Assembly (NCBI GenBank): GCA_027624955.1
Contig: JAQBTG010000010.1
Span: forward strand, 1 to 64,000
DNA: 64,000 nt
Reading direction: 5' to 3'
Source of the DNA: Pseudomonadota bacterium
GTDB lineage: Bacteria > Pseudomonadota > Alphaproteobacteria > UBA828
The notes below the pieces were generated by a model, which made no database searches, was not told the DNA's origin, and saw only the letters and a list, made by a program, of their open reading frames with translations. The position numbers were made by a program, and so were the translations under genes. This document shows, in pieces, positions 1 to 64,000 of this stretch (positions are counted from its first letter, which is position 1; every line of letters begins with the position of its first letter).

Positions 1-84
1 CGATCCGTGGAACTCCAGCTTCAGGCGGCGGTCGAAACAGGGCCGAAGTGGGTGGCGATCCGATTCACCTTCCGGGTTCCGCAT
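1..84 (-). mobile_element. IS1380-family transposase gene, 5' end only
   Basis: The minus strand reads from an ATG at 84 off the left edge of the window, giving 28 residues. The last ones, CFDRRLKLEFHGS, match the typical beginning of IS1380-type transposases, where FDRRLKLEFHGS is followed by a conserved region not included here. Only the amino-terminal end is visible, so whether the transposase is intact cannot be judged. It points away from the RepA fragment at 127 and supports the view that the left end of the window is mobile DNA. The identification rests on a short recognised motif. Confidence 0.6.
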
Positions 85-97
85 CCGAGCCGCCCTC

Positions 98-138
98 TGT
101 CTGATATAAGCTTCTGATTCTTATACATGAATCAGACA
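98..138. repeat. Overlapping inverted repeats at the repA-like start
   Basis: Two mutually exclusive palindromes share this stretch: TGTCTGAT at 98-105 pairs with ATCAGACA at 131-138, and TCTGATTC at 113-120 pairs with GAATCAGA at 129-136. The ATG of the RepA-like fragment (127) lies in the loop of the second. It may be an insertion-sequence end or an operator of the plasmid gene; the sequence does not decide between these. Confidence 0.5.
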
Positions 139-417
139 CAAACCGCATCAAATGGTTCGGTCACTTGGGAAATGCGGGTCTATACCTGGTTGACGCACCG
201 CCTGCCGCGCGTCAGGCGCGCCAATGGCGATTTCGTAAGCTGGTACGCGCTGCGCGACCAGTTCGGCCCCGATGTCGCCGATCTGAAGCGGTTCCACGCC
301 ACCTTCAAGGCGGCGCTGCGCCAGGCGACGGCAGTCTACCCGTCAGCGAAGATCAGCCAGGTGGACGGCGGATTCCGCCTCTACGACAGCGCGCCGCCGG
401 TCAGGTGGGTAGGGTGA
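127..417 (+). pseudogene. RepA-like plasmid replication initiator, carboxy-terminal piece
   Basis: The 96-residue product resembles only the carboxy-terminal part of plasmid-encoded RepA replication initiators (the RepA_C type), with the pattern VYTWLTHRLPRV, then W-x-x-L-x-x-QFG, then ALRQATAVYPSAKI and a GGFRLY ending. Complete members of the family are about three times longer, and the missing part would lie where the IS1380-type gene now stands. I infer that insertion or deletion removed the front of the gene. The ATG at 127 has no clear ribosome-binding site, so this is probably a dead remnant. It indicates that a plasmid-like element integrated beside the tRNA-Ser gene. Confidence 0.6.
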
Positions 418-689
418 TGGCTGAAAGCGGCTGGAATTTGGGAGAGTGGCTGCGTCTCGATCAAAAACCCGATGGCATGACGACGATCACCGACTTCTGG
501 CTGTTATCGGGCAAAATCTTTCATCTGCCGGGTGATGCCATCATTATTGGCTTGGCTGAGCATATGCCGAAGGTGGCAATCTTTCTGGAACTCTCTGGAG
601 ACAGTCTGGGGGAATTTGGGTCCGGTGTCATATCGTTCTTTGTGTGGATGTTCCTATCGGCGGCGTACTTCAGCGCTTTGGGGGATTAA
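417..689 (+). CDS. Small hypothetical protein with one membrane segment
   Basis: This 90-residue frame starts at an ATG that shares one base with the stop codon of the RepA-like fragment (TGATG), with AGGG just upstream, so translation could be coupled. I do not recognise the family. The amino half is polar and tryptophan-containing; the carboxy end (about residues 69-88, GVISFFVWMFLSAAYFSAL) is a plausible transmembrane helix. It belongs to the mobile-element remnant between the window edge and the tRNA gene. It may be a true small membrane protein of the element or a chance frame. Confidence 0.4.
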   Translation: MAESGWNLGEWLRLDQKPDGMTTITDFWLLSGKIFHLPGDAIIIGLAEHMPKVAIFLELSGDSLGEFGSGVISFFVWMFLSAAYFSALGD

Positions 690-794
690 TTATCCACGCT
701 AAGGGTAAGGGTGCGTCAGGGTTCATAGCTCAGAAGATTGTCTGAGTAGACCCACCAAGACTAACGGTTACCCATAAGCGTCCCATACAGATTT

Positions 795-929
795 ATGGCC
801 GACAACGTCGTTGCCCTCTTTGAGCTGACACTCCAAGACGATGAGGTAAAGGTTGTCGAGGAACGGCACTATAAGCTGGTCCCTGCTTCCGACCTCGACC
901 GCGACGCAATACGGACCTACCGCGATTAG
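795..929 (+). CDS. Very small hypothetical protein (44 residues)
   Basis: An ATG-started frame of 44 codons ending in TAG encodes an acidic soluble peptide (MADNVVALFELTLQDDE at the front, DLDRDAIRTYRD at the end). It has a biologically plausible composition but no obvious ribosome-binding site and no family that I recognise. Its position just before the tRNA-Ser 3' end, in the element remnant, suggests a small accessory gene of that element. The call is weak. Confidence 0.28.
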   Translation: MADNVVALFELTLQDDEVKVVEERHYKLVPASDLDRDAIRTYRD

Positions 930-1042
930 CGCCTCGCAGCATCGAAAGAAGCAGCATCGTTTTCAAAGTGTGGGAGAGAATGTGGGATAAGCTGGGAATA
1001 AATCTAGTTTATCGAACAAAATCAATAAGATAGTATGTTTTT

Positions 1043-1132
1043 TGGCGGATGGGGTGGGATTCGAACCCACGAAGGGTGTTACCCCTTGCCGGTTTTCAAG
1101 ACCGGTCCCTTCAACCACTCGGGCACCCATCC
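1043..1132 (-). tRNA. tRNA-Ser (anticodon TGA)
   Basis: The minus strand reads a full 90-base class II tRNA. The 7-bp acceptor stem is GGATGGG with CCCATCC, the discriminator is G and CCA is encoded. The anticodon loop is CTTGAAA (anticodon TGA, reading UCA-type serine codons), a long variable arm follows, and the T arm contains GTTCGAATC. The 3' end faces the RepA/IS1380 remnant, the side on which elements that use tRNA genes as attachment sites are found. Confidence 0.95.
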
Positions 1133-1261
1133 ATGCTCTTGCTCAAATGCCGAACTTTCAAATTACTTTGAAGCGATCCGCCGACTGGACAGCAAAGGCA
1201 ATATCACCCGCAGGCGGCAGGGTGCAAGAAGGCGTCATTCGAAATTCGATAGATCTGCGTC

Positions 1262-1285
1262 TAAAATCAGCGCAAACAGCTGCGC
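1262..1285 (-). terminator. Possible terminator of the polysaccharide operon
   Basis: About twenty bases beyond the asnB stop codon, the minus strand has a short stem (GCGCA at 1285-1281 with TGCGC at 1274-1270, six-base loop) followed by TGATTTTAG. It is a weak but correctly placed intrinsic-terminator candidate. Confidence 0.35.
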
Positions 1286-1304
1286 CGCCACGGATTTGGG
1301 AAGA

Positions 1305-3071
1305 TTAAGCCGCCAAGCAGTCGAACACATCGCCATCGCTCGGATGGCCGAGAACATGGATTTGGTGCCAGGTAGCGTAGAATAGCAGAATCCAGGCGGC
1401 AAAATTCTGGTGTTTGCCGCCGTCTTTGAATATGCCGCGCACTTGGTCGGGCAGGCACAATTCAGCGACGCCCGGTTGCTCGGCCACCAGCGCGCCGAGA
1501 TTCGCGCCATGGCGGTTGATCCAGGTCCCAACCGGCACAGTGAAGCCGCGCTTGTGCTCAAAGGCACGGGCCTCCGGCAGCCGCGAATCGAGCCATTTTC
1601 TGAGCAGCCATTTGCCGAGGCGCCCGCGAATCTTGAGGCTGTCCGGCAGGGCGAAGGCGACCTCCGCTACGGCGGGGTCGAGGAACGGCGTGCGGCCCTC
1701 GACACCATGCGCCATCAAGCAGCGGTCGAGTTTGATCAACAGATCATTGGGCAGCCACTCGGCGCAATCCACTGTTTGCACCCGCTGGAGGGGGGTGAGG
1801 CCGGCGCCGTGCGCCAGATGTTCGGCCGCCGCCACACCGTCGCGCCAACCATGTGGCGCTTCGCGCAACAGGCCGAGCCGCTCCAGTGCCGAGCGCGCCC
1901 GCATGGCTTTGGCACCACCGCGCCACCACGGCCGCGTGGCGCTCCGGTAGCGTCCGTACCCGGCGAACAATTCATCGCCGCCTTCGCCGCACAGTACTAC
2001 CTTCAATTCCTCAGACGCCGTCTGCCCGAGCTTATAGGTCGGCAAGGTGGCGTAATCGGCCACCGGATCATCGAGCGCCGCCGCGACGCGCGGCAAAAGG
2101 GTGAGAAAATCCTTCTCATCGAATTCGATCTCCACATGTTCGGCGCCAACCGCCCGGGCCACAGCGCGGGCATGGGCCCGTTCGTCATGCGCGTCGCCTT
2201 CTGAGAAACCGATCGTGAAGGCGCGCACCGGCGTCTCATTCAGCCGTGCCATGGCGGCGAGCAGGGCGGAGCTGTCAATGCCGCCGGAGAGAAACATGCC
2301 GTAGGGCACGTCCGAACGCTGATGCACCATCACGCTATCCATCAGCGCCGCGTCGAGGCGCTCGAGCGCTTCATCTTCGCTTTGCACTTCTGGTGCCGAT
2401 GATGTCGGGAGGGCTGAGATATGGCGGCGCTCGACGATGCGTCCCGCACGAACTTGAATGGTCTCGCCCGGCAGTACTCGTTTGATATCACGGTAGATCG
2501 TGTCGCGCCCGGTGGTGAACTGCATGCTCAGCAGCTCATTCTGGGCGCGTCGGGAAAGGTCCGAAGCAACGGCGAAACCGCCGGAGATTAGGGCCCGGGG
2601 CTCAGATGCGAAGGCCAAACCGAATGCACCTTCGACATAATAAAGCGGCTTGATGCCGAACGGATCACGCGCCAACAACAGGCTATTGGCGCGACGGTCG
2701 TGCAGCGCCAAGGCATACATACCGCGCAGGTCGCGTGCGACGTCCACGCCAGCGCCTGGATAAAGCCGAAGCGGCACTTCACAATCTGATTGCGTCGTAA
2801 ATTCGAGATCCGGGTGCTCGGAGCGCAACTCAACAAAATTATAAAATTCAGCATTGGCGATCAGGGTCGCGCCGGCACCATCATTCAGCGGCTGATCTCC
2901 GGTGACGAGGTCGATGATCGACAACCGGGTATGCGCGAATGCTACATCCTGTAGGGCATAGGCGCCGCTGCCGTCGGGCCCGCGGTGGGTCAATACAGCG
3001 CCCATACGATCAACCGCGCTGATGTCTGGGCGTGTGGCATCCAGCGTCATGAGGCCAGCAATGCCGCACAT
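1305..3071 (-). CDS. asnB: Asparagine synthase-like glutamine amidotransferase
   Basis: The 588-residue product has the two-domain asparagine synthetase B layout. An amino-terminal nucleophile glutaminase begins MCGIAG (Cys2 is the nucleophile). A carboxy-terminal ATP-pyrophosphatase domain carries SGGIDSS at 262-268 and a later CGEGGDELFAGY. The enzyme would transfer ammonia from glutamine to an adenylated carboxylate, normally aspartate. It is the last gene of a minus-strand run with four glycosyltransferases (its start codon touches the stop of the one before), so an alternative role is amidation of an acidic sugar in a surface polysaccharide. The usual N-G-E of the glutaminase oxyanion region reads N-A-E (73-75) here. 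Family assignment is firm; the true substrate is not. Confidence 0.9.
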   Translation of the reverse strand: MCGIAGLMTLDATRPDISAVDRMGAVLTHRGPDGSGAYALQDVAFAHTRLSIIDLVTGDQPLNDGAGATLIANAEFYNFVELRSEHPDLEFTTQSDCEVPLRLYPGAGVDVARDLRGMYALALHDRRANSLLLARDPFGIKPLYYVEGAFGLAFASEPRALISGGFAVASDLSRRAQNELLSMQFTTGRDTIYRDIKRVLPGETIQVRAGRIVERRHISALPTSSAPEVQSEDEALERLDAALMDSVMVHQRSDVPYGMFLSGGIDSSALLAAMARLNETPVRAFTIGFSEGDAHDERAHARAVARAVGAEHVEIEFDEKDFLTLLPRVAAALDDPVADYATLPTYKLGQTASEELKVVLCGEGGDELFAGYGRYRSATRPWWRGGAKAMRARSALERLGLLREAPHGWRDGVAAAEHLAHGAGLTPLQRVQTVDCAEWLPNDLLIKLDRCLMAHGVEGRTPFLDPAVAEVAFALPDSLKIRGRLGKWLLRKWLDSRLPEARAFEHKRGFTVPVGTWINRHGANLGALVAEQPGVAELCLPDQVRGIFKDGGKHQNFAAWILLFYATWHQIHVLGHPSDGDVFDCLAA

Positions 3072-4132
3072 CAGCTTCGTACCTGTTCGAAGAAATCCAG
3101 ATAACGGCGGACGATGGCCGCTTCTGTGTAAGTTTCGGCATAGGCCGCGCGCCCGGCCTTCGCCAGCCTTGCTGCCAATTCCGGGTTATCGATCAGGGTG
3201 CGAATCGAAGTCGCCAAAGCCGGCGCATCTTCCAACGGGACCAGCAGCCCGGTTTCGCCGGACGTGATCAGGCTTATCGGCCCGGCCGCGGCAGCGGCGA
3301 CCACAGGCGTGCCATGCGCCCAGGCTTCGATCACGACATTTCCCAACGGCTCGATGCGCGATGGGCAAACGAATATATCAGCCGCCGCCAATAGCGCGCC
3401 GACATCCTCGCGCCAACCCAGAAAGCGCACCCGCGCCGCAACGCCGAGGCTGTCCGCAAGGGCGTGCAATTCCGCTTTGAGCGGACCATCGCCGGCGATC
3501 CATGCGTAGGTGTCCGGCAATTCGGCAAGGGCGTACAGCAATTGGTCAAACGCTTTGTTGACGTGGAGACGGCCGAGCGCCACCACCAGCGGCGCGCGGT
3601 CTGGCGTTTCCAATTCGCCGCGCACGACTGCCGGCGCCGGTTCGGCAGAAACGAAATTTGGGAGGTAGTGGCTTCGTTCCGCTGGCCAGAGTTCGCTCCG
3701 AACGTAGCGCACGATGCCCTCGGTATTGCCGATCAGATGATCGCAGGAAGTATAATATTTGAGATCGTAATAACCGCCGAGGCGGGCGACATGGGTAAAA
3801 CCGTGATCGGCGACTTTGGCCGGACATAGATGACTTGCCCGGTTCATCCAGGTAAGGACGACATGCGGAGAGAACGACTTAATTTCCCGCCCAAATGCGC
3901 GGCGCGTTGTGAAATCCGTCCAGCCGCCAAAGGGGAGCGCCACCGGTTCAAGCCCGCCATCGCGCAGCGCGGCTACCCAGGGCCGCCCATCGCGTACCAG
4001 AATATGTTGATCCACGCCGGCGCGGGCCAGCGCCAGCGCCAAGCGCACAAAAAAAGTCTCCGCCCCGCCATGCTCGCCGCCAGCGATCGCCTGCAACAAG
4101 CGCAAGCCAGATGCGCCGCCTGCGCTATTCAT
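3071..4132 (-). CDS. Glycosyltransferase family 4 (GT-B fold)
   Basis: I start this 353-residue protein at the ATG at 4132, which overlaps the end of the preceding gene by eight bases; an upstream in-frame ATG lies deep inside that gene. The front (LLQAIAGGEHGGAETFFVRLA) is the glycine-rich loop typical of GT4 retaining transferases. The carboxy half has VVALGRLHVNKAFDQLL and the nucleotide-sugar-binding E-x7-E style segment around CPSRIEPLGNVVIEAWAHGTPVVA. It probably adds a sugar to a lipopolysaccharide core or capsule precursor at the inner membrane. Donor and acceptor cannot be read from the sequence. Confidence 0.88.
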   Translation of the reverse strand: MNSAGGASGLRLLQAIAGGEHGGAETFFVRLALALARAGVDQHILVRDGRPWVAALRDGGLEPVALPFGGWTDFTTRRAFGREIKSFSPHVVLTWMNRASHLCPAKVADHGFTHVARLGGYYDLKYYTSCDHLIGNTEGIVRYVRSELWPAERSHYLPNFVSAEPAPAVVRGELETPDRAPLVVALGRLHVNKAFDQLLYALAELPDTYAWIAGDGPLKAELHALADSLGVAARVRFLGWREDVGALLAAADIFVCPSRIEPLGNVVIEAWAHGTPVVAAAAAGPISLITSGETGLLVPLEDAPALATSIRTLIDNPELAARLAKAGRAAYAETYTEAAIVRRYLDFFEQVRS

Positions 4133-4907
4133 CGTCCAACTCGGCCTTGAGGTGAGAGAGCAGGGGATAGAGCGCCGCCATGAGGGCGATAGCAAAGCCC
4201 CAGCGGCCTTCGCGGTAACCCTTGCGCATAAAGTAACATTTTAGAAAGCGCGAGATTGAGCGCCGCAGCGTCCAAATCATGGGCGGCAACTTAACATCGC
4301 TAGCACGTAAATCTGCTGCTCGGGCATCGCTATAGCGTTGCAGGCGAGAGATCATGTCGGCAAAATCGCGGTCGACATAATGTGTCATAGCCGTGTGCAG
4401 CCAGCGCTTGGGTCCGCTCAGTATGAGCGGCGGATGAATGCGGCTCGACCCCCACTGCTTGGCGCCCGGCGTGAACAGGCGGGGTGCCGCCATCACCCCC
4501 CATGAGCCGCCCCAGCCGTAGCGCACTAGGCGGGCGCCTATATAGTTGTCGAACGGCACAAGAAAATATCCCGGCGCGGCATGGGCGATGGTCTGGCGGA
4601 TTTCCCGGCCCAGCGCTTCGGAGGCGCGCTCGTCCGCATCCACTTCGAGAATCCAGTCGCCGGTGCAGAGATCGATGCCGGCATGGCGTCTCGGCCCCTC
4701 GAGCGGCCAGTCCCCAGCAACCGTCCGTGCACCAAACCTTTCGGCAATCTCCTTGGAGCCGTCGCTGCAGCGGTCAAGCACCACGATAATTTCATCGGCG
4801 AAAGCGAGCGCCTCCAAGCACTCGGCTAATTGTTCCGCCTCGTTGTGCACGCATAATGCGACCGACAGTTTTGGCGCTGACGATGCCTCGGTTCCGCCAG
4901 CGTTCAT
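4125..4907 (-). CDS. Glycosyltransferase family 2, WaaE/KdtX-like
   Basis: This 260-residue protein starts at the ATG at 4907, which overlaps the preceding stop codon as ATGA. LSVALCVHNEAEQLAECLEAL near the start, LDRCSDGS and the metal-binding EVDADE follow the pattern of GT2 enzymes related to WaaE/KdtX, which add glucose to the inner core of lipopolysaccharide. A weakly hydrophobic carboxy end (FAIALMAALYPLLSHL) may lie on the membrane. Its tight coupling to a heptosyltransferase-like gene supports a role in lipopolysaccharide core assembly. Confidence 0.87.
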   Translation of the reverse strand: MNAGGTEASSAPKLSVALCVHNEAEQLAECLEALAFADEIIVVLDRCSDGSKEIAERFGARTVAGDWPLEGPRRHAGIDLCTGDWILEVDADERASEALGREIRQTIAHAAPGYFLVPFDNYIGARLVRYGWGGSWGVMAAPRLFTPGAKQWGSSRIHPPLILSGPKRWLHTAMTHYVDRDFADMISRLQRYSDARAADLRASDVKLPPMIWTLRRSISRFLKCYFMRKGYREGRWGFAIALMAALYPLLSHLKAELDDE

Positions 4908-5863
4908 GAGCGCGTATCCAAAACCCGCGCCCACAATTCACGTGCAGCGTTCTCGGCCATCTCCACGGTCAAGCTGTCCATCAGGCTCCCGGTCGTCCTG
5001 TGATCGTAGCCGCTTCCGCCGACCAATTCGTCATAATCCAGACCCGTCCGTACGACCGCGCATTGTGCGCCCCAGGGCGCATAATGCGCCTCCCGGCTCG
5101 GCCCGAACAGGCCTAGTGTCGGGACCCCAGAAGCAGCAGCAATATGCATGAGCCCGGAATCATTTCCGACATAGAAATCGCAACGCGCAAGCAGGGCCGC
5201 GACGGTTAGCAAATCGAGCTTGCCCACCAGGTCATGTACTTGGGCTGCCGGAAGTGAGTCGATCGCCGCAGCCGCCGCAGCGCGCTCCGACGCCGCGCCA
5301 AGGATGATCACCGCCGCACCCGGCAGAATTCCGTCGCTGGCGGTCAGGCGAACCGCGAGCTCAGCGAAATTTTTGCCCGGCCATTGCTTACCGCGCCAAT
5401 TGGCGGTCGGGCCGAGGGCGAGAACCGGCCCCTCGGGCAATACACGAGCCGCGGCGTTTTCCTGCGCCGCGCCGATCCACAAATGCGGCGGCGGCGGTTC
5501 GGGCAAGCGCGCAAGTTCAGCCAGCGAGGCCAGCCGGTGCGCCGCGCCACTATTGGGGCGCCAGACCATACGCCGGCGCGCCATCAGACAATAGGAAAGG
5601 GCGGACGCCCTGAGATCGATCACCAAATGCCAGTAATTCGGCCAACACTGCCACCAGAGAGCCAGCCAGTGCACTGCCAAGCGGCGCTTCTTCAGTGCAA
5701 TGACGCGCGCTACCTGGGGTGTTTCAGCAAACAACGGCGCGGCGGCGGGGCCGCAGGCGATGGTGATCTCCGAGTCAGGATATTGTTCGATGAGGTGGGA
5801 GAGCAGCGCCGTGGAGAGTACCGCGTCGCCGATGCGCGTCGAGGTGATGAAGAGAAGCTTCAT
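4904..5863 (-). CDS. Glycosyltransferase family 9 (heptosyltransferase-like)
   Basis: The start is placed at the ATG at 5863, an ATGA overlap with the upstream gene, giving 319 residues. The protein opens MKLLFITSTRIGDAVLSTALLSHL, the ADP-heptose:LPS heptosyltransferase signature of an R-x-GD strand-loop. Later parts include GPTANWRGKQWPGKNFAEL and the YVGNDSGLMHIAAASGVPTLGLFGP motif that binds the nucleotide sugar in GT9 enzymes. It would transfer heptose or a similar sugar to lipid A-Kdo on the cytoplasmic face. Its neighbours are all glycosyltransferases. Confidence 0.9.
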   Translation of the reverse strand: MKLLFITSTRIGDAVLSTALLSHLIEQYPDSEITIACGPAAAPLFAETPQVARVIALKKRRLAVHWLALWWQCWPNYWHLVIDLRASALSYCLMARRRMVWRPNSGAAHRLASLAELARLPEPPPPHLWIGAAQENAAARVLPEGPVLALGPTANWRGKQWPGKNFAELAVRLTASDGILPGAAVIILGAASERAAAAAAIDSLPAAQVHDLVGKLDLLTVAALLARCDFYVGNDSGLMHIAAASGVPTLGLFGPSREAHYAPWGAQCAVVRTGLDYDELVGGSGYDHRTTGSLMDSLTVEMAENAARELWARVLDTRS

Positions 5864-6888
5864 CGAAAGATGGTTTCGAACTCGCTTGCCGTTGTATCCC
5901 AACTTCTCGAACGCCCATGGCGCCGCGCCACGATGCTGGCGGATTTGAACTCGTCGTCGTCGCTCAGCATACGAACCGCGTGATCGGCGAAATCACTTTT
6001 CGAATCAGTTAAAAATGCCGATTTGTCGCCAATGACACGTTCTTTGACCGCGCCCATCGGGCGCGCCACAGCCGGCACTCCGACGGCCTGTGATTCGGCC
6101 AGCGTGGAGCAATACATTTCTTTTTCCGAACCGGGATAAAGATGAACTCGGGCGTGCCGGTACGCCTGGGACATGTCCCGGTCTCCCGCAGGTGCCTTGA
6201 TTATGATGCCGCTCTGCTCGGCGGCGATGACCTTGCGGTAAATTTCGTTGAGCTCGTCGGGCAGGGTTTCGCCGGCTTCGGCCTGCTTGAAGGCTGCGGA
6301 ATAGATATGCAACTCGGCGTTCGGAACTTTCGGGCGGACCTGCGTGGTCCAAATATCGAGAAGCCATTCAAGCCCGTGCTTGGGATGTGTGGTGACAATG
6401 GCGATCGGCGGGTCACTCGGGTCCATTTCATCGGCTTCGCGGTATTCCTCGCGGACGCCAGGTGAAATGTTGCGAGTCGAAGATTCTCCGGTGCCTGTGT
6501 AAGTCTCCCGATGGCTGCGCCCGAGAAACACCAAGCGCGCCTCGGTGCGTTGCAACATGTCCGTTACTTGCGGCTTGTCGAGATATTCGGCTGGGCCAGT
6601 AAGCCACAATATGCGGGCTTTGGTGGCGCGCACGAATTCCAGCAGCCGGGGTTTGCGGAATGCAATCAGCACCTCGGTGATCGGCGGGCGGCGGCCGTCC
6701 CAATCGACCCAACTGACGTTTTCATAACCCATGGCGTTCGGTGTGCGGTTAATCACGCGCACCACATGTCCGGCCCGTGCCAAGGCAGCGGGCAGGCTGG
6801 CAAACGCCTTTTCCGCTCCACCGAGCGGCTGATAGGCGGGTGTCATCCCGTTGAAGGGTATGGAATCATCGACCAGAGTAACCAACAT
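5860..6888 (-). CDS. Glycosyltransferase family 4, first gene of the operon
   Basis: The 342-residue protein begins MLVTLVDDSIPFNGMTPAYQ and has the GT4-type glycine loop PLGGAEKAFASLPAALARAGH. The carboxy domain has AIVTTHPKHGLEWLLDIW, a position for the donor phosphate, and YPGSEKEMYCSTLAESQAVGVPAVA, the conserved E-x7-E-like acidic segment. It leads a minus-strand operon whose following genes start inside the stop codons of their predecessors. The promoter must lie in the 126 bases shared with the divergent ygfZ. A surface-polysaccharide role is inferred from context. Confidence 0.85.
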   Translation of the reverse strand: MLVTLVDDSIPFNGMTPAYQPLGGAEKAFASLPAALARAGHVVRVINRTPNAMGYENVSWVDWDGRRPPITEVLIAFRKPRLLEFVRATKARILWLTGPAEYLDKPQVTDMLQRTEARLVFLGRSHRETYTGTGESSTRNISPGVREEYREADEMDPSDPPIAIVTTHPKHGLEWLLDIWTTQVRPKVPNAELHIYSAAFKQAEAGETLPDELNEIYRKVIAAEQSGIIIKAPAGDRDMSQAYRHARVHLYPGSEKEMYCSTLAESQAVGVPAVARPMGAVKERVIGDKSAFLTDSKSDFADHAVRMLSDDDEFKSASIVARRHGRSRSWDTTASEFETIFR

Positions 6889-7014
6889 CTTCCGGCCTTA
6901 TAGCCATCCCCAATCGGCTTGCCAAGCACCCTGGAACACGACACCTTGCCAAGCGCCGCAATTCGCCCTAACTCATTGTCGAACAACATAGTCGTTAACA
7001 ATTCATGGCGCGTT

Positions 7015-7914
7015 ATGACAGGTATTTGTTACATCGAATTGGAGAGCCGGGGCGTCCTTGCAGTAACCGGCGGAGATGCAGCGGAATTCCTCCAGGGTTT
7101 GGTCTCCAATGATATTGCGCAAGTCGGCGATGGCCGGGTGGTGTATGCCGCGCTGCTCACTCCTCAGGGCAAGTATTTGCATGATTTCATGGTTGCCTGC
7201 GCGGCGGGCGCCTTCCTGCTCGATTGCGAGGCTGCACGCCTGATGGATTTGGGCCAGCGTTTCGGTGCGTACCGCCTGCGCGCAGATATCGAATTGTCGG
7301 ATGCGACGGAGGATTGGCGTGTCGTCGCTCTTCTCGGCGACAATGCCGAAGCCCAGTTGGGGTTTTCGTTGGCTGAGCCCGGCGCCGCGGCGCCGCTCGA
7401 AAGTGGCGGGCTGATCTACCGCGATCCAAGGCCACAGATGCCGGGACTACGCGCTTTCGTTCCGCGCGACGCCGGTTTTGGCCAGTTCGAGGCGGCCGGA
7501 ATTCCGGCCGGCACATTGGTGGATTATGAACGCCTCCGGATTGCCGCAGGCGTCCCCGACGGCAGCCGCGACATGACCGTCAATAAATCCACATTGATGG
7601 AATTTGGCTTCGAAGCCCTAAAAGGGGTGGATTTCGAGAAGGGCTGCTATGTTGGCCAGGAGCTGACTGCGCGGACCAAATATCGCGGTCTGGTGCGCCG
7701 GCGCTTTCAGCGCGTCTTCGTCGACGGCGCGGTGCCGGCGCCCGGCACACCGATTATGGCAAACGACAAGGAAGCCGGTGAAATTTGCTCCAGTGTGGGT
7801 GATCAGGCGCTGGCTCTGCTGCGTATCGATCGCAGCGCAGAAGCCGAGGCCGCCGGAATCTCCTTGACCGCCGGCAAGGCCACACTTCGGCTGCTGGAAA
7901 ACGACGGCGCCTAG
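7015..7914 (+). CDS. ygfZ: YgfZ/GcvT-like folate-binding iron-sulfur assembly factor
   Basis: I choose the ATG at 7015 (299 residues; MTGICYIELESRGVLAVTGG), because the 32 codons upstream look non-coding and homologues start here. The protein is a YgfZ/COG0354 member of the aminomethyltransferase fold, marked by KGCYVGQE at 209-216, the diagnostic K-G-C-Y-x-G-Q-E. In Escherichia coli YgfZ is a folate-dependent factor that supports the repair or maturation of certain [4Fe-4S] enzymes such as MiaB. It stands alone between a divergent polysaccharide operon and a convergent HD-GYP gene. Confidence 0.93.
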   Translation: MTGICYIELESRGVLAVTGGDAAEFLQGLVSNDIAQVGDGRVVYAALLTPQGKYLHDFMVACAAGAFLLDCEAARLMDLGQRFGAYRLRADIELSDATEDWRVVALLGDNAEAQLGFSLAEPGAAAPLESGGLIYRDPRPQMPGLRAFVPRDAGFGQFEAAGIPAGTLVDYERLRIAAGVPDGSRDMTVNKSTLMEFGFEALKGVDFEKGCYVGQELTARTKYRGLVRRRFQRVFVDGAVPAPGTPIMANDKEAGEICSSVGDQALALLRIDRSAEAEAAGISLTAGKATLRLLENDGA

Positions 7915-7979
7915 ATTAGCTTGAACAGTTCGTTTGCCGCGATTTAGTCCGACAGAGCTCCGTGCAAGAACCCCGCGCT

Positions 7980-9239
7980 CTAATCCTCCAAACGCTTGCG
8001 GAATCGGTTGAATTCTTGGTGATAAGTTTTGAAGACATCTAGCAGTTTTGGTTCGAAATGCTCTGTCGGGGTGAGGCGGTCATCCCCGACGGTAAGTATG
8101 TTATACGTCTTTTCGTGGCTGAAGGTCGGCTTGTAGGCGCGCTCCGAGCGCAGTGCGTCATAAATATCGGCGATCGCCATAATACGCGCCGAAATCGGAA
8201 TTTTCTCGCCCCTTAGGCCGTCCGGATAGCCCCCACCGTTCCATTGCTCGTGGTGTGAGCGCGCGATATCAGCAGCCATTTGCAAACGATCGGAGCGCTC
8301 CAGAATCTGATGGCCGTAGGTGGTATGCTGGTTCATCTCGAAGCGTTCATCATCGTTGAGACGCCCCCGCTTGGTTAGAATCGCGGAGTTCACGCTCATC
8401 TTGCCAATATCGTGTAGTCGGGCGCTGAAGTGAATTTCATTGCAAAATTCCGTCGGCATGCCGACTTTTTTGGCCATTAAATAGGCATATTCATTGCATC
8501 GGATAATGTGATTTCCGGTGTCTTCGTCATGTACTTCGGCGGCGCGGGCAAGTAGACGGATGGACACCATGAAGGCTTCTTCGGTATCTTTTTGTAACTC
8601 CTCGATCTGAGATTGCTGCGTGCGCAAGGCCTTGTTCTTGACTCTCAGATCAGAGTTGCTTTTGTTTATTTGTTCAAGCATATCAGCACGCTCAATGACA
8701 CGGCCGACAATATGATTGAACGGCATTATCAGATCCGCTTGCGCGTCTTTGAAGGCGACAGTCTCTTTTTTCTTACCTGCTTTGCGATTGATAAGCTGCA
8801 CAACGCCAATTACTTTTTTCTGAAAATTTGTCAGCGGGAATGCCAGCATTGAGCACGAGCGATAGCCGGTCGCCTTGTCGAAGGATTGGTCGAAATCAAA
8901 CGGGACATTTTTCGGAATCGAGTAGAGATCGTCGATCAGTACCGTTTCGCCTGTCGACGCTACATAGCCGGCGATTGAGGTTGGCACGATTGGAATGCGG
9001 AAATCCGCCTTGCTCAGCCTGATGCGGTCATTTTGTATGCTGCTGGCTACAAGCCAGTTCTGCTTGCCGGTTTTGCGTACGATGAATATCGAGCCCGCCT
9101 CAGCGCCTGTCATTTGTCGCGCCTTCAGAAGAACACGGTCGAGCAGATCGCGAACCGTCTGTTGCCCCGGTTGCTCGATAAATTCTAGGAATTCGAGAAT
9201 TGAACTCATATCTCGAAGCCGCTCCCCGCCATGTGCCAT
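7980..9239 (-). CDS. GAF plus HD-GYP cyclic-di-GMP phosphodiesterase
   Basis: The 419-residue protein has a GAF sensor domain (about 30-185), a charged probable coiled coil (185-225) and an HD-GYP domain. Catalytic features are present: LHDIGK with the HD pair at 276-277, and HHEQWNGGGYPDGL at 329-342, the extended HD-GYP motif of enzymes that hydrolyse cyclic di-GMP. There is no response-regulator receiver domain, so input comes through the GAF domain, whose ligand is unknown. An alternative start at 9209 (MSSILEFLEF), with GGAG upstream, is possible. It is transcribed towards ygfZ and is probably monocistronic. Confidence 0.9.
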   Translation of the reverse strand: MAHGGERLRDMSSILEFLEFIEQPGQQTVRDLLDRVLLKARQMTGAEAGSIFIVRKTGKQNWLVASSIQNDRIRLSKADFRIPIVPTSIAGYVASTGETVLIDDLYSIPKNVPFDFDQSFDKATGYRSCSMLAFPLTNFQKKVIGVVQLINRKAGKKKETVAFKDAQADLIMPFNHIVGRVIERADMLEQINKSNSDLRVKNKALRTQQSQIEELQKDTEEAFMVSIRLLARAAEVHDEDTGNHIIRCNEYAYLMAKKVGMPTEFCNEIHFSARLHDIGKMSVNSAILTKRGRLNDDERFEMNQHTTYGHQILERSDRLQMAADIARSHHEQWNGGGYPDGLRGEKIPISARIMAIADIYDALRSERAYKPTFSHEKTYNILTVGDDRLTPTEHFEPKLLDVFKTYHQEFNRFRKRLED

Positions 9240-9433
9240 CCAAATGATAACGCGGAATTCCGCACGGAAAAATAATCTGTTTGGCTAGTCCTAATCAATC
9301 GAACACCTAAAAACCCGCTCCGGTTCATTTCCGCCGCCAAGAACTTTGCAATATAGCATTCCGAAGTTAATGCGGCATAACCCGAGATATTAGGTGGTTC
9401 CGCCCGAAACGAAGGAATCCCTTACTTGCGGTA

Positions 9434-10702
9434 TCACTCGGCCGCTTGAAAGGATTCCGAGTAGCCACCGTCACAGGCTGCGCCGTGTTTGGCTTTAGCA
9501 ACTTCGATCGCGGTCCGGCCTTCGTCGAGGCGCTGCGCCCGAGCCGCGTCGTCGTCCTGCAACAAACGATCGAGATAATAATTCAGCAAGTGATGGATCG
9601 CGCGCTCAAGATTTGCCATCGGCCCGGGTACGAAGGCCCTCGAAGCGACGCCGTTCTGTAACGATTCCAGCATTTCATAATCCTCGGTGACGACGAATTC
9701 GATGAAATCACTGTAGATTTTATTCTTCTCTTCGAAGCCCGGAGCATCGAAATACTCTTCCGGCAGCTGGGTATAGACAGTGACCAGGCTAGATTTCTCG
9801 TCGAGCGGAAGCGTCACCAAGGGCTGGATCAGATCATGACGGCCAAATAAATTCATGGTCGGGCGCATAAAGGTGGTGCAGGCAAAAAGATCCGTCACCT
9901 TGCCGCGCAGCCAAGGCATGGTGTCAAACAGGGTCACACCATTTGGCGCCATTGTGTGGCTCTCATAGGTCGCGTCATAGCCATATTTGTTCAGATTGAA
10001 GCGGAAATTGGAGACCGGGAAATGGCCTCCGAACGAACCCTTGTGAATGACGCCGACATGGTACATGTCCATGAAATTTTCGGGCCCAAATTTCCAATTA
10101 CATGGCACGACGACCTCGAGCTTATGTGAAAGGCGGGTATTCTCCGGCTGCAGAAAGGCCGCGAATTCGCGAATACCATCTTCATCAAGATAGTCTGCCA
10201 GGCTCTGGCAATTAGGATCCAAATTGATGAATATATAGCCGCCCCAATCGTCGATTTGAGCGCGCGGCAAACCGCATGTGCTGACATCAAAGCCCTGAAC
10301 TTCAGTGGCGAGCGGCGCATTCAGCAATTGGCCTTGCAAATCATAGACCCACGCATGATAGGGGCAGGTGAATTTGGACAGATTGCCCCGTCCGGAGGCA
10401 ACTTCGACTCCCCTGTGGCGGCAGACATTGCGAAAGGCGTTCATTTTCCCTGCGGTGTCGCGGCATATCAGGACCGGCTCGCCGGCAATGCGAATTGCAG
10501 CGTAATCCCCGGGATTGGGAAATTCCTCAAGTCGTCCGACGCAGAGCCATTCCTTCATAAAAATGGTCTCCACCTCATGCTGATAGAGTTCGGGCGACGT
10601 GTAGAACCAGCCTGGCAAATGTCTGGATTCATGTAGGCCAGCGCGGGTTTTCGCCACTTCCTTCAACAAACTTTCGTCCATCCGAAAATTATTCGCGGAC
10701 AT
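9434..10702 (-). CDS. Rieske non-heme iron oxygenase, large (alpha) subunit
   Basis: The start is set at the ATG at 10702, preceded by a good GGAG eight bases away; this gives 422 residues. The Rieske [2Fe-2S] centre is C-R-H at 94-96 and C-P-Y-H at 113-116. The catalytic domain contains NWKFGPENFMDMYHVGVIH, with Asp212 as the bridging residue and His215 and His220 as mononuclear iron ligands. Such subunits hydroxylate or demethylate aromatic or quaternary-amine substrates using electrons from a reductase. No reductase or beta subunit lies nearby. The substrate is unknown; the catabolic neighbourhood suggests a small nitrogenous or aromatic compound. Confidence 0.92.
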   Translation of the reverse strand: MSANNFRMDESLLKEVAKTRAGLHESRHLPGWFYTSPELYQHEVETIFMKEWLCVGRLEEFPNPGDYAAIRIAGEPVLICRDTAGKMNAFRNVCRHRGVEVASGRGNLSKFTCPYHAWVYDLQGQLLNAPLATEVQGFDVSTCGLPRAQIDDWGGYIFINLDPNCQSLADYLDEDGIREFAAFLQPENTRLSHKLEVVVPCNWKFGPENFMDMYHVGVIHKGSFGGHFPVSNFRFNLNKYGYDATYESHTMAPNGVTLFDTMPWLRGKVTDLFACTTFMRPTMNLFGRHDLIQPLVTLPLDEKSSLVTVYTQLPEEYFDAPGFEEKNKIYSDFIEFVVTEDYEMLESLQNGVASRAFVPGPMANLERAIHHLLNYYLDRLLQDDDAARAQRLDEGRTAIEVAKAKHGAACDGGYSESFQAAE

Positions 10703-10847
10703 CGGCGTTCTCCGTGCAATTGGCATCACAATAAAGGTTTAAAAAAGTATAGGGTATGGAGCCTACATCGAGAACAACAACATTGCGTACACATTAACCA
10801 GCAAGAAATTGTGTAAAAGTCGAAACAGGCCGAGACGTCGGCTATTC

Positions 10848-10877
10848 TTGACAAAATTTGGCGATGCGCCCTAAAAC
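10848..10877 (+). promoter_or_regulatory. Candidate sigma-70 promoter of the SDR gene
   Basis: A consensus -35 hexamer TTGACA (10848-10853) is followed after 18 bases by TAAAAC (10872-10877), about 35 bases before the SDR start codon. It lies in the 209-base divergent region shared with the Rieske gene. Confidence 0.5.
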
Positions 10878-10911
10878 CGGGCACTGAAGCTAACGGGAGA
10901 GGGCAGCACGC

Positions 10912-11679
10912 ATGGCTAGAATCAAAGGCAAAATCGCCCTCGTCACCGGCGCGACCGCGGGAATTGGAATTGCGGTGGCGTTGCGTCTTGCTGAGGAAGG
11001 CGCCCACGTCTATGTCAGCGGCAGAAATGAGGAAGCCGGCAACGACGTAGTCGCAAAAATATTAGAAGCGAAAGGCGAGGCGACATTCTTGCCGATTGAT
11101 GTGGCCCAGGAAGCCGATTGGCAGACCGCCTTAAAATCGATCGAGGAAGCACACGGGCGGCTTGATATTTTGGTCAGCAATGCTGGCATCACCATGTGGC
11201 AAAATATTGAAGACACCGCACTGGAAGATTGGCGCAGTATCATGGCGGTCAATGTGGACGGCGTATTCCTTGGAACGAAACACGCCATACCGCTCATGCG
11301 CCGCGGCGGCGGCGGATCTATCGTCAATATATCCTCTGTGTTGGGCATTACCGGCATCGCGAAAAGAGCGGCCTATACCTCGAGCAAAGCCGCCGTCCGC
11401 CTGTTCACAAAATGTGCCGCGCTCGAATGCGCCGAATACGGCATCCGTGTAAACTCCATTCATCCCGCTTTCATTCATACGCCGATGATGGAAGATGCGG
11501 CGATGAGCATGTATGGCGATGTCGCCACCGGCAAGGCGGAGTTCGGCAAGCTCCATCCCATCGGCCGTGTTGGCGAGCCCATAGATATCGCCAATGGCGT
11601 GCTCTATCTTGCCTCAGACGAATCAGCCTTTACCACCGGCGCTGAACTGGTCATCGACGGCGGCTATACGGCCATATGA
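10912..11679 (+). CDS. Short-chain dehydrogenase/reductase
   Basis: The 255-residue protein is a classical SDR. It has the nucleotide-binding T-G-x3-G-I-G at 12-19, the structural N-A-G at 90-92, catalytic Ser142 (in NISSVLG), Tyr155 and Lys159 (Y-x3-K in AYTSSKAA), and a typical ending TTGAELVIDGGYTAI. A strong ribosome-binding site (GGGAGAGGGC) precedes the ATG. It would oxidise or reduce a hydroxyl/keto group with NAD(P); many relatives are labelled 3-oxoacyl-ACP reductase, but the setting next to a divergent Rieske oxygenase suggests catabolism. Confidence 0.92.
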   Translation: MARIKGKIALVTGATAGIGIAVALRLAEEGAHVYVSGRNEEAGNDVVAKILEAKGEATFLPIDVAQEADWQTALKSIEEAHGRLDILVSNAGITMWQNIEDTALEDWRSIMAVNVDGVFLGTKHAIPLMRRGGGGSIVNISSVLGITGIAKRAAYTSSKAAVRLFTKCAALECAEYGIRVNSIHPAFIHTPMMEDAAMSMYGDVATGKAEFGKLHPIGRVGEPIDIANGVLYLASDESAFTTGAELVIDGGYTAI

Positions 11680-11850
11680 GCGAGCCGGCCTAAGGGCTAG
11701 CGCAGCACGGCAGCGTCGCTCCGCGCCGGGTGCCTGCCGTTTATTTGGGCCGCCACTCGCGCGCCGGTTATGCCGCTGCGCCAATCTGCATCGAGCACTT
11801 GTTTTCCCGCCACGATTTTACCGAAATCGATGGCGTTGCCCGCCCAGGAA

Positions 11851-14304
11851 TTAGCCTGCCGCCTGCTTTGCTTCCTGGATGAGCCGCCAAATCTTGTTTG
11901 GGCGCAATGGCAACTCATTGATTTCGATTCCGAAGGGGCTGAGCGCATCACATATGGCGTTGGTAAGCGCACCCGGCACAGGCGCCGGAATGCCCTCGCC
12001 GAGTCCACGAGAGCCAAGCGGAGTGTACGGGCAGGGCTCACTGGCATCGTGATAGACCTCGATATTCGGGACATCAGCAGCGGTTGCCAATTTGTAGTTT
12101 TCGAAATCCGCCGTCAGTTGCTGGCCGTTCTCATCGTAAATGAACTCCTCGAACATGGTGTTCGATAAGCCTTGAACGACGCCGCCCTGGATTTGCCCCT
12201 CGACGACTTGCGGGTTGATCACAGTGCCGACTTCTTCCGAGGTGACATAGCGGGTGATCTCGAACTGCCCGGTTGCGATATCGACCTCCACCGTCGCGGC
12301 ATGCGCGCTGAAACAAAACATCTGCGTGGGTGCTTCGAAATAGGCGGTGTGCTCGAGCCCGGCGCTTTCACCTGGCGGCATATTGATCGGCGCCATAATG
12401 ATTCTCTCGGCCACATCGCAAAAACGCTGGCGACGATTATTGTCCTTCGAATAGATGATGTTGCCGTCGGCGAAGACAAAATCTTCGGCTGTCGCATCAA
12501 GCTCAAGGTCATGCGCGACAAAGCGCGCCATTTTATCTTTCAGTACGCGGCAGGCCGCAGCAACGGCGCTCACTGTGTAGGAGCCGGCCCGCGCGCCAAC
12601 GGTGCCCGAGGAAAGCGGCGTTGTTGCCGTATCGCCTGTCGTCAGCGCGACATCATCCGGGAGGATGCCAAACTCATGCGCCGCCACCTGGGACATGGTG
12701 GTCTCATGGCTTTGCCCTTGCGGTGCATCGCCTTCGAAAATCGCGACCTTGCCGCGCGGGTCAACGCGCACGGTCGCCGAGCCATAGCCCGGCTGATTCT
12801 CCATCGGCACCAAAACTTCGGAGGCAACGCCCGATGTTTCGGCTCCAACCCCAAAGCCGACGCCAATATAACGCCCCTCGCGCAACGCCGCCTTTTGGCG
12901 GCGACGGAAACCCACCAGGTCAATGCGCTCCAGCAGAAGATCATAGGCGCCGATCCAGTTGCCGCTGTCATAATTGAGACCGGTGGCCGTGGTATAGGGC
13001 AGGTCGCGAATCAAGTTTATGCGCCTGACTTCTGCCGGCTCCATGCCGATACGCCGGGCCACCATGTCGATCGCGCGTTCCAACGCAAAGCGTGTGGGAA
13101 AGGCACCAAATGAGCGCGCCGGGGTCAGCACCGATTTGTTGGTGATCGCGACTCGCATGGAAATATCGCAATTCGGCAAATCATAGGCGTTCGGCATCAG
13201 CGCGGCGCCCATGAAGGGCATAACGAAGCCCCAGTACACGCCGGCGCAACCGTCGCCATTATCGGCCACGCCGCGATCGCGCAGCGCGACAATTTGGCCG
13301 TCCTGGTTTGCTGCGATCTCGAGGTCGTGAAGCTGATCACGTTCCTGGCTCACCGCCATGAGATGTTCCTGGCGGGTTTCCTGCCAGCGCACCGTGGCAT
13401 CCAGTTTGCGCGCCAGGTGACAGACCAGAATGGCTTCACGGTAAAAGGGCGCTTTGACGCCGAACCCGCCGCCTTGGTCGCGCGGCGCAATGACGCGCAG
13501 CTTGTCGGTGGGAATATCGAGCACATCCGACATGGCCAGGCGGTCAATATGCGGCCGCTGAGTGGTGATCCAGGCCGTCAGTCCGTCGACTGAATCCCAG
13601 CGCGCCAGGACGCCGCGTGGCTCAAGTGGCGTAACGCCGCAGCGGTGCATGCGAAAACGCTGCTTGACGACGACCTCGGCACCGCCGAGCAGACGCTCAA
13701 CCTCCGCTTCATTCGCCGCCTGGGATGTTGGGGTCAAGCCGCCAGTGACGGTCTTGGCGAATATCTCATTGCTGTCCCAGCCGTCGTGAACGATGGGTGA
13801 TTCGGGCAACAGCGCCGCTTCCATATCGCCGACATAAGGTAGTGGCTCATAGGTCACGAGAACCGCCTCGGCGGCGTCCGCGGCAAGATATTTATCGGTG
13901 GCGACAATGGCGGCAACCGGCTCGCCGTGGAACTTTGCTTTGCCCACCGCCAACGGCCAAAAGGTCGGGAAATTCGCCTCGAGGTCGGGAACTACCACCG
14001 GCTGCGGCAGCGGCTTGATCTCATGCCTGATCGTTTCGCCGGTCACAATGCAGATAACGCCCGGCATCGCGGCTGCGGCCGCGGTATCGATCGAGACGAT
14101 CCGTGCATGCGCGTGTTCGGAGCGCACGAACATCAAACAAAGCGCCTCCGGCGCCTTGACGTCGCCAAAATATTGGCCTTTTCCGGTCGTCAGGCGGTGG
14201 TCTTCCTTGCGCCTGACCGAGCGGCCGATCCACGTGGTCCCCGATTCAATTTGTGGCAATTGCGCCTCCCGCACACCGTCTGCGTCCTGCATCAAGCTGA
14301 GCAC
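11851..14304 (-). CDS. Xanthine dehydrogenase-family molybdenum subunit (CoxL-type)
   Basis: This 817-residue protein is the molybdopterin-cytosine-dinucleotide-binding large subunit of the xanthine oxidase/CO dehydrogenase family. The front is an alpha/beta hammerhead domain (about 25-135: IGRSVRRKEDHRLTTGKGQY). The rest is the molybdenum-binding region with QGGGFGVK and the near-terminal GLGEG, in which Glu770 matches the catalytic glutamate. I use the GTG at 14304, eight bases after GGGA; the ATG at 14292 is an alternative. The iron-sulfur and FAD subunits normally encoded alongside are absent here. It follows a TauE/SafE permease gene by 16 bases, so the two probably form an operon. Confidence 0.9.
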   Translation of the reverse strand: MLSLMQDADGVREAQLPQIESGTTWIGRSVRRKEDHRLTTGKGQYFGDVKAPEALCLMFVRSEHAHARIVSIDTAAAAAMPGVICIVTGETIRHEIKPLPQPVVVPDLEANFPTFWPLAVGKAKFHGEPVAAIVATDKYLAADAAEAVLVTYEPLPYVGDMEAALLPESPIVHDGWDSNEIFAKTVTGGLTPTSQAANEAEVERLLGGAEVVVKQRFRMHRCGVTPLEPRGVLARWDSVDGLTAWITTQRPHIDRLAMSDVLDIPTDKLRVIAPRDQGGGFGVKAPFYREAILVCHLARKLDATVRWQETRQEHLMAVSQERDQLHDLEIAANQDGQIVALRDRGVADNGDGCAGVYWGFVMPFMGAALMPNAYDLPNCDISMRVAITNKSVLTPARSFGAFPTRFALERAIDMVARRIGMEPAEVRRINLIRDLPYTTATGLNYDSGNWIGAYDLLLERIDLVGFRRRQKAALREGRYIGVGFGVGAETSGVASEVLVPMENQPGYGSATVRVDPRGKVAIFEGDAPQGQSHETTMSQVAAHEFGILPDDVALTTGDTATTPLSSGTVGARAGSYTVSAVAAACRVLKDKMARFVAHDLELDATAEDFVFADGNIIYSKDNNRRQRFCDVAERIIMAPINMPPGESAGLEHTAYFEAPTQMFCFSAHAATVEVDIATGQFEITRYVTSEEVGTVINPQVVEGQIQGGVVQGLSNTMFEEFIYDENGQQLTADFENYKLATAADVPNIEVYHDASEPCPYTPLGSRGLGEGIPAPVPGALTNAICDALSPFGIEINELPLRPNKIWRLIQEAKQAAG

Positions 14305-14320
14305 GGTTCCCGGAACAGGG

Positions 14321-15052
14321 TCAATGGCTGAGCAGAGCGGCGATTCCGTAAGCAGCGATGAAGAGTGTAAGGCCGTTTTGGTATATTGGGTTCGCAGTGC
14401 GCAAAAAGAGCCGGTTGCCGATCAGCAGATAGATCGCCGCTGCGATGCCGGCCATCGGCAGACTGTGCAGCAGTCTCTCGGCTTCGCCTAAGAATGTCAC
14501 AATCATCAATATCTGGACCGCGCCGAAGGCGAGATAGTAATGTGCGACCGTATAACGGATAGCGCCTTTTTCGCTGTGCTGACCGGTGGCGAGAATCGCT
14601 AAGAGGGCGCCGCCGAGATTGGTCATGCCGTGAATGAGGCCCATGACCGCGTGATACAGCATCGAATGTTTCTTGACGACGCCCGAGATCCAGGCATTAG
14701 AGCGCGGCCACAGCCTAAAGACAGCCGAGATTAACATCACCGCGCCGATCAAAATATTGACCCAAGAGCCCAGGGCGCTGCCCTGAATAACCCACAGCCC
14801 AATCCCGATTCCCGGCAGGCAAATTAAATAGAGATTGCGTGAGACGGCGACCCGGTCTTGTTTGGAGGTCGTGACCTGCAGGAGAGAAATGGCGAATGAT
14901 GCAGGGACAAGAAGGCTAATGGCTTCGGTAAAACCATAGCCCAGCAGCAACAGCGTTGGCGTGCCGAAAATCAGCACGCCCATACCGAATATTGATTGAA
15001 CGACCGAGAGAACTGTGATGACCGCCACAACAGTGAAGGTATCTGCCGTCAT
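14321..15052 (-). CDS. TauE/SafE-family membrane permease
   Basis: The 243-residue protein is hydrophobic throughout, with about eight predicted helices, and starts MTADTFTVVAVITVLSVVQS with the glycine-rich GMGVLIFGTPTLLLLGY typical of the TauE/SafE (DUF81) family. Members move sulfonates, sulfite or other organic anions across the inner membrane. A polar loop with LWPRSNAW separates the two halves. Because the molybdenum hydroxylase gene follows closely, it may export or import that enzyme's substrate or product. Specificity cannot be read from the sequence. Confidence 0.85.
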   Translation of the reverse strand: MTADTFTVVAVITVLSVVQSIFGMGVLIFGTPTLLLLGYGFTEAISLLVPASFAISLLQVTTSKQDRVAVSRNLYLICLPGIGIGLWVIQGSALGSWVNILIGAVMLISAVFRLWPRSNAWISGVVKKHSMLYHAVMGLIHGMTNLGGALLAILATGQHSEKGAIRYTVAHYYLAFGAVQILMIVTFLGEAERLLHSLPMAGIAAAIYLLIGNRLFLRTANPIYQNGLTLFIAAYGIAALLSH

Positions 15053-15481
15053 ATCGCTTCCCGCCGATCCGGCGGCCCGTGTAAATATTCGTTATCAAGG
15101 TGAAGCATGGTGGATTGCTGCACTACCAGCCTGCAATGCAATGAGGCCTATTGGCAAAGGAACTGTCCGGGCTTTATGCAGCTCCTTATCCCGGTATGTC
15201 TAATTGTAATGCGGGCAGATGCTCCGCCGGCGCCGGCATATCGCCCTTCGCCGCGGCGGCGGAGAAGGGGGGAGCAGTCGCCGAGACCGAGTGCCACGCT
15301 TTTGATGACGATTTGGCAGATCTTCTTTAGCGGGGAGGCGGGGCAGTGTTAGACGCCTGTGCCGTCAACCGGTCCCAAGCTCTGTCATGGCTGGTAGCCG
15401 TATTTCCGCATTGCTACTGGAGCTCCGGCGGCCTGTCGTCTTGGCTCCGTGCTTGGCCGCCGGCACATATCTTCCGTTAAT
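15053..15481. other. Gene-free interval with one strong palindrome
   Basis: The 429 bases between the permease and the isochorismatase-like gene contain no convincing gene; the longest frame (15107-15352, plus) has a composition unlike a protein. The only clear structure is the GC-rich hairpin at 15244-15269. The left part must carry the promoter of the minus-strand permease operon, but I see no good hexamer pair. Confidence 0.6.
15244..15269. repeat. GC-rich palindromic (REP-like) hairpin
   Basis: CCCTTC at 15244-15249 pairs with GAAGGG at 15264-15269, enclosing a GCCGC/GGCGG stem. There is no T-run on either side, so it is not a standard terminator. It resembles dispersed palindromic elements of proteobacterial intergenic DNA; I see no second copy in the window. 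Confidence 0.45.
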
Positions 15482-16081
15482 CTAATCCGGCAACTGATCC
15501 GCGCGCTCGACAATTATTGCGAACCTGTCACCGAGTGCGGCGAGGCTGGCGTCATGCAGGCTGGCGGCGTCAATCACGCCGCCGGAGGGGGTCGGCAAAT
15601 CGCGCGTGGCGGCGGCGGCGGAGACGAGGGTGGATCGGTAGCCGAGGTCGAGCGCCGCGCGCACGCTGGCGCTGACGCACATGTGGGTCATGAAGCCGAC
15701 GAATATTAGATTTTTCGTATTTAGCTCCTGCAGCTTGTCATGCAGGATAGTGCCGGCGAAGGCGTTGGGCAGGTCTTTGCTGATGATGGTTTCGCTGCCG
15801 GCTTGCGCCACTTGCGGCGCGATCTGGCCGCCCGCACCGTCGAGATCGAAAGCGCCGCCAGCCTGGCCTTTATGCACGATATGAATGATCGGCGCATCGG
15901 CGGCACGTGCGCGCGCCAGCACCCGCCCGGCTTCCGCAAGCGCTGCATCCACGCCCGGCAGTGGCACGCCGCCAGTGACATATTCCATTTGGCAATCGAT
16001 CAGGACGAGAGCGGAATCGGAAAGCGCATTTGGCGTCATATCGGCACCGGCCATTTCCAACAGAGTTTTCGGTTGGCTCAT
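15482..16081 (-). CDS. Isochorismatase-family cysteine hydrolase
   Basis: The 199-residue protein has the catalytic triad of this alpha/beta family: Asp29 in LVLIDCQ, Lys102 in SKDLPNAF and Cys135 in FMTHMCVSASVRAA. Members hydrolyse amides such as nicotinamide, N-carbamoylsarcosine or ureidoacrylate (RutB). It is divergent from the triple-RidA gene, 107 bases away. A RutB-type hydrolase beside a RidA-type protein recalls the Rut uracil pathway, but the other rut genes are missing, so the true substrate is open. Its length is normal for the family. Confidence 0.9.
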   Translation of the reverse strand: MSQPKTLLEMAGADMTPNALSDSALVLIDCQMEYVTGGVPLPGVDAALAEAGRVLARARAADAPIIHIVHKGQAGGAFDLDGAGGQIAPQVAQAGSETIISKDLPNAFAGTILHDKLQELNTKNLIFVGFMTHMCVSASVRAALDLGYRSTLVSAAAATRDLPTPSGGVIDAASLHDASLAALGDRFAIIVERADQLPD

Positions 16082-16188
16082 AAAATTTTTCCTCTTGCTG
16101 CGTTCAACAAACGGTACTTTATGGCGTCGTGAAATGCGATAAAGTCTTTTGTGAAACGCAGAACCAGCATCGGGATAAGGGGACGAAC

Positions 16189-17385
16189 ATGCCAGCCGAC
16201 AAAAAAACCTACTTCACACCGAAGAGCCATAATTGGGCGCAGAAGCTCCCAATGTCGGCAGCGGTGCGCGCCGGTGATCTGCTCTTTATCTCGGGCCAAG
16301 TGAGTGCCGACACCAATCTCAAACCAGGCCATCTCGGCGATGTGAAGGCGCAAGCGCGGGCGGCCTTCGACAAGATCAAGGCGCTAGTCACCGAGGCCGG
16401 CGGTTCGATGGCGGACATTGTCGATATCATGTCGTTTCATTCCGATGTGCGTGATATTGACGCCGTCTTCGATGTCGGACGACAGGTGTTCAAGAAGGAT
16501 TTTCCGGCCTGGACGGCGCTCGGCATGCACGGCACATACGGTCCGGAATTTCTCGTCAGTATCCGCGCAATTGCCCATCTCGGCGCCGGCAAGAAGAAAT
16601 GCGTCACGCCTAAATCGATGACCTGGATGAACAAGCTGCCGATGTCGGCGGCCTGCACCAAAGGCGATTATCTATTCACCTCCGGCATCGTTTCCGCCGA
16701 TGCGGCAGGAAATGTCGTGTCACCCGGCGATCACTATGCTCAGGCGCGTGTTTGTTACGACCTTTTGCGCGATACCTTGAAGGCCGGTGGCACCAGTCTC
16801 GAGGATGTGGTTGATATGATCTGCTTCAATCAGGACGCACGCGGCATGGACGATGCGGTCAATTGCTGGTGCAACGAAGTGGTGCAAAACGTGCCGGTCA
16901 ACGGCGTGACCTCCTATACCGCCATCGCCATGACAGGATTTCACAAGATCGGCATGGTCGGCGCCTACCGCGCGATCGCCGATTTCAGCAAAGGCCCGCG
17001 CATCGCTGCCAATATCCCGAGCGTGCATTGGTATAAAGAGCGCATCGCGGGGGCGGCGAAAAAGAAGGAAGGCCGGCTGATCGGCATTTCCGGCCAAGTC
17101 GCGTCCGATGGAGCGAAAAATATCATCGCACCAGGCGACCCGGCGGCCCAGGCGCGCTATTGCTTCAGCCAGATCCGCGGCATATTGGAAAAACACGGCG
17201 CCAGCCTCGCCGATGTGGTCGAGATCACGTCATTTCATAAAGACCCGCGCGCTTGGAGCCAAGTGATGAAGGTCGGCGAAGAGATTTGGGGCAAGGGCAG
17301 GGGACCGGCGTGGACCCCGATCGGTTGCACTGGCCTTTACCTAGAAGGCTATCAGCACGAGATTTACGCTCTGGCGATGGTCTGA
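16189..17385 (+). CDS. Three-domain RidA (YjgF/YER057c/UK114) protein
   Basis: The start is the ATG at 16189, preceded by GGGGAC, giving 398 residues; an in-frame start 60 bases upstream lacks a ribosome-binding site. The chain contains three consecutive RidA domains, about 1-132, 133-268 and 269-398. The first two begin almost identically (TPKSHNWAQKLPMSAA and TPKSMTWMNKLPMSAA), and each has an SG(Q/I)VSAD-type strand. RidA normally is a homotrimer of 130-residue chains with active sites between subunits, so this polypeptide could fold as a one-chain trimer. The substrate-binding arginine of imine-deaminating RidA (Arg105 in E. coli) aligns with Trp108, Tyr243 and Trp375, so classical 2-aminoacrylate deamination is doubtful. 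It may act in the neighbouring amide or amine pathway. Confidence 0.88.
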   Translation: MPADKKTYFTPKSHNWAQKLPMSAAVRAGDLLFISGQVSADTNLKPGHLGDVKAQARAAFDKIKALVTEAGGSMADIVDIMSFHSDVRDIDAVFDVGRQVFKKDFPAWTALGMHGTYGPEFLVSIRAIAHLGAGKKKCVTPKSMTWMNKLPMSAACTKGDYLFTSGIVSADAAGNVVSPGDHYAQARVCYDLLRDTLKAGGTSLEDVVDMICFNQDARGMDDAVNCWCNEVVQNVPVNGVTSYTAIAMTGFHKIGMVGAYRAIADFSKGPRIAANIPSVHWYKERIAGAAKKKEGRLIGISGQVASDGAKNIIAPGDPAAQARYCFSQIRGILEKHGASLADVVEITSFHKDPRAWSQVMKVGEEIWGKGRGPAWTPIGCTGLYLEGYQHEIYALAMV

Positions 17386-17424
17386 CGGGTTGGCCCTGCG
17401 CTACGATATGCGTGAAACAGAAAC

Positions 17425-17517
17425 AGAATGCGACTGGCGTTCTGACACGAGCGACGGCGCGTCTGAATTGATACGCGATAGCCAAAAGCTTGGCCGCGCC
17501 CACCCGCCGTCTGAGGG
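17425..17517 (+). promoter_or_regulatory. Structured leader element, copy A (riboswitch-like)
   Basis: This 93-base stretch aligns without gaps to 22608-22700. It opens with a 7-bp hairpin (AGAATGC at 17425-17431, GCGTTCT at 17437-17443, five-base loop), then a five-base linker and a 69-base domain beginning GAGCGAC. Possible inner helices are GGCGCG (17456-17461) with CGCGCC (17495-17500), and GCCAA (17481-17485) with TTGGC (17490-17494). The conserved end CTGAGGG (17511-17517) supplies the ribosome-binding site for the PhyH gene ten bases downstream. A conserved CCC (17503-17505) could mask its GGG. No known RNA class is recognised. Confidence 0.6.
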
Positions 17518-17526
17518 GCAACAAAT

Positions 17527-18306
17527 ATGAAATTAAACCAAAATCAATTGGCCGAGTTCGAGCGCAGCGGCTGGCTTTTTCTGGAAAACCTGTTCTCCGC
17601 CGAGGAAGTCGCCGTTCTTACAGAAGACGTGCCGCGCATCTTTTCGCTTCGGCGCGAAGAGGTGGTGCGTGAGAAAGATGGTGAGACACCGCGCACCGCC
17701 TTTGCAGCGCAATACTACTCCGAACCCTTTAGGCGCCTCAGTCGCCATCCCAGGCTGATCGAACCGGTACGCCAAATCCTGGACGGCGATGTTTATCTGC
17801 ATCAGTTCAAGGTCAACGCCAAAGCCGCCTTTGACGGCGATGTCTGGCAATGGCATCAAGATTACGGTACCTGGCAGCGCGACGATGACATGCCTGATGC
17901 TCGGGCGCTCAACATCGCCCTCTTTCTGGAAGACGTAACCACCTTCAATGGCCCGCTCATGTTAATTCCGGACAGCCATCGTGACGGCGTCTTTGGCGCT
18001 GGACATGACCTCGCCACCACGTCCTATCCATTGTGGACACTCGACAAGGAAACCGTCACCCGTCTCGCCGATGAAAAAGGCATGGTTGCACCATTGGGCA
18101 AAGCCGGCTCGGTGCTGATGTTCCACGGCAATCTCGTACATGGTTCGCCCGGGAACATGAGCCCCTTCAGCCGCACCATCGTCTATATCAGCGCCTGCCA
18201 TGTCGATAACCATATCCGTAAGTTTCAGCGCCCGGAATGGATCGCCCATCGCGACTTTACGGCTATCGACTGCCTGCCTGACGATTGTCTGACCGCGCCC
18301 TCTTAG
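17527..18306 (+). CDS. PhyH-family Fe(II)/2-oxoglutarate dioxygenase, EctD-like
   Basis: The 259-residue protein belongs to the phytanoyl-CoA dioxygenase family. The iron ligands are His110 and Asp112 (WHQDYGTW) and His205 (HGNLVHG), with Arg216 for 2-oxoglutarate. The stretch from HQFKVN through MPDARALNIALFLEDV to NGPLMLIPDSH resembles ectoine hydroxylase closely, but EctD has HSDFETWH where this has HQDYGTWQ, and no ectABC genes are nearby. It probably hydroxylates an amino acid or related small compound. The gene follows the triple-RidA gene and is preceded directly by the structured leader at 17425-17517, which contains its ribosome-binding site. Confidence 0.88.
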   Translation: MKLNQNQLAEFERSGWLFLENLFSAEEVAVLTEDVPRIFSLRREEVVREKDGETPRTAFAAQYYSEPFRRLSRHPRLIEPVRQILDGDVYLHQFKVNAKAAFDGDVWQWHQDYGTWQRDDDMPDARALNIALFLEDVTTFNGPLMLIPDSHRDGVFGAGHDLATTSYPLWTLDKETVTRLADEKGMVAPLGKAGSVLMFHGNLVHGSPGNMSPFSRTIVYISACHVDNHIRKFQRPEWIAHRDFTAIDCLPDDCLTAPS

Positions 18307-18355
18307 GCCAGGCGCAACCGGTCATCTTTAATTTAATAGCCCTTAACACCGGGCC

Positions 18356-18420
18356 GGCGCGCCCGCGCCACATGGCTCCCTGAGGGCTACTCGTATTAAC
18401 TAACTCGGGCGCGCCTCTTT
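18356..18420 (+). terminator. Long-loop palindrome after the dioxygenase gene, possible terminator
   Basis: GGCGCGCCC (18356-18364) pairs perfectly with GGGCGCGCC (18407-18415), and TCTTT follows on the plus strand. The 42-base loop makes it an unusual terminator; it lies between two convergent genes (dioxygenase and amidase), where termination is expected. It overlaps the leader-like copy on the other strand. Confidence 0.4.
18385..18420 (-). repeat. Partial third copy of the leader motif
   Basis: On the minus strand, bases 18418-18385 read a motif nearly identical to 22640-22666 of copy B: GCGCGCCCGAGTTA, a GTTA duplication, then ATACGAG and AGCC. The upstream hairpin and terminal CTGAGGG arrangement of copies A and B are not kept. 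It lies 80 bases past the amidase stop codon. Confidence 0.5.
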
Positions 18421-18501
18421 ATATGTTCCTTCAAGCGCCAGGCGGCCGCGACCGCGGCCTTATCTTGGCGCGCATGCCGGAATTTAAAATGCATTTCGGT
18501 A

Positions 18502-20064
18502 TCACATATTTTTCCAGTTGCCGAGTTTCTCCACCGCATCGGCGACCTGCAAAACGGTCAGATCATCGAAATGCTTGCCGACAACCTGAAAGCCAACCGG
18601 CAGTCCGTTGCTCATCCCACACGGCACGCTGATAGCCGGATGGCCGGTGAGATTAATGCATGCGGTGTTGTGAATCATGTTAAGCGAATTGCCGACACGC
18701 TCTTCCAACGGTGAATCATTGTCGGGAATTGGCGGCGCCACCATGGGCACCGACGGCATCACGAGGACATCGTACTTCTCCAGCAATTCATCATACGAGC
18801 GGTTGATCTGGGCGCGAATATTCTGCGCCTTGGCATGGTATCGACCGTAATAATCATTCTGTAAATATTCGCCCGCTAGCAAAACGAGCTTGGCTGAAAC
18901 GGATATGTCGTTCATGCGGGATTTTGCAGATTTGGCCACATTGTCGAGTAGCTGGGTGTTGTAGAATCCAGACCAGTTGGTGCCGATGCCATTGCCCTTC
19001 AACATGAACGCGGTGGAGCCTTCGAGAATAATGATACTCCATAGATGAAAGGCATCCTGATGGCGCGGATTAGAAACTTTGGTAACGCTTGCGCCTTTCT
19101 TTTGGAGACGCGCGATCGTCTCCCGCACTTTCTTATCGACGCCTTTTTCGCTTCCGGGCAGCCCGGTATCGCCCCACGGATCGGGAAAGCCGAAGCCATC
19201 TTCGAGCACGCCGATCTTGAGCCCTTTGCAGCCTTTGCCGAGGGCGGCGGTGTAATCCTTCACATAGTTCTTTGGAATAACGCCGCGCTGGCGGGGATCG
19301 AGCGGGTCGGGACCAGCCATCGCCGTCAACAAGCGAGCGCAATTTTCCACATTGTCCGCCATAGGGCCAACATGATCCATGGTCATTTCGATCATCATGG
19401 CGCCGGTGTAGGGCACGAGGCCATAGGTTGGTTTGTGGCCAACGATGCCGGTCCAAGACGCGGGAATGCGGATCGATCCGCCTTGGTCACCGCCCGTGGT
19501 GAGTTCACAATCGCCCGCAGCGATGGACGCGCCACTGCCGCCTGACGAGCCGCCGGCCGAATGACCCGGATTGTGCGGATTGCGCACCGGCCCGAGAGCG
19601 CAAGTATGGCTGCCGCCCGAGAACGACATATCCTCGCAATTGGTCTTGCCGATAATGGTGCCGCCGGCATCGAGAATTCGGGTAACGATGGTGGCGTCGA
19701 TATCGGGCACATAGCCCTCGAACAGGCGACTGCCGTTCATCATCGGCAGGCCAGCAACGCAGACCGCGTCTTTGACGCCGACCTTGAGGCCCTTGAGAAT
19801 TCCCTTGCCCGACCCCTTGATATCCGAGCGCCAATACCATGCGTTATAAGGATTGTCTTCCGGCTTCGGGCGAGCACCCGGGGTGCGGGGATATTTGACC
19901 TCGGGCTTGTCCTCGGTCATGGCGTCGACGCGGCGCGAGGAATTGACCACGCCCTGCATAAATCCCTGGTAGGCCACTCCTTCTTCTTGGCTCATTTCGA
20001 TGCCGAAAGATTCGGCCAATTCCCGGACCCGGGCAACGCTTGGTAAATTCACTCCGATAGGCAT
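18502..20064 (-). CDS. Amidase signature-family amidohydrolase
   Basis: The 520-residue protein carries the Ser-cisSer-Lys triad of the amidase signature family: Lys98 in VGVKDAV, Ser173 in the GGSSGGSG loop and Ser197 in GGSIRIPAS. The helical amino-terminal extension (1-90) and the length match bacterial amidases that act on aliphatic or aromatic amides, some linked to nitrile hydratases (none is present here). It is 26 bases downstream of the aminotransferase gene on the same strand, so an operon is likely. Together they may release ammonia or an amine from an amide and transaminate the product. Confidence 0.92.
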   Translation of the reverse strand: MPIGVNLPSVARVRELAESFGIEMSQEEGVAYQGFMQGVVNSSRRVDAMTEDKPEVKYPRTPGARPKPEDNPYNAWYWRSDIKGSGKGILKGLKVGVKDAVCVAGLPMMNGSRLFEGYVPDIDATIVTRILDAGGTIIGKTNCEDMSFSGGSHTCALGPVRNPHNPGHSAGGSSGGSGASIAAGDCELTTGGDQGGSIRIPASWTGIVGHKPTYGLVPYTGAMMIEMTMDHVGPMADNVENCARLLTAMAGPDPLDPRQRGVIPKNYVKDYTAALGKGCKGLKIGVLEDGFGFPDPWGDTGLPGSEKGVDKKVRETIARLQKKGASVTKVSNPRHQDAFHLWSIIILEGSTAFMLKGNGIGTNWSGFYNTQLLDNVAKSAKSRMNDISVSAKLVLLAGEYLQNDYYGRYHAKAQNIRAQINRSYDELLEKYDVLVMPSVPMVAPPIPDNDSPLEERVGNSLNMIHNTACINLTGHPAISVPCGMSNGLPVGFQVVGKHFDDLTVLQVADAVEKLGNWKNM

Positions 20065-20090
20065 TACTTATTTCTCCCGAATGCTAAGTG

Positions 20091-21503
20091 TTATTCTGCG
20101 GCTGCGGCTACGGCGGCAGCACGCAATCCATTGCTTTGAACTAGTGCTTCGATTTCGTCCAATACTTTCCGGGTGCGGACGAACATGTCATCGATCTCGG
20201 CCTCGTTGATAATGAACGGCGGCGCGAAGATCACCGATTCTCCGATCGGCCGGAGGATCAATCCATTGCGTTGCGCCGCGCGCACCACCTGCTCGCCGAT
20301 TAGATGTTCCTCGGCGAAGGGTGTTTTGCTGGCTTTGTCGGCGACGATTTCCAATGCACCGATCAAGCCGACGCCGCGCGCCTCGCCGACCAACGGATGA
20401 TCGGCAAAACTTTGCAATCCCGCCTGGAAACGCGGCGCCACATTGCAGAGATTTTCGAACATGCCGCCAGGCTCGGTGATCAACTCTAAGGTTTTTAGCG
20501 CAACCGCGGCGCCCACGGGATGGCCCGCCGTGGTGAAGCCATGCGGAAATTCGCCCAACGCCTCGGCGGCGTGCATCAATTGCGCGTCGATTTCAGGCGA
20601 CATCAGCACCACACCCATCGGGAAATAACCCGCCGTCAGGCATTTCGAGGTGCAAATGATATCGGGGCGGAAGTTGAAGGTTTGCGAGCCCCACATGCTG
20701 CCCGTCCGGCCAAAGCCGCACACCACCTCATCGGCGATAATAGCGATATCGTGCTTTCTTAATACCACCTCGATCTTTTCAAAATAGCCTTGCGGCGGCA
20801 CCAGCGCGCCGCCGGCGCCCATCACGGGCTCCGCGATGAAGCCGGCAATCGTATCGGCGCCTTCGGCCTGGATCAGGGCTTCCAAATTGTCAGCCAGACG
20901 CTGAGCGTAATCGCTTTCACTTTCGCCGGGTCTGCCGTCGCGCCAATAATGCGGGCAATCGGTATAGAGGATTTCCTTGAGCGGCAGACCGAAGCACTCG
21001 ATATATGGTTTGCCGTTGAGGCTGCACGAGGCGACCGTGGTGCCGTGATAGGCGTTCTTGCGCGAGATGATTTTGCGCTTCTCCGGCCGACCGGCGCCTT
21101 TGTTCAACATCCACAGCATCTTGATCGCGGTGTCATTGGCTTCCGAGCCAGAATTGACGAAATAGACGCGCTTCATCGGCACCGGCGCCAGTTCGATCAA
21201 ACGCTCGGCGAGATCGATCACCGGCGCGGCCGTGCGCCCGAAAAAGGTGTGATAGGCGGGCAGTTTTTTCATTTGCGCATAAGCCGCTTCGGCGATGCGC
21301 TCCTCGCTAAAACCGACGACGATGTTCCACAGGCCCGAAATACCTTCGATGTAGCGTCGACCCTGATTGTCGATAACGTAGATGCCGTCACCGCTTTCTA
21401 GCACCAGTGGCCCATCCTCGGCCAAACTCGGCAGATGGGTGAAGGAGTGGAGGTGATAGGCGAGGTCGCGTGCCTCGGCTGAATTTGATTGCTGTCCGCT
21501 CAT
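20091..21503 (-). CDS. Class III PLP-dependent aminotransferase (omega-amino acid:pyruvate type)
   Basis: I start at the ATG at 21503 (MSGQQSNSAEARDLAYHLHS), preceded by AGAGG; the frame is open for 246 more codons upstream, but that part lies opposite the dehydrogenase gene. The 470-residue enzyme has the class III layout: SGSEANDTAIK near 118-128, AEPV at 224-227, the PLP-ring Asp258 and the Schiff-base Lys287 in CTSKCLTAGYFPMG. Relatives transfer the amino group of beta-alanine, putrescine-type or other omega-amines to pyruvate. It heads the operon with the amidase and is divergent from the 2-hydroxyacid dehydrogenase, with 99 bases between start codons. Confidence 0.9.
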   Translation of the reverse strand: MSGQQSNSAEARDLAYHLHSFTHLPSLAEDGPLVLESGDGIYVIDNQGRRYIEGISGLWNIVVGFSEERIAEAAYAQMKKLPAYHTFFGRTAAPVIDLAERLIELAPVPMKRVYFVNSGSEANDTAIKMLWMLNKGAGRPEKRKIISRKNAYHGTTVASCSLNGKPYIECFGLPLKEILYTDCPHYWRDGRPGESESDYAQRLADNLEALIQAEGADTIAGFIAEPVMGAGGALVPPQGYFEKIEVVLRKHDIAIIADEVVCGFGRTGSMWGSQTFNFRPDIICTSKCLTAGYFPMGVVLMSPEIDAQLMHAAEALGEFPHGFTTAGHPVGAAVALKTLELITEPGGMFENLCNVAPRFQAGLQSFADHPLVGEARGVGLIGALEIVADKASKTPFAEEHLIGEQVVRAAQRNGLILRPIGESVIFAPPFIINEAEIDDMFVRTRKVLDEIEALVQSNGLRAAAVAAAAE

Positions 21504-21602
21504 GATCGTTCGCCTCTTTCGGTGGTTGGCATTGCCCGCTCGGCGGCATTTCGCTACAGAATGACCGAGCGGGACCCATCTCGACAATCGAAAAGAATAG
21601 CC

Positions 21603-22568
21603 ATGCCCAAGGTCATCATTCATGACGCCGTCGACCCAGCAGCGCGCGCCCTGCTCGAAGCGCGTGAAAACATGGAAATCGTCACCGTCGAACGCGATGA
21701 ACGAGAGCGTCTGCGCCGTGAATTGGCCGACGCGGACTCTATTATCCTGCGCTATTTGCCGCTCGATGCCGACGATCTGCGCGCCGCGCCAAATCTCAAG
21801 GTCGTCGCCCGCCACGGCGTCGGCTATGACAATATCGATATGGTTGCGGCCAGTGCGTGCGGCATTCCCGTCGCCACCATCGGCGATGCCAACTCGGTCA
21901 CCGTGGCCGAGCTCGCGCTTTATCTCATGTTGGCCGCCGCCAAGCAGGGCCTGGTCTATGACGCGGCTTTGCGCAGCGGCGATTGGTGGCAGATACGTGA
22001 ATCCGCTCACACCATCGAGCTGTATGAGAAAACTGTGCTCGTCGTCGGCTTCGGCCGCATCGGCAGCCGCGTGGCGCCGCGCTGCAAAGCCTTCGGCATG
22101 GAGGTGATGGTGTGTGACCCTTACATCCCGCAAACCGCGATCAGCGCTGCGGGATTCACGCCGGCGCCGGATTTCGCCGCGGCACTGTCCGACGCCGATA
22201 TCGTTACCCTGCACACCCCATTGAACGACGAAACCCGTCACATGATCGACGCGCCGGCCCTGGCAAGCATGAAAAATGGCGCTTTGCTGGTAAACACCTC
22301 GCGTGGCCAGGTGGTAGATGGCGATGCGTTAAGCGCGGCGATCACGTCGGGTCATATATACGCCGCCGGTCTCGATGTGTTCGAAGAAGAACCGCCGGAG
22401 CCCGGCAGCGCGCTCCTAAGCCATACCAACATGGTCTTCACCCCACATATCGGCGGCCTCACCCGCGAATGCTTTCACCGCTCCGCCATCGTCTGCGCGC
22501 AAAACTCGCTCGACGCCATGGATGGCAAACTCGACCCGGCCTATGTCGTCAATCCCGAAGTGCTGTGA
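21603..22568 (+). CDS. D-isomer specific 2-hydroxyacid dehydrogenase
   Basis: The ATG at 21603 gives 321 residues starting MPKVIIHDAVDPAARALLEA, as in homologues; the 38 codons before it are not conserved-looking. The NAD-binding loop is GFGRIG at 149-154, with Arg234 (NTSRGQVVDG), a catalytic glutamate near 263 and His282 (TPHIGGLT). These enzymes interconvert 2-keto and D-2-hydroxy acids; C-terminal-binding-protein-like members are close. The structured leader at 22608-22700 and the MFS gene follow on the same strand, suggesting joint transcription. Confidence 0.9.
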   Translation: MPKVIIHDAVDPAARALLEARENMEIVTVERDERERLRRELADADSIILRYLPLDADDLRAAPNLKVVARHGVGYDNIDMVAASACGIPVATIGDANSVTVAELALYLMLAAAKQGLVYDAALRSGDWWQIRESAHTIELYEKTVLVVGFGRIGSRVAPRCKAFGMEVMVCDPYIPQTAISAAGFTPAPDFAAALSDADIVTLHTPLNDETRHMIDAPALASMKNGALLVNTSRGQVVDGDALSAAITSGHIYAAGLDVFEEEPPEPGSALLSHTNMVFTPHIGGLTRECFHRSAIVCAQNSLDAMDGKLDPAYVVNPEVL

Positions 22569-22607
22569 GCGCACCATTAATAAATTTACCCACCGGCACC
22601 GCCAATC

Positions 22608-22700
22608 GGAATGCTCTATGCATTCCGGCAAGAGCGACCGCGCGCCCGAGTTAATACGAGGCAGCCAAGAGAGCGGACGCGGCCGCCCGGCTCCTGAGGG
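22608..22700 (+). promoter_or_regulatory. Structured leader element, copy B (riboswitch-like)
   Basis: Copy B pairs base for base with 17425-17517. Its hairpin is perfect (GGAATGC at 22608-22614 with GCATTCC at 22620-22626); compared with copy A the outer G-C pair is A-T and an A-T pair is a T-G wobble, so pairing is kept while sequence varies. In the 69-base domain 51 positions are identical. CCGCG (22638-22642) can pair with CGCGG (22678-22682), and GAGC (22632-22635) with GCTC (22690-22693). The end CTGAGGG (22694-22700) is the ribosome-binding site of the MFS gene, and a conserved CCC (22686-22688) can pair with its GGG. Confidence 0.6.
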
Positions 22701-22712
22701 ATCAAACGAAAA

Positions 22713-23981
22713 GTGAATAAAGACCAGCAATCCAACTGGACCATCATCCTGCTGGCGGTCGGAGCGGGAATTATCACCGCGATGCAGGTCGGCAAGGTGC
22801 CGCCGGCATTGCCGGTCATAGCCGAGGATCTGGAGCTATCCCGCGTTACCGCCGGCCTGGTGGCGTCGCTGTTTTTCGTCGTCGGCGCGCTGTTCGGCGT
22901 CGCCGTGGGCGCCATTGCCGACCGGTTTGGCGAGCGCCGTCTGCTGTTTGGCGGCCTCATCCTTCTGGCTCTCGGCAGCCTGATCGGCGGCCTTGCCGCC
23001 GAGACCGGCATCTTGCTGGCCACGCGCGTGATTGAGGGTGTGGGGTATATTGCCGTCGCTGTATCGGCGCCCAAAATCATCTCCGGCGCTGCGCGGCCGG
23101 GCGATGTGCCGTTAGCCATCGGCATCTGGTCGACGTTCATGCCGATGGGCATGGCGATCATCATGGTGCTGTCACCGTTTATGCTGGACGGCATCGGCTG
23201 GCAAGGCCTGTGGCTGGTCAACGCCGCTGTCTTGGCCGCCTTCATCGCTGTTCTGCCGCTCGGCCTGCGCCCGAAAAGCCGGCGTGGGCAGGAGCCCCGA
23301 TCGCTACAACAGGCAAACGACGGCGCGCCCAGAATTGAAGCACCACATGCCGAGGCACCGCGCGCCTTCGATTGGCCCGGCACCAAAGCCTTGATGGCGC
23401 GCCCCGGCCCGTGGCTGCTCGGCGTTATTTTTACGCTCTATTCGCTGCAATGGTTCGCCGTCATGACCTGGCTGCCGACATTTTTGATCGAGACCCAGGG
23501 CCGCTCGCTGACCAACGCATCGCTGTTTGCCGCGCTTGTGGTGTTCGTCAATGTGTTCGGCAACCTCGCCGCCGGCTGGATAATGATGCGGCGCGGCGCC
23601 CCGCGCTGGAGTCTGATCGCCTTCTCCTTCGTCATCATGGCGACGACTATCCCGCTGGTGTTTTCCGCCGCCGTCGGCGGCGATGGAAAAATCCTGTTGG
23701 CCATCGCCTTCAGCTCGCTCTCCGGCCTGTTGCCCGCCGCCTGCCTCGCCGGCGCGGCTGCACATGCGCCGAGCCCAGCACAAAACGCGATGTCGAACGG
23801 CTTCGTCATTCAGGGCGCGACCATCGGCAGTTTGCTTGGCCCGCCGATCATGGGTGCGCTGACGAGCAGCTTCGGCAGCTGGGAAAATTTCTGGTGGGTG
23901 ATGCTGATCGGCCCGGCGATCGGACTGGTGGTGGTAGTACGGTTGAGGAGCGCGGAGCGGCGCTTACTAGGTCCCGCCTAG
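22713..23981 (+). CDS. Major facilitator superfamily transporter
   Basis: The 422-residue protein starts with GTG and has about twelve hydrophobic helices in two halves, split by a hydrophilic loop near 190-220. The loop between helices 2 and 3 carries the MFS motif ADRFGERRLLFGG. The composition resembles the CynX/NimT group of anion or small-molecule transporters, but specificity is unknown. It lies after the 2-hydroxyacid dehydrogenase on the same strand, and its translation start sits 12 bases beyond leader copy B, so expression may respond to the substrate it carries. Confidence 0.9.
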   Translation: MNKDQQSNWTIILLAVGAGIITAMQVGKVPPALPVIAEDLELSRVTAGLVASLFFVVGALFGVAVGAIADRFGERRLLFGGLILLALGSLIGGLAAETGILLATRVIEGVGYIAVAVSAPKIISGAARPGDVPLAIGIWSTFMPMGMAIIMVLSPFMLDGIGWQGLWLVNAAVLAAFIAVLPLGLRPKSRRGQEPRSLQQANDGAPRIEAPHAEAPRAFDWPGTKALMARPGPWLLGVIFTLYSLQWFAVMTWLPTFLIETQGRSLTNASLFAALVVFVNVFGNLAAGWIMMRRGAPRWSLIAFSFVIMATTIPLVFSAAVGGDGKILLAIAFSSLSGLLPAACLAGAAAHAPSPAQNAMSNGFVIQGATIGSLLGPPIMGALTSSFGSWENFWWVMLIGPAIGLVVVVRLRSAERRLLGPA

Positions 23982-24113
23982 AGACTATTTGGGCAGTGCC
24001 CCTCAACAAAGCGTTTTAGATTCTGCCAAGCACAACCCAATCACTCGGTCGGCCGCCCATATTTCCTTTGGCCTTGGGCGAGCCTAACAGTACCGAGATT
24101 CCGCCGAATAGCG

Positions 24114-24773
24114 TTATTCTGCCGCCGCCTTATTCGCTTCCTCCCTCACTTTTTCGATGCACTCTGCCGCCGTCATGACATGCGCAGTGGAGAATGCCAG
24201 CGCTATCAAGGTGGAACGATGAAGTTCGTCGGCGGAGAGGGCGCCGTAGCCGAGGTCGGGGTAGGCGAGGGTGGCAGTGCAATCTGAAATGAAGGCGACG
24301 CGGTAGTCGCGGAACATCGCGTCGCGCGCCGTGGCGTGGCAGCAATTCTCTGTGGTGACGCCGGTCACGATTACCGTGTCGGTGCCGAGGCCGCGTAGGA
24401 TCATGTCGAGATCGGTGCCGAAAAACGCGCTATAGCGGTGCTTCTTGATGATCACTTCGCCGGGCTCGGGCGCGATGTCAGCGTAGACCTCAATGCCGTC
24501 AGAGCCATCCACCAGCCCTCGGCCTTCGGCAATGGCCGGATATATATCGGCGAAGCGTCCGGCGTCTGTGCCATCCGGCCGATGCGCGTGGGTAGTGTAG
24601 ATGACGCTGATCCCGGTGCCCCGGCAAAAGCCGATCAGCTCTTTCAGCTTGGGCAGCATCTCGCGGCCGGCTGGCACTTCGAAGGCGGCGCCGGGTTTGA
24701 CGAAATCATTCTCCATATCGACGATGATTAAAACCGTCCGCGCCGGATCCATGCGCTCTATCTGTTGCGGCAT
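24114..24773 (-). CDS. Isochorismatase-family cysteine hydrolase (second copy)
   Basis: The 219-residue enzyme has Asp19 in LIIVDMENDF, Lys111 in IKKHRYSAF and Cys144 in TTENCCHATARDA, the triad of this family. It belongs to the longer branch that includes N-carbamoylsarcosine amidase, maleamate hydrolase and biuret hydrolase, and differs from the shorter protein at 15482-16081. It is convergent with the MFS gene and closes the accessory catabolic region. The promoter should lie in the divergent 297 bases before mltB. The substrate is probably a carbamoyl or amide compound. Confidence 0.9.
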   Translation of the reverse strand: MPQQIERMDPARTVLIIVDMENDFVKPGAAFEVPAGREMLPKLKELIGFCRGTGISVIYTTHAHRPDGTDAGRFADIYPAIAEGRGLVDGSDGIEVYADIAPEPGEVIIKKHRYSAFFGTDLDMILRGLGTDTVIVTGVTTENCCHATARDAMFRDYRVAFISDCTATLAYPDLGYGALSADELHRSTLIALAFSTAHVMTAAECIEKVREEANKAAAE

Positions 24774-25070
24774 AATGTTGTTCCTTCCCTATCCCTGTCA
24801 CACTCTCTCCAGCAAGCCTACGCCCTAATATCCTTTTGGAATATGCCTAATCTGCGGCGGCACAACGCTCGAGTTCATAGGCGGCGGCTGGACAGTTTCA
24901 CGCGGTCTCACCATATTTCTTGATCAATTTTGCTCGAATAACTTTCATAGTCGCCGCGGTTTAGGGGAAATTCACTTTCAAACCCGCGTGAGTTGCGGCG
25001 GCGAACTGTTGCTGTTCTCGTCTGACTGTGGCATAGGGCGACCTTTCTTGGCATTTGTGTGGAGTCGAAT
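24774..25070. other. Divergent intergenic region, nothing further seen
   Basis: The 297 bases between the hydrolase and the murein transglycosylase must hold both promoters. I see no structured RNA, short gene or convincing hexamer pair; a 204-codon minus-strand frame that crosses it is a shadow of the transglycosylase gene. Confidence 0.5.
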
Positions 25071-26075
25071 ATGTGGCGTTTGCGAATATTATTGTTTGCT
25101 CTGCTGACGCTCGCGCTTCTGCCGATGTCCGGCCCATTCGGCAGCCCGACCGCTCGCGCAGAAGGCGACGCACCGGATTTTGCGGTTTGGCTTGAAGAAC
25201 TGCGAATTGAGGCGCTGGGGCAGGGGATTTCTGCCGTAATCCTCGATGCCGCCTTGGCCGACGTGAAACCGATCCCACGGGTGATCGAACTCGACCGTTC
25301 GCAGCCCGAAGGCACGCTTACTTTCGAACAGTATATGGACCGTGTGGTGCCCAACTCACGCGTGGCGAAGGGGCGCGAGAGGCTCAGAGAAAATGCCGCG
25401 GCGCTTGAGGCGGTGCGGAAGGTGTATGGCGTGCAGCCGCGATTTATTGTGGCGCTCTGGGGTATCGAGACCAATTTCGGCCAGCATACCGGCGGCTTTT
25501 CCGTTATCGCCTCGCTCGCCACGCTCGCCTTTGATGGCAGGCGCAGCGCCTATTTCCGCGCCGAGCTGCTGGACGCGCTCAGAATATTGGAAGAAGGCCA
25601 TATCGCACCCGAGGCGATGACCGGCAGTTGGGCCGGCGCGATGGGGCAAAGTCAGTTCATGCCATCGAGCTTTGTCCGCTTTGCCATCGATTTCGACGGT
25701 GACGGCAGGCGCGATATCTGGACCACCAAATTGGATGTCTTTGGCTCGGCGGCGAATTATCTTTCCAAGTCCGGTTGGAAGGGCGACCAGACATGGGGGC
25801 GCAAGATACAGCTTCCCGCTAATTTCGACGCTGCGCTCGCCAGCTTAAAAATTTCCAAATCGCTGGCCGAGTGGCAGACGCTTGGCGTGCGCCGGGCCAA
25901 CGGTCAAAACCTTCCCATCGTGGCCGGTATGATGGGCTCCATTGTTTTCCCCGGTAGCGATAGCGGGCCAGCCTTTCTCGTCTATGACAACTTCAAAACG
26001 ACACTCAAATGGAACCGCTCGACCTATTTCGCCATGGCCGTCGGGCATCTTGCCGATCGCATTGCAGGCCAGTAA
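25071..26075 (+). CDS. mltB: Membrane/periplasmic lytic murein transglycosylase, MltB type
   Basis: The ATG at 25071 has GGAG seven bases upstream and opens a 334-residue protein with a signal peptide (MWRLRILLFALLTLALLPMS, cleavage after ARA at 30). There is no lipobox, so it is probably a soluble periplasmic form. The SLT_2 (GH103) domain carries the catalytic Glu133 in LWGIETNFGQ, plus SWAGAMGQSQFMPSSF. It cleaves peptidoglycan glycan strands, leaving 1,6-anhydro ends. It leads a plus-strand run (mltB-rlpA-dacC) of cell-wall genes commonly adjacent in alphaproteobacteria. Confidence 0.93.
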   Translation: MWRLRILLFALLTLALLPMSGPFGSPTARAEGDAPDFAVWLEELRIEALGQGISAVILDAALADVKPIPRVIELDRSQPEGTLTFEQYMDRVVPNSRVAKGRERLRENAAALEAVRKVYGVQPRFIVALWGIETNFGQHTGGFSVIASLATLAFDGRRSAYFRAELLDALRILEEGHIAPEAMTGSWAGAMGQSQFMPSSFVRFAIDFDGDGRRDIWTTKLDVFGSAANYLSKSGWKGDQTWGRKIQLPANFDAALASLKISKSLAEWQTLGVRRANGQNLPIVAGMMGSIVFPGSDSGPAFLVYDNFKTTLKWNRSTYFAMAVGHLADRIAGQ

Positions 26076-26118
26076 CATATCAAGGGATAGTGTTGTCAAA
26101 AGCTGAGACCACCAGATC

Positions 26119-27075
26119 ATGAGAATTTTGCGGACCATCGCTGCTTTGTCCGCCTTGTCCGTGGGCGCCGCACTGCTGTCCGCCTGCGACGAAACCTCGC
26201 TCATTTTCCATTCCGCCAAGAAACTCAACCGAGCAATTGAAGGCGAGCCTACGGCCGAACCACCGCCGAGCCTGCCCGTTCCGGCCGGCTATAAGCTCGG
26301 CAATGCCTATTTGGTGGAAGGCGTGCGCTATTTTCCGCATTTCGACCCAAGCTATAATGAGACCGGGATCGCTTCCTGGTACGGCGAGCCATTTCATGGT
26401 CGTAATACTGCCAACGGCGAGCGCTATGACATGAACGAGCTGACCGCCGCGCACAAGACCATGCCCATGCCAAGCACCGCGCGTGTGACCAATCTGGAAA
26501 ACGGCCGCACCCTGATGCTGCGCGTGAATGACCGCGGACCGTTCGTCCCCGGGCGCATCATCGATATTTCGCGGCGTGGCGCCCAGCTCCTCGGATTTCA
26601 CAAAAATGGCACAGCAAAAGTACGGGTCGAGTTTCTTGAATTTGCGCCATTGACCGTCATCGCCGACCGCGAGCAGCCGAAACGGCGCTTGGACACGGAG
26701 GAAGTGGTCGCAATGGAAAGCGAGCCCACCGTCGAACGCCCGGCAATCTCGAGCCAGTATCTGGACGCCCCCGAGAGCGAATTGGGCAGCAGCGGCAATG
26801 ATGAATTATCCTCCACTTTGGGGCCGGAAAACGGCACCACGCTCACCGGCACGTTCGTTCAGATTGGCGCCTTTGCGGAGCGCGCCAATGCCGTCACCCT
26901 CGCGCGACAGCTGAGCGGGCTCTCGCGCAGCGTTATTTCCGCGGCCAATATCAACGGCCGCACTCTGTTCCGAGTGCGAATGGGGCCGATCGCCGACCTC
27001 GAACAGGCGGACAGCCTCCTGGCAAAAGTCATCGGGGCCGGACATAGCGATGCCCGCCTTATCGTGGCCCAATAA
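26119..27075 (+). CDS. rlpA: Septal-ring lipoprotein RlpA with SPOR domain
   Basis: The 318-residue protein begins with a lipoprotein signal (L-S-A-C, Cys23 acylated). A double-psi beta-barrel domain (about 82-178) includes ETGIASWYGEPFHGRNTANG, the TAAHKTMP histidine segment and VNDRGPFVPGRIIDISRRGA. A carboxy-terminal SPOR domain (about 240-318: GTFVQIGAFAERANAVTLA) binds denuded peptidoglycan at the division site. RlpA is a lytic transglycosylase in Pseudomonas. The proline-rich linker after the lipobox spans the periplasm. It lies between mltB and dacC. Confidence 0.94.
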   Translation: MRILRTIAALSALSVGAALLSACDETSLIFHSAKKLNRAIEGEPTAEPPPSLPVPAGYKLGNAYLVEGVRYFPHFDPSYNETGIASWYGEPFHGRNTANGERYDMNELTAAHKTMPMPSTARVTNLENGRTLMLRVNDRGPFVPGRIIDISRRGAQLLGFHKNGTAKVRVEFLEFAPLTVIADREQPKRRLDTEEVVAMESEPTVERPAISSQYLDAPESELGSSGNDELSSTLGPENGTTLTGTFVQIGAFAERANAVTLARQLSGLSRSVISAANINGRTLFRVRMGPIADLEQADSLLAKVIGAGHSDARLIVAQ

Positions 27076-27171
27076 CTTTCTTACGCCGTGGCATGCTCAG
27101 GAGAAGGCGGCTAAGCTCCACTTTGCGCCCCCGCACGCATCCGCAAAGACCAAGCGAGAGACTTAAATAAC

Positions 27172-28368
27172 ATGTTCCATATATTAAAATGGTTGCGGCC
27201 GCCGGCAGGACAGCGTGCGAAAAGGATAATGCGATTCAGTGCCGCGAGCCTGATTTCCTTTATCCTGCTTGCTGGCGCACCGAGCGACGGCACAGCCGCG
27301 TTTGAGACTAGCGCCGCACAAATGATTCTCGTTGATGACACCACCGGGGCGGTGATGCTTGAGAAGAATTCAGACCAGCCCATGTTTCCGGCCTCGATGA
27401 GCAAACTGATGACCCTTTACGTCGTTTTCGAAGCATTGACGGAAGGGAGCCTGTCGCTCGACGCCCCGTTGAGGGTGAGCGAAAAAGCCTGGCGTATGGG
27501 CGGGTCTAAGATGTTCGTTGAGCTGAACAGCCGAATCTCGGTGGACGATTTACTGCGCGGCGTCATCGTGCAGTCCGGCAACGACGCTTGTATTGTGCTC
27601 GCCGAGGGCATTGCCGGATCGGAAGCGCAATTTGTCGATCTCATGAATGCGACAGCAAAAAAGCTTGGCCTCAACAACAGCCACTTCATGAATGTTACCG
27701 GATGGCCGGACCCGCAACATGTCACCACGGCGCGCGACCTAGCCATATTGGCACACAGCATTATTCGAAATTTTCCGCAGTTTTATTCCATATTTCAAGA
27801 GAAAAACTTTACCTATAACGGCATTAAGCAAGGCAACCGCAACCCTCTGCTTTATACCTATGCGGGCGCCGACGGCCTCAAGACCGGCCACACGGAGGCC
27901 TCGGGCTATGGTCTAACGGCGTCGGCAAGCCGGGGCGGCAGACGCATTATTGCGGTGGCGAATGGCATGAGTAACGTGAACGAACGAGCCCATGAGGTCG
28001 AACGCATTCTCGATCACGGCTTCACTGAATATTCCAACTACACCTTGTTCAAGGCCGGCGACATTGTCGAACAGGTCGAAGTGTGGCTGGGAGACAAAGT
28101 GAATGTGCCCTTGATAATTAATCATGACCTGACCGTGACCCTGTCGCGCAGCCAACGGCACGAATTAAAGGTTAAGGTGCTGGCGCCCGGGCCGGTACCC
28201 GCGCCGGTGAAAATGGGCACAGAGATCGCCAAACTGGTGGTCACCGCTGGCGACAGAAAACCCATCGAACTTCCGCTCGTGGCGGGAACTGAAATCGGCC
28301 GCCTGTCCGCCTTCGGGCGGATCGGCGCCGCGTTCAATCATCTGCTTTGGGGCGAGCAAACACGTTGA
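27172..28368 (+). CDS. dacC: D-alanyl-D-alanine carboxypeptidase (PBP5/6 type)
   Basis: The 398-residue penicillin-binding protein has S-M-S-K at 75-78, S-G-N at 135-137 and K-T-G at 237-239, the three catalytic motifs, and a PBP5_C beta domain ending in an amphipathic segment (RIGAAFNHLLWG) for membrane attachment. It trims the terminal D-alanine from peptidoglycan stem peptides in the periplasm. Two starts are possible: 27172, or 27229 (MRFSAASLISFILLAG), which gives a more usual signal peptide but has AAGGA very close to the ATG. Confidence 0.93.
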   Translation: MFHILKWLRPPAGQRAKRIMRFSAASLISFILLAGAPSDGTAAFETSAAQMILVDDTTGAVMLEKNSDQPMFPASMSKLMTLYVVFEALTEGSLSLDAPLRVSEKAWRMGGSKMFVELNSRISVDDLLRGVIVQSGNDACIVLAEGIAGSEAQFVDLMNATAKKLGLNNSHFMNVTGWPDPQHVTTARDLAILAHSIIRNFPQFYSIFQEKNFTYNGIKQGNRNPLLYTYAGADGLKTGHTEASGYGLTASASRGGRRIIAVANGMSNVNERAHEVERILDHGFTEYSNYTLFKAGDIVEQVEVWLGDKVNVPLIINHDLTVTLSRSQRHELKVKVLAPGPVPAPVKMGTEIAKLVVTAGDRKPIELPLVAGTEIGRLSAFGRIGAAFNHLLWGEQTR

Positions 28369-28377
28369 GCGGCGGAT

Positions 28378-29016
28378 ATGGCGCGCGGCCAATTCATTAG
28401 CTTTGAAGGCGGGGAGGGCGCCGGGAAGTCCACCCAAGCGCAGCTTCTTTGCCGGCGTCTGGAAATTTTCGGCATTGAGACGCTAGCGACGCGCGAGCCC
28501 GGCGGCTCCCCCGGTGCTGAGGAAATTCGTGCCCTGCTTGTTTCTGGTCAGGTCGAGCGCTGGGACCCGCTCACGGAAGCACTGCTGCACAATGCCGCGC
28601 GACATGATCATGTTCAGCGCACCATCTTGCCGGCGCTCGAGCGCGGCATTTGGGTAATCACCGACCGCTTTCTGGATTCGACCCTGGCTTATCAGGGCTA
28701 CGGCCAAGGCGTCGACCTCGACAAGCTAAACCACTTAGGGGAGCTGGCTGCCGGCGCCGCGATGCCGGATCTCACGCTAATTCTTGATCTGCCAGTCGTC
28801 GATGGGTTCGCGCGAACCGAACGCCGCGCTGCTGGCGTCAGCCGCTATGAACAGATGGACCGCGCCATGCACGAGCGGCTGCGCTGCGGATTTCTTAGCA
28901 TTGCCGAAGCCCAGTCCGCGCGCTGCCGAGTGATAGATGGCGCGCTCGACACCGACAGCGTCCATCAAGCCGTCTGGCAATCAGTGCAAGAGCGCTTCAA
29001 AATTGAAGCATCATAG
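28378..29016 (+). CDS. tmk: Thymidylate kinase
   Basis: The 212-residue enzyme carries the P-loop GGEGAGKST at 11-19, the DR motif in VITDRFLDSTLAYQGYGQG and the TREPGGSPGAEEIR segment typical of bacterial dTMP kinases. It phosphorylates dTMP to dTDP for DNA synthesis. It begins nine bases after dacC and is followed five bases later by holB, a widespread bacterial pairing of tmk with holB, so the genes probably share a transcript. Confidence 0.96.
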   Translation: MARGQFISFEGGEGAGKSTQAQLLCRRLEIFGIETLATREPGGSPGAEEIRALLVSGQVERWDPLTEALLHNAARHDHVQRTILPALERGIWVITDRFLDSTLAYQGYGQGVDLDKLNHLGELAAGAAMPDLTLILDLPVVDGFARTERRAAGVSRYEQMDRAMHERLRCGFLSIAEAQSARCRVIDGALDTDSVHQAVWQSVQERFKIEAS

Positions 29017-29021
29017 GTTGA

Positions 29022-30125
29022 TTGAACAACTTGGCTGACGATTTAAACGCCATATCGCCGCCCGCGCCGTTCCCACCGCGTGATAATTCTGTTCTTTGCG
29101 GCCACCAACATGCGGTCAAAACGCTGTTCGAGGCGTGGCGCGCAGGCAAGTTGCAGCATGCTTGGCTTCTTTCTGGTCCACGCGGCATCGGCAAGGCGAC
29201 GCTTGCCTATCAGTTCGCCCGATTTGTGCTCGCCGGCGGTCCACAGGGAAGCGGCGAGAGTGGGCCGCTTTTTATCGCACCGGACCACCCGATTTTCCGC
29301 CGCGTCGCGTCTGGCGGCCATACCGATTTCATGACCATCGAGCGAAGTACAAATGAAAAAACCGGCAAAAAGCGCTCAGAAATCGTGGTCGACGATGTCA
29401 GACGGGTCGGCCGCCTGGTTTCTCTCACGCCAGGGGAAGGTCTGTGGCGCGTGGTTATCGTCGACGGTGCCGAAGACATGAATCGGAACGCCGCCAACGC
29501 GATCCTCAAATACCTTGAGGAACCTCCGCCACAGACTCTGTTTCTGCTCGTTAGCCACGCGCCGGCACGCTTATTACCGACCGTCCGCTCGCGCTGCCGT
29601 TCGCTGACCATGCGCCCGCTCACCGATGCCATGGTGAGCGATCTCATCGCCATGCAAATCGCGCCTGGACTGGGCGCGCAGGAGCGAGAAATATTGACGT
29701 CGATTTCGGAGGGCAGCCCGGGCCGCGCTCTGGCGCTGGCGGAGCAAGGTGGGGTGGAACTCTACGAGAAACTGATCGGCATCCTCAGCGGTTTGCCTGA
29801 TCTCGATATCCGCGCTGTTCATAGTCTCGGCGATAGGGTCGCACGCAACGACGGTGCCGAAGCCTTTCATACAGTTTCCGGTTTGCTTGTCTGGTGGCTC
29901 AATCACCTGATCTGCGATGGCGCGAAATCAACTCAGCGGCGCGGCATTTCGGAGCGCGAGGACGCGCTGCGCCGGCGCCTATTGGCTAAGGGCGACCTTG
30001 AACATTGGGCTGCGGTATGGGAAAAACTGAGCCGATTGTTTGCCCGCGCCGAAGCCGTCAATCTCGATCGAAAGCACGTGATATTGAACGCTTTCACCGC
30101 ATTGCAGCAGGCGGCAGGGGATTGA
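29022..30125 (+). CDS. holB: DNA polymerase III subunit delta'
   Basis: The 367-residue clamp-loader subunit begins with a TTG codon (MNNLADDLNAISPPAP) five bases after tmk, with AGG upstream; a second TTG at 29031 is possible. It has an AAA+ fold with SGPRGIGKAT near 51-60 and LKYLEEPPPQTLFLLVSHAPARLLPTVRSRC, the sensor-1/SRC-type segment typical of delta'. A long insertion before the SRC part is common in alphaproteobacteria. It helps load the sliding clamp. Confidence 0.93.
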   Translation: MNNLADDLNAISPPAPFPPRDNSVLCGHQHAVKTLFEAWRAGKLQHAWLLSGPRGIGKATLAYQFARFVLAGGPQGSGESGPLFIAPDHPIFRRVASGGHTDFMTIERSTNEKTGKKRSEIVVDDVRRVGRLVSLTPGEGLWRVVIVDGAEDMNRNAANAILKYLEEPPPQTLFLLVSHAPARLLPTVRSRCRSLTMRPLTDAMVSDLIAMQIAPGLGAQEREILTSISEGSPGRALALAEQGGVELYEKLIGILSGLPDLDIRAVHSLGDRVARNDGAEAFHTVSGLLVWWLNHLICDGAKSTQRRGISEREDALRRRLLAKGDLEHWAAVWEKLSRLFARAEAVNLDRKHVILNAFTALQQAAGD

Positions 30126-30150
30126 CCTAAGCCCGAGGAGCGCGCGCATC

Positions 30151-31728
30151 ATGCGGAAAACCGCATATTACATCACCACGCCGATCTACTATGTGAATGA
30201 TTCGCCGCATATCGGCCACGCTTACACGTCGCTCGCTTGTGATGTCGTTGCGCGCTTTATGCGCCTCGATGGCCGTGACGTATTCTTTCTCACCGGCACC
30301 GACGAGCATGGCCAAAAGGTGGAAAAATCGGCTGCGGCGGCAGGACGGCAGCCGAAGGAGTTTGTCGATGAGGTGTCCGGACGCTTCCGCGAGCTCACCA
30401 AATTGATGAACTTCTCCAATGATGATTTCATTCGCACCACGGAACCGCGCCATATCCGCTCTTGCCAGGAATTATGGCGCCGTATCGCCGGCAACAAATC
30501 TCCTTTGGGCCGGGACAACATCTATCTGGATACCTATGGCGGCTGGTATTCGGTGCGCGACGAGGCATTCTACGCGGAATCGGAGCTGGTCAAGAGCGCC
30601 GACGGTGGACAGCTGGCGCCGAGCGGCGCGCCAGTAGAGTGGGTTGAGGAACCGAGCTATTTTTTCCGACTCAGCGATTGGCGCGATCGATTGCTGGAAT
30701 ATTACGGCGCGGCGGGGAGCAATACCGTCTCGCCGGAAACACGGCGCAACGAAGTGATCAGTTTCGTCGAAGGCGAACTATTCGACCTTTCGATTTCACG
30801 CACAAGCTTCAGCTGGGGCGTGCCGGTGCCGGGTGATGATGCGCATATCATGTATGTCTGGCTCGACGCCCTCACCAATTACATCACCGCCACCGGATTT
30901 CCAGACGAAGACAGCGAAAAGTATAAGACATTTTGGCCGGCCGATTTGCATATGGTCGGAAAAGACATCCTGCGCTTCCACACAGTTTATTGGCCGGCAT
31001 TTCTCATGGCCGCCGGGCTCGAGCCACCAAAGCGGGTTTTCGCCCATGGCTGGTGGACGAACGAAGGCCAAAAAATCTCAAAATCGCTCGGCAATGTAAT
31101 CGAGCCCTCTGACATCGTGACGCGCTACGGCCTCGACCAAGTACGCTACTTCCTGCTGCGTGAAGTACCGTTCGGCAATGATGGTGATTTTTCGCACCGC
31201 GCGATGGTCGGGCGGATCAATAGCGAGCTCGCCAACGATTTTGGCAATTTGGCCCAACGCGTGCTGTCGATGATCAACAAAAATTGTGAGGCGAAATTAC
31301 CGCAGCCGGGAGCATTGCGCGACGTAGATGATGCCTTACTCGCTGCGGCGCATAGCTTGATCGATACGGTCAGAACAGAGCTCGCCGAAAACCATTCGTT
31401 TCATGAGGCGCTGAGTGAAATCTGGGCGTTCGTACGCCTCGCCAACGGCTATGTCGCGGCACAGGAACCCTGGGCCCTCAAAAAAACCGACCCTGAGCGC
31501 ATGGCGACGGTGCTCTACGTCGCGGCGGAGGCGATCCGCCATCTGGCAATTTTGGCGCAACCTTTCATGCCGGACTCTTGCGCAAGAATGCTCGATCAAC
31601 TCGGCGTGCCCGTGGATGCGCGCGACTTTTCCCATCTCGGACCGACGGGCGCCGGCAAACCCGGCACCGAGCTGCCGCCGCCCAGCGCAATATTTCCGCG
31701 CTTTGTCGATGACGCGCCCGAAGATTGA
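30151..31728 (+). CDS. metG: Methionyl-tRNA synthetase
   Basis: The 525-residue class I synthetase has the HIGH-type sequence PHIGH at 19-23 and KISKS at 308-312. It belongs to the short bacterial type that lacks the carboxy-terminal tRNA-binding dimerisation domain, and the connective peptide shows no four-cysteine zinc knuckle. It charges tRNA-Met and initiator tRNA. It is 25 bases after holB and overlaps the tatD frame, consistent with cotranscription. Confidence 0.96.
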   Translation: MRKTAYYITTPIYYVNDSPHIGHAYTSLACDVVARFMRLDGRDVFFLTGTDEHGQKVEKSAAAAGRQPKEFVDEVSGRFRELTKLMNFSNDDFIRTTEPRHIRSCQELWRRIAGNKSPLGRDNIYLDTYGGWYSVRDEAFYAESELVKSADGGQLAPSGAPVEWVEEPSYFFRLSDWRDRLLEYYGAAGSNTVSPETRRNEVISFVEGELFDLSISRTSFSWGVPVPGDDAHIMYVWLDALTNYITATGFPDEDSEKYKTFWPADLHMVGKDILRFHTVYWPAFLMAAGLEPPKRVFAHGWWTNEGQKISKSLGNVIEPSDIVTRYGLDQVRYFLLREVPFGNDGDFSHRAMVGRINSELANDFGNLAQRVLSMINKNCEAKLPQPGALRDVDDALLAAAHSLIDTVRTELAENHSFHEALSEIWAFVRLANGYVAAQEPWALKKTDPERMATVLYVAAEAIRHLAILAQPFMPDSCARMLDQLGVPVDARDFSHLGPTGAGKPGTELPPPSAIFPRFVDDAPED

Positions 31729-31742
31729 ACGCCGGTACCGCT

Positions 31743-32540
31743 ATGCTTGTTGATAGCCATTGCCATCTAGATTTCGAGGATTTCGACGGGGATCGGGACG
31801 CAGTCCTGGCGCGCGCCGCGGAAGCTGGGATCGGTGCCCTGCAAACTATCTGCACCCGCTTGAGCCAATTTAGCCAGGTATTGGCGATCGCCGAGGCTTA
31901 TCCGAACATCTGGTGCTCGGTTGGGATCCATCCCCACCATGTTTCCGAGGAAGATGATTTTACGACAGCAGATCTACTCCACATTGTAGAATCACACGAG
32001 AAAGTCATCGGCATCGGCGAAACCGGCCTGGATTTCTTTTACGACACGAGTCCGCGCGAAGAGCAGATCGCTGCCTTTCGCAAGCATATCGATGCTTCCA
32101 GGGAGTGCGGGCTGCCTTTGATCGTGCATACCCGAAGCGCCGACAGTGAGACCTGCGAAATTCTTCGCGAAGAGGCGGGGAAGGGGGCGTTTCCGGGCGT
32201 CATCCATTGCTTCAGTGTCGGCCGTGAAGTGGCGGAAACGGCACTGGATCTCGGATTCTATATTTCCCTCTCCGGTATCGTGACGTTCAAAAACGCCGAA
32301 TCTTTGCGCGATATCGCCCGCGACATACCTCTCGAACGCCTCCTTGTGGAGACCGATTCACCCTATTTGGCGCCTGTACCGCATCGCGGCCGGCGCAACG
32401 AGCCCGCTTTTGTTCGCGATACCGCGCAATTTATCGCCAATTTGAAGGGTGTTGATTTCGCGGAAATTGTCGACCAAAGCAGCAAAAATTTCTTCGAGTT
32501 GTTTACTCGGGTCGATTCAAAACTATTTGATAATAAATGA
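31743..32540 (+). CDS. TatD-family metal-dependent hydrolase (DNase)
   Basis: The ATG at 31743 gives the usual start MLVDSHCHLDFEDF (265 residues); a TTG at 31725 inside metG is a weaker option. Metal ligands His6 and His8 (H-C-H), the Glu in IGETGLDFFYD, His residues in LIVHTRSAD and HCFSVG, and the Asp in LVETDSPYLAP fit the TatD family of 3'-5' exonucleases/deoxyribonucleases. The next gene starts within its stop codon (ATGA). The metG-tatD-MBL hydrolase order is a common conserved block. Confidence 0.94.
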   Translation: MLVDSHCHLDFEDFDGDRDAVLARAAEAGIGALQTICTRLSQFSQVLAIAEAYPNIWCSVGIHPHHVSEEDDFTTADLLHIVESHEKVIGIGETGLDFFYDTSPREEQIAAFRKHIDASRECGLPLIVHTRSADSETCEILREEAGKGAFPGVIHCFSVGREVAETALDLGFYISLSGIVTFKNAESLRDIARDIPLERLLVETDSPYLAPVPHRGRRNEPAFVRDTAQFIANLKGVDFAEIVDQSSKNFFELFTRVDSKLFDNK

Positions 32541-33301
32541 ATATAACGATTTTAGGTTGCGGCACTTCATCCGGTGTTCCGGCGCTGGGCTGTGACTGCG
32601 CCGTATGCCGATCGGACGATCCCAAAAACCAGCGCCGGCGCGTATCGATCGTGGTGGAACAAGGCGATACGCGGCTTCTGGTCGATACATCGCCGGACCT
32701 TCGTGCCCAATTGCTCGATACCGAAATTACGCATTTGGATGGCGTGCTTTACACCCATGCCCACGCCGATCATCTACATGGCCTCGACGACCTACGCTCG
32801 GTAAATTTCAACATGGACCGAGCGATCGACGTATGGGGCAGCAAAGCGACGCTGAACATGATTCAAGAGCGCTTCAGCTACGCATTTCAGCCGATCGGTA
32901 GCTGGTGGAGCCGCCCGAGCCTGAATGCACATGTGCTGCCGCACGGAAACACGATCAAGATCGGCGATATATCGATTTTGGCATTTGACCAAATTCATGG
33001 CCGCGCCGTTACGAGCGGTTTTAGATTCGGCGATGCCGCATATTCCACCGATGTGAAGGAATTCCCCGATTCCAGTTTCGAGGCGCTCAAAGGCATCAAA
33101 CTCTGGATCATCGATTGCGTTGGCTTTCAGGAACATCCGACCCACGCGCATCTTGATCTCACTCTCGATTGGATTGCGCGGGTGAATCCCGATAGGGCAG
33201 TTCTCACCCATATGTCGCATCAATTTGACTACGAGGACCTCCTGGCGCGACTACCAAATGGAGTGGAACCCGGATATGACGGTATGACACTGCAACTTTA
33301 A
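32537..33301 (+). CDS. Metallo-beta-lactamase-fold hydrolase, PhnP-like
   Basis: The 254-residue protein has the zinc-binding motif T-H-A-H-A-D-H with His74, His76, Asp78 and His79, followed by HGLDDLR. The start MNITILGCGTSSGVPALGCDCAVC has clustered cysteines typical of the PhnP/YcbV-like phosphodiesterase branch (COG1235). Members hydrolyse cyclic phosphodiesters or act on nucleotides. The gene overlaps tatD by four bases. Its exact substrate in this conserved metG-tatD context is unknown. Confidence 0.9.
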   Translation: MNITILGCGTSSGVPALGCDCAVCRSDDPKNQRRRVSIVVEQGDTRLLVDTSPDLRAQLLDTEITHLDGVLYTHAHADHLHGLDDLRSVNFNMDRAIDVWGSKATLNMIQERFSYAFQPIGSWWSRPSLNAHVLPHGNTIKIGDISILAFDQIHGRAVTSGFRFGDAAYSTDVKEFPDSSFEALKGIKLWIIDCVGFQEHPTHAHLDLTLDWIARVNPDRAVLTHMSHQFDYEDLLARLPNGVEPGYDGMTLQL

Positions 33302-33434
33302 GTCCGGAGCGAAATAGAAAATCATCGAAATTAATAAAGCTGCATAAAATCAACGACATAGTATGATTTTCAAATGTCTAACCAATACTATTAATTTTCC
33401 ATAATATATATTATGCGCACTTAGGAAATTCTAG

Positions 33435-34235
33435 ATGAGTAAGAATATAGGAGCATTGTTGGATGTCATGACCCGACTCCGAGACCCTGATTCAGGCTGC
33501 CCCTGGGATATCGAACAAGATTTCAAATCCATTGCCCCTTACACGATCGAAGAAGCCTATGAGGTCGAACAAGCGATCCAGGATTCCGACATGGACGCGC
33601 TGCGCGATGAATTGGGCGACCTCCTCCTGCAAGTGGTCTATCACGCTGAAATGGCCCGCGAAGCCGGCGCATTCAATTTCGACGATGTTGCCGCAGGCAT
33701 CTCCAACAAAATGATCCGCAGGCACCCGCATGTGTTCGCCGATACAAAAATCAACGACGCAAATCACCAAAGCCTGGCCTGGGAAACACTAAAGGCCAAT
33801 GAGCGCTCGGTGCAGGCGGAAGGAAAAAATACAGCAGCGAGTGCACTTGACGGCGTCGCCTTGGCCCTCCCCGCCCTGATGCGCGCGGAAAAATTACAAA
33901 AGCGCGCCGCACGCCTGGGATTTGATTGGCAGGAAACCGCGCCGGTCATTGAAAAAATTGCTGAAGAGCTGGCCGAAGTCGAGGAAGCCAGATCCGAGGG
34001 CGGAAACAATGAGAAACTCAATCTCGAATGCGGCGACCTGCTATTCGCCTGTGTAAACCTTGTGCGGCACATGGGAATCGATGCCGAATATGCGTTGAGA
34101 CAGGCAAACGCGAAATTCGAAAAACGTTTCCGCCGCCTTGAAGCGTTGGCAGCGGCCGACAATCAAAAGCCTGAGAAAATGTCGTTGGAAGAACTCGAAC
34201 GAATTTGGCAACGGGCCAAGAAGGAAGAGAACTAA
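33435..34235 (+). CDS. mazG: Nucleoside triphosphate pyrophosphohydrolase MazG
   Basis: The 266-residue protein has two MazG domains. The first has E-E-x2-E at 39-43 and E-x2-D at 59-62, which bind magnesium; the second repeat is near 150-230 (EKIAEELAEVEEARSEG). It hydrolyses dNTPs/NTPs to monophosphates and so limits misincorporation or lowers ppGpp. The ATG follows AGGA. The 133 bases upstream are AT-rich, with a TATATT at 33407-33412 that could be a -10 element. In related genomes mazG usually lies next to hflX; here groESL is between them. Confidence 0.94.
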   Translation: MSKNIGALLDVMTRLRDPDSGCPWDIEQDFKSIAPYTIEEAYEVEQAIQDSDMDALRDELGDLLLQVVYHAEMAREAGAFNFDDVAAGISNKMIRRHPHVFADTKINDANHQSLAWETLKANERSVQAEGKNTAASALDGVALALPALMRAEKLQKRAARLGFDWQETAPVIEKIAEELAEVEEARSEGGNNEKLNLECGDLLFACVNLVRHMGIDAEYALRQANAKFEKRFRRLEALAAADNQKPEKMSLEELERIWQRAKKEEN

Positions 34236-34290
34236 TCCCTTCCCCTCCCCGCTGCGCAATATTCAGGACGCTGCCCTGGTAAAAGGAAAA

Positions 34291-34318
34291 AGGACCGGCA
34301 TCAAACGATGCCGGTCCT
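34291..34318 (-). terminator. Intrinsic terminator of groES-groEL
   Basis: A perfect 12-bp stem, AGGACCGGCATC with GATGCCGGTCCT, encloses a four-base loop. Read on the minus strand it is followed by TTTTTCCTTTT, a strong rho-independent terminator 37 bases past the groEL stop codon. It may also stop transcription from the convergent mazG. Confidence 0.9.
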
Positions 34319-34354
34319 AAATTCGAAATATGCCAAGCCAAGTATTGGCGGGCC

Positions 34355-36052
<1,698 letters not shown>

Positions 36053-36067
36053 AGTGTTACGCCTGCT

Positions 36068-36355
36068 TTACTTGATGATTCCCATGATGTCGGATTCCTT
36101 CATGATGAGAAGTTCTTCACCATCAAGTTTGACTTCGGTGCCACCGAACTTGCCGAATAATACGCGGTCACCTTTTGATACGTCCAAAGAATGAATTTTT
36201 CCATCTTCGTCCCGTGCACCGGGCCCGACCGCGAGAATTTCGCCTTCTACGGGCTTTTCCTTAGCAGAATCAGGAATAATGATTCCGCCCATTGTTTTCT
36301 CATCCACAACGATACGGCGAACCAAGACACGATCTTGTAACGGTCTGATATTCAT
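36068..36355 (-). CDS. groES: Co-chaperonin GroES
   Basis: The 95-residue cap protein has the mobile loop around 17-34 ([16 protein letters not shown]), which grips GroEL, and the standard ending [15 protein letters not shown]. It forms the heptameric lid over the folding chamber. The mobile-loop methionine in place of the usual alanine before GGIII is uncommon. It precedes groEL and follows a promoter with CIRCE. Confidence 0.96.
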
Positions 36356-36427
36356 GGTGTATCTCCCACCAAATTCTGCGAGGCGAGAGCCTCTGATTCA
36401 AATTGCGCTAATCTCTCGGCGCGGTTA

Positions 36428-36454
36428 TTAGCACTCCGCGCCGATGAGTGCTAG
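36428..36454 (-). promoter_or_regulatory. CIRCE operator (HrcA binding site)
   Basis: TTAGCACTC at 36428-36436 and GAGTGCTAG at 36446-36454 are separated by nine bases, a one-mismatch match to the consensus TTAGCACTC-N9-GAGTGCTAA. It sits just downstream of the groES promoter, so the HrcA repressor would block transcription until heat stress. Confidence 0.95.
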
Positions 36455-36456
36455 GC

Positions 36457-36488
36457 GTTATATACGGACGCAGGCCTCGCCCTGTCAA
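36457..36488 (-). promoter_or_regulatory. groES-groEL sigma-70 promoter
   Basis: On the minus strand the -35 TTGACA (36488-36483) is followed after 18 bases by TATATA (36464-36459; TATAAC overlaps to 36457). Transcription would begin within CIRCE. No sigma-32-like sequence is obvious. Confidence 0.8.
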
Positions 36489-36540
36489 CCGGATAGCTAA
36501 AACGAAGGCTAAACTCTTGAATTTAAGCCGGGTTTCGGCT

Positions 36541-37833
36541 CTATCGGCCAATTCTTCGGAGCCGACCCAGGCGCTCTACGTCAGCCGGTGTGAGGCTCAC
36601 CCGAAAATGAGCGTGCAAATCATCGTCTGACCTGTTCAGGACTTCGCCATGGCGGTAGAGCCAAGCAATTGTCGCGCCGTCCGTCAGATTAATCTTGGGC
36701 GTCACGATCTCTCTGTCAGCCGACAATTCCCGGTCAATCAAGCTCAAGAGGCGCTCCAGCCCTTCGCCCCGGAGCGCGGAGATGGGCACAGATGAACTAC
36801 TCTGCTCGGTTACTGCGGCGAGATGATCGCGCGTAGCCTTGTCGAGCAAATCCGATTTATTGTGAACTTCGACGAGCCCGGCTTTTACGTTCTCTTCGAG
36901 CCCCAATTCCGCAAGAACCGTATGGACATCGCGCCGCTGCTGCGCGGTTTCAGCGTGCGAAATGTCGCGAACGTGAAGAATGAGGTCGGCTTCGCTCACC
37001 TCTTCCAAAGTTGCGCGGAATGCGGCCACCAGATCGTGCGGAAGATCCGAAACGAAGCCAACTGTATCGGACAGAATCACCCGACGTCGCGACGGCAGCG
37101 TCAAACCGCGCATGGTGGGGTCGAGGGTCGCGAACACTTGGTCCTTTACCTCGACTTCCGCACCGGTCAACTGGTTGAACAGGGTAGATTTCCCGGCGTT
37201 GGTATAGCCCACTAGGGCGACCACGGGGTGGGGCACCCTGTGACGCGCCGCGCGGTGAAGTGAGCGCGTCCGCGCGACTTCATTCAATTCACGCTTTAAT
37301 CTGGCGATACGATCGCGAAGTTGGCGTCTATCAGATTCGATCTGTCTCTCGCCCGGACCACCGAGAAAGCCGAACCCGCCGCGTTGGCGCTCCAAATGGG
37401 TCCAAGACCGCACCAGGCGGCTGCGCTGGTAAGAAAGCGCGGCCAGTTCGACTTGTAATTTGCCTTCTCGCGTGCGCGCCCGGGCGCCAAAAATTTCAAG
37501 AATAAGGGCCGTTCGATCGATGACCTTGCAATCCCAAGCGCGCTCCAAATTCCGCTGCTGCACAGGACTGAGTGTGCCATCAACAATGACAATCGCCGCG
37601 TGATTCGCGACAACGATTTCGCCGATTTGCTCAACTTTACCGGAGCCGAACAAGGTCGCCGGGCGGATGCGCGGTATCGGAACGACGGCGCGATACGCGA
37701 TTTCCAGGCCAATAGCGCCGGCCAGACCAACTGCTTCCTCGAGCCTAGCTTCACAATCGCGAGCAGCGGTATTATTATTCGCCGTCGATTGCCCACCATT
37801 ACCAACGTAATTGCGCCGTCTTTTTGGCGGCAC
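36541..37833 (-). CDS. hflX: GTPase HflX
   Basis: The 430-residue ribosome-associated GTPase has an amino-terminal HflX domain and a G domain with G1 GYTNAGKST at 209-217, the DTVGF of G3 and NKSD of G4. It splits stalled or heat-inactivated ribosomes. The listed start is the only canonical one, a GTG at 37833, but the preceding 23 codons in the same frame (to an ATT at 37902, with AGGGA upstream) encode TPVIACVIHPD, matching the first beta strand of HflX proteins; the true start may therefore be a rare ATT. It follows hfq closely, as in many proteobacteria. Confidence 0.92.
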   Translation of the reverse strand: MPPKRRRNYVGNGGQSTANNNTAARDCEARLEEAVGLAGAIGLEIAYRAVVPIPRIRPATLFGSGKVEQIGEIVVANHAAIVIVDGTLSPVQQRNLERAWDCKVIDRTALILEIFGARARTREGKLQVELAALSYQRSRLVRSWTHLERQRGGFGFLGGPGERQIESDRRQLRDRIARLKRELNEVARTRSLHRAARHRVPHPVVALVGYTNAGKSTLFNQLTGAEVEVKDQVFATLDPTMRGLTLPSRRRVILSDTVGFVSDLPHDLVAAFRATLEEVSEADLILHVRDISHAETAQQRRDVHTVLAELGLEENVKAGLVEVHNKSDLLDKATRDHLAAVTEQSSSSVPISALRGEGLERLLSLIDRELSADREIVTPKINLTDGATIAWLYRHGEVLNRSDDDLHAHFRVSLTPADVERLGRLRRIGR

Positions 37834-37913
37834 ATCCGGATGAATGACACAGGCGATAACCGGCGTGGCGATATTTCCTGGGCTCGCAGTGTCAGGGGAA
37901 ATGGGCGGCGTCC

Positions 37914-38174
37914 CTAATCATCCTCTTGCCCATTTTCATCGTCGCCGGAATCAAAGAGCTGAATCGGCTGACCGGGCATCACCGTCGATATGGCGTGCTT
38001 ATACACAAGTTGCGAATGGTTATCGCGTCGCAAGAGCACACAAAAATTATCGAACCAGGTGATCACGCCTTGCAATTTTACACCATTCACCAAAAATATG
38101 GTGACCGGCATTTTGACTTTGCGCACGTGATTTAGAAACACGTCCTGAAGGTTCTGTGATTTGTCACTAGGCAT
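37914..38174 (-). CDS. hfq: RNA chaperone Hfq
   Basis: The 86-residue Sm-like protein has the Sm1 part ([20 protein letters not shown]) and the Sm2 motif YKHAIST typical of Hfq. It forms a hexamer that pairs small RNAs with mRNAs. The acidic carboxy tail ([12 protein letters not shown]) is short, as in many alphaproteobacteria. It lies between the D-amino acid transaminase gene and hflX. Its own promoter should lie in the 276 bases to its right, where no RNA gene is evident. Confidence 0.97.
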
Positions 38175-38450
38175 GGCTTATTCCCCCGTTTCTTTTCTGC
38201 TCTTATTGCGGCCCGAACCTTTCTGTCGGACCAAAACAGCTGCCAATTTGACGGCGCGCCGAATTTCCTTGCCGCATTCACTAACTATATGGGTGTTTAC
38301 GCCACAGCGACAAATAATTGGCAGCACCAAGAAGTAACATTTTCCGGAGCGAACCCGCCGTTCGCGACCCTCATTGGCTCCAACACGGCTGCGGAAGCTG
38401 CGTCTGCTGCCATTTTGGGCGGTGCGAAACTAATCTACCGGCCGCAGCAT

Positions 38451-39314
38451 TTATTCGTTTGAGCCGGCGCCTCGGCAATAATCGAGATAAAGAGCGCGCA
38501 GACGGCGAGTGACCGGGCCCGGCGCACCATCGCCGATCACGCTCCCATCGATCCCGATGATTCCGCGAACGAACGATGTCGTACTGCTTAAAAAAGCTTC
38601 CGGAGCCGCCAGCGCTTCGGCCAGAGAAAACGGCCGCTCGATGACCTCCATCCCGTGCTCGCGTGCTAGTTCAAGGATGGTCGCGCGGGTTATTCCACCC
38701 AATATATTGTTATCCAGCTGGCGGGTCACGATATTGCCGTCGCCGTCGACAATCCACGCATTGGTCGAGGAACCCTCGGTCACGAAGCCATCCGCGTCAA
38801 CCAGCCAGGCTTCGTAGGCGCCCTTCTCGCGCGCCTCTTGTTTGGCGAGCACATTGGGCAACAAGGATATCGATTTCACATCGCGGCGTAGCCAACGGAT
38901 ATCTGCGACGCTGACGACTTTAGCACCGGAATCGTCATCTGCGTTGAGCGGCCATTCAACGGCGCGCGCGGTCATCACCAGCGCGGGCTTCACATTTTTG
39001 GGAAACGGATGATCCCGGCGCGAAACGCCGCGCGAGACTTGAATGTAGATTATTCCATCGCGCACGCGGTTACGGCGGAGGGTCTCGCGGCAGACCGCGG
39101 CGAACGGCCGGTCCAGCATCGGCATCGGCATTTGCAGCTCGCCTAGCGAGCGCTTGAGACGCGCAAGGTGGCCGTCCTCATCAATTATCAGGCCTCGGAA
39201 AATGGCGGCTACTTCGTAAACACCGTCGGCAAATTGGTAGCCGCGGTCCTCGACATGGATTTGCGCCTCCGCATGCGCAACATACTGGCCGTTGACATAA
39301 GCTATTCTTGACAT
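38451..39314 (-). CDS. dat: D-amino-acid transaminase, class IV PLP enzyme
   Basis: The 287-residue enzyme shows the class IV fold: Lys147 in DVKSISLLPNVLAKQ forms the PLP Schiff base, and AWLVDADGFVTEGSSTNAWIV carries the conserved glutamate and phosphate-binding serines. It matches D-alanine transaminase, which makes D-glutamate or D-alanine for the cell wall. It starts 15 bases after trkA and precedes hfq on the same strand. A branched-chain or aminodeoxychorismate-lyase role is less likely given the D-AAT-like start AYVNGQYVAHAEAQIHVEDRG (split here only for description). Confidence 0.88.
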   Translation of the reverse strand: MSRIAYVNGQYVAHAEAQIHVEDRGYQFADGVYEVAAIFRGLIIDEDGHLARLKRSLGELQMPMPMLDRPFAAVCRETLRRNRVRDGIIYIQVSRGVSRRDHPFPKNVKPALVMTARAVEWPLNADDDSGAKVVSVADIRWLRRDVKSISLLPNVLAKQEAREKGAYEAWLVDADGFVTEGSSTNAWIVDGDGNIVTRQLDNNILGGITRATILELAREHGMEVIERPFSLAEALAAPEAFLSSTTSFVRGIIGIDGSVIGDGAPGPVTRRLRALYLDYCRGAGSNE

Positions 39315-39329
39315 CCGCGTTTCATATCC

Positions 39330-40706
39330 TCAAAAGAATTCGAGACTGACAGCAAACAATTTTTCGAGTTTTCGCACCGCCGAAGCAGCGGCGAATACCA
39401 CGACCCGATCATGCGCGGCGATGACCGTGTCGCCGCGCGGAATGATGACCTCGCCGCCGCGCAGAATGGCGCCGATCAGAATGCCATTCGGCAGCTTGAT
39501 TTCATTGAGAGGTTTACCGACAAGGGGCGAAGTTTCCAGCGCTTCGGCTTCAACGATCTCCGCTAATCCATCGCGGATCGATTGAATGCCCAATATTCGC
39601 CCGCGGCGAATTCTTTGCAGAATAGTGGATATTGTCGACTCACGCGGGCTGACCGCGACATCCACTCCAAGCGTGCCCATGAGGGGCGAATAATTCGAAC
39701 TGTTGACCAGAGTAATGGCGCGCTGGCAACCGGCCCTTTTCGCAAGAAGCGACGCCAGGATGTTCACTTCGTCATCATTCGACACAGCAATGACGGCTTC
39801 GGCCATGGCAATATTCACTTCCCCCAGAATATCGCTGTCCAAGGCATCACCATGTATGACGGTGGTGCCGGAAAGATTTTCCGCCAAATATTGCGCGCGC
39901 TTGGCGTTCACTTCGATGATCTTAAGATTCAGTTCGGGATGCGCTTCTTCCAAATCGCGCGCCAGAAAAAGGCCGATGTTTCCGCCGCCGACAATGACCA
40001 TGCGGCGCGCCTTCTTTTCCTCATGCCCGAATACCGCCATCGAACGGTCTACATGCTCGGTGTCGGCAACGAAATACACTTCGTCACTGACCAACATTTG
40101 GTCGTCGCCGCGTGGGACGATCAATTTATCTCCGCGCATGATTGCAAGAACGACAATATTAAGGTCTGGAAAAATTTCGGTCAGCTGCCTGAGCGGCGTA
40201 TTGACGATCGGACAGCCATCCTGGCACCGCACCGCAATAACGCGAAGTCGGCCATCGCCGAAAGGCAACATATCGAGAGCGCCTGGCACCTCAAGGCGCC
40301 GTTCAATCGCGTGCGCCACTTCGATTTCAGGCGAAATGATCAGATCAATTGGCAAATGATCGGGGCTGTAGAGATCTGCCCATGCTGGCAACAGGTAACT
40401 CTGATGACGAATTCGCGCGATCTTTTCCGGTACGCCAAATATGGAATGCGCGACTTGGCACGCGACCATATTGACCTCGTCGGAATAGGTCACAGCGATT
40501 ACCATATCAGCATTTTTTGCGCCCGCCTCATCCAGCACGTCGGGCAGCGAAGCGCCGCCGACGAGGCAGCGGACCTCAGCGCTCTCAGAGAGCTTTTGCA
40601 AGATCACCGGATCACTGTCGATCACTGTGACATCATTGGCTTCACCCGCAAGCTGACGCGCAATGCTTGAGCCGACCTGCCCGGCGCCACAAACGATTAC
40701 CCTCAC
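39330..40706 (-). CDS. trkA: Trk potassium uptake regulator TrkA
   Basis: The 458-residue cytoplasmic protein begins at a GTG and contains two RCK-N/RCK-C units. The first NAD-binding loop is CGAGQVGSSIA near the start, and the second is VGGGNIGLFLARDLEE at about 230. It gates the TrkH/TrkG potassium channel in response to NAD(H) and ATP; no trkH is in the window. It follows ntrX by 19 bases, which is the standard ntrYX-trkA order in this class. Confidence 0.95.
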   Translation of the reverse strand: MRVIVCGAGQVGSSIARQLAGEANDVTVIDSDPVILQKLSESAEVRCLVGGASLPDVLDEAGAKNADMVIAVTYSDEVNMVACQVAHSIFGVPEKIARIRHQSYLLPAWADLYSPDHLPIDLIISPEIEVAHAIERRLEVPGALDMLPFGDGRLRVIAVRCQDGCPIVNTPLRQLTEIFPDLNIVVLAIMRGDKLIVPRGDDQMLVSDEVYFVADTEHVDRSMAVFGHEEKKARRMVIVGGGNIGLFLARDLEEAHPELNLKIIEVNAKRAQYLAENLSGTTVIHGDALDSDILGEVNIAMAEAVIAVSNDDEVNILASLLAKRAGCQRAITLVNSSNYSPLMGTLGVDVAVSPRESTISTILQRIRRGRILGIQSIRDGLAEIVEAEALETSPLVGKPLNEIKLPNGILIGAILRGGEVIIPRGDTVIAAHDRVVVFAAASAVRKLEKLFAVSLEFF

Positions 40707-40725
40707 CGCACGATGCCCCGTTTGG

Positions 40726-42159
40726 TCATGATCGATCTAATTCCTCGCCGACACCCGCTCTGTCGCGCGACCGGTCCGAATCAGTCAAATTTAAACCTTT
40801 TAATTTGCGGTGAAGCGCCGACCTCTCCATCCCGACAAACTGCGCAGTACGCGATATATTGCCGCCAAAGCGGCTGAGTTGCATCGCCAGATATTCCCGC
40901 TCGAAGACTTCTCGCGCCTCCCTTAGGGACAGGGCCATGATTTCGCCAGTCCATTGATTGCTCGTCATTTCAGTTGCCGCAGCGCCGAGTTCTGGCGGTA
41001 GCATCACCGCTGTGACAACGTCCTTAGACGTGCCGGGCGACATAATCAACAGCCACTCGATGACATTTCGTAATTGACGCACATTGCCGGGCCAATCGCA
41101 GGATTGCAGAACAGCCATGGCTTCCGCTGCAATTTCTCGCGGCGGCAGACCGGAGGATTCAGCGGCGCGCTGCATGAAGTGACGCGCCAATTCGGGTATG
41201 TCATCGCGACGATCACGCAACGCCGGAATCGCAATCGGAACCACATTCAAACGGTAGAAGAGATCCTCGCGAAAACGCTTGGCCTTTATTTCCTCGGCAA
41301 GATTCCTGTTGCTTGCCGCGATCACGCGCACATCCACCTCAACGCGGGTGCTACCGCCCACACGTTCAAACATCTGCTCCTGAACCACGCGCACCATTTT
41401 GCCCTGAGTTTCCAGCGGCATGTCAGCAACTTCATCAAAAAATAATGTGCCACCATGTGCCCGTTCAAATGTTCCGATCCGCCGCGCGCTATTGGAATCG
41501 GGATACCCCTGTTCGGTGCCAAACAATTCCATCTCGAGGCTGTCAGGCCGCATCATCGCCGAGTTGACGACAACAAACGGCCCGCTCTTGCGATGAGAAT
41601 TTTCGTGGATTAGCCGCGCGATAACTTCTTTTCCGGAACCGGCCGGCCCCGAAATCATGATCCTGCTCCCGGTTGGCGCAATTTTCATGACCGCCGCTTG
41701 CAGGCTGGTAACGGCGGATGATTCCCCAATTAAGTTGGGGGGCGGCCCGACGCGCAGTTTGAGCTCGGTATTCTCGCGCCGCAACTCCGCCGCTTCCAGC
41801 GCGCGGGTAACTTGCAGCAATAGCCGATCCGATTTGAACGGTTTCTCAAGAAAATCATAGGCGCCCAATTTTATTGCCGCGACGGCGGTCTCAATATTGC
41901 CGTGTCCGCTAATCATGATAACCGGGAGCTCCGGATGTTTGCGGCTCAACAGCTTGAGCAACTCCATCCCGTCCAGGTCGCTGCCTCGCAACCAGATGTC
42001 CAAAATCACCAGAGCCGGCGGCGGACTGGCCTCAAGCATTGCCAGTGCTGCCGCACTATCCCCCGCCACACGTGGATGATAACCCTCATCTTCCAGGATG
42101 CCCGCGACCAACAAGCGGATATCTTTTTCGTCATCAACGATGAGGATGTCGTGCGACAT
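40726..42159 (-). CDS. ntrX: NtrX response regulator
   Basis: From the ATG at 42159 (MSHDILIVDDEKD) the protein has 477 residues: a receiver domain with phospho-acceptor Asp54, an AAA+ domain with Walker A GPAGSGKE, and a Fis-type helix-turn-helix (GNISRTAQFVGMERSALHRKLKGL). The GAFTGA loop needed to contact sigma-54 is absent: ELFGTEQGYPDSNSARRIGTF stands there. This is a known trait of NtrX in alphaproteobacteria, which often acts with sigma-70. Its partner kinase is NtrY directly upstream. Confidence 0.94.
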   Translation of the reverse strand: MSHDILIVDDEKDIRLLVAGILEDEGYHPRVAGDSAAALAMLEASPPPALVILDIWLRGSDLDGMELLKLLSRKHPELPVIMISGHGNIETAVAAIKLGAYDFLEKPFKSDRLLLQVTRALEAAELRRENTELKLRVGPPPNLIGESSAVTSLQAAVMKIAPTGSRIMISGPAGSGKEVIARLIHENSHRKSGPFVVVNSAMMRPDSLEMELFGTEQGYPDSNSARRIGTFERAHGGTLFFDEVADMPLETQGKMVRVVQEQMFERVGGSTRVEVDVRVIAASNRNLAEEIKAKRFREDLFYRLNVVPIAIPALRDRRDDIPELARHFMQRAAESSGLPPREIAAEAMAVLQSCDWPGNVRQLRNVIEWLLIMSPGTSKDVVTAVMLPPELGAAATEMTSNQWTGEIMALSLREAREVFEREYLAMQLSRFGGNISRTAQFVGMERSALHRKLKGLNLTDSDRSRDRAGVGEELDRS

Positions 42160-42163
42160 TTCT

Positions 42164-44461
42164 CTATGCCCCGGCATCTATTTTCTTGGCACCATCATGG
42201 AACTCGTCAAGCTTGGCGGGGGGGAACCTCAGCACCGCGAGTGCGCCGCCGCCGAAGCGGTCGGACAGAATAAACTCGCCGAAGTGATCCTCCATGATCT
42301 TGCTGACGATTGCCAAACCAAGACCCGTGCCGCGCGCGCGCGTCGTCACATAGGGTTCCGTGAGGCGGTCGCGATTCTCCATCGGCAAACCCGGTCCGTT
42401 GTCTTCAATTTCGATGACATTCTCACCATTTTCTCCGCGCACCTTGATGATAATTTTTCCTTTTTCGTCCACGCCAGCCGGGTATTCTTCACGACCTTCA
42501 ATCGCTTCGGCGGCATTTTGAAGCAAGTTGGTCAAGCATTGGCCAAGTTGGCGAGAATCGCAGTCCATAGTCACCGGCCCGTTCGGCAGATCCAGCACAA
42601 ATTCTATGTCCGGATGGGCGACACGCTGAAGTAAGACCGCACGCTGGACAATTTGTTCTAAGTTTTCCGGCCGCATCACTGGGGTTGGCATGCGCGCGAA
42701 CGCTGAGAATTCATCGACCATCTGGCGAATATCACCTACCTGACGGACGATGGTATCCGTACAGGCTGAGAAAACTTCGGGCTCGGATGAAATTTCGTGC
42801 AAATATTTTCTTTTGAGACGCTCAGCCGATAACTGAATGGGCGTTAGGGGGTTTTTGATTTCATGGGCAATGCGCCGGGCCACATCGGCCCAAGCCGCGG
42901 TCCGCTGCGCCGCGACCAGCGTCGTGATGTCATCGAACGTGACAACATAGCCAACAATATTCCCTTCCACTTGTTCCGCCACAATACGTACGAGGAGCGT
43001 TCGTTTTCGTCCACCGCGGGCAAGTTCAATCTGCTCCTCGATCAACCGGTCGGGGCGGGCTTGTGCTTCCTCTATGAGATGTATCATTTCGGGTACTATT
43101 TCTTCGACTGATCGTCCGATCAAAACGTCAGCACTTGATTCGAGGAGATTTAGTGCTGAGCGGTTGGGAAGGGTAACCAGCCCGTCCGCGTCCAGACCGA
43201 TAACACCGGCCGACACGCCGCCCAATACCGCCTCAGTAAACTGACGCCGCTCGTCCAATTGCCTATTCGCCTCAACAAGTTCCTCGCGCTGCTCGGCAAG
43301 CTGCCCGGTCATGCGATTAAAGGCTCTACTGAGGCTGCCGATTTCATCGCCATCGTCACCCTCTTCAACGCGCGCGGACAAATCACCCGCCCGCACCCTT
43401 TCGGCCGCCGATATCAAACCGCTTATGGGCCGCACAAGCTGATTCGAAAATGCTAATCCGACCCAAATCGAAGCGAGCAGGACCAGGAGCGCAACCACCA
43501 CAAAAATCAAAACGAAAGTAATCTGAAACCCTGATTGTCGGCGCTCCAACTGCTTGTACTGGCCGACGGCGCCTTGGACACGCTGCACATGATTCAACAC
43601 GCTGCTTTCGATATACCGGCCGACATAGAGGTAGGCATCGACGAAAGCGACAAGCCGGACCAGCGCGCGAACCCGCTCATCCGGCTCGCTCGTCAAAACA
43701 ACAACTTCACCGGCCGCGGCGCGGAGCATTAGGGGCTCCGGAATGCGGTCCAATTCCAGCGCGAAACTGAGCCCGCTACGGGCCAGGATGCGGCCATTGC
43801 GGGTGAGCACCACCGCGTCAGAAAGCGAGCGCAGTTCGGCCAACCGGTTGACCAATTGGCTAAGACGGCCCGGATTTTGAACGAGAAACGGCGCTTGGCT
43901 GTTGAGATCATTGGCCATTGCAAGGGCATGTCCCTGTATGGCTTCCTGATGCTCGTGCATATAAGATTCGGCAACGACAAGCGATTGATCTAACGCAGTC
44001 GAAACCTGCCGCGAAAACCACGCCTGCAGACCAAAATTTAGAAACAGTGCGGAAAATACCGCCACGACGATGGCCGGTGTTACAGAAACCAGACTGAACA
44101 AGCCGACCAAGCGCGTGTGCAGTTTGGAGCCAGCAGAGCCACGCCTGCGCTCAAGCCACAGCCGCACTAGCCGCACCGCGACTATCGCGCCCAATATGAG
44201 AAGCAACACCAGATCTATGTTGAGCAATATCAAGACATTTCGGGGGTCGGAGCCAAACGGTGCGGATCCGGACATTGCGCCGTAGGTGGCGATGCCGGAG
44301 GCGATGGCCGCGGCCGCCACGGCAATGGCGAGCTTGCGTGGCAAGCCGACTGCGCGCGACCAGTGGCCAAACCACTCACGCAGCCGAGCCGGGCCAGCAG
44401 CCGGCACTGGCCGCGATGGCAGTGGCGGCGGCTGCACCTGCTGGCTATTCAATTCCGTCAA
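42164..44461 (-). CDS. ntrY: NtrY membrane sensor histidine kinase
   Basis: The 765-residue kinase has three or four transmembrane segments in the first 150 residues, an extracytoplasmic region, another membrane segment near 315-335, a HAMP domain, a PAS domain and a HisKA/HATPase core. The phospho-acceptor is His533 in [21 protein letters not shown], and the ATP lid has [13 protein letters not shown]. It senses an extracellular nitrogen or redox signal and phosphorylates NtrX. The start overlaps the end of ntrC by 17 bases. Confidence 0.95.
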
Positions 44462-45965
44462 TGTCCTGCCTGACGCCGCGAATCACCCGAATGTCGAGGT
44501 CGCGAATTTTCTTGCGCAACGTGTTGCGGTTTATGCCGAGCATTTTTGCCGCCTTCAATTGGTTTCCGCCGGTCGCTACCAGGGAGACTGTGAGCAGGGG
44601 ACGTTCGATTTCCCGCAGCACGCGGTCATATAAACCTGCGGGCGGCAATTCACCCTCATGTGCGGCAAAATATCCGCTTAGTTGACGCTCAACTGCCAAG
44701 CCCAAATTATCGTCTCCTGGCGCGCTGGCCGCTCGTAGCGCGCCCTCAGATTCCGCGCTGTAAGGCGGTGGCATGCTTTCCGCCAATTCCTTCTCAATCG
44801 CGTCGGGTTCGATTATTTCCTCATTATGCAAAACAGCGATGCGCCGTGCCAAATTTTCCAACTCGCGTACGTTGCCCGGCCAATCATGCAATTTCAGGCG
44901 CTGCATCGCGGCCGGCGATATGCTTTTCCCCGGCAGGCCCTCGTTCACTGCACGAACTAGAAAGTGGCGCATCAACAAGGCTATATCGTCTTTGCGCTCG
45001 CGCAAGGGTGGCAGGCGTAACGGCACCACATTCAGGCGAAAAAATAGATCCTCACGAAACAATCCCTGGGCAACCATTTGCCGCAAATTTCGATGGGTCG
45101 CGGCGATAATCCGCACATTTGTGTAGAGCGGCTTGATGCCGCCAACGGAAATGAATTCGCCTTCTTGCAGAACTCTCAGGAGGCGGGTTTGAGCCTCCAG
45201 CGGCATGTCACCAACTTCATCGAGGAACAAGGTTCCACCATGGGCTTGCTCAAACCGGCCTTCCTTGCGCGCGACCGCTCCAGTGAACGCGCCCTTTTCG
45301 TGACCAAAGAGCTCGCTCTCAATCAATTCGCGTGGAATCGCAGCCATGTTGATGGCCACGAAAGGCCCCGCGCGGCGCTTGCCATATTCGTGCAAGGCAC
45401 GCGCGATCAATTCCTTTCCGGTTCCGGATTCGCCAACGATCATGACCGTCAAATCGGTGCTCATCAGGCGGGCCAGCGTGCGATAGATCTCCTGCATCGC
45501 CGGCGCGCGGCCGATCAGCGGCAATCGTTCATCAAATTCGCTTTCGTCATCCTGGGCAATTGCTTCGCTATTATTACCGGCTTTTGCCGCCAAACCACGC
45601 CGCACGGCGCGTGCGACCTCGTTCAAATCGAACGGCTTGGGCAAATAGTCAAATGCGCCGCGCTCCGTTGCACGGACGGCGGTTTGCAATGTATTGCGCG
45701 CGCTCATAACAATGACCGGCATGTCCGGTCGTGTCTTGCGGATGCGTGGCAGAATATCCAGGGCATCTCCATCCGGAAACATGACGTCAGTAATGAGCAG
45801 GTCTCCGGCCCCCTGTTCCACCCATTTCCATAACGTCGTGACATTGCCGGTGACCTGCACCTGATGGCCGAGCCGGGCCATTGCCTGATGCAGGACGGTG
45901 CGTATGGAACGGTCGTCGTCGGCCACCAGAATGGTTGCGTGGCGCTCGCCTGGTGAAGCGTTCAT
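44445..45965 (-). CDS. ntrC: Nitrogen regulator NtrC (sigma-54 activator)
   Basis: The 506-residue regulator has a receiver domain with Asp60, a sigma-54 interaction domain with Walker A GESGTGKE at 178-185 and an intact GAFTGA at 225-230, and a carboxy-terminal Fis helix-turn-helix ([19 protein letters not shown]). When phosphorylated by NtrB it activates nitrogen-limitation genes. Its start overlaps the ntrB stop codon (ATGA). Confidence 0.96.
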
Positions 45966-47086
45966 CGCGCTACACTCCCTTGGTCGGCAGCCGGCAACAG
46001 AATGCGAAAGACCGTGTTGCCGCGCTTGCCCTCGACATCGACCACACCGCCATGATCGGCAACAATTTTTGCCACCAGCGCCAAGCCAAGGCCCGCGCCG
46101 CCCGATTTGCTGGTCACGAAGGGCTCAAACAGGCAATCTCGCAGATCTTCTGCAATGCCGGCACCATTATCTTCTACCCGTATGGCTATGGGCAGTTGCA
46201 CGCGCAGGCGTCCGCCGCCACGCACGTGAAGACCATGTTCGTAGCGCGTCTTGATGGCGATTTCACCGCCGCGCGCCGGCAGGGCCTCGGCGGCGTTTTT
46301 AACAAGATTGAGGAAGGCTTGAATTAACTCATCGCGGCTGCCGGCGACCAGTGGCAGAGAAGGGTCATATTCCGTCTTGATTTCGGCCTGGCCGGCGAAC
46401 CCGGATTTGGCGACGAGCTGTACATGGTCAAGCAGTTCATGAACGTTTAACGCTGCCGTGTCACGCGGCATGGATTCATCGCCGAATATCTCCATTCGAT
46501 CGATCAGCGCCGCAATCCGGTCGCTCTCGTCCCGAATCATCCGGGCCAGCGCCTTGTCCTCTTCGCTTGCGCCACTCTCAAGAAGCTGTGCCGCGCCGCG
46601 GATGCCGGACAACGGATTTCGCACCTCATGCGCCAATGTGGCCGCCATGGCGGCATTGGATCGGCCGGCATCGCGCTGCTGAAACTGGCGGCCCAACTGT
46701 TCGGCGACGGTGCGCATGGCGAGCGAGAGGACGACAAGATCCGGCTTCTGCGCGAGGGGTGCGGCGCGGACGTCAACCAGACGCGGGCCCCCTGCCCGCG
46801 GCAAATCCAATTCGACGCCATGTTCAAACATGGTCTGCGCATTCTGGCGCACTTGTTCGATCATCGCGACAAGGTTGCTGAAAGGCGAGACAATGCCGGT
46901 CAACCCGACTTTTCCCAGCACCGCCGCGCTGGTGCCAAGCAGCTCTTCCGCCGCCGGATTAGCGTGCAGAACGACACCGTCCCGACCGATCAGCAACACC
47001 GCTAGAGGGAGCGCGTCAAGAATGGCCGCTTCGAACGATTCGGCCGCCGCACCGACCGGTGACTGGCGCAGAGTCGCGCTGCTCAT
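45962..47086 (-). CDS. ntrB: Nitrogen sensor kinase NtrB
   Basis: The 374-residue soluble kinase has a PAS domain (about 18-130) and a HisKA/HATPase core, with phospho-acceptor His153 in [20 protein letters not shown], the N box [12 protein letters not shown] and the G box [16 protein letters not shown]. It phosphorylates or dephosphorylates NtrC under PII control. It begins 13 bases after dusB, a very common arrangement (nifR3-ntrB-ntrC). Confidence 0.96.
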
Positions 47087-47099
47087 GGTAATGGGACGC

Positions 47100-48098
47100 T
47101 CATGCCGCTGCTCGATCCGCGAGCGGTAAATAGAACTGCTTTATCTCGTGAATGACAGAGGTCGGATTATCCATGCGATTGACGCGCGCGCGAAATTCGC
47201 TCTCGCCCGGCAAACCTTTGCAATACCAGGCGATGTGCTTGCGTGCGACGCGAACTCCGACGGCGTGGCCGTAATGTGACAGCAGCCCTTCGTAGTGGCG
47301 CAATAGCACATCACATTGCATGTCGAGCGGCGGCGCCGGAATTTTTCGGCCATGGCGGAGATAATGGGCGACTTGTGAGAGAAACCAGGGTCTCCCATAA
47401 GCGCCCCGGCCGATCATCACCCCGTCGGCGCCAGACCGCCTGAGCAGCGTTTCCGCGTCTTCCTCGTCAACGACATCACCGTTTCCCACCACGGGAATTC
47501 GCACCGCAGCCTTGACCTCGGCGATGAAATCCCAATCTGCCTGACCGCGATATAGTTGGCAGCGCGTGCGGCCGTGGACCGAAACCATCTTGATGCCGCA
47601 CTCTTCGGCGATTTTCGCCAGGCGCGGCGCATTACGGTTGTCATCGTCCCAGCCGGTCCGCATTTTGAGAGTCACCGGGACGTTCACGGCGTCGACCACG
47701 GCTTGCAGAATGCTCCCGGCAAGCCTTTCGTCACGCATGAGGGCGGAGCCGGCTTGACCGTTCACCACCTTTTTGGCCGGACAACCCATATTGATGTCGA
47801 TGAGAGCGACGCCCTCTTGCTCATTTATTCTCGCCGCTTCCGCCATGACATCCGCTTCGCAGCCAGCGAGCTGCACGGCGATCGGCTTTTCATCGTCGGA
47901 TCGGCGGAGCAATTCTCTGGTGCGCCGCGAATCATGCAGCATTTCCCGACTGGCGATCATTTCCGATACCACCAGCCCGACCCCGAAACTCTTGACCAAC
48001 CGGCGAAACGGCATGTCGGTCACGCCCGACATGGGCGCGAGCAAGACCGGATCGGCGATGCAAAGCGGGCCTATTTGAAGCGGAGGCAGAGTGATCAT
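47100..48098 (-). CDS. dusB: tRNA-dihydrouridine synthase B
   Basis: The 332-residue flavoenzyme has the TIM-barrel start LAPMSGVTDMPFRRL, the catalytic Cys106 in INMGCPAKKVVNGQAGSAL and the phosphate-binding GNGDV and GADGVMIGRGAYGRPW motifs. It reduces uridines in the tRNA D loop. As the first gene of the ntr operon it was once called nifR3. The AT-rich 121 bases upstream, which separate it from the cupin gene, should contain the operon promoter. Confidence 0.96.
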   Translation of the reverse strand: MITLPPLQIGPLCIADPVLLAPMSGVTDMPFRRLVKSFGVGLVVSEMIASREMLHDSRRTRELLRRSDDEKPIAVQLAGCEADVMAEAARINEQEGVALIDINMGCPAKKVVNGQAGSALMRDERLAGSILQAVVDAVNVPVTLKMRTGWDDDNRNAPRLAKIAEECGIKMVSVHGRTRCQLYRGQADWDFIAEVKAAVRIPVVGNGDVVDEEDAETLLRRSGADGVMIGRGAYGRPWFLSQVAHYLRHGRKIPAPPLDMQCDVLLRHYEGLLSHYGHAVGVRVARKHIAWYCKGLPGESEFRARVNRMDNPTSVIHEIKQFYLPLADRAAA

Positions 48099-48219
48099 TA
48101 TTTAAACATATCCCTATATGCACAAAAAAAGAGCATTTTATGATCGAGCAGTTGTTTCACATATAGTGCCCATAAATCCAATGCTTATGTTTCATTTTCA
48201 GCATCCTATTGCATTTTAT

Positions 48220-48579
48220 TCACTCATTCTCTCCGCCTTCAGGGCCATAGAACACAACCCAAACAGCTAAATCATCGGTGAAATCAACGAAACGGTGGTC
48301 GAAACCGGCGGGTACAAATAACATATCGCCGGGCACAAAGGCCTTTTGCACGTCACCGCACAGGAATTGACCTTGCCCGCGCATCACGAAATAGACTTCG
48401 TCTTGCACATGCGGTTGTTGCGGATCGCTGCCGCGCGGCGCATAGAGGCCGACATGCATGGTGCCGTGACGCATCACGACTTCATACGGCTTGCCCTCCG
48501 GACTTCGATTGCTCTCGAGCCGCTTCGCCGTTTCACCCAACGTGACCCGCCAATTCTCTCGAACGGTTTTATCGACCAT
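48220..48579 (-). CDS. Single-domain cupin protein
   Basis: The ATG at 48579 has AGGGG eight bases upstream and gives 119 residues. The cupin barrel includes PHVQDEVYFVMRGQGQFLCG (His-x3-Glu metal-type motif) and PAGFDHRFVDF, with the last histidine ligand. Function is unknown; such small cupins act as isomerases, dioxygenases or sensors. It is divergent from ispDF and lies upstream of dusB on the same strand, separated by 121 AT-rich bases, so it is probably transcribed on its own. Confidence 0.85.
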   Translation of the reverse strand: MVDKTVRENWRVTLGETAKRLESNRSPEGKPYEVVMRHGTMHVGLYAPRGSDPQQPHVQDEVYFVMRGQGQFLCGDVQKAFVPGDMLFVPAGFDHRFVDFTDDLAVWVVFYGPEGGENE

Positions 48580-48677
48580 CAATTATTCCCCTCATTGATC
48601 AAGTTGCGCGGCCGCAAGAGTGGCGAATCGCCGATCAAAACGATAGGTTTGATTTTTGTTGATGTGAATGAGGGGCC

Positions 48678-49901
48678 ATGCCGCGCACCGTCGCGCTTAT
48701 CGTCGCCGCAGGCCGCGGCCATCGTGTTGGCGGGCCTCTTCCGAAGCAATATCGCGAGCTTGCCGGGCATCCGGTGCTTTTTCACACCATCCGGGCGTTC
48801 ACAAACCATGCGGCGATTGACGCCGTCTGCACGGTCATCCATCCCGACGATGAGCAACTTTATCGAGCGGCGGTATCCGGACTCGATTCCGGGTACGACG
48901 GAAAACTTCTGACACCGGTACACGGCGGCGAAACACGGCAGGATTCTGTGCGCTTGGGTCTGGAAAGCCTGGCGCAAGATACGCCGCGCGCGGTGCTGAT
49001 CCATGACGGCGCCAGGCCGTTGATCGACGGCGCCCTCATCACCCGCACCATAGGTGCGCTCGAAGAGAATATTGGCGCCATCGCTGCCCTACCGATTAGC
49101 GACAGCATCAAACGCGCCACGGCGGACAGTAACTTGATAGATCAGGATGTCGCGCGCGCCGGACTGTGGCGGGCGCAAACGCCGCAAAGCTTCCGCTTTG
49201 AAGAGATTCTCGCCGCACATCGAGCTGCTGAGGGCCGCAATGCCACTGACGACGCGGCGGTCGCCGAGATGTATGGCCTCGGCATTGTGCTCGTGGAGGG
49301 CCGCGAGGAAAATATTAAGATCACCACGGAGTCCGACATGGCGCGTGCCGAACTTATCTTGCAGAACGAGCCCGCCGCGGACGCGCAGCCCAAGCGGGTG
49401 AAAGTCGGCATAGGATACGATGTTCACCGATTTGCCGAGGATGGAGATCATCTCATGCTGTGCGGCGTCCCTGTGCCGTTCGAGCGCGGCGTCATGAGCC
49501 ATTCGGATGGCGACGTGGCTCTTCATGCATTGGTTGACGCTATTCTGGGCGCTTTAGGCGAAGGTGATATCGGTGTTCACTTTCCGCCAAGCGAAGAAAA
49601 GTGGCGCGATGCGAAATCGGAGGTTTTCGTTGTCCACGCACTAGATTTGTTGGCGGCGCGGCGCGGTACTCTCGACCATGTCGACATCACTTTAATTTGC
49701 GAACGGCCGAAACTGAAGGACCATCGGGCTGCGATGCAGGCTCATTTGGCGTCGCTTCTCAGCCTGCCGCACTCTTCCGTTAACCTCAAAGCGACGACCA
49801 CCGAAAAACTCGGCTTCACTGGGCGTGAGGAAGGCATTGCGGCCCAGGCCGTGGTCACGCTTCGCATACCGGCGACAGGTAACCTTGATGACGCAAACTG
49901 A
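48678..49901 (+). CDS. ispDF: Bifunctional IspDF of the MEP isoprenoid pathway
   Basis: The 407-residue fusion has IspD at about 1-230 (ALIVAAGRGHRVGGPLPKQY, the CTP-binding loop) and IspF at 240-407 (GIGYDVHRF with zinc ligands Asp248, His250 and His283 in SDGDVALHA). IspD makes CDP-methylerythritol; IspF makes the cyclodiphosphate. The fusion is typical of alpha- and epsilonproteobacteria. The gene overlaps pgpA by 14 bases. Confidence 0.97.
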   Translation: MPRTVALIVAAGRGHRVGGPLPKQYRELAGHPVLFHTIRAFTNHAAIDAVCTVIHPDDEQLYRAAVSGLDSGYDGKLLTPVHGGETRQDSVRLGLESLAQDTPRAVLIHDGARPLIDGALITRTIGALEENIGAIAALPISDSIKRATADSNLIDQDVARAGLWRAQTPQSFRFEEILAAHRAAEGRNATDDAAVAEMYGLGIVLVEGREENIKITTESDMARAELILQNEPAADAQPKRVKVGIGYDVHRFAEDGDHLMLCGVPVPFERGVMSHSDGDVALHALVDAILGALGEGDIGVHFPPSEEKWRDAKSEVFVVHALDLLAARRGTLDHVDITLICERPKLKDHRAAMQAHLASLLSLPHSSVNLKATTTEKLGFTGREEGIAAQAVVTLRIPATGNLDDAN

Positions 49902-50376
49902 ACCGCGTCGCCCGGCTTCATGGCACCCGGCCCATGTGCTCGCCACTTGGTTCGGCGCCGGCCTCAGCCCGGTGGCACCGGGGACGGCCGGGTCGCTGGC
50001 CGCCCTGCCCTTGGCTTATGTGCTGAGCCACTATTTGGGAATCATCGGACTTGGTGTGGCCATCGCAGTCGTCTTGGTCATCGGGATTTGGGCTGCGCAC
50101 CGCTACAGCGTGCGAACAGCCAGTCACGATGCCGGCCCGATCGTCATCGATGAGGTTGCTGGGCAATGGCTGGCACTGCTTTTGGTGCCGGCGGATATCG
50201 TTCTCTACGCCATCGGCTTCGCACTGTTTCGCCTCGCCGATATCTTCAAACCCTGGCCTATCGGCTGGGCCGACAAACGGATAAAGGGCGGCTTCGGCGT
50301 GATGTTCGACGATCTGTTGGCCGGCGGGCTAGCCGCCATCATATTGTGGAACATTTGGATTCTAACAAAAGTATGA
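49888..50376 (+). CDS. pgpA: Phosphatidylglycerophosphatase A
   Basis: The ATG at 49888 has AGG upstream and lies within the last codons of ispDF, giving 162 residues. The motif LSPVAPGTAGSLAALPLA and the acidic DEVAGQWLALLL and RLADIFKPWPIGWADK stretches define PgpA, an inner-membrane enzyme that dephosphorylates phosphatidylglycerophosphate. About three helices are hydrophobic. The next gene starts in its stop codon (ATGA). Confidence 0.95.
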   Translation: MTQTEPRRPASWHPAHVLATWFGAGLSPVAPGTAGSLAALPLAYVLSHYLGIIGLGVAIAVVLVIGIWAAHRYSVRTASHDAGPIVIDEVAGQWLALLLVPADIVLYAIGFALFRLADIFKPWPIGWADKRIKGGFGVMFDDLLAGGLAAIILWNIWILTKV

Positions 50377-50882
50377 ACATCTCTCCCTCCCTCACGGCGC
50401 GGGCCGAACAGCTCCTCGCCGCCTGCCGCGACAACAGGATCAAGATCGCCACGGCGGAATCCTGCACTGGCGGTTTGATCGCCGGATGCCTCACCGCAGT
50501 GGCAGGCTCCTCAGACGTCGTCGAGCGCGGCTTTGTCACCTATTCCAACGAAGCCAAATCAGAAATGCTCGGTGTACCGGCGGAACTCATCCTGCGCGTC
50601 GGCGCGGTGAGCGAAGAAGTCAGCCGCGCCATGGCTGAGGGCGCGCTCCAACATTCCCGCGCCCAACTCTCCGTCGCGGTAACCGGCGTCGCGGGTCCGG
50701 GCGGCGGGACGGCGGCAAAGCCGGTGGGTCTGGTGCATCTCTCTTGCGCCCGGCAAGGCGGCGGCACACAGCACGAACGCCATGTCTATGAGGGTGATCG
50801 TGACGCGGTGCGATGGGCAACGGTTGAAACGGCACTCGATATGGCCCTGGCGGCCATCAAGGCCGAAACGGCTATCGCCTGA
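50373..50882 (+). CDS. pncC: CinA-family nicotinamide-nucleotide amidase (PncC)
   Basis: The start is the ATG at 50373 that overlaps the pgpA stop; 169 residues follow. The sequence contains IATAESCTGGLIAGCLTAVAGSS and VAVTGVAGPGGGTAAKPVGLV, the CinA carboxy-terminal domain with its catalytic serine in AESCTGG. The enzyme deamidates NMN to NaMN in NAD recycling. The N-terminal CinA/MoaB-like domain is absent, as in E. coli PncC. The order ispDF-pgpA-cinA is conserved in alphaproteobacteria. Confidence 0.93.
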   Translation: MNISPSLTARAEQLLAACRDNRIKIATAESCTGGLIAGCLTAVAGSSDVVERGFVTYSNEAKSEMLGVPAELILRVGAVSEEVSRAMAEGALQHSRAQLSVAVTGVAGPGGGTAAKPVGLVHLSCARQGGGTQHERHVYEGDRDAVRWATVETALDMALAAIKAETAIA

Positions 50883-50892
50883 TCATGCCGAG

Positions 50893-51369
50893 CTATTCGG
50901 CTGGAACGGTTGGTTCAGCCTGCGGCACATCACTGGCCGGGCCATAGATTTCACCCGCCCGGGCATCGAAGGCGCGGACCATACGGTGGACGGCTTCGGT
51001 AAAAAGCGTGCCCATGACTTTTTGCAGAAGGCGTGAGCGAAATTCGAAATCGACAGAAAAATCTATTTCACAGCCTTCGGCGTGGGGCAAAAACCGCCAA
51101 CGGTTGACCAGATAGCGAAACGGCCCGTGCGTGTAGCGGACGTTGATTTCGCGGCTCGCCCGGTCAAGCTCCACATGCGAGCCGAAACGCTCGCGAAACA
51201 TGCCAAAGCCGATCAGCATATCCGCGTCCAGGCTGTCGCCCTCGCGTTTCGTGACTCGTGTGCCTAAGCACCAGGGAAGAAACTCGGGATAGCGCTCAAC
51301 ATCCGCGACAATCTCAAACATTTGTTGCGGTGAATGGCGAAGAACGCGCTGTTCTTCATGCTTCGGCAT
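50893..51369 (-). CDS. COQ10/RatA-like START-domain protein
   Basis: The 158-residue protein has the polyketide-cyclase/START fold of COQ10 and RatA: QQMFEIVADVERYPEFLPWC near the start and VDFEFRSRLLQKVMGTLFTEA near the end. In mitochondria and alphaproteobacteria this branch binds ubiquinone and supports respiration; in E. coli RatA was reported to affect ribosome subunit association. It lies eight bases after lipA on the same strand, which favours the quinone role. It is convergent with the cinA gene. Confidence 0.92.
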   Translation of the reverse strand: MPKHEEQRVLRHSPQQMFEIVADVERYPEFLPWCLGTRVTKREGDSLDADMLIGFGMFRERFGSHVELDRASREINVRYTHGPFRYLVNRWRFLPHAEGCEIDFSVDFEFRSRLLQKVMGTLFTEAVHRMVRAFDARAGEIYGPASDVPQAEPTVPAE

Positions 51370-51377
51370 GAAGCTGC

Positions 51378-52325
51378 TTAAGCCTCCGGAGCGGGTGCAC
51401 CCCGTTTGCCAAGCCGGGCCTCTCGATTGGCCCGCAATTTCGCAAAATCATCGCCGGCAAAATAAGACGAGCGAGTTAGCGGCGTCGCCGAGACCATCAG
51501 AAAGCCCTTGGCATAGGCCAAGCGCTCATACTCCTTGAACTCGTCCGGCGTGACGAAGCGCATCACCTCATGATGGCGCGGCGTCGGCTGCAAATACTGG
51601 CCGATGGTGATAAAATCGACATTCGCCGAGCGCAAATCGTCCATCACCTGAAGAACTTCGCGGCGCTCTTCGCCGAGGCCAACCATGATTCCCGATTTGG
51701 TAAACATAGACGGGTCTAGGACCTTCGCCTGGTCGAGTAGACGCAATGAGTGAAAATAGCGCGCGCCCGGGCGGACTTCGGTATAGAGCCGCGGCACAGT
51801 CTCAAGGTTATGATTGAAGACGTCTGGTTTGGCCGCGATGACGGCTTCGAGCGCGCCTTCCTTGTTGCGGAAATCCGGTGTCAAAACTTCTATGGTCGTA
51901 TCCGGCGTGGTCTCGCGCAGGCGTTCGATGCAACGCACGAACTGCCCCGCGCCACCGTCCGCGAGATCATCGCGGTCAACCGAGGTGATCACCATATGAG
52001 TGAGGCCCAAGGATTCGACGGCGCGCGCAAGTTCTTCTGGCTCATGCGGATCAAGCTGATCGGGGCGTCCCGTGGCGATATTGCAAAAAGCGCAAGCGCG
52101 CGTGCAAACCGAACCAAGGATCATCACCGTGGCGTGGCCTTGCGACCAGCACTGACCAATATTGGGACAGGCTGCTTCTTCGCAGACGGTATTCAGTTTG
52201 TGCGACCGCATGAGCTTGCGCGTCGCGTGATATTCCGGCGAGTTGGGCGCTTTGACGCGCAGCCAAGGCGGCTTGGGCGCGCGACTGGCGCGCTCCTTAA
52301 TCGGTGTCACAGTCGAATCTACCAT
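51378..52325 (-). CDS. lipA: Lipoyl synthase
   Basis: The 315-residue radical-SAM enzyme has both iron-sulfur sites: the auxiliary cluster C48-x4-C53-x5-C59 and the radical-SAM C74-x3-C78-x2-C81 (CTRACAFC). The ending includes [10 protein letters not shown], the serine-bearing R-S-S-Y motif that ligates the auxiliary cluster. It inserts sulfur into octanoyl chains on E2 subunits. It follows lpdA by 26 bases, so lipoate synthesis is linked to the pyruvate dehydrogenase genes. Confidence 0.97.
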
Positions 52326-52351
52326 CGTAAATGCCTTAGGAGATTTGTCTC

Positions 52352-53758
52352 TTAGATGTGGAGCACACGGTCATAGGCGTCAAGGACCGATTCATGCATC
52401 ATTTCGGATAGCGTCGGATGCGGAAAAATGGTTTGCATCAAATCCGCCTCCGTACATTCCATTGTCTTGGCAATTGTATAACCCTGAATGAGCTCAGTGA
52501 CTTCCGCGCCAATCATATGCGCGCCGAGTAATTCCCCGGTTTTAGCGTCGAACACAGTTTTGACCATGCCTTCTGTTTCGCCGAGGGCAATCGCCTTGCC
52601 ATTGCCCATGAAGGGAAAACGCCCGACACGAACTTCATGGCCTTTTTCCAATGCCGCCGCTTCGCTGAGGCCAACCGACGCGATTTGCGGGCGGCAATAG
52701 GTGCAGCCGGGCACATTGCTGGCATTGAGCGGATGCACGCCTTCAACGCCGGCAATTTTTTCGACACAGAGCACGCCTTCATGCATCGCCTTATGCGCCA
52801 GCCAGGGCGCGCCGGTAACATCGCCGATGGCATAGATGCCAGACGCATCCGTCTCCATGTAGGGGCCGGTTTTGATATGGCCGCGATCGACCTGCACGCC
52901 GCTTTCCTCGAGGCCGATATTCTCAACATTACCGACAATGCCAACAGCGAGGATGGCGCGCTCGAAATCAAGCTGCTTGACCTTTCCGTCCGCCGTTTGA
53001 ATGGTGGCGCTGACCGCGTTCACACCCTTTTTCTTCAGCGACTGCACGGTCGCGCCGGTGAAAATCGTCATCCCCTGTTTCTTGAATTGCTTCTCCGCAA
53101 ATGCGGAAATTTCCTCATCCTCAACCGGAAGGACACGTGGCAGAACCTCCACCACCGTAACCCCGGCCCCCAAATCGGAATAAAAGCTGGCGAACTCCAT
53201 GCCGATGGCGCCCGAGCCAACCACGAGAAGGCTCTTGGGCATCGCCTTTGGCACCATCGCTTCCTTATAGGTCCAAACCAAATCGCCGTCGGCCACGAGG
53301 CCGGGTAGCTCGCGCGCCCGTGCGCCGGTGGCGACAATGATGTGCGTGGCGGAGAGTTGGGCAATTTCCTTGCCATCCTTGGAGACTGCGACCTTACCGC
53401 CACCAGCGAGCCGTCCGTCACCCATGATGACCGTGACTTTGTGTTTTTTGAGCAGAAATTCCACGCCTTTGGAAAGCTGCCCGGAAATCTGGCGCGAGCG
53501 TTTGACGATCTTTGAAATGTCGAAACTTATCTCGCCGCAAGAGAGACCGAATTCGTCGAGCCGGTCCAGGGTGTGGCGGATTTCCGAAACACGCAGCAGT
53601 GCCTTGGTCGGAATGCAACCCCAGTTGAGGCATATGCCGCCCAGATGTTCGCGCTCTACCACCGCAGTCTTCAGGCCCAGCTGGGCAGCGCGGATGGCCG
53701 CGACATAGCCGCCTGGTCCGCCGCCTAGAATGACGACGTCGAATGATTTCTCAGCCAT
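52352..53758 (-). CDS. lpdA: Dihydrolipoyl dehydrogenase (E3)
   Basis: The 468-residue flavoprotein has the FAD loop [19 protein letters not shown], the redox cysteines Cys43 and Cys48 ([10 protein letters not shown]), the NAD loop [15 protein letters not shown] and the His-Glu pair in the ending [15 protein letters not shown]. It reoxidises dihydrolipoamide of the pyruvate dehydrogenase complex. It lies 28 bases after the E2 gene, in the expected order. Confidence 0.97.
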
Positions 53759-53786
53759 GATGTCCTCCGCTGCGAGTTTACGAAAA

Positions 53787-55094
53787 CTAAAGCAGCATGG
53801 TCAGCGGGTCCTCGATGAAGCCCTTGAAGGCACCGAGGAATCTTGCGCCGGCGGCGCCATCGACCACCCGATGATCGACAGACAGCGTGCACGACATCAT
53901 GGTGGCGATGGCCAGCGCGCCATCCTTCACCACCGGACGCTGTTCTCCCGCGCCGACGGCCAAGATCATGGATTGCGGCGGATTAATGATCGCCGCAAAT
54001 TCCTTGATTCCGAGCATGCCAAGATTGGAGATACTGAACGTGCCGCCTTGATACTCTTCCGGCATCAGACCCATGGGCTTGGCTCGGGCGCGCGCCGCAA
54101 GTTCTTTCATTTCTTCCGACAACGCGCTTAGACCCTTATGGTCGGCATTGCGCAGGATGGGCGTCACCAGGCCATCGTCGATGGCGACGGCAACCGAGAT
54201 ATCGACGCCAGAATATTGCCGCAACCCGCCATCGATCCAAGACGCGTTGCACTCGGGCACCTTCCGCAGAGCGAGTGCCGAGGCGCGGATGACGAAATCA
54301 TTGACTGAGAGCTTATAGGCGTCCGAGCGGCCATTCAGTTCTTTGCGCACCTTGAGCAGGCCGTCGATCTCGCACTCTATCGTCAGATAGAAATGCGGCA
54401 CCGTCTGCTTCGCCTCTTGCAAGCGCTGGGCGATGACCTTGCGCATCTTGCTGGTCGGGATGTCTTCGTACGGCCCGATGGCAGCCAACGGCGCCGCAGG
54501 CATCGTAGTGGGTGCGGGCGCGGACGGCGCTGCGCCGGACAGGACTGCCTCGATATCCGCTTTGACGATCCGCCCCTTTGGGCCTGAACCGGCGATCGCG
54601 GCAAGATCGAGACCCGATTGCGTTGCCATCCGGCGCGCCAACGGGCTCGCGAATATCCGTCCTTCGGGCCGCGCGGCCTGGGCTGCGTGAGCCACCGGTG
54701 GTGCCTGACTTGCCGGAGCTGCTTGGGCCACGATCACTTGGGCCGCCGGAGCCACCGGAGCCACCGGCGCGGCTTGAGCTGGCGCGGCAGTTTCAACTGG
54801 CGCCGCTGCGACGGCTGGGATTTCTATCCCGTCCAGCACCGCGGCGTCCTCGCCCTCTTCCAAGATAATCCCGATGACCGCATTGACCGGCACGTTTTCC
54901 GTACCGTCAGGAGTCACGATCTTGCCCAGCACACCGTCGTCGATGGCCTCGATTTCCATCGTCGCCTTGTCGGTTTCGATTTCACAAAGAAGGTCACCGG
55001 CGGAAATCTTATCTCCCTCCTTTTTCATCCAGCTGGCGACGTTGCCTTCGGTCATGGTGGGCGACAGCGCCGGCATGAGCACGTTTATCGGCAT
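53787..55094 (-). CDS. pdhC: Pyruvate dehydrogenase E2, dihydrolipoyl acetyltransferase
   Basis: The start is the ATG at 55094 (AAGGAG nine bases upstream), giving 435 residues. One lipoyl domain carries Lys43 in ETDKATMEIEA. An Ala-Pro-rich linker (about 95-140) leads to an E3/E1-binding domain (IFASPLARRMATQSGLDL), and the catalytic domain ends with DHRVVDGA, containing the active-site histidine. It transfers acetyl groups to coenzyme A. Confidence 0.96.
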   Translation of the reverse strand: MPINVLMPALSPTMTEGNVASWMKKEGDKISAGDLLCEIETDKATMEIEAIDDGVLGKIVTPDGTENVPVNAVIGIILEEGEDAAVLDGIEIPAVAAAPVETAAPAQAAPVAPVAPAAQVIVAQAAPASQAPPVAHAAQAARPEGRIFASPLARRMATQSGLDLAAIAGSGPKGRIVKADIEAVLSGAAPSAPAPTTMPAAPLAAIGPYEDIPTSKMRKVIAQRLQEAKQTVPHFYLTIECEIDGLLKVRKELNGRSDAYKLSVNDFVIRASALALRKVPECNASWIDGGLRQYSGVDISVAVAIDDGLVTPILRNADHKGLSALSEEMKELAARARAKPMGLMPEEYQGGTFSISNLGMLGIKEFAAIINPPQSMILAVGAGEQRPVVKDGALAIATMMSCTLSVDHRVVDGAAGARFLGAFKGFIEDPLTMLL

Positions 55095-55143
55095 GTGGTC
55101 GGTCTCCTTGGCGTTTCTTTGGGCGCCCGTTTGGGCGGTTCGA

Positions 55144-56127
55144 TCAAGTTGAGCTGCAAAGTTCTCTCGCCGCCTGGGCAATATCATCGACCTGCGGCAA
55201 AGCTTCGGATTCTAAATTCGCGGCATAGGGCAGCGGCACGTCGCTGCCACCGATACGAATCACCGGCGCATCGAGATAATCGAAGGCGCGCTGCATTACC
55301 ATGGCGGAGATTTCCGCGCCAATTCCTGCCATCGTCCAGCCTTCTTCTACTGTGATCAGGCGGTTGGTTTTTTGGACTGAAGCGATAATGCAATCTTCAT
55401 CGAGCGGGCGGATGGTGCGGAGATCGATAATTTCAGCATCAATGCCTTCACCTGCGAGCGCTTCCGCCGCCGCTAACGCTTTGTCGACCATGATCGAAAA
55501 TGTGGCGATAGTTACATCACGCCCAGGGCGCACCACGTTGGCACTGCCAATCGGCACGGTATGATCCGCGCTATCCGGAACTTCAAAGCTTTGGCCGTAT
55601 AGGATTTCGTTTTCCAAAAATATCACCGGGTTGGGATCGCGGATGGCCGATTTCAACAGACCCTTGGCATCGCCTGCCGAGAACGGTGCCACGACTTTCA
55701 ATCCGGGAATATGAGCATACCAACTCGCATAGCATTGCGAATGCTGCGCCGCCACGCGCGAAGCTGCCCCGTTTGGGCCGCGAAAAACGATCGGCACGTT
55801 GACCAAACCGCCTGACATGTAGCTCGTCTTTGCGGCGGAATTGACGATCTGATCAATCGCCTGCATGGCGAAATTGAAGGTCATGAATTCGACAATCGGC
55901 CTCAGGCCGGCCATCGCAGCGCCAACGCCGATACCGGCGAACCCCGCCTCGGTGATCGGGGTATCGATCACCCGGCGTGCGCCGAATTCCTCCAGAAGGC
56001 CCTGGCTTACCTTGTAAGCGCCCTGATATTCGGCCACTTCCTCGCCCATCAAGAACACGTCGTCATCGGCGCGCATTTCCTCGGCCATCGCATCCCTGAG
56101 CGCTTCGCGGACGGTTAATTCAGCCAT
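55144..56127 (-). CDS. pdhB: Pyruvate dehydrogenase E1 beta subunit
   Basis: From the ATG at 56127 (AGGG upstream; a GTG at 56148 overlaps the pdhA stop) the protein has 327 residues: [18 protein letters not shown], the thiamine-site glutamate in [20 protein letters not shown], and the transketolase C-terminal domain. Many alphaproteobacteria carry a lipoyl domain at the front of this subunit; it is absent here. Confidence 0.96.
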
Positions 56128-56144
56128 ATTCCCTGCCTTTCCGC

Positions 56145-57173
56145 TCACGCCGTCGCGAGGATACTAGTGTATAATTCGGCGCTGTCGGGTTGCGGACTAT
56201 CTTGAGAAAATTCGGCGGCGTCATTGATTTTGGCTTTGACGTCACGGTCGACCTCTTTAAGCGCTTCGTCATCGGCATAGCCCGCCGCGATCAATCGCTC
56301 GCGCACATTCTCAATCGGGTCGCGCTCCTGGCGCATTTTGGAGACTTCCTCTCGGGTGCGGTATTTGGCCGGGTCCGACATGGAATGACCGCGATAGCGA
56401 TATGTCATCATTTCCAGTAAAGCCGGGCCATCGCCGGCGCGGCACTTCGCCACCGCTGCCTCCGCCGCCATTTGGACCGCCAGCACATCCATGCCGTCTG
56501 CCTGATGTCCTGGAATGCCGAAAGCTTCGCCGCGCTGATACAATTCTTGAATCGCGGTCGAGCGAGCGAGCGAGGTGCCCATCGCGTATTGATTGTTTTC
56601 GATCACGAAAATGACCGGCAGCTTCCACAGCGCCGCCATGTTGAAGGCCTCGAACACCTGCCCCTGGTTGGCGGCGCCATCGCCGAAATAGGTCACCGAT
56701 ACGCGGTCGTTGCCACGATATTTATGGGCGAACCCGAAGCCGGCGCCAAGCGGCACTTGCGCGCCGACGATACCGTGGCCACCGTAGAATCCGCGTTCAG
56801 GGGTGAACATATGCATAGAGCCGCCCTTGCCCCGGGAGACGCCGGCGGCGCGCCCGGTGAGCTCTGCCATCACGAATTTTGGGTCCACACCTGCCGCCAA
56901 CATATGGGCGTGACAGCGGTAACCGGTAATGACCGTGTCGCCGGGCTCCAAGGCATGCTGGACGCCGGTAACCACCGCTTCCTGTCCGATATAAAGATGG
57001 CAAAATCCGCCAATCAGACCCATGCCGTACATTTGCCCCGCCTTTTCTTCAAACCGGCGGATCGTCAGCATTTCACGGTAATAGGTCTCAAGGTTTTCGC
57101 GCGATGCGGGCGGCGCGGCACTGCGGGCTTTGCCCGTTTTTGCGCTTTTAAACTTCTTTATTGCGCCGGCCAT
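56145..57173 (-). CDS. pdhA: Pyruvate dehydrogenase E1 alpha subunit
   Basis: The 342-residue subunit has the thiamine-diphosphate motif [19 protein letters not shown] with G-D-G and the regulatory-type loop [21 protein letters not shown] lysine-rich start ([18 protein letters not shown]) is typical. It decarboxylates pyruvate together with PdhB. GGAG precedes the start; the upstream 147 bases separate it from the septum-formation gene. Confidence 0.96.
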
Positions 57174-57320
57174 AGAATCTCCTGCAGGACTCTCCGCACA
57201 TGAATTTCGCGGCTTAATGAGAGCAACAAACTACCTTCCGCAGAACCCGCTGGCAAGAGTGCGGCAATCATATTAGTTGCCAAGACAAGTATTTATATTG
57301 AACGCCGACGAAGTCGGGGC

Positions 57321-57647
57321 TTAGCCGTCGGCCGGCGTTTCCAAGAGGATGATTTCGCCCGGCTTTACCAGATTTAAAACCGCTCGAGTGCGCTCATCCA
57401 GGAGATCGAGATCGAGGCTTTCCGGGCGCAACAGGGCCACGCGGTGAGCCAGCGCGTCGCGGTGCACGCGCTCGTTAGTGAGTTTCTGCTCCGCCACCGC
57501 GACATCTTGTCCGCGTTGTATCCATGCGAGCAATCCCCGGTCGCCCTGGACGCCGGAATAAATGAGGTACACCAGAGTCAAAGACCCGAAGAGCGGTACG
57601 ATAAGGTATCGCGCGCGTTTGCCAATCTCGCGAATCACAGGGTCCAT
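57321..57647 (-). CDS. FtsB/DivIC-type septum formation initiator protein
   Basis: The 108-residue protein has a short cytoplasmic tail, one membrane helix (about 13-31, YLIVPLFGSLTLVYLIYSG), a periplasmic coiled coil with AVAEQKLTNERVHRDALAHRV, and the carboxy pattern LDLLDERTRAVLNLVKPGEIIL. This pattern matches septum formation initiator proteins of alphaproteobacteria, which link FtsL and FtsQ in the divisome. It sits between eno and pdhA in many relatives; here a hydantoinase block separates it from eno. Confidence 0.9.
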   Translation of the reverse strand: MDPVIREIGKRARYLIVPLFGSLTLVYLIYSGVQGDRGLLAWIQRGQDVAVAEQKLTNERVHRDALAHRVALLRPESLDLDLLDERTRAVLNLVKPGEIILLETPADG

Positions 57648-57692
57648 AGCGCCAACGAATCACAGGCGATTCGACCATGTCAATAAGAAGTT

Positions 57693-60600
57693 CTAACCTC
57701 GGCCATAAGCCTGCAAACCAGCGGCAGAGACAAAACCGTCCTCTAAATCCTGCTTCACCGCCGCTTCGGCCCGTTCTGCCGGCGCGCCGTAGCCGCCGCC
57801 GCCCGGCGAAAGTACGAGAATTTTGTCACCACGCCTCAGCTTGATATTGACGAATTTTGATGGGCTCACGGTACCAAACAGTTCAACAACCGTTCGGAAC
57901 TCCGTCTCGCCCGCGAGGCATACAAAGATGCCGCACGGCGCCCCCGCACTACCGCCCCAGAGGCCATAGGGGCCGTCTGTCATGCGGTCAAAAAGCGCGC
58001 TCACCGTCACCTCGTCGCAAATCACCTCGAACTCCCGACGAATACCGAGGCCGCCCCTCCAGGTGCCTGCGCCGCCAGAATCTGCCCGCAGCGCATAGCA
58101 CAGCGTGCGCAACGGATAGCGGCTCTCGAATATCTCAATCGGCGTGGCGCGGATTGTGCTGCCATGCGCAATGCATTGAGAGCTGTTGCCGTCGCGTTGT
58201 TTGCCGCCGCCCCAACCGCCGCCGTCGAGTTGGTAGTGGGTATAGAATTCGCCGGTGTCGGGATGGACGCCACCGAGCAATAGATTGCACGCGGTGCCGC
58301 CCTCCGCCGCACCGACCCGGTCTGGGATCGCCTTGGCGAGAGCGCCTTGGATGGCTGAGATAACGCGTGGTTGGCCTTCTGTGTTGCCGGCGACACTCGG
58401 CGCCGGGAACACTGGATTGACCACGGTTCCGGGAGGCGCCACGACTTTGATCGGCTTAAAGCAACCTTTGTTAAGCGGAACGTCACGCGCGCCAATAGCT
58501 TGAAGGACTGCCGTGCATCCGGCCGCAGCAGTGGCGACGTAGGTGACGTTGATAGGCCCGAACGCTTGGGCGTCGGACTCGGACAGGTCTATAATGATTT
58601 CGTCGTCCATAATTTCGACCCGCGAGCGGATGTAATAGCGCTTGGCGACAACGCCATCGTCTTCGAAAAAATCCTCAAAACGATACTCGCCGTTCGGCAG
58701 TTTGCGGATTTCGGCGCGCGTCCATTCCTCAGCATGGGCAATCAGCGCATCACCAATGCGTTCGAAGGCGTCCAAGCCGAGGCGCGAAACCAGCTCCTGA
58801 AGCCGCCGCTCCGCCGTGGTGAGTGATCCCATGATGGCGTGGAAATCGCCCCAGGTTGTGTTTGGGGTCCGGTGATTGGCCATCACGATGCGCCACACAT
58901 CTTTCACATACTCGCCGCGGTTCATTAGCTTGACCGGCGGCAGACGGAGGCCTTCCTGAAAAACTTCGGTCGCGGTGCTGGCAAATGAGCCCGGCGCCAT
59001 GCCGCCGATCTCGGCGACATGCGCTATGTTGGCGGCGTAGCCGATCAACTCACCGTCGAGGAACACCGGCTTCATCAACAAATGCTCCGGCATATGACAC
59101 TGGCCACGGTAGGGATCGTTGTGCACTACGACATCGCCGGGAAACAATGTATCGGCGCCCAATTCCTCGACACAATGCGGCACGGTGTGGAGCCCGGCGC
59201 AGATGATTGCGGGATTCATTTCAGCTTGGCCGATCAGACGCAAATCCCTATCGAACAGCATGCAGGAGAAGTCGCGCGATTCGCTGAATATTGGCGAATA
59301 GGCGGTGCGCACCATGGTGCTCGCCATTTCGTCGCAAATGTTCTTGAGCGCATTGTTGACAATCGTCAGCGTCACTGGATCACGCTCTGGTGCCTTTGAG
59401 ATGGCGAGCGTGTCCGCCGCGCCGCGCACCGCCACCAGCAGGCTGCCGTCCGGCTGAATCTCAAGGGAGTCACCGGGATGCACCAAAGTCGTTGAATCCA
59501 TCTCCTCGATTACGGCCGGTCCGTCGATGCGCGTGCCAGCATTTAGCCCCGGGCGGCGGTATACAACCGTCTCCACAAAGCCGTCACTGGAAAAATAAAC
59601 CTGGCGAGTGCCATGGCGCCCGCCATCGCCGCCGGCAGGAGCCGTAAACGATGCTTCGGCAGCTTCTTCGCCAAGCGCGATGACGCGGACTTCGGTGATT
59701 TCGACCACTTTGCCACGCATGGAATAGCCGTAGAGTTCTTCGTGGCGGGTGTGCAGATTTTGCACCGCCTGCTCGAATACATCGGCGTCGACAATAATCT
59801 GCTGCACCGAAATAATTTCGCCGAAGCTCTGGCCGAGATAACGCATGTTCAGGAGGCCGCGAATTTGCGCCTCGCCCTGATGGCCCTCGCGGCTGAGATC
59901 GGCCGCCGCCTCGCCAGCAATCTCGCCGAGCTGCTCAGTGAGACGCGCCAGATCAATCTTGTCAGAACGATGCAGAACGGTACGAGCCCGGTCGACCCGC
60001 TGATTGGTTAAAAGTGTGCCCAACGCCGAACAGAGGCCCGGATGGGGCGGCACGATGACCCGCGCCATATCGAGCCGCGCCGCCACGTCGGACGCATGCA
60101 AGGAGCCGGCGCCGCCGAACGCCGTAAGTCCGAAGCCGCGGTGGTCAAGACCGCGCTCCACGGTCATAAGGCGAATGGCATCGGCCATGTTCTCCGCCGC
60201 GGTATCGAGAATGGCGAGCGCCATCTCTTCGACCCCGAGGTCCAGTTGCTCGGCCAGCGCGGCAACGGCGGTATGCGCCAACTCGGGCCGCAATTTCATA
60301 CGCCCGCCAAGAAAATATTCCGGATCGAGCCGCCCGAGCACGATATTCGCATCGGTGATGGTCGGTGCGATGCCGCCCCGGCCATAGCAAGCTGGCCCCG
60401 GCTCGGCGCCGGCGCTCTTGGGGCCGACGCGCAGGAAGCCGCCGGAATCGACATCTGCGATTGAGCCGCCGCCGGCACCGATGGTGGTGTAATCGATAAA
60501 GAGCGCACTCACTGGAACGCCCCATTCGACCTCATATTCGGTTGTAGAGCCGAACTCGCCGTCGATGATTAGGCCGACATCCGCGCTGGTACCGCCCATA

Positions 60601-61463
60601 TCTAGGGTCACGCTATTGCCATCGAGGTGGTCTCGGGCAAAACGCCGCCCGGCAATGACGCCGCCGGCGAGACCTGAGAGAAAAACCTGCACCGGCACAT
60701 CCGCGGCGGTGGCGGCATCGGCATGCCCACCGTTGGACTTCATCAGCGTCAGCGGAGCGGACACGCCCGTTGCGCGCAAATCACTAGAGAGACGAGCGGT
60801 GAATTGCGCCATCAGACGTTTGATTGAGGCGTCGACGATGGTCGTCGTGGCGCGCTCATATTCACGCCAGGTCGGCGACACCCGGCTCGACAGCGACACC
60901 GGCAGATCCGGGAAGCGCTCGCCAAGATAGACGCCGATCTTTGCCTCATGGTCGGGATGAACATAAGAGAACAGCAAATTGACTGCGACGGCCCAATCAC
61001 CGTTCGTATCACCGGCAAGCTTGGTGTCGATCCAATCGCCGAGGCGCGCCAGCTCAGGTTCTACAAGCGAAGTCAGCACGGTACCTTTGTGGTCGACGCG
61101 CTCTGCAATGCCGAACACATTACGGCGGCGGACGCCGGAATCAGGTTTCGGCCAGGCCGGGTTATAGGCCTCTTTGCGGTCGATGCGTCCGATGATCGGC
61201 ACATCTTCGAATCCCTTGGTGCCGACGTAAAGCACCGTGGCGCCGCGTTTTTGCAGCCCGGCATTGGTGGCGATTGTGGTGCCGAGCACGATGCGGTCCA
61301 CCGCAGCAGGCGGCGCGCCAGATTCTCTTACCGCCTGGAGGGGCGCCAACGCCGGCTCCTCCGGCGTCGAGGGTACTTTGACCGTTCGAATTTCTCCGGT
61401 CTCATCGTCGAGCACGACAAGATCCGTGAAGGTGCCGCCGGTATCGATGCCAATTTTGATCAC
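57693..61463 (-). CDS. Fused hydantoinase/5-oxoprolinase (HyuA-HyuB)
   Basis: The start is the GTG at 61463, preceded by AGGGGGAG; 1256 residues follow. The front half (1 to about 690) is HyuA, with the ATP-grasp-like phosphate loop GIDTGGTFTDLV and LDMGGTSADVGLI. From about 695 it is HyuB (TLTIVNNALKNICDEMASTM, FSESRDFSC, GGGGYGAPAERAE at the end). This one-chain layout is that of eukaryotic-type ATP-dependent 5-oxoprolinase; related bacterial enzymes hydrolyse N-methylhydantoin or carboxylate ketones. A 59-residue cysteine-pair protein is encoded 11 bases upstream. The exact ring substrate is unknown. Confidence 0.92.
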   Translation of the reverse strand: MIKIGIDTGGTFTDLVVLDDETGEIRTVKVPSTPEEPALAPLQAVRESGAPPAAVDRIVLGTTIATNAGLQKRGATVLYVGTKGFEDVPIIGRIDRKEAYNPAWPKPDSGVRRRNVFGIAERVDHKGTVLTSLVEPELARLGDWIDTKLAGDTNGDWAVAVNLLFSYVHPDHEAKIGVYLGERFPDLPVSLSSRVSPTWREYERATTTIVDASIKRLMAQFTARLSSDLRATGVSAPLTLMKSNGGHADAATAADVPVQVFLSGLAGGVIAGRRFARDHLDGNSVTLDMGGTSADVGLIIDGEFGSTTEYEVEWGVPVSALFIDYTTIGAGGGSIADVDSGGFLRVGPKSAGAEPGPACYGRGGIAPTITDANIVLGRLDPEYFLGGRMKLRPELAHTAVAALAEQLDLGVEEMALAILDTAAENMADAIRLMTVERGLDHRGFGLTAFGGAGSLHASDVAARLDMARVIVPPHPGLCSALGTLLTNQRVDRARTVLHRSDKIDLARLTEQLGEIAGEAAADLSREGHQGEAQIRGLLNMRYLGQSFGEIISVQQIIVDADVFEQAVQNLHTRHEELYGYSMRGKVVEITEVRVIALGEEAAEASFTAPAGGDGGRHGTRQVYFSSDGFVETVVYRRPGLNAGTRIDGPAVIEEMDSTTLVHPGDSLEIQPDGSLLVAVRGAADTLAISKAPERDPVTLTIVNNALKNICDEMASTMVRTAYSPIFSESRDFSCMLFDRDLRLIGQAEMNPAIICAGLHTVPHCVEELGADTLFPGDVVVHNDPYRGQCHMPEHLLMKPVFLDGELIGYAANIAHVAEIGGMAPGSFASTATEVFQEGLRLPPVKLMNRGEYVKDVWRIVMANHRTPNTTWGDFHAIMGSLTTAERRLQELVSRLGLDAFERIGDALIAHAEEWTRAEIRKLPNGEYRFEDFFEDDGVVAKRYYIRSRVEIMDDEIIIDLSESDAQAFGPINVTYVATAAAGCTAVLQAIGARDVPLNKGCFKPIKVVAPPGTVVNPVFPAPSVAGNTEGQPRVISAIQGALAKAIPDRVGAAEGGTACNLLLGGVHPDTGEFYTHYQLDGGGWGGGKQRDGNSSQCIAHGSTIRATPIEIFESRYPLRTLCYALRADSGGAGTWRGGLGIRREFEVICDEVTVSALFDRMTDGPYGLWGGSAGAPCGIFVCLAGETEFRTVVELFGTVSPSKFVNIKLRRGDKILVLSPGGGGYGAPAERAEAAVKQDLEDGFVSAAGLQAYGRG

Positions 61464-61474
61464 AGCCGCTCCCC

Positions 61475-61654
61475 CTATTCCGTCCGCTGCGAAGCGCGCC
61501 GCTTCACATCGGCACATTGCGGCTCACAAAACTTATCGTCGGGAAAATCGTCGTCGACCCAAATATTCCGGGCGATCATCTTGCCGCAATAGGAACAGTT
61601 CTCAATGCGAGTCTCGTACCACGGCACCTCGATAGTCAAATTCTTCCCGGTCAT
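61475..61654 (-). CDS. 59-residue protein with two cysteine pairs, likely zinc-binding
   Basis: An ATG at 61654 with AAGGA seven bases upstream begins a 59-codon gene that stops 11 bases before the HyuA-HyuB GTG. The peptide has the pairs Cys20-x2-Cys23 (ENCSYCGK) and Cys43-x3-Cys47 (FCEPQC), spaced like a small zinc ribbon, with basic residues after the last pair. The frame, ribosome-binding site and tight spacing support a real gene, and the HyuAB ribosome-binding site lies in the intervening bases. I do not know a named family; a parallel is the zinc-bearing gamma subunit of acetone carboxylase, a HyuA/HyuB relative. It could be a third subunit. Confidence 0.75.
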   Translation of the reverse strand: MTGKNLTIEVPWYETRIENCSYCGKMIARNIWVDDDFPDDKFCEPQCADVKRRASQRTE

Positions 61655-61735
61655 GGAGGTTCCTTACTAATATGCTTGTTGCGCATGTTAACCGATAACA
61701 TAGAGCGAACCAGCCGTATTGAAGGAAGCAAAGTG

Positions 61736-62128
61736 ATGCCTGAGGCCACAATCCGCCGTGAGGCCGATCTGGAATGGGAGAGCTGGGACGATGCTGTGTT
61801 GAAAGCGCGCAGCGACGTGCGCTGGAAACTGTTGATCTCGGGGGAGCGCACGCCGACGGCGGGGTTGGCCATGGGCATTGCCGAAATTGCACCTGGAGCA
61901 ACGCTGGTCGGCCACCGCCACGCCCATGCGGAAACCTATTACATCACCAGCGGTAGAGGGCGCATGCGCATCGACGGTGTGGACAGCGACATCGGCCCCG
62001 GCACGGCGATCTACATTCCGCCCGATGCGCACCATTCCTGCCGATGCGACGGCGACACGCCGCTCGAGTTCATATTCACCTTCCCGTGCGACCGCTTCGA
62101 AGAAGTGGTTTACCGGTTTGACCAGTAA
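61736..62128 (+). CDS. Cupin-domain protein
   Basis: The ATG at 61736 follows AAGGAAG and gives 130 residues. The cupin core has GHRHAHAETYYITSGRGRMRIDG, with the H-x-H-x3-E metal motif, and PPDAHHSCRC. It probably binds Fe, Mn or Zn. It is divergent from the 59-residue protein gene (81 bases between them) and convergent with the enolase-superfamily gene. Function is unknown; lyase, isomerase or sensor roles are all possible. Confidence 0.88.
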   Translation: MPEATIRREADLEWESWDDAVLKARSDVRWKLLISGERTPTAGLAMGIAEIAPGATLVGHRHAHAETYYITSGRGRMRIDGVDSDIGPGTAIYIPPDAHHSCRCDGDTPLEFIFTFPCDRFEEVVYRFDQ

Positions 62129-62136
62129 GCCGCCGG

Positions 62137-63339
62137 TCAGTCCGCTTCCGTCGCGGTAACGTGAATGTCGGCCCGGTCAAATACCGCGGGCAGGATATCC
62201 GTGCCGAGGCCCGGGCCTTCCGGCGGGTAGACATAGCCGTTTTCGATTTTCGGCAACACCGTGACGAGTTCCTTGTACCAACCGGCGTAGAAGGCTCGGA
62301 CGGTTTCCTGAATCAACGCGTTCGGTACGTTCAGACAGAGATGGATGCAGGCCATCAGCGCCACCGGGCCGCTGCAATCATGTGGTGCGATGGGGCGGTG
62401 GAAGGTTTCGGCGAGGCTGGCGATCTTCTTTGCCTCGCTGATACCGCCGCACCAGGTGAGGTCCGGCATGATGATGCCGGCGGCGCCGGCTTCGAGGATT
62501 CTGTGGTGCTCCCAGCGCGCGCCGAGTGTTTCGCTGGCGCAGACTGGGACGTTGGTCGCCGCGGCAAATTCGGCCACTGCGTCGATACTGTCCATACGGA
62601 TCGGGTCCTCGAACCAGAAGGGATTAAATTCCTCGAGCGCCTCGGCGATTTTGATGGCAGCGGGAAAACGCCACAGTGAATGCAGCTCGACCATGATGTC
62701 CATTTCATCTCCTACCGCCGCGCGGATTTTACGGAACGGTTCAAGCGCCGTGTCGAGATCAGCGTTGGAGATGTAATAGCCGCCGGACGCCTTGGCGGCG
62801 AAATCGAACGGCCATATTTTCATGCCGGTGATGCCCTCCGCCAACAGGCTCTCGGCCAGGGCGCCGGCATCGTTTAGGAAAGCGTCGAGATCTTCGTAAG
62901 GGCCCTCTGCGTTGCCGCCGGTGCCCCAATCATCAAGCCCCCAATTCGGCCGCGAACGCACATAGCGATAGCCGGCGCAGGTGTTGTAGATGCGCATTTT
63001 GTCATGGGTAAGGCCACCGAGAAGTTGATAGACCGGCTGCTCGGTCGCCCGGCCCCATAGATCCCAGAGCGCGATATCGATGGCTGACCGCCCGCGCGTC
63101 TCGGCGCCGGTGCCTGCGAAGCCGATATAGGGCGTGAGGTCCCGGGCGATACGTTCGATCTGCAGGGGGTCGCGGCCGATCAAGGCTGGCGCTGCAGTTT
63201 CATGGATGTAGGCTTCAGCAGCGCGGGCACCGAAGAATGTCTCGCCCAGTCCGATCACACCGGCATCGGTATGCAGCCGCACCCATAGGAGATTGGAGAA
63301 TTCATCGAGGCGTATGGTCTCGACGCGCGTGATCTTCAT
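62137..63339 (-). CDS. Enolase-superfamily sugar-acid dehydratase/racemase (MR/MLE type)
   Basis: The 400-residue enzyme has the enolase-superfamily layout: capping domain, then a barrel with metal ligands Glu218, Glu244 and Glu270 (VELH, FEDP, ASET) and acid/base residues His220 and His320 (IAPHDCSGPV). The E-x-H at the first ligand recalls galactonate dehydratase and relatives. A K-I-W replaces the K-x-K of mandelate racemase. It probably dehydrates a sugar acid. It is minus-strand and convergent with the cupin gene; the two may belong to one pathway. Confidence 0.9.
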   Translation of the reverse strand: MKITRVETIRLDEFSNLLWVRLHTDAGVIGLGETFFGARAAEAYIHETAAPALIGRDPLQIERIARDLTPYIGFAGTGAETRGRSAIDIALWDLWGRATEQPVYQLLGGLTHDKMRIYNTCAGYRYVRSRPNWGLDDWGTGGNAEGPYEDLDAFLNDAGALAESLLAEGITGMKIWPFDFAAKASGGYYISNADLDTALEPFRKIRAAVGDEMDIMVELHSLWRFPAAIKIAEALEEFNPFWFEDPIRMDSIDAVAEFAAATNVPVCASETLGARWEHHRILEAGAAGIIMPDLTWCGGISEAKKIASLAETFHRPIAPHDCSGPVALMACIHLCLNVPNALIQETVRAFYAGWYKELVTVLPKIENGYVYPPEGPGLGTDILPAVFDRADIHVTATEAD

Positions 63340-63431
63340 GGCTTTGCCCCGCGATTTTCAATTGTTGTCGCTTCGTGGACTCTATCCAATAGAATGCCGC
63401 CAACAGTCAATGGAATAGCAAGAGGCGAGCC

Positions 63432-63851
63432 ATGAAGGCGGAAATCAAATGGGTGGAGAAACGCAGCTTTCTCGGCAAATCGAGCAGCGGATTCACGGTT
63501 CCATTCGGCACCGCGTCTGAGCCTGACGGCATTCGCCCAGGACCTTCCGCCATGGAATTGGTGCTGATTGGCACCGGCGGATGTGCGGCTTGGGATGTGG
63601 TGCAAATTCTCGAAAAAGGTCGCCAAAATGTCGAAGATTGCGTGGTCGAACTCGATGCCAACCGGGCCGAGGAAGACCCCAAAGTGTTCACCCGAATTCA
63701 TATGCATTTCATCGTCACTGGGCGCGGCCTCAGTACCGACAAAGTGGCGCGGGCGATTACGCTATCTGCCGACAAATACTGCTCAGCCTCCGCGATGATG
63801 GCTAAAACCGCCGACGTGACCCATGATTTCGAGGTGATCGAAAGCGCTTGA
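63432..63851 (+). CDS. OsmC-family peroxide reductase/stress protein
   Basis: The 139-residue protein has the two cysteines of the OsmC/Ohr family, Cys51 (GTGGCAAWDVV) and Cys117 (ADKYCSASAMMAKTA), with GPSAMELVLIG between strands. It matches the YhfA-like branch rather than Ohr. OsmC proteins reduce organic hydroperoxides through these thiols. It is divergent from the dehydratase gene and convergent with eno. Confidence 0.9.
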   Translation: MKAEIKWVEKRSFLGKSSSGFTVPFGTASEPDGIRPGPSAMELVLIGTGGCAAWDVVQILEKGRQNVEDCVVELDANRAEEDPKVFTRIHMHFIVTGRGLSTDKVARAITLSADKYCSASAMMAKTADVTHDFEVIESA

Positions 63852-63857
63852 ACGGCG

Positions 63858-64000
<143 letters not shown>

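Follow-up and report, generated by a model that had tools for sequence, protein, structure and literature searches.

By lineage and size, the nearest known system to the element analysed here is that of the CIR, the Caulobacter CcrM-associated intergenic repeats of Chen and Shapiro (2003), which we compare by description only, as summarised in PMC2229807. The Rhizobium-specific intergenic mosaic elements (RIME), cited in PMC2873474 and PMC2573895, are described from rhizobia. A 2024 survey (PMC11109978) defines mobile or repeat sequence candidates (MRSC) by their many copies and inconsistent orientation. In the present work, a stretch of 64,000 nt from an alphaproteobacterial genome (the window) was found to contain copies of a sequence that is present many times, inserted or absent at orthologous sites, tandem in places, and constrained in its fold on one strand; in the copies examined, it is confined to intergenic DNA. 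We conclude that the window copies probably represent a non-autonomous structured intergenic repeat that is dispersing through alphaproteobacterial genomes.

A reading of the window from its letters alone (the sequence-only reading) had described two copies as a 93-base structured leader repeated without gaps (copies 1 and 2, Table 1). The gap-free match is borne out: 17425-17517 and 22608-22700 are identical at 65 of 93 positions, and at 51 of 69 in the downstream domain, and blastn within the window gives E = 3e-11, well above chance. The 7-bp hairpin at the upstream end is paired in both copies, as had been noted (AGAATGC/GCGTTCT and GGAATGC/GCATTCC). Of the compensatory change seen in it, the outer pair does differ on both sides (A-T versus G-C), whereas the inner change is one-sided (T-G versus T-A). 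CTGAGGG, placed directly before the start codon, does end both copies, with gaps of 9 nt (ATG at 17527) and 12 nt (GTG at 22713), so that this claim was roughly right. Overlooked were two further copies in the window, a family of 29 copies in the genome, a distance from the upstream stop codon of exactly 39 nt in both copies (stops at 17385 and 22568), and the decay of copy 1, which scores 55 bits with model R1, where copy 2 reaches 85 and intact copies reach 102-105. The third hairpin (H3) of copy 1 is mostly unpaired, and the 5′ module is recognisable before copy 2, not before copy 1. Copy 3 has lost the segment between H2 and H3; copy 4 stands in tandem behind it. Both are on the minus strand, in the gap where the PhyH and amidase genes converge. 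The GAGGG in the tail of copy 1 is a plausible candidate for the Shine-Dalgarno sequence of PhyH. Beyond the immediate neighbours, the stretch 15482-24773 encodes two isochorismatase-like hydrolases, the RidA-domain protein, the PhyH dioxygenase, the amidase, a class-III aminotransferase, the 2-hydroxyacid dehydrogenase and the MFS transporter, and is probably a catabolic cluster.

Table 1. Copies of the repeat in the window and the genes next to copies 1 and 2.
Feature	Position	Strand	Details
RidA (Ribonuc_L-PSP) domain protein	16129..17385	+	upstream neighbour of copy 1
Copy 1 (decayed)	17425..17517	+	H1 17425-17443, core 17444-17517; 39 nt past stop of RidA-domain gene, 9 nt ahead of PhyH start
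Copy 1, R1 match	17444-17517	+	55.1 bits, E 6.8e-15
Copy 1 tail CTGAGGG and spacer to PhyH start	17511..17527	+	
PhyH-family dioxygenase	17527..18306	+	downstream neighbour of copy 1
Copy 4 (degenerate, long variant with insert before H3)	18340..18422	-	R1 19.4 bits, E 7.8e-04
Copy 3 (degenerate)	18428..18495	-	H1 remnant ~18495-18479, core 18478-18428; R1 29.2 bits, E 7.6e-07
D-2-hydroxyacid dehydrogenase	21489..22568	+	upstream neighbour of copy 2
Copy 2, 5′ module (recognisable part)	22591..22607	+	CACCGGCACCGCCAATC
Copy 2	22608..22700	+	H1 22608-22626, H2 22632-22643, Hb 22646-22661, H3 22669-22684 (imperfect), tail 22692-22700; 39 nt past dehydrogenase stop, 12 nt ahead of MFS start
Copy 2, R1 match	22627-22700	+	85.2 bits, E 3.3e-24
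MFS transporter	22713..23981	+	downstream neighbour of copy 2

Aligned copies define a unit of roughly 110-150 nt in the window's genus. From 5′ to 3′ it consists of an unpaired 5′ module, hairpins H1, H2 and Hb, the constant AGCCAA(G), hairpin H3, and a tail. The 5′ module often reads AACnCACAAAGAyTC, followed by AACGGCACCACC. H1 is a hairpin of 7-9 bp, CCGGAATGC-N5-GCATTCCGG; H2 has a 4-bp stem and a loop of GACC or GACT; Hb, CC-GA-GU-UAAU-AC-GA-GG, is a stem with tandem G.A pairs; and H3, 3′ of AGCCAA(G), has a 6-bp stem closed by GGA or GGAN. The constant 3′ part is GCCCGGCG followed by the tail TTTGAGGG, the constant tail in the genus being CGCCCGGCGTTTGAGGG; AGCCAAG and CGCCCGGCG can be used as alignment anchors. 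Long variants carry an insert before H3 (L016, L017, L022, L023 and window copy 4), short variants are devoid of Hb and H3 (L024, L026), and direct repeats of the unit form tandem arrays. At locus L004, the end of the upstream gene resembles a tail remnant of a preceding unit, which seems to add a short C-terminal extension. In genera g2 and g18 (L042, L046, L056, L057, L060, L180, L182), long outer hairpins stand on either side of the core, and the ends of these copies resemble, by eye, TATACCAA...TTGGTATTA; these are possible terminal inverted repeats, absent from the window's genus.

The structure of the repeat is real, strand-specific and under constraint. Folding energies of the two window copies taken singly are unremarkable (z -0.8 and -0.3), and the case for structure therefore rests on comparison, not energy. 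The sequence-only reading was right that the element is structured, and the compensatory change is strong, as counts of paired changes across copies attest. For three hairpins in 23 copies, two-sided change is found in 17 cells, compared with 4.2 in shuffles; a 74-column model of 32 copies holds 38 two-sided changes, compared with 8.3, and this signal is lost when partners are shifted by 1-3 columns. The two inner positions of H3 are occupied in 115 copies by tandem G.A (57), Watson-Crick pairs (45) or other combinations (13), so that 102 of the 115 are acceptable, versus 42 after shuffling. Tandem G.A is present on the given strand alone; the opposite strand would carry T.C. Because one hypervariable stem is flanked by invariant sequence, its pairing can be assessed without a structural alignment across the class. 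It is fully paired in 36 of 48 distinct sequences from named genomes (shuffled 3.2), in 18 of 19 from family and class genomes (shuffled 2.6), and in 19 of 29 from the genus plus G028 (shuffled 4.4), figures that are to be read as counts and not as probabilities, since the shuffles ignore relatedness.

Intact copies are predicted to take up largely the expected fold both as RNA and as single-stranded DNA. Most H3 loops are GGA or GGAT/GGAC/GGAG; GGAA is rare. Very stable DNA loops are formed by d(cGNAg) and d(cGNABg), and the H3 loops fit these better than they fit RNA GNRA loops. We regard this as a lead only, for which a literature search returned no confirming paper; it hints that single-stranded DNA is the folded form. 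At sites shared between genomes, H2 and H3 often show paired differences from one copy to the other, and the frequencies of stem types differ between genomes, which suggests copying or conversion among the copies within a genome. The commonest stem type in the window's genome is the imperfect GAGAGC/GCGACC, implying that part of the amplification came from a master that bore a mismatch.

With a covariance model made from copies of the genus, 29 copies are detected in the window's genome, where copy 2 as a query has more than 20 clear matches on both strands; five congeners have 88, 83, 103, 11 and 0. In the window's family, 17 of 21 genomes carry the repeat. Across the class, model R1 detects it in 32 of 289 alphaproteobacterial genomes and 24 of 223 genera, usually in several copies per genome, and of 16 carriers in a phylum sample of 299 genomes, 15 belong to the same class, the remaining one having a single weak match. 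Among the matches listed in an exact pattern search are Azospirillum, Nitrospirillum, Niveispirillum, Paramagnetospirillum, Roseomonas and relatives, as well as Rubritepida, Erythrobacter, Qipengyuania, Sphingomonas, Terasakiella and Caenispirillum. The repeat also occurs on replicons listed as plasmids (Azospirillum, Niveispirillum) and on contigs called viral. One of the latter, IMGVR_UViG_2708742415_000004 (47.9 kb; L366, L404, L406), carries phage tail-tube and portal-like genes and has 18 exact-pattern copies; several of these stand in direct tandem arrays with a period of 108 nt, the units differing from one another by paired stem changes. A genome of a different family, G028 (L036, L053, L163-L171), has at least 20 copies about 90% identical to the genus consensus, reflecting either horizontal transfer or misbinned contigs; copies from the window's own family outside the genus are, unlike these, less than 80% identical to that consensus. 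Two contig ends, G000:C46 (L013) and G000:C69 (L015), fall inside a copy, as expected if the repeat breaks assembly.

Orthologous gaps are often empty, which indicates that the element inserts. The RidA-PhyH gap holds a copy in the window's genome and in G001, and measures about 6-15 nt without the element in G002 and G004. The site before the MFS gene is filled in the window's genome and in G002, and empty in G004; in G002 the MFS orthologue and its paralogue each have a copy just upstream. The expectation that the element would be found upstream of orthologous PhyH and MFS genes thus fails for PhyH in G002 and G004, and for MFS in G004. We assessed 14 sites systematically, with queries taken from the 3′ end of each upstream gene. 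With flanking genes conserved, L012 measures 140 nt versus 4 nt in two congeners; L003 measures 173 nt versus 8 nt, and is filled in a third congener; L019, 158 nt versus 12 nt; L002, 216 nt versus 66 or 1 nt; L022, 164 nt versus -4, with the element in opposite orientation in another congener; and L024, 93 nt versus a 17-nt overlap of the flanking genes in three congeners. The remaining sites are shared between congeners. For sites that are empty in several congeners, insertion would be a simpler reading than loss. The copy at L024 (1468-1560; orthologues L361-L363) is a short variant between convergent genes, and the upstream protein has had its end altered by the insertion. A few empty sites pointed to CCGG..TTTGAG(A)GG, which resembles the tail, as a target site, but the pattern was not consistent.

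Using a custom codon-usage gene caller, we placed copies relative to genes in two sets. Most copies follow a stop codon. The first holds 97 copies from six genomes, five of the window's genus plus G028: 52 lie between convergent genes, 25 between codirectional genes and in the same direction, 8 between codirectional genes and in the opposite direction (p 0.005 for 25 versus 8), and 4 between divergent genes. In this set, the start of H1 clusters 38-40 nt past the upstream stop codon. The second set holds 133 copies from named genomes of other genera. All of these lie clear of called genes. They are over-represented in convergent gaps (odds ratio 3.1, p 8e-6), and between codirectional genes they show no preferred direction, with 29 copies in the same and 28 in the opposite direction. 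When a same-strand gene follows, it often starts 7-15 nt past the tail. Where a copy has inserted immediately ahead of a start codon, the tail GAGGG may serve as a Shine-Dalgarno sequence, which would explain the leader-like look of both window copies. The 43 same-strand downstream genes match 71 Pfam families, any one shared by at most three genes. They and 67 upstream genes have no function in common, and no transposase appears among the best 25 families of either scan. We found no gene-specific regulatory role of the repeat.

How, then, should the family be understood? A riboswitch or other structured leader acting in cis on the PhyH and MFS genes, as the sequence-only reading proposed, would account for two copies that end 9 and 12 nt ahead of start codons, for copies just upstream of the MFS orthologue and paralogue of G002 and of the PhyH orthologue of G001, and for the lack of an Rfam match. 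It is contradicted by the 29 copies in the genome, most of which are not upstream of a same-strand gene, by the unrelated neighbours (the 43 downstream genes share families three at a time at best), by the predominance of convergent gaps, by random orientation outside the genus, and by orthologous sites that are filled in one genome and empty in another, those before PhyH and MFS included; moreover, copy 1 has lost most of its H3 pairing. We give such a leader almost no credence. To choose between structured RNA and decaying repeat was a false choice, the family being a structured repeat and copy 1 a decaying member of it. A set of independently transcribed small RNA genes is hardly more probable. 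The suhB RNA (RF00519) sets a precedent for a multi-copy alphaproteobacterial RNA that is not tied to neighbouring genes (PMC1273637), and strand-specific structure and tandem arrays would suit such a family. But the copies begin only tens of nucleotides from stop codons, no terminator can be seen that belongs to them, and dozens of diverged copies, rapidly gained and lost, are unlike dedicated small RNA genes.

It is also conceivable, if rather unlikely, that the repeat functions at gene 3′ ends. Transcribed together with the upstream gene, it would act as a processing, stabilising, Rho-dependent termination or ribosome-stalling signal, as has been proposed for some REPs, and its spread in many copies would be partly adaptive. 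REPs near stop codons have been reported to affect translation (PMC12306157), which counts for such a role, as does the strand-specific structure. The best arguments for it come from the window's genus, where an H1 start 38-40 nt past the upstream stop is far commoner than elsewhere and most copies in codirectional gaps share the direction of the genes (25 versus 8). The strong preference for convergent over divergent gaps (52 versus 4) points in the same direction, but avoidance of promoters alone explains it. The orientation bias is gone in the 133 copies from other genera, orthologous gaps often exist without the element, and the hairpins are not followed by a U-run.

We therefore return to the dispersing intergenic repeat as the preferred reading. 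Under it, the folded single strand, as a single-stranded DNA or RNA intermediate, would be recognised by a trans-acting enzyme, and copies would accumulate where insertion is tolerated, mainly past stop codons and between convergent genes. Counting against mobility, no mobilising enzyme was identified, and a RAYT-type transposase is missing from most carriers; no target-site duplication or consistent ends were established; and the stop spacing of 38-40 nt and codirectional orientation in the genus are not neutral and might reflect a role at the 3′ ends of genes. A more specific version is that these are class-wide alphaproteobacterial mobile repeats, copied through a folded single strand by an enzyme that is not known to act on such elements; in that strand the loops and flanks would be invariant, the stems hypervariable yet complementary, and tandem G.A interchangeable with Watson-Crick pairs. 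This we put forward tentatively, as a possibility that is more doubtful than not.

Searches for a known family or partner bear on these points. With Rfam, to which the sequence-only reading had referred, no family matched either window copy, and gathering as well as lax E-values gave nothing relevant for the window copies or for intact copies from other genera. The sole Rfam match in the window is a tRNA gene (1046-1132, minus strand). A RAYT/Y1 transposase was rejected as partner, since PF01797 is absent from the window's genome (G000) and occurs in only 5 of 22 other carriers, 17 lacking it. A phage origin was likewise discarded, with no match in the phage collection, and a scan of ten genes neighbouring the arrays of the viral contig showed no mobilising enzyme. 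By reading, no U-run follows the hairpins, and we set aside an intrinsic terminator. A link to GANTC and CcrM was also dropped: only 24 of 97 copies contain GANTC, which stands in the unpaired 5′ module some 25 nt before H1, does not recur in the core, and is absent from both window copies. The constant tail sequence was not found in the text of the papers searched, and a search for alphaproteobacterial repeat families returned only papers on CIR, RIME, and REPs or MITEs in general.

These results have some practical consequences. Dispersed repeat copies that end before start codons imitate a conserved leader, and recognising this averts a false riboswitch claim. The repeat adds a structured family that Rfam lacks, one that occurs in many genera of Alphaproteobacteria and falls at contig breaks in the assembly of the window's genome. 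Its hypervariable, mostly complementary stems should make a useful negative control for covariation-based discovery of riboswitches. Finally, the clean empty and filled sites between congeners make the chemistry of insertion, and the enzyme, directly testable.

The repeat works like REP/BIME, CIR, RIME or MRSC elements, a likeness in behaviour. With MITEs it shares insertion polymorphism between close relatives, and no terminal inverted repeats or target-site duplications are evident at the empty/filled pairs compared in the window's genus. REP/BIME sequences are palindromic, GC-rich and intergenic, occur in many copies, in tandem or mosaic arrays and near stop codons, and retain complementary stem changes (PMC2817692, PMC3733652), and many intergenic palindromic copies, tandem or mosaic, are what we observe. 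But the present unit is a string of four hairpins, whereas a REP is one palindrome of 20-40 nt, and GTAG precedes H3 in only part of the copies, so that the architecture of a GTAG-headed palindrome is not shown. MRSC-65-2 (PMC11109978) is similarly structured, with strong covariation, dozens of copies per genome and inconsistent gene orientation; it differs in having a single long stem and repeated UYCCGG and in occurring in diverse phyla, whereas the present repeat is multi-hairpin and essentially restricted to one class. RIME (PMC2873474, PMC2573895) are alphaproteobacterial, intergenic and mosaic, with conserved secondary structure. CIR, in the summary of PMC2229807, are alphaproteobacterial, intergenic and multi-copy, about 110 bp long, with two-armed RNA-like folds and without a known transposase; they have a conserved GANTC exposed in a hairpin loop, a feature that the present repeat does not share. 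We regard the repeat with due caution as a new family of a known kind, one that may already have a name.
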